From contig JAJRTR010000054.1 of NCBI GenBank assembly GCA_024278215.1, positions 1 to 19,593 on the forward strand: a stretch of 19,593 bases of DNA. Reading direction: 5' to 3'. The DNA is from a bacterium. Lineage in GTDB: Bacteria > UBP15 > UBA6099 > JAJRTR01. The notes below the pieces were generated by a model. The model did no database searches, had not been told where the DNA came from, and was given only the letters and a program-made list of their open reading frames with translations. Below, piece after piece: positions 1-19,593 of the stretch (position 1 is its first letter; each line of letters opens with the position of its first letter). The position numbers were made by a program, and so were the translations under genes.

Positions 1-594
1 AACAACAAATGAACGTTCCCGCCGCCGGCTGTTGTCGTGTATCGCCCAGGCCACAAGTTCTTTGCCCGTGCCGGTTTCGCCGGAGATGAGAACAGTGCTG
101 CTGGACAGTGCCAGTCTCTCGATAGCATCGAAAACCCTCTTCATCGGTTCACTTTTCGCGATTATATTAGAAAAATTATATTTTTTCTCCACCTCGCGGC
201 GCAACAATCTGTTCTGGAGCATGAGCCGTTGCGCGGAGACAGCTTTTTCAACCGCGCTTTCGATATCCTCAAGTTTAAAAGGTTTTTTCAGATAATCCGA
301 AGCGCCGCGCTTGAGAGCATTGATGGCATCGTCCATATCGGCAAACGCCGTTATCATAATCACAGCAGTTTCCTGGCTTGTCTCCTTCACCTGCTCGAGA
401 ATTTCCATCCCGTCCATTCCGCCCGGCATTTTTATATCAGTAATTACTATCTCGAATATATTTTCATTAAAAAGTTTCAGGCCGGTCGGGCCGTCTTTTG
501 CCGTCTTCACTTCATAGCCGAGCGATGCCAGATGTTCCGACACAAGCATCCGTATGTTCTCTTTATCATCTATGACCAGAATTCTTGTATTCAT
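1..594 (-). CDS. NtrC-family sigma-54-dependent response regulator (N-terminal part, runs off the window)
   Basis: The open frame runs from ATG at 594 to the window edge and gives the first 198 residues. Residues 1-120 are a receiver domain: acidic pocket D9-D10, phosphoacceptor D53 in ITDIKMPGGMDG, T82 and K104 in YLKKPF. A linker follows, then the start of an AAA+ sigma-54 interaction domain with Walker A GETGTGKE at about 172-179. The family binds enhancers and activates sigma-54 promoters after phosphorylation. A GGGAG ribosome site lies at 601-605, six bases before the ATG. The gene is 107 bp downstream of the sensor kinase on the same strand, so the two probably form a cognate pair. The rest of the ATPase domain and the expected DNA-binding helix-turn-helix lie outside the window, so that part is inferred from the family. 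Confidence 0.93.
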   Translation of the reverse strand, partial: MNTRILVIDDKENIRMLVSEHLASLGYEVKTAKDGPTGLKLFNENIFEIVITDIKMPGGMDGMEILEQVKETSQETAVIMITAFADMDDAINALKRGASDYLKKPFKLEDIESAVEKAVSAQRLMLQNRLLRREVEKKYNFSNIIAKSEPMKRVFDAIERLALSSSTVLISGETGTGKELVAWAIHDNSRRRERSFVV

Positions 595-701
595 TGGACG
601 CTCCCTGATGTTCATGTCTCAATCTCGATACTGATGTCCCGCGTCTATCTCCTGCACATGTGAATACATTAGAAGGTTTTTCTACGTTCAGCCGCCGCCT
701 T

Positions 702-2552
702 TCAGGCACCGTCACCGCCTGCGTCGCGAGGAAGTGTGAAAGAAAAACACGCCCCCCTGAGAGAATCCTCGACAACCATTTTTCCGCCATGTTTTTCGAT
801 TATCCTGTAGCATATTGAAAGGCCGAGTCCCGTGCCGACCCCCGGCGGTTTTGTTGTAAAGAACGGATCGAAAATCCGGCGGCGCGTACTCGCTGGAATC
901 CCCGGTCCCGTGTCCCTGACTTTTATCTTCACATGATCCGCGAGGACCACTCCTTCAACAATGATTCTTCCGCCGTTTTCCATCGCCTGCGCGGCATTCA
1001 TCAGCAGGTTGAGAAAGACCTGCATGATCTCTTTGTGGAAGCAGGGAACTTCCGGGAAGTTATCGGGAAAAACCACCTGCAGATTCACTTTCCGAAAAGC
1101 TTTGTGTGCGGAAACCGTTTTATGTGCGGCATAGAGCAGCTTGACGATATCCGCCGGTTCGGGAACCGTGGATTCCTGTTTCGATGGCCTGGAGAAGTGG
1201 AGAAGGTCCTGGATTATTTTCTCGATAAACTCAGCTTCTCTTTCTATCTGCTTTGCAAATTCGCGGTCCTTTTCCTCAAGCGACGGCCTTCTCTGAAGCA
1301 TCTGCGCATAGCCTGAAATAGCACTGAGCGGATTGCCTATTTCATGCGCGACACCCGCCGCCAACTCACCCACCGCCGCCAGCCGGCCCGACTGTATAAG
1401 CTGGTCCTGATTCACCCGCAACCTGCGTGTGGCTTCCTTCAGGTTCCGCTCCCTTTCCTTGAGAGCGTCCGACATCTCGTTGAAAGCGCCGGCAAGTTCG
1501 CCAATTTCATCCTTCTGCTTAATGAATATTTTCACGTCGTAATTGCCGTCGGCAATATTACCGGCGCTTTCCGTCAACCTGCGCATCGGCATGAATATTC
1601 TTCTGGCCGTATACACGCCGACTCCCAGCGCCATCAGGACAGCGACAACCGCGATTGCGATTGCGAAAAAAATTCCTTCACGCCACATCGCTTCCATGTC
1701 GGCCATATTCCTGCCGATCACTTGAAGGCCCACCGACCGCCCCGCGGCATCTTCGACAAGGCTCGAAACCATAGCGTAGGGTTCGCCGCCCAGCGACTGG
1801 CGGCTAATAGTGTCGTCGGCACCCTTGTGGCCTCCGGCTTCCGTCATTGATATCATGTCGGACAGTTGCCTGACTTCTTCCGGGGACAGACTGTCGGAAG
1901 ATATGGAACTCGACAGCACACGTTTGCGCCGCAGGAGAATGTAGTCTGTGCCTGACGTTCCTCTTATCTCGCGTGCGAAATCGTTGTCGAGCATATAGCC
2001 CGCACTCACATATCCCACTAACCGCCGGTCACTGCCCGGTCCGGTGTACACCCGGGCATAAGAATCCACACACACAACATCCGGCAGGCACAGCTCGACA
2101 CCTGTCGATGCAAGGCCGGCAACCGCATTTTTAAAAAGAGGATTCAGGAACACCGGCTCGCCGCTTCTGATCCTGCGGCTTTCCACATCCTGCGCCGTTT
2201 CAAGCCGGCTGATTATTACTCCATCCTTATCTATTACGGAAAGGATGTCGATATTCATGCGGCCCCTGTGTTCTCTCAACACCGAAAGAAGCGAAAGAGA
2301 ACCACCGGAGATAATCGATTCGCCGATCTGCGGGTTGGCTGCCAGCAGCCGCGCTATCAGCTCTGCCCGTCCAGCTCGTTCCGACACCGCTTTCCTGATA
2401 CCCTCCCTGCCGTAGGCGATCTCCTGTGTTATCTCGTCGTCCAGACTGCTGCGGAAAATAAATGTGTATGCAGCCATGCAGCAGCCGACTGTCACGGCCA
2501 CTATCAGTATGACCATGAGGATTATCCTGTTTTCAAGTCTACTGCGTCTCAA
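702..2552 (-). CDS. Transmembrane HAMP sensor histidine kinase (NtrB/ZraS-like)
   Basis: A 616-residue protein. A membrane segment lies at about 10-31, an extracytoplasmic sensing region at 32-290, a second membrane segment at about 293-316 and a HAMP region at about 317-370. The HisKA H-box is [11 protein letters not shown] with H403. The ATPase domain has an N-box with N519 in [10 protein letters not shown]1 DTGPGIP at 547-553, the FDPFFTTK F-box, and G2 GTGLGLSI at 573-580. It should autophosphorylate and pass phosphate to the regulator downstream. The start is TTG at 2552, which overlaps the end of the upstream gene by 14 bp and follows an AGGAGA site, so translation is probably coupled. 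The next ATG (2516) would remove the charged N-terminus in front of the first membrane helix. The signal sensed is unknown. The extracytoplasmic part contains a PAS/Cache-like stretch (about 100-210), but that assignment is tentative. Confidence 0.93.
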
Positions 2553-3192
2553 TCCCCGCAGGCTCTCCTTCCGATTTTTCTGGATAATACGACTTCTTAA
2601 ACCAGTTCATGAACAGTTGCTGATAGGCACCTGTTTCATAAATATGGGTTAAGACCAGATTAAACACATCCGCAAACACAGGATCGTCTTCAACCTTCAG
2701 GCAAAGCCATCCTGTCTCCGAGCTGTAGAAATAGGGGGTGGAAAAGAAAGAAGCTGTATCCGCGCCGCAAACCGCGGGACCGCTGATCATAGACTCCCGG
2801 TCCGAGCCGACCACATTCAGTTTCGCGCCAAGGAAATATGCGAACTGGCGCAACAGGTCCACCTCGAACCCCCTCGGGATTCCATACTTATTTTTCGAGC
2901 ACATAAGCGGCCTGTCGCAATCGAGAGATACGACCAGTAAGCCGGTTTCCCTGATTTTCGAAAGTATGGCCGAATCACCAGCCGCCTCGACAATATACAT
3001 GCCGGGAATGCTGAAGGCGGCGTCGGGAAAGATCGGTTCCGACGGCGTCCCTTTTTTCGGCGCTATGCTTTCTTTTCCCATGTCGCATCCGGGAACAAAA
3101 ACAAGCATAACAAAAACAACGATAACTAAAATAAAAGCAGTATAAAATGTGCTTCCAACAATTAATTCCGATGTGTTTTTATATGTGCTCAT
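2539..3192 (-). CDS. Lipoprotein-like, lobe-reduced SBP_bac_3-type protein
   Basis: A 217-residue protein with a hydrophobic segment at about 17-34 ending in VPGC (C36), a loose lipobox, so it is probably an anchored lipoprotein. The following region matches the first lobe of family-3 solute-binding proteins: a LSKIRETGLLVVSLD-like strand, then RGFEVDLLRQFAYFLGAKLN, then STPYFYSS, then a C-terminal return segment DPVFADVFNLVLTHIYETGAYQQLF. The usual stretch of roughly 90-100 residues between the SDPYF-like motif and the C-terminal return, which forms lobe 2, is essentially missing, and no frameshift is visible. It may bind ligand weakly or act as a sensory partner rather than a transporter subunit: no ABC transporter genes are nearby and the kinase gene overlaps its end. 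The ATG at 3192 has only a weak AAGG site. Confidence 0.72.
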   Translation of the reverse strand: MSTYKNTSELIVGSTFYTAFILVIVVFVMLVFVPGCDMGKESIAPKKGTPSEPIFPDAAFSIPGMYIVEAAGDSAILSKIRETGLLVVSLDCDRPLMCSKNKYGIPRGFEVDLLRQFAYFLGAKLNVVGSDRESMISGPAVCGADTASFFSTPYFYSSETGWLCLKVEDDPVFADVFNLVLTHIYETGAYQQLFMNWFKKSYYPEKSEGEPAGIETQ

Positions 3193-3240
3193 ATCGGCCT
3201 TTTTTGCAGCGATAGACCGCCGGCGCGGCTGAAACCTGTA

Positions 3241-4404
3241 TCAGGGCTTATACCCGGACAACAATTGATTGAATTCGGCAGTGTGCCTGATAGACGCGAA
3301 GTCCGTGTCGCTGCCTGCAAGGCGGTAAAATGTTTCTGCGTCGAGTTCGAGGCAACGTCTGAGAGAAAATAAAGCGTCCTGCGCATTGCCTGTCAGGGCC
3401 TGAACACTTGCAAGAGAATACCACACGGACGGCATGAACGGAGCTATCTCCAGCGCAGCTTTATAGTTGTGAATAACCTTGTCCAGGTCGCCGAGATCAG
3501 TATATATGGTGCCGAGGTAGATGTAGGCTTCGAGAAAACCAGGCTTTATAGCGACAGTCTTTTCGAGCTGTTCCGCTGCCCGGTCATACTCGCCCATCAG
3601 GCGATATGCCAGACCAAGCTGGTATCGGGCTCCGGGGTCATCCGGATGCTCTTTTATTATTGCCGTCAGGTACTTTGTCGCAAGTTGAAAGTTGAACTGC
3701 CTCGTTACAAAGAACTTGCCGAGGAAATAATTCAGGTCTCGAAACGCATTCTCATGAAGCGCACTCCTGAGCGTATTGAGTCCGGCCTCGATCCTGTCGT
3801 TTCGCAGCAGGCTTACACCCTCTCCGAAAAGATAGAAGACATGCCAGTCTGCGGCAAGTTCGCGTCCGTCCCAGAAGTTGGCGTCCAGCCTTAGAGGGAG
3901 TCTTTCGACAAGTTCGGAGAATACGTCCTTCTGAAAATCAGTCACACTTTCCGCATCAGTGCGCAGTTCAAAAACAGCACTTCGTACAGTGCCGTCCAGC
4001 GGCATATAGTTGACACGGAAACGCGAAGCGATCTTATCTCCGGAAATCCTGCGATGGCGCGCTACTATGATAATATCCGCGTTTGTTCTCCCGGCGAGAA
4101 GGCGGCTCTTGTCTTTGTCACCCTTCCAGAGCAGTTCGAGGTCACCACCGGAAACAAACATTTCCGTCTCGAACTCATGCACGAGACTTACGTCCGGCAT
4201 GTATTCGAAATTGAACGCGGTAACATTATCCGTCGCAAGTGACAGCCATACATCCTGCTGATCAAGCCCCTCGACGTATGACAGGTAAACAATAGTGTGA
4301 TGTTCATGCCATTCACATTCAGCACGAGAACCCAGCAGTGCGGTGAGGATAACAATTGTCAGGATAACCCTTTTTAATGAGGCCGACACTTCGCAATTTT
4401 CCAC
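3241..4404 (-). CDS. Exported TPR-repeat protein with a TolB/CsgG-like N-terminal region
   Basis: A 387-residue protein with an apparent signal peptide: KR at 11-12, a hydrophobic core VILTIVILTALLG, and possible cleavage after SRA at about 28. About residues 35-185 contain a pattern (ADIIIVARHRRISGDKI, then LDGTV) like the 'lgadyvltGsv...l.dt.tGe' region of exported TolB_N/FlgO-type proteins that precede TPRs. This assignment is tentative. Residues about 253-358 hold three TPR units (DPGARYQLGLAYRLMGEYDR, FLEAYIYLGTIYTDLGDLDK, PSVWYSLASVQALTGNAQ). The role is probably protein-protein interaction outside the cytoplasmic membrane. GTG at 4404 is chosen because AGGGA lies about 9 bases upstream and the overlapping ATG at 4406 is in another frame that soon stops. 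It is the first gene of the signalling operon, 48 bp before the lipoprotein gene. Confidence 0.8.
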   Translation of the reverse strand: MENCEVSASLKRVILTIVILTALLGSRAECEWHEHHTIVYLSYVEGLDQQDVWLSLATDNVTAFNFEYMPDVSLVHEFETEMFVSGGDLELLWKGDKDKSRLLAGRTNADIIIVARHRRISGDKIASRFRVNYMPLDGTVRSAVFELRTDAESVTDFQKDVFSELVERLPLRLDANFWDGRELAADWHVFYLFGEGVSLLRNDRIEAGLNTLRSALHENAFRDLNYFLGKFFVTRQFNFQLATKYLTAIIKEHPDDPGARYQLGLAYRLMGEYDRAAEQLEKTVAIKPGFLEAYIYLGTIYTDLGDLDKVIHNYKAALEIAPFMPSVWYSLASVQALTGNAQDALFSLRRCLELDAETFYRLAGSDTDFASIRHTAEFNQLLSGYKP

Positions 4405-4433
4405 ATGGTATTTTCCCTATGAAACCTGATTAA

Positions 4434-4462
4434 ATTATGCCCTCCGAAACCTTAAAAAGCAA
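4434..4462 (-). promoter_or_regulatory. Sigma-70-like promoter for the signalling operon
   Basis: On the minus strand a -35 TTGCTT (4457-4462) and a -10 CATAAT (4434-4439) are separated by exactly 17 bp. The -10 matches the TATAAT consensus at five of six positions and the -35 matches TTGACA at four of six. Transcription would start near 4427, leaving a leader of about 23 bases with AGGGA before the GTG at 4404. Confidence 0.55.
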
Positions 4463-4477
4463 GGTCTTTCAATACGT

Positions 4478-4500
4478 AATAAAAAGCACCATGGCTTTTC
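4478..4500 (-). terminator. Weak hairpin plus T-rich tail after the radical SAM gene
   Basis: Reading the minus strand downstream of the gene ending at 4508, AAAAGC (4494-4499), a six-base loop and GCTTTT (4482-4487) can form a 6-bp stem followed by TATTA. It is A/T-rich and short, so it could be a weak intrinsic terminator or chance. Confidence 0.3.
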
Positions 4501-4507
4501 GGGAACC

Positions 4508-6181
4508 TCATTTAAAAATCATGATAACGGGAATTCCAGCCTTTTCCAATTTCTTTATCTGATTATAAATTTCGTATTCGCGTCTTATCGAGCACACAAT
4601 GACGGCATCGGGATGTAAAGTGGGAATCACATTCATCTGTATTACCTTGTGTCCCAGGAAATCACGGCCCTGTTTCTTGAGGTCGCCGTCGGCCACTCCA
4701 AGTATTTCTATGCCTTCGTCCATAAGAATTTTCATTACCACTCGTCCGAAATCACAGGCACCATAGCAGACAACACTGTAGATATTTCTCACAGCCTTTA
4801 TTTCCTTGACCCACGGGACCATCCGATCTTTATATTCTTCGTAAAGATTATCAAGCTTTGCCGCCAGGATTTTTTGTTCGTATTCTCTCATAAGATCATA
4901 GAGGGTCTCTTTATCCATGGCTCTGTTGAGATAGATGCCGTTATTTTTTTCACGCATCTCCAGCCATTCATCCAGTGATAGAAGATTATAGTTTCCTCCT
5001 CCGGTCCAGGTGTAATGACTCAGCTTGCTCCATTCCATATCATGTGAAACAATTCCCGCTGAAAGGGCAGCGTCCCATAGCTTTGTTCCAGGCAGAGGAC
5101 ACATAATATTGCACAGCGCTTCGGCAATCTTACCCTCGGCTATATGCTCGTAGATAAAGTCGAATGTCTCGCGTGCTTCGGCCTCCGTCTCTCCAGGCGA
5201 CCCGACTATATAAGTAGTGTGGACTACTATTCCATGCCTGTGCAGAGTATCCACGGCCTCCCGACAGCGGTCAACGGTCAATGTCGAACACTTCAGTTCT
5301 GTCAGCACTCTCTGATTCGCCGATTCAAGACCAAAGCTGACCTGTCTTATGCCGCCTTTTTTCAGGAGTTCGCAAAATTCATCGTCAATATAATCCGCCC
5401 TGACGTTGCAGATGAAACTTCGCTCCGTTGCCCATCCTTTTCTATGTATCTCCTCGACTATTTTCCTGAAACGTTTTCTGTCGGCGATAAACAAGTCGTC
5501 GCTGAAAGATATTATCCGCGATTCAGGGAATTTATTTATAATATGGGCAAGTTCATCAATAACGTAATCCGCCGAGAAAAACCTTGCATGTCCCCAGAAC
5601 TTCGATGAAGAACAGAAAATACAACGATATGGACATCCGCGCGAAGTAAAGAGATAAATAGACTGCCAGCTCTTTTTCGTTGTTTCACGATCCGGAAAAG
5701 GGAGTATATCCAGAGTTTTAAAAGGTTGCCTTGGAGTTGTCAGGCTTAGCTCTCCTCCTTTGCGCCTGAACACTATTCCGGGAATTCTCTCGAGGTCAGC
5801 CTCTTCGAGCGTTCCCGTTTTATTAAATGCATCGAGGAGTTCAAGGAATGTTTGTTCGCCTTCACCGATGACGCCGATGTCCATAGACGGCGCAAGCGTG
5901 TACGGAAGCAGGCTTATGTGAAATCCACCTATGACGACAGGCACTCCTGTTTTGCGTTTCACCGTGTCCGCAATATTTATAGCTGCACCGAAGTTCTGTG
6001 ACACACACGATAAACCTGCAATATCATAGCTGCATTCCCAGAGCAGTTGCGGGTCATCGATTATCTCGATATCATAACAGTTCCGATGTTGTTCAACGTA
6101 TGATTTCAGGTATCCCGGGCCGACCGGCATCAGTTGATCGAGGTCTTCACGTCCCACAACATTTAAAAGCGCAATTTTCAT
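4508..6181 (-). CDS. B12-binding-domain radical SAM protein with a C-terminal Rossmann-like domain
   Basis: A 557-residue protein. Residues about 1-135 form a cobalamin-binding-type Rossmann domain (MKIALLNVVG, DIAGLSCVSQNF, PVVIGGFHISLLP, GVIGEGEQTF). Residues about 175-385 form the radical SAM barrel with the [4Fe-4S] motif C183-x3-C187-x2-C190 in SRGCPYRCIFC. Residues about 468-557 form a third domain starting CYGACDFGR, like a small dinucleotide- or ligand-binding Rossmann fold. The family includes methyl-, cyclase- and other C-C-bond-forming enzymes; the substrate cannot be read. ATG at 6181 fits the canonical N-terminus, while the upstream in-frame TTG at 6232 would add a poorly conserved leader overlapping the previous gene. 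It lies 34 bp after the GT2 gene, whose C-terminus is the same third domain, so they probably act together. Confidence 0.88.
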   Translation of the reverse strand: MKIALLNVVGREDLDQLMPVGPGYLKSYVEQHRNCYDIEIIDDPQLLWECSYDIAGLSCVSQNFGAAINIADTVKRKTGVPVVIGGFHISLLPYTLAPSMDIGVIGEGEQTFLELLDAFNKTGTLEEADLERIPGIVFRRKGGELSLTTPRQPFKTLDILPFPDRETTKKSWQSIYLFTSRGCPYRCIFCSSSKFWGHARFFSADYVIDELAHIINKFPESRIISFSDDLFIADRKRFRKIVEEIHRKGWATERSFICNVRADYIDDEFCELLKKGGIRQVSFGLESANQRVLTELKCSTLTVDRCREAVDTLHRHGIVVHTTYIVGSPGETEAEARETFDFIYEHIAEGKIAEALCNIMCPLPGTKLWDAALSAGIVSHDMEWSKLSHYTWTGGGNYNLLSLDEWLEMREKNNGIYLNRAMDKETLYDLMREYEQKILAAKLDNLYEEYKDRMVPWVKEIKAVRNIYSVVCYGACDFGRVVMKILMDEGIEILGVADGDLKKQGRDFLGHKVIQMNVIPTLHPDAVIVCSIRREYEIYNQIKKLEKAGIPVIMIFK

Positions 6182-6215
6182 TTTGTTGTCCAGCGGATTT
6201 CGAGAACTGCGCAAT

Positions 6216-7481
6216 TCAATAATCGAACGCAATGTCGAAAACCGGCAAGTCCCCTTTATTGAACAATTCTATCGTCGATCGTATTTCATTAATAAAACCT
6301 GTCGAGCAAATTACGATTGCGTCGGCGTCGAGCATCTCGATGTTCACAGGCGGCTCTATAACGCGCCCCATGAATATTGAGCCCTGTTTTGCCGGGTTGG
6401 AATCAATAATCCCCGCGATACCCATACCGGTTTCTTCTGCGGCCCTGATTATTATCCTGCCCGACTCCGATGCGCCGAAGCAAATTATTCTTCTTATCCC
6501 CTTCGACCTCAAACCGCCCATCATGACATGTCCGACAAAATCCTTTAATAGTCTGACATTCTTTATATGCTCGGCGCAACTCATGAATTCTCTATGTATC
6601 GCATTTATGCCGGGGGTATCAGGCGACGTATCACGCGAGGTGAAAAAATCTGTATATTTCATCTTATGATCTTCTATGAATCTTCTGTCTTCTTCAATGA
6701 AAATATAGTCGTCGTTCTCGATAATATCCCGCCATTTAGAATAGAAATACGCCTTTCCTTTATCCATATTTTTCTTCATCTTTCTTTTATCCGCATTGAG
6801 TGTGATCGAACTGAAATGTTCTATCCTCGACCAAGGGCTGTATACTACCTTTTTCCCCGCGGCTCGCACTCTCAGGCAGATATCCACATCCTCATAACAA
6901 TTATCCAGGTTCTCATCAAAGTCACCTATAGCATGGAAAAAATTCTTTTCAATGCAAAGGCACACACCCGCAAGAGCCTGAAACTCGCGAACCCGGTTCA
7001 CTGCCGGCGCACGTGCATCAATATTCGAGTACAGCGGATAGTGATTCTTTTCGCGATCAAATACCATCCCGGCATACTGCACCCGCCCTCCACCTGGATA
7101 CAGTGACATGCAGCCCACAATGCCCACATTCTCAATTTGTTCATAAACATCGGTCAGACCCTCGATCCAGCCTTCTCCCGGTATCGTGTCATTGTTCAGA
7201 AAAACAAGAAATTCTCCTTTGCTGATTTTTGCACCCGCATTATTGCCCTTTGCATATCCCATGTTTTTGTTGAATCGAACGATGCGCATATTATCTCTTT
7301 CCGTCAACGTCTTCGTTTCATCGTCCGATCCGTTATCCACCAGTATGATCTCATAAGCGCCTTTCGTATTTCGCGCTATCGCGTCAAGACATCCGACTGT
7401 ATACTCATACTGGTTGTAGACCGGAATAATAATACTGCATCGCGGTGTCTGTATGGTGTCGATAATTCTTTCTTTCGTCAT
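6216..7481 (-). CDS. GT2 family glycosyltransferase with a C-terminal Rossmann-like domain
   Basis: A 421-residue protein. Residues about 14-240 are a GT-A fold family 2 domain: SIIIPVYN (16-23), VDNGS (48-52), NMGYAKGNNAG, the metal-binding-type LNND (95-98) and the acidic YEDVDICLR followed by the late HF. It should transfer a sugar from an activated donor to a glycan or other acceptor at the cytoplasmic face. Residues about 327-421 (ICFGASESGRIII, GIIDSNPAKQGS, DAIVICSTG) are a separate Rossmann-like domain closely similar to the tail of the next gene downstream. A linker of about 80 residues separates the two. ATG at 7481 has AAGG about 10 bases upstream. No membrane segment is visible. 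Confidence 0.9.
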   Translation of the reverse strand: MTKERIIDTIQTPRCSIIIPVYNQYEYTVGCLDAIARNTKGAYEIILVDNGSDDETKTLTERDNMRIVRFNKNMGYAKGNNAGAKISKGEFLVFLNNDTIPGEGWIEGLTDVYEQIENVGIVGCMSLYPGGGRVQYAGMVFDREKNHYPLYSNIDARAPAVNRVREFQALAGVCLCIEKNFFHAIGDFDENLDNCYEDVDICLRVRAAGKKVVYSPWSRIEHFSSITLNADKRKMKKNMDKGKAYFYSKWRDIIENDDYIFIEEDRRFIEDHKMKYTDFFTSRDTSPDTPGINAIHREFMSCAEHIKNVRLLKDFVGHVMMGGLRSKGIRRIICFGASESGRIIIRAAEETGMGIAGIIDSNPAKQGSIFMGRVIEPPVNIEMLDADAIVICSTGFINEIRSTIELFNKGDLPVFDIAFDY

Positions 7482-7590
7482 ATTCCGAACCTTTTCAGCC
7501 GATTCACTCGCAAAATAACATAATTATGAGAACACCGCAGTGTGCCATGCACTAAGTTATTTGCTTTGTGCATGTGCACAGGGTTTTAGC

Positions 7591-7627
7591 CCGGTTATTA
7601 AACCCGCGTTTGTGAAATATGCGGGTT
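7591..7627 (-). repeat. Partial copy of the CATATTTCAC repeat, forming a hairpin
   Basis: AACCCGC (7601-7607) and GCGGGTT (7621-7627) are perfect inverted arms around a 13-base loop. On the minus strand the sequence GCATATTTCACAAA...GCGGGTT then AACCGG matches the first roughly 37 bp of the larger repeats at 10594 and 12430. Similarity stops after that, so this is a fragment of that family. It also lies downstream of the GT4 gene ending at 7766 and could act as a transcript-end hairpin. Confidence 0.6.
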
Positions 7628-7632
7628 AGGTC

Positions 7633-7722
7633 CAATACCGTTCACTTAAGGCGATAAAGAATCATAATATCATGATAAACACTGACTTTTGAGCACCTAT
7701 ATTGCTTAAGTGACTGGTATTG
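7633..7722 (-). mobile_element. MITE-like 90-bp element, copy A
   Basis: The ends are 18-bp imperfect inverted repeats: CAATACCGTTCACTTAAG at the left and the complement of CAATACCAGTCACTTAAG at the right (two mismatches). Flanking 10-mers GGGTTAGGTC (7623-7632) and GGGTTAGCCC (7723-7732) agree at 8 of 10 positions, as expected for an old target-site duplication. The interior shares TGATAAACACTG with copy B in the matching orientation. It has no coding capacity, so it would need a transposase in trans. The 10-11 bp duplication size resembles IS4-superfamily elements, but the family is not proven. Confidence 0.65.
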
Positions 7723-7765
7723 GGGTTAGCCCGGCCACTATATCCATAAGAACGCCGCCACGAAG

Positions 7766-8881
7766 TCATCTGAAACATGATGATATAATATCGATTGTTT
7801 TACGAGCGGTTTCATCCCATGAAAACATTCCTGCCCTCTCCAGCGAACTGCGCGCCATTTTTGCAAGAAGCGCAGGGGATGACATGAGCTGATCCATCGC
7901 CTCTGTCATTACGGCAACATCGCCCGGCTCAATAAGACATGCGCAATCCCCGGTTATTTCAGGAATGGACGAGCATCTGGAAGACAACACAGGAGTCCCC
8001 GCCGCCATGGCTTCCAATACAGGCAATCCGAATCCTTCATACGATGTCGGATATACGTACAATACCGCGCCGCAATAGAGCGCCGCAAGGTCCTCGACCG
8101 GTATAAACTCTGTAAACACTATACTCCCGTTCGCGACCCCGCGACCGGCTGCCTCATATACACCATCTACATTCCAACCCCTTTTTCCCACAATCACCAG
8201 TTTCATTGATTCCGATTGAAGGTAGACGCTTTGATAAAATGCTTTTATCAGGCAATCGACATTCTTTCGTGGTTCAATCATACCCGAAAACAACACATAG
8301 CGTTTATAATCCAGACTATATTTTTGCAGTGTCGACTTGATCTCATCAACAGACCTCGGAGAAAAGAGATCAGATACGCCGAGATGAATGACTTTTAATT
8401 TATCGGCGTCAATATCAAATGTTTTCTCTATATCGTCTCTCGTGCAACAACTGTCACAAATAACTGCCCGGGCGCTGTTTATAATCTTTTTGATGTTGTC
8501 AAATGTGAAATTACGTTTGACGGCATCCGTGAAATACTCAGGTCGGATGATAGGTATAATGTCATGGATGACGACAGCAAGAGGTGTCTTCATGTGAATT
8601 TCGTTCATAAGGAAAGGCATCAGGCAAATGTCCGCATCAGCGGCGTCAACTTCATTTGCGAATACGCGGAGCGAATCGGGGTCTTCCCACTCGGCCCGTG
8701 AAATCCTTACATCCGCGACAGACATTGAGATCGGTATGTCGGATATTCTTCGATGTGATGAAAAAAAAGCGGTAATTTCATTACCGGATTCATTCTTAAT
8801 CATCGAATCGAGTACATTGCGGGTATACACTCCGACACCGCTTCGGAAAAAATACGACCTGGCGTCTACCACAATTTTCAT
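7766..8881 (-). CDS. GT4 family glycosyltransferase (GT-B fold)
   Basis: A 371-residue protein with the two Rossmann domains of a GT-B enzyme. The N-terminal domain begins MKIVVDARSY, then SGVGVYTRN, and includes VIHDIIP near 104-110. The C-terminal domain starts with YVLFSGMIEPRKN (195-207), continues with KLVIVGKRGW, and carries the family's donor-binding E-x7-E motif (E282 and E290 in YEGFGLPVLEAMAAGTPV), then EITGD. It is the usual length for mannosyl/rhamnosyl-type GT4 enzymes acting on lipid-linked glycans. ATG at 8881 is preferred to TTG at 8890 because GGAG lies 11 bases before the ATG but only 2 before the TTG. It is 74 bp after the next GT4 gene on the same strand, so a shared transcript is likely. 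The donor and acceptor sugars cannot be inferred. Confidence 0.9.
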   Translation of the reverse strand: MKIVVDARSYFFRSGVGVYTRNVLDSMIKNESGNEITAFFSSHRRISDIPISMSVADVRISRAEWEDPDSLRVFANEVDAADADICLMPFLMNEIHMKTPLAVVIHDIIPIIRPEYFTDAVKRNFTFDNIKKIINSARAVICDSCCTRDDIEKTFDIDADKLKVIHLGVSDLFSPRSVDEIKSTLQKYSLDYKRYVLFSGMIEPRKNVDCLIKAFYQSVYLQSESMKLVIVGKRGWNVDGVYEAAGRGVANGSIVFTEFIPVEDLAALYCGAVLYVYPTSYEGFGLPVLEAMAAGTPVLSSRCSSIPEITGDCACLIEPGDVAVMTEAMDQLMSSPALLAKMARSSLERAGMFSWDETARKTIDIISSCFR

Positions 8882-8955
8882 TTGCCGCAAGTCTCCGAAT
8901 CGATGTGCATTTCAATTATCGCCTTTAACGTAATATGCCATCTGACATCTCATGT

Positions 8956-10125
8956 TTACAGGAACAAACTTCGATAAATATCAACAAGCGTCTTCGTGTT
9001 CGCTCGAATATCAAATTTTTCACACACCCATTCACCGGCTCTTTTTCCCATCCTGCCGTACAGTTCAATGTTGCTCAAAAGGGTCACGATCCTGTCGGCC
9101 AACGCATTATCATCTCCATGCGGCACGAGGAATCCGGTCTCGCCGTCTATTATTGTTTCAGGAGTTCCACCCGTTGCGAAACTCACTACCGGTCTGCAAA
9201 GCGTCTGGGCCTCCACCAGCAGCAGCCCCAGGCCCTCGAATCTGCTCGTCATTGCAACAACATCCATGGCGCATATTGCCATGTATTGATTCCGGACATG
9301 TCCGAATCGTCGCACCCTGTCCCTGATTCCAAGCTCCGATGCCAGCGAATTTATATCGACATCCTCATGACCTTTGCCCACCAGCATCAGCAATGCGTCT
9401 TCCCGCTGCGCGGCTACCATACTGAATGCCCTGAGCATGGCATCCACTCCTTTTCGCGGGCTTAACTGTGAAACTGTCCCCACAATCGTGGCTTCCACAG
9501 GGAGCCCCAACAAATCACGAGCTTCCTTCTTTGTCACCGCCTCCGCCGATATTTCATCGAGGTACAATCCACAATAATGCACTTTCATCAGCGTTTCATT
9601 TACGCCTTCAGCAATTAAAAGACTTTTTACGCTATTGCTTATAGGCAACAATAGATCGGCTTGATTCAAAACCCGGGCATCCATTGCCTTATAAGAATCC
9701 GGTTTATCGTGACTGCCGCCCATGAGTGTTGAGACAACACGACAATCCGCTATGCCTTCCAACATCTTAGCTGCCACTAATGCACAATAGCAGGACATTC
9801 CAGTGTTTGCGTGGAATATTACTTTCATCCCGGCAGCCTTGCGACAGTTTTGTTCGACAATATTCCCTATCTTCATTGAAGCATTAGCAAGCTTCTTAAT
9901 ATCACGCTTGAAAATATCAGTTGTAATGCGCTCTTCGATACAGTCCGAAACTTCATTTAAAAAAGTAACATCGTCATAAAGATCGTCGATTTCACCGTTT
10001 GTAACAAGTATCTGACTGATTCCGCCGTATTCGCTTAGTTCCTTAATCACATTAACAACGGCGCGACCGCCCCCAAAGTGCAGAAACGGCATAAGGTGAA
10101 TTATGAGGTATTTGTTTTGTTTCAT
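8956..10125 (-). CDS. GT4 family glycosyltransferase (GT-B fold)
   Basis: A 389-residue protein. The N-terminus YLIIHLMPFLHFGGGRAVVNVI has the glycine-rich loop of GT-B acceptor domains. The second domain shows VGTVSQLSPRKGVDAMLRAF (215-234), LLMLVGKG, RFGHVRNQ, and E297-x7-E305 in RFEGLGLLLVEAQTLCRP, then TGGTPETIIDGETGFLV. These are the donor nucleotide-sugar contacts of family GT4. It is not closely similar to the neighbouring GT4 gene, so they probably make different linkages. ATG at 10125 has only a weak GAG site five bases upstream. It is the first gene of the minus-strand glycan block and faces the plus-strand block across the repeat region. Confidence 0.9.
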   Translation of the reverse strand: MKQNKYLIIHLMPFLHFGGGRAVVNVIKELSEYGGISQILVTNGEIDDLYDDVTFLNEVSDCIEERITTDIFKRDIKKLANASMKIGNIVEQNCRKAAGMKVIFHANTGMSCYCALVAAKMLEGIADCRVVSTLMGGSHDKPDSYKAMDARVLNQADLLLPISNSVKSLLIAEGVNETLMKVHYCGLYLDEISAEAVTKKEARDLLGLPVEATIVGTVSQLSPRKGVDAMLRAFSMVAAQREDALLMLVGKGHEDVDINSLASELGIRDRVRRFGHVRNQYMAICAMDVVAMTSRFEGLGLLLVEAQTLCRPVVSFATGGTPETIIDGETGFLVPHGDDNALADRIVTLLSNIELYGRMGKRAGEWVCEKFDIRANTKTLVDIYRSLFL

Positions 10126-10483
10126 ATTCTCAAACTATACCTGTTAACAACATGTTCCGGCAATGCGCACAGGTAGAGAATCGACGGCGCGCTAATTATC
10201 GTAATAAGGAAAAGCATGTGCAGTTACCTGCTACATCGTGCATAAGGCATTCTTGTGAAACACCGGCTTTCCCTTCCTCAGGACGATCCGTATACCGTAT
10301 AATATAGCAGTCTTTGAAAGAAGCGGAAACCCAGGATGTCTTTCTTTGAAAAGAATCTCCAAGCGCACACCCACAGAGATTTCCCTGTTAAATATGAAAT
10401 TATTGAGAAGCTATGCACGGAAACGCCACTGGAGACGGTGGAAACACCGTTGCGTGATTGTCCCACGGCATTTGGGTTCGACG
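10126..10483. other. Intergenic stretch without a convincing gene
   Basis: No recognisable protein is seen. A frame opening at 10336 is the only long plus-strand one and runs into mobile element B. A perfect 6-bp stem with a GAAA tetraloop (ACGGTG-GAAA-CACCGT) lies at 10435-10450, just before the element. It could be part of a structured RNA or a decayed repeat, but nothing else supports it. Confidence 0.4.
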
Positions 10484-10493
10484 GATTTAACGC

Positions 10494-10584
10494 CAATACC
10501 GTTCAGTTAAGACCTAATGTACCAAATAACGCCAGTGTTTATCAGCGTTTCTATTGTTTCCCTGCCCGTATTTGAACGGTATAG
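10494..10584 (+). mobile_element. MITE-like element, copy B, with near-perfect target duplication
   Basis: The left end CAATACCGTTCAGTTAAG differs at one base from copy A. The right end reads CTATACCGTTCA on the opposite strand, matching the left at 11 of 12 positions. The 10-mer GATTTAACGC is present exactly at both borders (10484-10493 and 10585-10594). On the minus strand the interior GATAAACACTG and its distance to the end match copy A. The exact duplication points to a more recent insertion than copy A. No ORF for a transposase. Confidence 0.7.
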
Positions 10585-10594
10585 GATTTAACGC

Positions 10595-10789
10595 GCATAT
10601 TTCACCAATGCAGGCCAAAAATCGGGGGAATGCCTGTGACAGGCGTGGCAAGTGAGTGGTGAGAGAGCAGCCGACCAGTCGGCCTCTTGCTCAAAATGCC
10701 GGTATGTGACCGGTCCCGAATCGCTGCCGCAACGCAGTAGAACATGCCTTATCGCGATTTTCCGGATTTCTTTGTGAAAAATCCCGGGG
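10595..10789 (+). repeat. Long hairpin-rich repeat, copy 1
   Basis: This starts GCATATTTCACCAATGC and ends near CCGGATTTCTTTGTGAAAAA. Its two ends are inverted versions of each other (TTTCAC...AAAATCG against TTTCACAAAG...AAAATCG on the other strand). It shares with the copy at 12430 the blocks GGCAAGTGAGTGGTG, GTATGTGACCG, TCCCGAATCGC, CGCAACGCAGTA and GATTTTCCGGATTTCTTTG. Internal hairpins include GCCTG-TGA-CAGGC (10632-10644) and GCCGAC-CA-GTCGGC (10670-10683). The open frame on the opposite strand here is a by-product of the repeat. Confidence 0.75.
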
Positions 10790-10872
10790 AAGATAAATGG
10801 GGCGCGCTTTACAGCACAACGAATCCTGTCAAAGAGGACGAACGCTGGAGCAAGGCACAACTTCTCATTACT

Positions 10873-11050
10873 GAGCCAATTGCAAAATTCTGATTCTGCT
10901 GCGGTCGGCTGCAATTGTCCATAGCTGCGTTGTCAGCACAAAATCATCCTCGACGTACTCGATGAGTATGCCTGCGGGGATTTTGCCCCTCCGCCTTGCT
11001 ACGAACAATTTTGCTCGACCTCGCTACGAACATAATGTGGCAATTGGCTC
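10873..11050. repeat. Palindromic repeat unit bounded by 11-bp inverted repeats
   Basis: GAGCCAATTGC (10873-10883) and GCAATTGGCTC (11040-11050) are perfect inverted repeats. Between them, 10936-10986 can fold into an imperfect long hairpin: GCACAAAATC near 10936 faces GGGGATTTTGC ending 10986, around GTACTCGATGAGTAT. Two partly matching units, CTTGCTACGAACA and CTCGCTACGAACA, follow. It looks like an intergenic extragenic palindrome inserted in, or forming, a small element. No coding function is seen. Confidence 0.45.
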
Positions 11051-11125
11051 TACTGTCTTTTATATCAAGCTCAAATAATTTTTGGATTTAACATTTCTCC
11101 TGGAAAACATGCTTGGGAACCTGAA

Positions 11126-11171
11126 ATGACAAATTATTACAGGCAGATTATACCATAATATGGTATAATCT
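11126..11171 (+). promoter_or_regulatory. 27-bp perfect palindrome overlapping a possible promoter
   Basis: Positions 11145-11171 form a perfect palindrome with 13-base arms (AGATTATACCATA and its complement) around a single A. A possible -35 ATGACA (11126-11131) and -10 TATACC (11149-11154), 17 bp apart, would place the -10 inside the left arm. A repressor bound to the palindrome would therefore block transcription of the methyltransferase gene starting near 11227. It could instead form a hairpin in RNA, but no T-run follows. Confidence 0.45.
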
Positions 11172-11226
11172 ACCCGATCAATCATCGCTCTGCCTTTTGT
11201 CAATGCGAACAGGATATAAGAAGAAT

Positions 11227-11354
11227 ATGAACAATAATTCAAGTAGTCAGCATATATCATTTAATGAGAAGTATGCGATATTCGAACGATCAATGCAAAC
11301 CCAACTAATGAGGATTCTGGAAAACAACCCATTCTTGAAAAGATTGACTGCCCT
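11227..11354 (+). other. Probable 5' part of the methyltransferase gene in a shifted frame
   Basis: ATG at 11227 follows AAGAAGA and opens a frame (MNNNSSSQHISFNEKYAIFE...) that ends at 11388. The methyltransferase frame is open upstream from 11268 and encodes EKIDCPVC just before the GTG at 11355, but has no ATG, GTG or TTG start there. The simplest reading is one gene starting at 11227 with an indel between about 11268 and 11335. Confidence 0.5.
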
Positions 11355-12173
11355 GTGTGCAACAGTACATCTTCACACCGGCATGTGAAAAAATGGAGCA
11401 TGACGTACCGATTGTGTGAGGAGTGCAAGAGCATTTTTCTCTCTCCCCGACTGCCTGAAAAGATACTCATGGAAAGCTTCTACAGTGATGAATTGTCTAG
11501 CCTGCACAGGGATTGGTTACTGGATGCGCTGGAAGCAGTTCAGGGGGTGAATTACAGGTACCGGCTAGACGAAATTTACAGACATCAGGGTAGTGCAACA
11601 GGAAGGCTCCTTGACGTGGGGTGCGCTTGCGGAGGATTCCTTTTGGAAGCAAGACGTCGAGGATGGGATGCGATAGGGCAGGAAGTCAGCGTTTTGTTTG
11701 CAAGTGTACTGCATGAACGCGGAATCAGCATGGTCCATGATTTAAAGGAGGTCGAACACGGAAGTGTTGACACAGTCACATTATGGTCGGTGTTCGAACA
11801 TGTATATGAACCCGGGCAATTACTGGAAGAATTGAGGACGAAATTGAGGAGTGGAGGACTGCTGTGCATAGCGGTCCCGAACAGCCGGTCGGCAGGCGCC
11901 CTTTTGTTCGGTGCCGATTGGCCCCTCTTCACACCACCGGAACATGTGGTTTGTTTCGCGCCGGAGGCTCTCAGGAAGCTTCTCCTACAACATGGATTCC
12001 GCATAAGACAAATGCGAACAACATGCTGCTGGAGTTATGTCCGCAATGCACTCCTTCAAACCTGCAACAGCGATCCCGGCGATGCTACGCGAAACGGCCC
12101 TGCGTTTTACAGGAAGGTGATCGATCAGTTCGACGCGGGTGATATGATCGAAGTTTTTGCAGAAAGAATATAA
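11355..12173 (+). CDS. SAM-dependent methyltransferase with N-terminal zinc ribbon; 5' end probably frameshifted
   Basis: From the GTG, 272 residues. The N-terminal zinc-ribbon pattern is CPVC (first Cys encoded at 11349, upstream of the GTG) then CEEC at residues 21-24 and LSPR. A class I methyltransferase domain follows: motif I LLDVGCACGG at 85-94, an acidic residue after strand 2, SVDTVTLWSVFEHVYEP and GGLLCIAVPN. This is the Methyltransf_23 layout seen with glycan or small-molecule O-/C-methylation. Because the zinc ribbon is split by the only usable start, the annotated start is doubtful and the gene may be inactive or the sequence may hold an error. It is flanked by direct copies of a long repeat (10595 and 12430), which suggests it moved as a cassette or was trapped between insertions. 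Confidence 0.78.
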   Translation: MCNSTSSHRHVKKWSMTYRLCEECKSIFLSPRLPEKILMESFYSDELSSLHRDWLLDALEAVQGVNYRYRLDEIYRHQGSATGRLLDVGCACGGFLLEARRRGWDAIGQEVSVLFASVLHERGISMVHDLKEVEHGSVDTVTLWSVFEHVYEPGQLLEELRTKLRSGGLLCIAVPNSRSAGALLFGADWPLFTPPEHVVCFAPEALRKLLLQHGFRIRQMRTTCCWSYVRNALLQTCNSDPGDATRNGPAFYRKVIDQFDAGDMIEVFAERI

Positions 12174-12429
12174 GCATTGGGGGACAATCCTGCTATTATG
12201 CTTTGCCGTGAAGCTGCATCCGGGCTCGAGAGCACCCGAAACGTGTGCATCCTGTCACCTATTCTGACGGAAGTGTGAAAAACACCCCATTTTCTCAAAC
12301 CGCATAGAAAAAACTTGCGCCGTCGGGATCTAATATTTTCTTTTCTCTAATAATTCCCGTACTTCCTCTGCTTCTGAACTTTCCTTAACATCAGGTTTGC
12401 ATTATAATTTCCAATATGGTGGTCTATCC
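12174..12429. other. Intergenic stretch, nothing clear
   Basis: No gene, RNA or convincing terminator is seen. Its last bases (12421-12430, GGTCTATCCC) match the 10-bp motif that is duplicated around both MITE-like elements, so this looks like an unoccupied insertion site next to the repeat that follows. Confidence 0.4.
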
Positions 12430-12603
12430 CACATATTTCACAAATGCGGGTTCAAAAACCGGAAGAACGCCTATAATGCAATGCGCGGCAAGTGAGTGGT
12501 GCGTGAGCATACTGAAAGTATGTGACCGATCCCGAATCGCCGTCGCAACGCAGTAAAATAGGCGTTATCCCGATTTTCCGGATTTCTTTGTGAGGAATCC
12601 GGG
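12430..12603 (+). repeat. Long hairpin-rich repeat, copy 2
   Basis: Same family and orientation as 10595-10789, but about 20 bp shorter. It begins CACATATTTCACAAATGCGGG and ends CCGGATTTCTTTGTGAGGAA. The central hairpin differs: GCATAC-TGAAA-GTATGT here against GCCGAC-CA-GTCGGC in the other copy, so the stem is kept while its sequence changes. It ends about 25 bp before the start of the radical SAM gene and so probably forms part of its leader RNA. Confidence 0.72.
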
Positions 12604-12628
12604 TCAGTTACCGGAACAGGGAAGGTTT

Positions 12629-14191
12629 ATGGAGAAGAAAAAACTGCTGATTGCATGCGCGCCGCAGGTAATGGTTTTTCGGGCGGCTGAAATGCTGTCC
12701 GTGCGTGAGTGTAACACTGCATACACGATTATAACCAGGGAAAATCGAGTCGACGAATCACGCGACCGCCTACCGGGATGGGAGATCATCACTTATGCTG
12801 GAGAATACCTGAACCCATGGACACTTTCGGATGAAACACTGCAAGCATGCCGGGCCGCAGCACGGGACGGGGTGTTTTTCGTGTGCAATAGTGATAATTG
12901 CAACGGATATCTTAATATTAACATCCTTGCGCATACGTTCAGTAGGAGTGTTGCGGCTGTTACACCATCCATGAAACTGATCATTCCCCGTTTACCCGAA
13001 ACGCTACAGGAAATGATTTCCCGTAATGATATGGAAAAAATCCGGTCATACGTGGAGTCGACTCCTGAATATATTCACATGAAACACGATATAGCCTCTG
13101 CTGTACGATCACCCACGACGATGGTGGGGCCTCGACATGTGCATCTCAGCGTGTCCACTGCATGTAATTATAAGTGTGTTATGTGCGCTTTTCATTCTCC
13201 GAGAAATAAACCCGGGGAAATATCCCCTGACTTTCAGATGCCACCAGGCTACAAGCGCGCGGAAGACTTGAAAAAGGTTGTTATGAATTTCGATGTTTTC
13301 AAAACCGTAGTCGACGACTTGCGTGATGTCGGCGGCGGAACAATCGTGTTTACAGGATTTGGCGAACCACTTTTGAACCCTCATATCTGTGAAATGATGC
13401 AATATGTTGCTGATAAAAATCTTGTTGCTAATGTTGTCACAAACGGTCGCCTTATGGACGTGGAAATAAGGGATACGATAGGTAGGACGGAAGTCCGTGT
13501 TGTACATATAAGTTTAAACTCAGCGTCACCCGCGACATACGCTCGCATTCATACAAATATGCCGGAAGAAGGATTCGACATTGTTGTTTCGAATATCGCG
13601 GGACTTGTGGAAGAAAAAAAGAAATGCGGAATAGGCCCTGATATAGGTATTTCCTTCGTGCTCAGCTCAATCAACATCCATGAAATAGGGGATATGCTGA
13701 AGCTTGGTTCTGAACTCGGTGTGGACTACATAGCACTTGTTCCGGTTTTTGTGTTTCCGGAAATCCGCGACCTCCTGCTCGAGTCCGGCGACATAGAACA
13801 AGTTCGGACCGAAGTTCGTGCTTTTGAGAAAGCTAATGATAGCAGGCCAAGAATAAATGTTGATTTTTCGATGTGGAACCCAGAACCTCTATCGACGAAG
13901 AATTTTCATTCAAAGGCGCCATGCTACATAGGATGGACTTTTACACAGATCACAAGCTGGGGCGATGTCAGGCCTTGTTGCTCTTGTTCAAGTGTAATGG
14001 GAAACGTACTGGAGGAGCCATTTGCAAAGATATGGAATAATGAAAAATACATTGAAATGAGAAAAAAAATGGCCGATCTGCCGACCCGGCGCAATCCTAT
14101 TGCTAATTGCGGTTGTTATAGTTGCGGACACATCCGGGAAAACAGCAACATACATTATGAGGTAACGGGGCAGAGAATAGAAAACGTATGA
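12629..14191 (+). CDS. Radical SAM protein with SPASM-like C-terminus and an unassigned N-terminal domain
   Basis: A 520-residue protein. The radical SAM [4Fe-4S] motif is C179-x3-C183-x2-C186 in STACNYKCVMC. A GGGTIVFTGFGEPLLNP stretch follows, the SAM-contacting GGEP-like motif. The C-terminal region has cysteines at about 432 (APCYIGW), 447-450 (RPCCSC), and CGCYSC near the end, with GNVLEE and IWNNEKYIEMRK between, typical of SPASM/twitch auxiliary iron-sulphur binding. The first 140 residues form an extra Rossmann-like region unrelated to the core family and distantly like the N-terminal domain of the two genes downstream. ATG at 12629 is preceded by AGGGAAGG. An earlier in-frame GTG at 12590 lies inside the repeat and is rejected. 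The stop overlaps the next start as ATGA. Substrate unknown. Confidence 0.88.
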   Translation: MEKKKLLIACAPQVMVFRAAEMLSVRECNTAYTIITRENRVDESRDRLPGWEIITYAGEYLNPWTLSDETLQACRAAARDGVFFVCNSDNCNGYLNINILAHTFSRSVAAVTPSMKLIIPRLPETLQEMISRNDMEKIRSYVESTPEYIHMKHDIASAVRSPTTMVGPRHVHLSVSTACNYKCVMCAFHSPRNKPGEISPDFQMPPGYKRAEDLKKVVMNFDVFKTVVDDLRDVGGGTIVFTGFGEPLLNPHICEMMQYVADKNLVANVVTNGRLMDVEIRDTIGRTEVRVVHISLNSASPATYARIHTNMPEEGFDIVVSNIAGLVEEKKKCGIGPDIGISFVLSSINIHEIGDMLKLGSELGVDYIALVPVFVFPEIRDLLLESGDIEQVRTEVRAFEKANDSRPRINVDFSMWNPEPLSTKNFHSKAPCYIGWTFTQITSWGDVRPCCSCSSVMGNVLEEPFAKIWNNEKYIEMRKKMADLPTRRNPIANCGCYSCGHIRENSNIHYEVTGQRIENV

Positions 14192-15654
14192 AAAAAGACA
14201 AAAACAGCTCGAAAAGCAAGTGGGATGACAACTGGGCGGATCGACAGACCACCTGTATTGATGGGGCAATTCCGTATGTAGCGGAAATTATCCAAGATTG
14301 GATTCGCGTCATCGAGGGGAAGAAAATCCTCGAGGCGGGCTGCGGCGCTGGACTGGACTCGGCGCAACTTGCTCTCTGGGGTGCCGATACACACCTCATG
14401 GACCTGAGTCCAGGTGCCGTGGAGCTATCTTCGGAAAACTATGAATTGAACAAGGCGAACGGCGCGTTTTATGTTGGAGATCTGCAAAACTTGCCTTTTG
14501 CGGATCGATCATTTGACATCGTGTTCAATCGTGGTGTTGTCGAGCATTTTCTCGACCCGGTTTCTGTGTTGCGTGAAATGGCACGTGTATCTTCCACTTG
14601 GGTGATTGTCTTCGTTCCTTTCCGTTTCTCGGCATATACTTTAAACAAAAGGTTCAAGCAACTATTCAGCAACTGGGCTTTCCCGTGGGAAACGGAATAT
14701 TCGCTTGATGAATTAAAGGAAATATGCAAAAAAGCCGGACTTGAAGTACTGGGACATCGAGGAGTGGCTTATGGAAATGACCTGAATTCTGTATGGAAAG
14801 CTCTCCGCGGAAAATCCAGCATGGTTCTCCAGGATATCAGGGAGTTTATGGAAGAAAATCTCCATGGTGTGGTTGAAATAGGAATTATCGCCCATCGGAC
14901 GAATACATTGCCGAACAGGAATACGTCCGTACCGTCTGATCTCTACGACAACGACTATTACCACGTTTGCGAAGGCTTCTCTAATCCGAAATCAAGAAGA
15001 ATATCCCGTGTCGAAGAACTCATGGATATCCGTGCCGGCCAGAAAATGCTGGACATCGGTTGCGGCAGGGGAGAACACCTGGCCTTTGCTATGGGAAAAG
15101 GCGCTTCGGTCGTAGGTATGGATTTTTCTTTTCAGTCATTGAGCTTGTCGAAAGACCGTCTTGGAAGCAATGCAGGGCTTGTCGCAGCCAACGCATTATC
15201 GCTGCCGTTCAAGGACGATTCATTCGACTTCATAATAATGATCGATATTGTTGAACACCTGCTTGACAAAGAGCTGGACCACATGTTTTCAGAAGTGCGG
15301 CGAGTGCTGAAACAAAATGGATCCGCACTTATCCACACAGCGCCCAACCGGCTGTTCATTGAAAAAGGCCATGATTTTCTACGGGGGCTCTCGATGCTGA
15401 TGTATGGGAAGTACATAAAAAAATATCCAAGGACAGTATACCTGGAGATGGTGCATGTGAACGAACAAACCCCCGACAGCCTGAAACACATGCTGGAGCC
15501 GTATTTCCATGCCGACGTTTTCGTCGAGCAGGGCGCAACAGGCTGCGGAGGGGACGAGCAATTTCAAAGCATGATCGAAACTCTATGCGGAATTCCGGTA
15601 TTGAAGAACTATTTTTGTGTGGACATCTTTGCCCGGTGCAGACCTATAAAATGA
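14188..15654 (+). CDS. Tandem two-domain SAM-dependent methyltransferase
   Basis: 488 residues with two complete class I methyltransferase domains. Domain 1 has KILEAGCGAGLDSAQLA (47-63), MDLSPGAVELS and NLPFADRSFDIVFNRGVVEH. Domain 2 has KMLDIGCGRGEHLAFAMG (GCGRGE near 291-296), VVGMDFS, LPFKDDSFDFIIMIDIVEH and a long C-terminal lid. Each is the size of a normal free-standing enzyme. Both keep motif I and the post-II acidic residue, so neither looks dead. The two domains are not close copies of each other, so this is more likely a fusion than a recent duplication. The start overlaps the radical SAM stop by 4 bp, which implies coupled translation and a shared pathway. Reaction and substrate cannot be read; sugar or lipid-linked glycan methylation fits the context. 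Confidence 0.9.
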   Translation: MKKDKNSSKSKWDDNWADRQTTCIDGAIPYVAEIIQDWIRVIEGKKILEAGCGAGLDSAQLALWGADTHLMDLSPGAVELSSENYELNKANGAFYVGDLQNLPFADRSFDIVFNRGVVEHFLDPVSVLREMARVSSTWVIVFVPFRFSAYTLNKRFKQLFSNWAFPWETEYSLDELKEICKKAGLEVLGHRGVAYGNDLNSVWKALRGKSSMVLQDIREFMEENLHGVVEIGIIAHRTNTLPNRNTSVPSDLYDNDYYHVCEGFSNPKSRRISRVEELMDIRAGQKMLDIGCGRGEHLAFAMGKGASVVGMDFSFQSLSLSKDRLGSNAGLVAANALSLPFKDDSFDFIIMIDIVEHLLDKELDHMFSEVRRVLKQNGSALIHTAPNRLFIEKGHDFLRGLSMLMYGKYIKKYPRTVYLEMVHVNEQTPDSLKHMLEPYFHADVFVEQGATGCGGDEQFQSMIETLCGIPVLKNYFCVDIFARCRPIK

Positions 15655-15762
15655 TGTCGAGACTGTCTTATGTCCTTGCAAAGGCGCTATATTCTGCCCG
15701 AACAAAATTCTGTAGCACAGGCGTATCACCTTGCGGATTAAGGCTAAAAGCTTAGAACTATT

Positions 15763-15769
15763 GAGGGAG
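15763..15769 (+). promoter_or_regulatory. Strong ribosome-binding site fixing a TTG start
   Basis: GAGGGAG lies seven bases before TTG at 15777. There is no ATG in frame nearby, and the protein starting at this TTG aligns from residue 1 with the N-terminus of the next gene, so this site decides the start. Confidence 0.7.
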
Positions 15770-15776
15770 TGATGGA

Positions 15777-16337
15777 TTGATACTGATAATAAAAACAGCT
15801 CCAGATAAACACTTGCAAAAAGCACTGGCTCTTTTTGGCTCCGGTGAAAAAATATGTCTACTTGTTCAACCGTCTTCGAGGGAGAGAATCAGGAGTGAGT
15901 TCCCTAATTGTCGTATAATGCTTTTCCCCAGGGACGGAATGTTTGAAATATCTCATGTGACAGCAGATTTTATGAGAAACATGAGAAAAGAGAAATACAG
16001 CAAAGTCATATTGCTTTACAATACAAAAACCAGAATGTTCTATGATCATCTGGAGACACTGGCACGAGCATTTGATAGTCCGCAGGTTATAGGCATGTAT
16101 CCCGACGGCAGTACCGAGGATCTGGTCGCCACTCCGTTTGGAACAGCGAAATTGAAAGCCCAGGTAGCCGTTGGCCGGATTGGGATTAGCAGTAATGCTG
16201 GTCGGGTCATTTCCTCATTACTGACCTTCGCTTATTTGCATATTCATTTCAAGAGCATAGAATTTGTGGAATATCTTACGCGCCCGGTCGCCGATGTCGT
16301 CAGGCAACGCCACAAAAGCAGGGATAAAAAATATTGA
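15777..16337 (+). CDS. Uncharacterised protein: free-standing copy of the N-terminal domain of the next gene
   Basis: I do not recognise a named family. The 186 residues begin MILIIKTAP and align without gaps over about 112 residues with the N-terminus of the 936-residue protein that follows. By hand, about 43 positions are identical. Conserved points are LVQP (29-32), FPxDGMF (50-56), ILLYN (78-82), YxHLExLA (89-96) and QVxGxY. The alternating hydrophobic strands suggest a Rossmann-like or flavodoxin-like fold of about 110 residues. Residues 140-160 (GRVISSLLTFAYLHIHF) are hydrophobic and may be a membrane-associated helix, at the place where the paralogue has a clear membrane segment. The start is TTG with a strong ribosome site. 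The stop overlaps the next start as TTGA, so the two proteins are probably made together. Confidence 0.85.
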   Translation: MILIIKTAPDKHLQKALALFGSGEKICLLVQPSSRERIRSEFPNCRIMLFPRDGMFEISHVTADFMRNMRKEKYSKVILLYNTKTRMFYDHLETLARAFDSPQVIGMYPDGSTEDLVATPFGTAKLKAQVAVGRIGISSNAGRVISSLLTFAYLHIHFKSIEFVEYLTRPVADVVRQRHKSRDKKY

Positions 16338-19144
16338 TTCTCATCATCCGCAGCGGAACTCATGAACATTTCGAAACTGTTTATCGGGAACACCGTGAAC
16401 ACGGCCCGATTGCAGCTCTGGTGCAGCCTCAATTTGCAGAGCTCTACGCGGAACAGTATCCGGAGTGTGAAATATTCACTTTCCCCGAAGACGGTATGTT
16501 CAATATCGGAATGATCCGTCTGTCCTGGCTTCTCGCGCTGAGAAAGAAAAAATTCTCCGAGATCATCCTGCTCTACAATTCCCGGGACAAGAAGGGTTAT
16601 GAGCATTTGGAATTTCTTGCAATCGCGTTAGGCGGACGGCAAGTCACGGGTGTGTATCTCAATGGGGAAACAGAACATCTCCAGACATTCGTTCTTTTGC
16701 CTCTAATCCTCTATACGTTATGCATTCCTCTTTTATCGATCATTCCGTTTCTCATCACTCTGGCAGGTCTATTCCCCGGCGCCGTACACTCTAAACAGGA
16801 GTATTGCAGTCCGGTCGATACGTCCGGTATCAGCTTCCTGATTCCAAACTACAACGGGAAGCACCTTTTAAAGATGTTTCTTCCGAGTGTGCTGGAGGAG
16901 GCGCACAGGCAGGCCGCCGCGGGCCGGAGTGTTGAGGTCATTATAGTTGATGACGCCAGCACAGATGGAAGCAGGGAATTCATTGAAGAAGAATTTCCAA
17001 GCGTAAAGATTGTAGCACTGGCTGTGAACCGTGGTTTTCCGGGCGCGTGCAACAGCGGTATCGACGTCGCTCAATACGACCTGCTGCTATTGCTTAACAA
17101 TGACATTAAACTCGATCCCGGCGCAGTCGACGCACTTCTTCCGCATTTCAGCGATCCGGATGTATTCAGCGTATCGCCCCAGGTGCGCCGTCTCCACGAC
17201 AATAAGCCACTACACCTGCGCTCGGTCGCGTTCATGCAAAACGGAAAGTTCTGGTATACACATGATGACGACGATACGATTGTGCCGGGAGAACAATTCG
17301 TCTCCATCGGTTGCGCCTCGCTTATGGACTTGCGCAAAGTCAGGCTGATAGGCGGGTTCGACATTATGTACAGCCCCTTTTACGCGGAAGATACGGACTT
17401 GGGGTATCAGGCATTGAAACGTGGCTGGAGGATCCTTTACGAACCCAATGCCGTAGTGCTCCACGAAAGCCGCGCTACAATCGGCGTGCATTTTTCCGAT
17501 GAAAAGATTAAGACTGTCATCGAACGCAATCATATCCTTTTCGTATGGAAAAACATTCAGAATATCCGGTTTATCTGGAAGCACTTTTTGCGCACTCTGA
17601 GCGAGAGTCTTTTCCGATGGTCGCATGGAGACAAAACAAAAATACACGCATTGGCCGGTGCCGTGACGCATCTGCCCGCCGTGCTGAAGCGCCGCATTGC
17701 TTCCAATAGGCGACGCATAATTCCCGACTGGCGCATTTTCGAACGCACGCTAAAGAATAAGTATATTGCGAACTCGGAAACAGTGGCGCAGTTGCGCCGG
17801 AAACGGCTTGTCGACAATCCGCATAAGGTACTGCTGGTTCTACCGCGTGCCGACAAACTTTCGCCTTACATTCCCTCTTATGGGCTGGCTGCGCTGGCGA
17901 CCCTGCTTGCCGACAACGGCTTTACTGTGCGTGTCCTGGATTTCAATATCGCTCCGCAGATGCCGTCCCTTCATAGCGTAATACGTGAATTTCAACCAGA
18001 TGTCGTAGGGTTCTCCGGCTATACCAGCATGTGGCAACAGACATCAGAAATGATAGATTATGTCTATCACCTGGGAATCCCCGTGCTTGTCGGCGGCCCT
18101 CATGCAACACTTTGTGATGACAGTCTCCTTGACGACCACCGAATACAATATATTGTCAAAGGCGAAGCCGAAGATGTCATACTCTCCGTGATGCAGCGAT
18201 CATTCGATTTTACAAACCGCCCGGAGATAATCCAGGGCTATCCTGTGTCCCTGAAAAACCAACCAATCAACGATTATCGCATGTTCGTCAATCATGAAAA
18301 ACTATCCGTTTATCCTCTCCTGACCAGCCGGGGCTGCCCCCACAATTGCGCGTTCTGTGCTGTGGAGACCATTTCGTCACGCAAATGGCGGACCAGACCA
18401 CTCGAAAAATGTATACAGGAGTTGCACCTTGCACGCGAACGTTATCCTGCCGTTTCCAAGCTCGACATAATCGACAGCAGCCCCAGCCAGAACCTTCCGA
18501 GATTCAAGAATTTTATCCGCATGTTCCTTGATGAGCAGTTCCCGTGGTCGTTCTGGATTTCAAACATGAGAGCGGACAGAGTTGATGATGAACTCCTATA
18601 TCTTCTCAGGCGAGCAGGCTGCTTTCAGCTTTCCATCGGCGTGGAACACGGAGACCCGGAAGTATTCGACAGGATAGGCAAGGGTGAAACGCTCGACGAT
18701 ATCCGCCGCTCTGCAATCCTTATAAAACAACACGGCTTCAAGCTGGGCCTATGCTTCGTGGTCGGACTGCCGCACGATTCTATGCCCGCCACAATGAAGT
18801 CCATTGCCCTGGCGCGTGATCTTCAACCTGATTATATATTCTGGAACATGATGCACCCTTTCAAAGGGACGGCGGCTTATCGGTGGTTCGAACAGAATGG
18901 GACTTTCTACGATGTACCCGATTTTTCGTCGTATGATAATCTTTCTATCTATCCCATGGACCCATGCGTAGATTATCCGGGATTCACCAGAAAACAGATA
19001 AAAAAGGCGCACTTCATCGCAAAAATCCACACAGGAGCCTACCGCGTCCACGGTATTAGAGACAATGTTCGCCTGGTATTGACATCATTAAAATATGGGT
19101 GTCTTAAGTATCTCGTCCGGAATCGAAGAAAAGCAATGTTTTGA
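16334..19144 (+). CDS. Fusion: unknown N-domain, membrane segment, GT2 glycosyltransferase, B12-binding radical SAM
   Basis: 936 residues in one open frame. Residues 1-115 are the unknown domain shared with the preceding gene. Residues 118-148 are strongly hydrophobic. Residues about 165-410 are a GT2 domain: ISFLIPNYNG, VDDASTDGS (205-213), NRGFPGACNSG, LNNDI (255-259), GGFDIMYSPFYAEDTDLG and the late H377. Residues about 496-625 are a cobalamin-binding domain (KVLLVLPRAD, VVGFSGY, PVLVGGPHATL, KGEAED). Residues about 660-870 are a radical SAM barrel with C668-x3-C672-x2-C675 in SRGCPHNCAFC and IGVEHGDPEVF. All catalytic motifs look intact. Start is TTG at 16334 (AGGGA nine bases upstream), overlapping the previous stop. 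The usual arrangement is separate GT2 and radical SAM proteins, so this joint enzyme may modify the same glycan or lipid it glycosylates. That pairing is inference. Confidence 0.92.
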   Translation: MILIIRSGTHEHFETVYREHREHGPIAALVQPQFAELYAEQYPECEIFTFPEDGMFNIGMIRLSWLLALRKKKFSEIILLYNSRDKKGYEHLEFLAIALGGRQVTGVYLNGETEHLQTFVLLPLILYTLCIPLLSIIPFLITLAGLFPGAVHSKQEYCSPVDTSGISFLIPNYNGKHLLKMFLPSVLEEAHRQAAAGRSVEVIIVDDASTDGSREFIEEEFPSVKIVALAVNRGFPGACNSGIDVAQYDLLLLLNNDIKLDPGAVDALLPHFSDPDVFSVSPQVRRLHDNKPLHLRSVAFMQNGKFWYTHDDDDTIVPGEQFVSIGCASLMDLRKVRLIGGFDIMYSPFYAEDTDLGYQALKRGWRILYEPNAVVLHESRATIGVHFSDEKIKTVIERNHILFVWKNIQNIRFIWKHFLRTLSESLFRWSHGDKTKIHALAGAVTHLPAVLKRRIASNRRRIIPDWRIFERTLKNKYIANSETVAQLRRKRLVDNPHKVLLVLPRADKLSPYIPSYGLAALATLLADNGFTVRVLDFNIAPQMPSLHSVIREFQPDVVGFSGYTSMWQQTSEMIDYVYHLGIPVLVGGPHATLCDDSLLDDHRIQYIVKGEAEDVILSVMQRSFDFTNRPEIIQGYPVSLKNQPINDYRMFVNHEKLSVYPLLTSRGCPHNCAFCAVETISSRKWRTRPLEKCIQELHLARERYPAVSKLDIIDSSPSQNLPRFKNFIRMFLDEQFPWSFWISNMRADRVDDELLYLLRRAGCFQLSIGVEHGDPEVFDRIGKGETLDDIRRSAILIKQHGFKLGLCFVVGLPHDSMPATMKSIALARDLQPDYIFWNMMHPFKGTAAYRWFEQNGTFYDVPDFSSYDNLSIYPMDPCVDYPGFTRKQIKKAHFIAKIHTGAYRVHGIRDNVRLVLTSLKYGCLKYLVRNRRKAMF

Positions 19145-19235
19145 CACTGTTGATTCTCTCACATCCCGGGATGTTACGGCCCGTTACAAAAGTTGTGAGT
19201 TCGGAGAAAATTGACTTTCATCCGCATCATTGTTT

Positions 19236-19245
19236 AAGGAGGAGG
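19236..19245 (+). promoter_or_regulatory. Strong Shine-Dalgarno site fixing the start at 19255
   Basis: AAGGAGGAGG ends nine bases before ATG at 19255. It decides in favour of this start over TTG at 19141, which overlaps the previous stop and would add 38 residues that do not belong to the sulfotransferase fold. Confidence 0.75.
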
Positions 19246-19254
19246 TTCTCATTT

Positions 19255-19530
19255 ATGTCGGAAAGAACACCTTGTGAATCAAATATTCGTTTCAGTGATT
19301 CTCCAATTTTTATTGTCGCGGTATCCAGAACAGGCACTGAACTTGCTACGAACCTTGTTTCAATTCATCCCGTCGCAGTTGGTCTTCCTCACGAACCAAG
19401 GCCCATTTCAAATTTGATTGATTACGTAAAATATCTGAGGTTTATTTATAAGCTGGACAGTACCAAGTTTACCATCAAGCTGCAAGGCGAAAGTCAGGTA
19501 ATCTACCAGGGTCGGCGTTTTCGAGGATGA
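19255..19530 (+). CDS. Truncated sulfotransferase-like protein
   Basis: 91 residues from the ATG. SPIFIVAVSRTGTELATNL (about 16-34) followed by IHP and GLPHEP resembles the 5'-phosphosulfate-binding loop and following helix of bacterial sulfotransferases (typical form PIFIVGxPRSGTTLL...HP). S/T residues in the loop differ from the consensus. The usual length of such enzymes is about 250-300 residues. Here the frame ends at 19530, and the other two plus frames also stop at about 19533 and 19552, so a single frameshift does not restore it. It is either a decayed remnant or a short unrelated protein with a similar loop. The 3' phosphosulfate-binding part is missing, so I would not expect sulfotransferase activity. 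It follows the fusion gene on the same strand. Confidence 0.55.
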   Translation: MSERTPCESNIRFSDSPIFIVAVSRTGTELATNLVSIHPVAVGLPHEPRPISNLIDYVKYLRFIYKLDSTKFTIKLQGESQVIYQGRRFRG

Positions 19531-19593
19531 ATAACGCAAGGTCGGCCTGATTATCCCCGGCAAAGAGAAATTCGGGAAGTGAATGCCTCAGGG

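Follow-up and report, generated by a model that had tools for sequence, protein, structure and literature searches.

A GT2 glycosyltransferase and a B12-binding radical SAM enzyme fused in one reading frame among polysaccharide genes, with an N-terminal domain that recurs in glycan gene clusters

The window analysed here is a complete bacterial contig of 19,593 nt (C24), taken from a genome of 4.5 Mb that is 95% complete and assembled in 207 contigs. Located among polysaccharide genes, the locus of interest encodes a single protein in which an N-terminal domain, a hydrophobic segment, a GT2 glycosyltransferase, a linker, a B12-binding domain and a radical SAM core follow one another (Table 1). 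The initial annotation had described an uninterrupted frame of 936 codons, and this holds: there is no internal stop, and the longest stop-free run across 30 mononucleotide shuffles of the window reaches only 233 codons.

Table 1. Modules of the fusion protein and neighbouring genes, in window coordinates
Feature	Position (nt)	Strand	Remarks
Radical SAM/SPASM protein, 533 aa	12590-14191	+	N-domain match at residues 16-124 is weak (20 bits)
Protein of 488 aa with two class I SAM methyltransferase domains	14188-15654	+	
N-domain alone, 186 aa, paralogue of the fusion N-terminus	15777-16337	+	overlaps the fusion gene by TTGA
Fusion protein, 936 aa	16334-19144	+	
N-terminal domain, residues 1-117, GT9-N-like Rossmann	16334-16684	+	no Pfam match; structure via model of the upstream paralogue
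Hydrophobic membrane-type segment, residues 115-152	16676-16789	+	Kyte-Doolittle maximum 2.53
GT2 glycosyltransferase module, residues 162-430	16817-17623	+	DASTDGS, LNND, AEDTD
Extension at the GT2 C-terminus plus flexible linker, residues 431-496	17624-17821	+	
B12-binding domain, residues 497-616	17822-18181	+	PF02310
Radical SAM core, residues 655-860	18296-18913	+	Cx3Cx2C at 668-675 (nt 18335-18358)
Sulfotransferase-like fragment	19141-19530	+	Pfam match weak and under its cut-off (E 0.017)

The fusion gene starts with TTG rather than ATG. At each end it shares TTGA with the adjoining frame (16334/16337; 19141/19144), an overlap of the kind seen in ordinary operons. Third-codon-position G+C lies between 0.51 and 0.61 in every module up to residue 860 and is 0.61 over codons 400-500, the region of a suspected false join. 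The merging of two frames that had been feared near codons 410-496 finds no support there, with no stop and a steady codon composition across the linker.

All three catalytic or cofactor-related parts are recognised well above their Pfam cut-offs: Glycos_transf_2 (PF00535) at residues 167-297 with 69.7 bits (cut-off 23.3), B12-binding (PF02310) at 510-616 with 64.5 bits (cut-off 32.1), located before the radical SAM core, and Radical_SAM (PF04055) at 664-816 with 64.9 bits (cut-off 29.5). The cobalamin-type domain of the initial annotation is thereby recovered, and its motifs occur at the residues given, namely DASTDGS at 207-213, LNND at 254-257, AEDTD at 351-355 (EDTD 352-355) and C668-x3-C672-x2-C675. 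Kyte-Doolittle analysis returns one hydrophobic segment in the protein, at residues ~115-152, and the annotated membrane segment is retained as a predicted one.

Among aligned relatives of the GT2 module the nucleotide-sugar, metal and acidic catalytic motifs are largely conserved. The best-matching GT2 genes, from the same order and from other phyla, are 35-38% identical to it, and the nearest solved structures are polypeptide GalNAc-transferases, PcManGT and chondroitin polymerase. In a tree of GT2 sequences, which does not settle its placement, the fused module falls outside the clade linked to genes with radical SAM and N-domain parts.

The surrounding genes carry related modules. Counting the weak match in the 12590-14191 product, three copies of the N-domain occur in a row of four genes, and the second half of the 14188-15654 product resembles methyltransferases whose genes lie next to some unfused relatives of the radical SAM module. 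Downstream, the frame at 19141-19530 overlaps the fusion gene by TTGA and stops shortly before the contig end. On the opposite strand (-) the window holds another pair, a GT2 gene (6216-7481) overlapping a B12-radical-SAM gene (4508-6232) by 17 bases, whose products have C-terminal modules homologous to each other (31% identity, E 6e-16).

When GTDB genomes were scanned with the module's family, 12 close relatives of the radical SAM module came up at 33-41% identity, the next matches being below 30%. Their contigs carry the labels Deltaproteobacteria, Elusimicrobia, Omnitrophota, Abyssobacteria, Acidobacteria, Nitrospirae, Poribacteria, Rokuibacteriota, Sumerlaeota and DPANN archaea; the labels Woesearchaeota, Pacearchaeota and Nanoarchaeota belong to L066, L069 and L075. 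With those from two further genomes (G311 and G403) the standalone relatives, bacterial and DPANN archaeal, number 14. Their first residue corresponds approximately to residue 497 of the fusion. C668, C672 and C675 are invariant in 14 aligned family members, and the fused copy retains the family motifs Cx3Cx2C, GGPH and GEAE. Most of the 14 have glycosyltransferases, flippase-like proteins or methyltransferases nearby, and no N-domain was found near them.

None of these 14 relatives is fused to a GT2 (G403 was judged from a 480-aa open frame and L075 ends at the contig end). The fusion protein was also searched in ~420 genomes, and no second protein with GT2 and B12-radical-SAM parts is among the matches listed. 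Since that search reaches relatives of the fusion's own GT2 and radical SAM modules and lists the best-scoring matches, other fusions could exist. The phylum searches (G048, G311, G046, G040, G041, G069) cover small phyla, large phyla being sampled by one other search, and the collection holds seven genomes of the source phylum. Viral contigs and plasmids that were searched contain no such fusion, and no description of one was met by title or abstract in the literature searched, which lay mostly outside subscription journals.

Several candidates were examined and set aside. The full-length matches in G048 and G046 resolve into a GT2 gene and, directly after it, a B12-radical-SAM gene, with stop codons between, in keeping with the initial statement that the two kinds of gene occur elsewhere as separate neighbours. 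A long open frame on contig C1 of G048 is a GT4-like gene read in one with a radical SAM gene, not a fusion. Two large GT2 proteins from G041 (L032:1429-4917, 1162 aa) and G054 (L034:1175-3802, 875 aa), read from their sequences only, appear to have GT4-like parts, the former also a methyltransferase-like part, and no radical SAM match was seen in either. The protein described here is a real and so far singular joining of known enzyme families, set in a glycan context.

As to the chemistry, the radical SAM module stays below every NCBIfam cut-off listed: AprD4 (NF033070, equivalog) gives 53.1 against 500 bits, HpnJ 100.9 against 577.6, BchE 111.3 against 481.35, TIGR04295 41.8 against 400, TIGR04013 91.4 against 251 and TIGR04072 86.7 against 360. 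The nearest solved structures are AprD4 (Z 31.6 over 396 residues) and the methylase MgmA (Z 30.6), which at a difference of 1 are counted as tied, followed by CysS (Z 27.8), OxsB (26.9) and TsrM (24.9). The family profile reaches into the B12-domain regions of MgmA, TsrM, OxsB, TokK and CysS, in pieces for some of them, and also matches a corrinoid protein; its match to AprD4 is confined to the radical SAM core.

The N-terminal domain, initially called unknown, is indeed without a Pfam or NCBIfam match (residues 1-160 give no Pfam family at E up to 10) but can now be placed as a GT9-N-like Rossmann module. Residues 1-117 share 39% identity with the protein encoded immediately upstream, the model of which is confident over residues 1-110. 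Among glycosyltransferases that model fits WaaF (1psw) best, with Z 8.4 and an rmsd of 2.3 over 97 residues, and 3tov gives Z 8.1. A profile of nine N-domains matches GT9-like heptosyltransferases in hhalign at 96.4% (E 1e-9, 86 columns). For the model, CARF and other Rossmann folds reach scores similar to those of GT9, so that the choice cannot be made from fold scores alone; the sequence profiles point to GT9, and on that ground a CARF sensor was set aside. The typical G-D motif of GT9 is missing in the nine aligned N-domains, as it also is in 3 of the 8 GT9-like comparison proteins. The domain is probably a Rossmann domain remotely related to the N-terminal half of GT9.

This domain is not restricted to the fusion. 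At 17 mapped loci it occurs alone or with B12-radical-SAM, radical-SAM/SPASM, GT2, GT4, LicD or FkbM parts, being C-terminal on B12-radical-SAM proteins, before radical-SAM/SPASM, GT4 and FkbM, after LicD and on either side of GT2. Instances include N-domain plus FkbM methyltransferase at L148:1306-2745, N-domain plus LicD at L149:715-1950 and, in the fusion's own genome, another N-domain-only gene adjoining a GT4 gene (L182:6660-7226, -). A hydrophobic segment at the C-terminus is present in three N-domain-only proteins; by the same measure the one in the window lacks it. At 109-189 aa the N-domain-only proteins are too short to include the C-terminal donor-binding half of GT9.

The same module types also recur in another order. 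Four proteins of ~585 aa (L193, L194, L195 and L183), 44-75% identical among themselves and ~22% identical to the fused radical SAM part, join B12-radical-SAM to an N-domain. In at least three genomes (L193, L194, L195) their gene abuts or overlaps a GT2 gene, and in G035 (L013, L192) a GT2 frame lies at the equivalent place, overlapping by its longest possible start. Across several lineages, radical SAM enzymes and glycosyltransferases are linked by this recurrent N-domain, unnamed in Pfam and NCBIfam.

In the predicted structure of the fusion the two catalytic parts have high confidence (pLDDT mostly 90-98), the linker at 442-492 falls below 50 and the overall pTM is 0.56. Facing active sites, which had been raised as a possibility, are not seen, the linkers being flexible and with no sign of a fixed channel; the model fits a tethered two-activity protein. 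From the initial proposal of one membrane-bound enzyme that both extends and alters a glycan, the glycan context and the hydrophobic segment stand; facing active sites find no support in the model.

Our leading reading, held tentatively and at somewhat less than an even chance, is a membrane-tethered enzyme of two activities whose GT2 module would extend a lipid-linked surface glycan and whose B12-radical-SAM module would modify it, most likely by C-methylation. The N-domain and hydrophobic segment would hold the enzyme at the lipid-linked acceptor, the N-domain being proposed as the acceptor-side anchor on account of its likeness to the half of GT9 that binds the acceptor. The GT2 module would add a sugar from a nucleotide donor, and the B12-radical-SAM module would then act at an unactivated carbon of the added sugar or of the one next to it. 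Counting against this reading are the absence of an N-domain near the standalone relatives, a fused GT2 that is not placed with the clade linked to radical SAM and N-domain genes, the scores below all listed NCBIfam cut-offs, the flexible linkers and the remoteness of the GT9 similarity. While the glycan context is well supported, we infer cobalamin binding, methylation, membrane insertion, action on the same glycan and the role of the N-domain. Regarding the latter, we speculate, with considerable doubt, that it may be an unrecognised non-catalytic module for acceptor reading or docking by which radical SAM enzymes and glycosyltransferases are recruited to the same lipid-linked glycan, the fusion being the one-polypeptide version.

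The same tethered architecture could perform another radical reaction on the sugar, such as AprD4-like deoxygenation, epimerisation or oxidation, with cobalamin absent or structural. The top structural match by Z, which speaks against methylation, is AprD4 in complex with its substrate paromamine, a pseudodisaccharide, and AprD4 together with AprD3 carries out C3 deoxygenation of paromamine (PMC5461906). However, the Z-score tie with MgmA weakens this argument, PF02310 exceeds its cut-off, and the family profile covers the B12-domain regions of the methylases and OxsB and not that of AprD4. We regard a different reaction as unlikely but a serious contender and, because of where the profile enters the methylases, prefer with moderate confidence a probable C-methylation of a sugar in a lipid-linked glycan over deoxygenation.

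The two modules might instead act on different molecules, their reactions uncoupled, after loss of a stop codon fused co-transcribed genes. As GT2 and B12-radical-SAM genes neighbour each other elsewhere, one such loss would suffice; the fusion is known from one genome only among those searched and the linker is flexible in the model. Nevertheless, the modules on both sides are intact, and the same module types found fused, abutting and overlapping in another order elsewhere argue for a functional tie; we hold uncoupled modules to be improbable. Far less credible is an error of assembly or consensus that joined two separate genes. Continuity does rest on a single contig of one 207-contig assembly, as no other assembly was found to carry this fusion. 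But the linker shows neither a stop nor a shift in codon composition, no ATG occurs in codons 441-520, and TTGA overlaps are present at both gene ends; since standalone relatives start at ~497, an error would need to delete a stop and yet preserve the frame.

Radical SAM enzymes are common in the glycan gene clusters examined, many of them from uncultured phyla. The fusion suggests that one protein may both build and chemically alter a surface sugar chain, and, together with the alternative arrangement of these module types elsewhere, it gives a concrete reason to consider lipid-linked glycans as a radical SAM substrate. What is new is a fusion of known families; the recurrent unnamed N-domain is the more interesting part, and offers a way to track down more radical SAM enzymes of this type.

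Compared with known systems, the fusion has all three motifs in common with GT2 (PF00535) enzymes and adds an N-domain and hydrophobic segment before them and a B12-radical-SAM part after them. TIGR04295 (B12_rSAM_oligo), whose name presumably indicates an oligosaccharide setting, is likewise a B12-binding radical SAM family, for which the fused module scores far below the cut-off. AprD4 (PDB 6fd2), a radical SAM diol dehydratase, is the top solved fold, tied with MgmA, and its sequence match is limited to the core. With the class B, cobalamin-dependent enzymes GenK and GenD1 (PMC5461906) and MoeK5 (PMC8992657), which perform C-methylation in sugar pathways, the fusion shares the B12-binding plus radical SAM type and the sugar-pathway setting, a likeness of type rather than of direct sequence comparison, and differs in its attached GT2 and membrane-type segment. 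The N-domain resembles the N-terminal half of GT9 heptosyltransferases (WaaF 1psw, WaaC 2h1h, 3tov), the domain that in GT-B enzymes binds the acceptor (PMC8124905), but lacks their donor-binding half. Finally, the ~585-aa proteins contain the same module types as the fusion with the N-domain at the C-terminus and a different B12-radical-SAM family; given this and a fused GT2 that does not group with the GT2s of those loci, the tie between the module types rests on more than one family.
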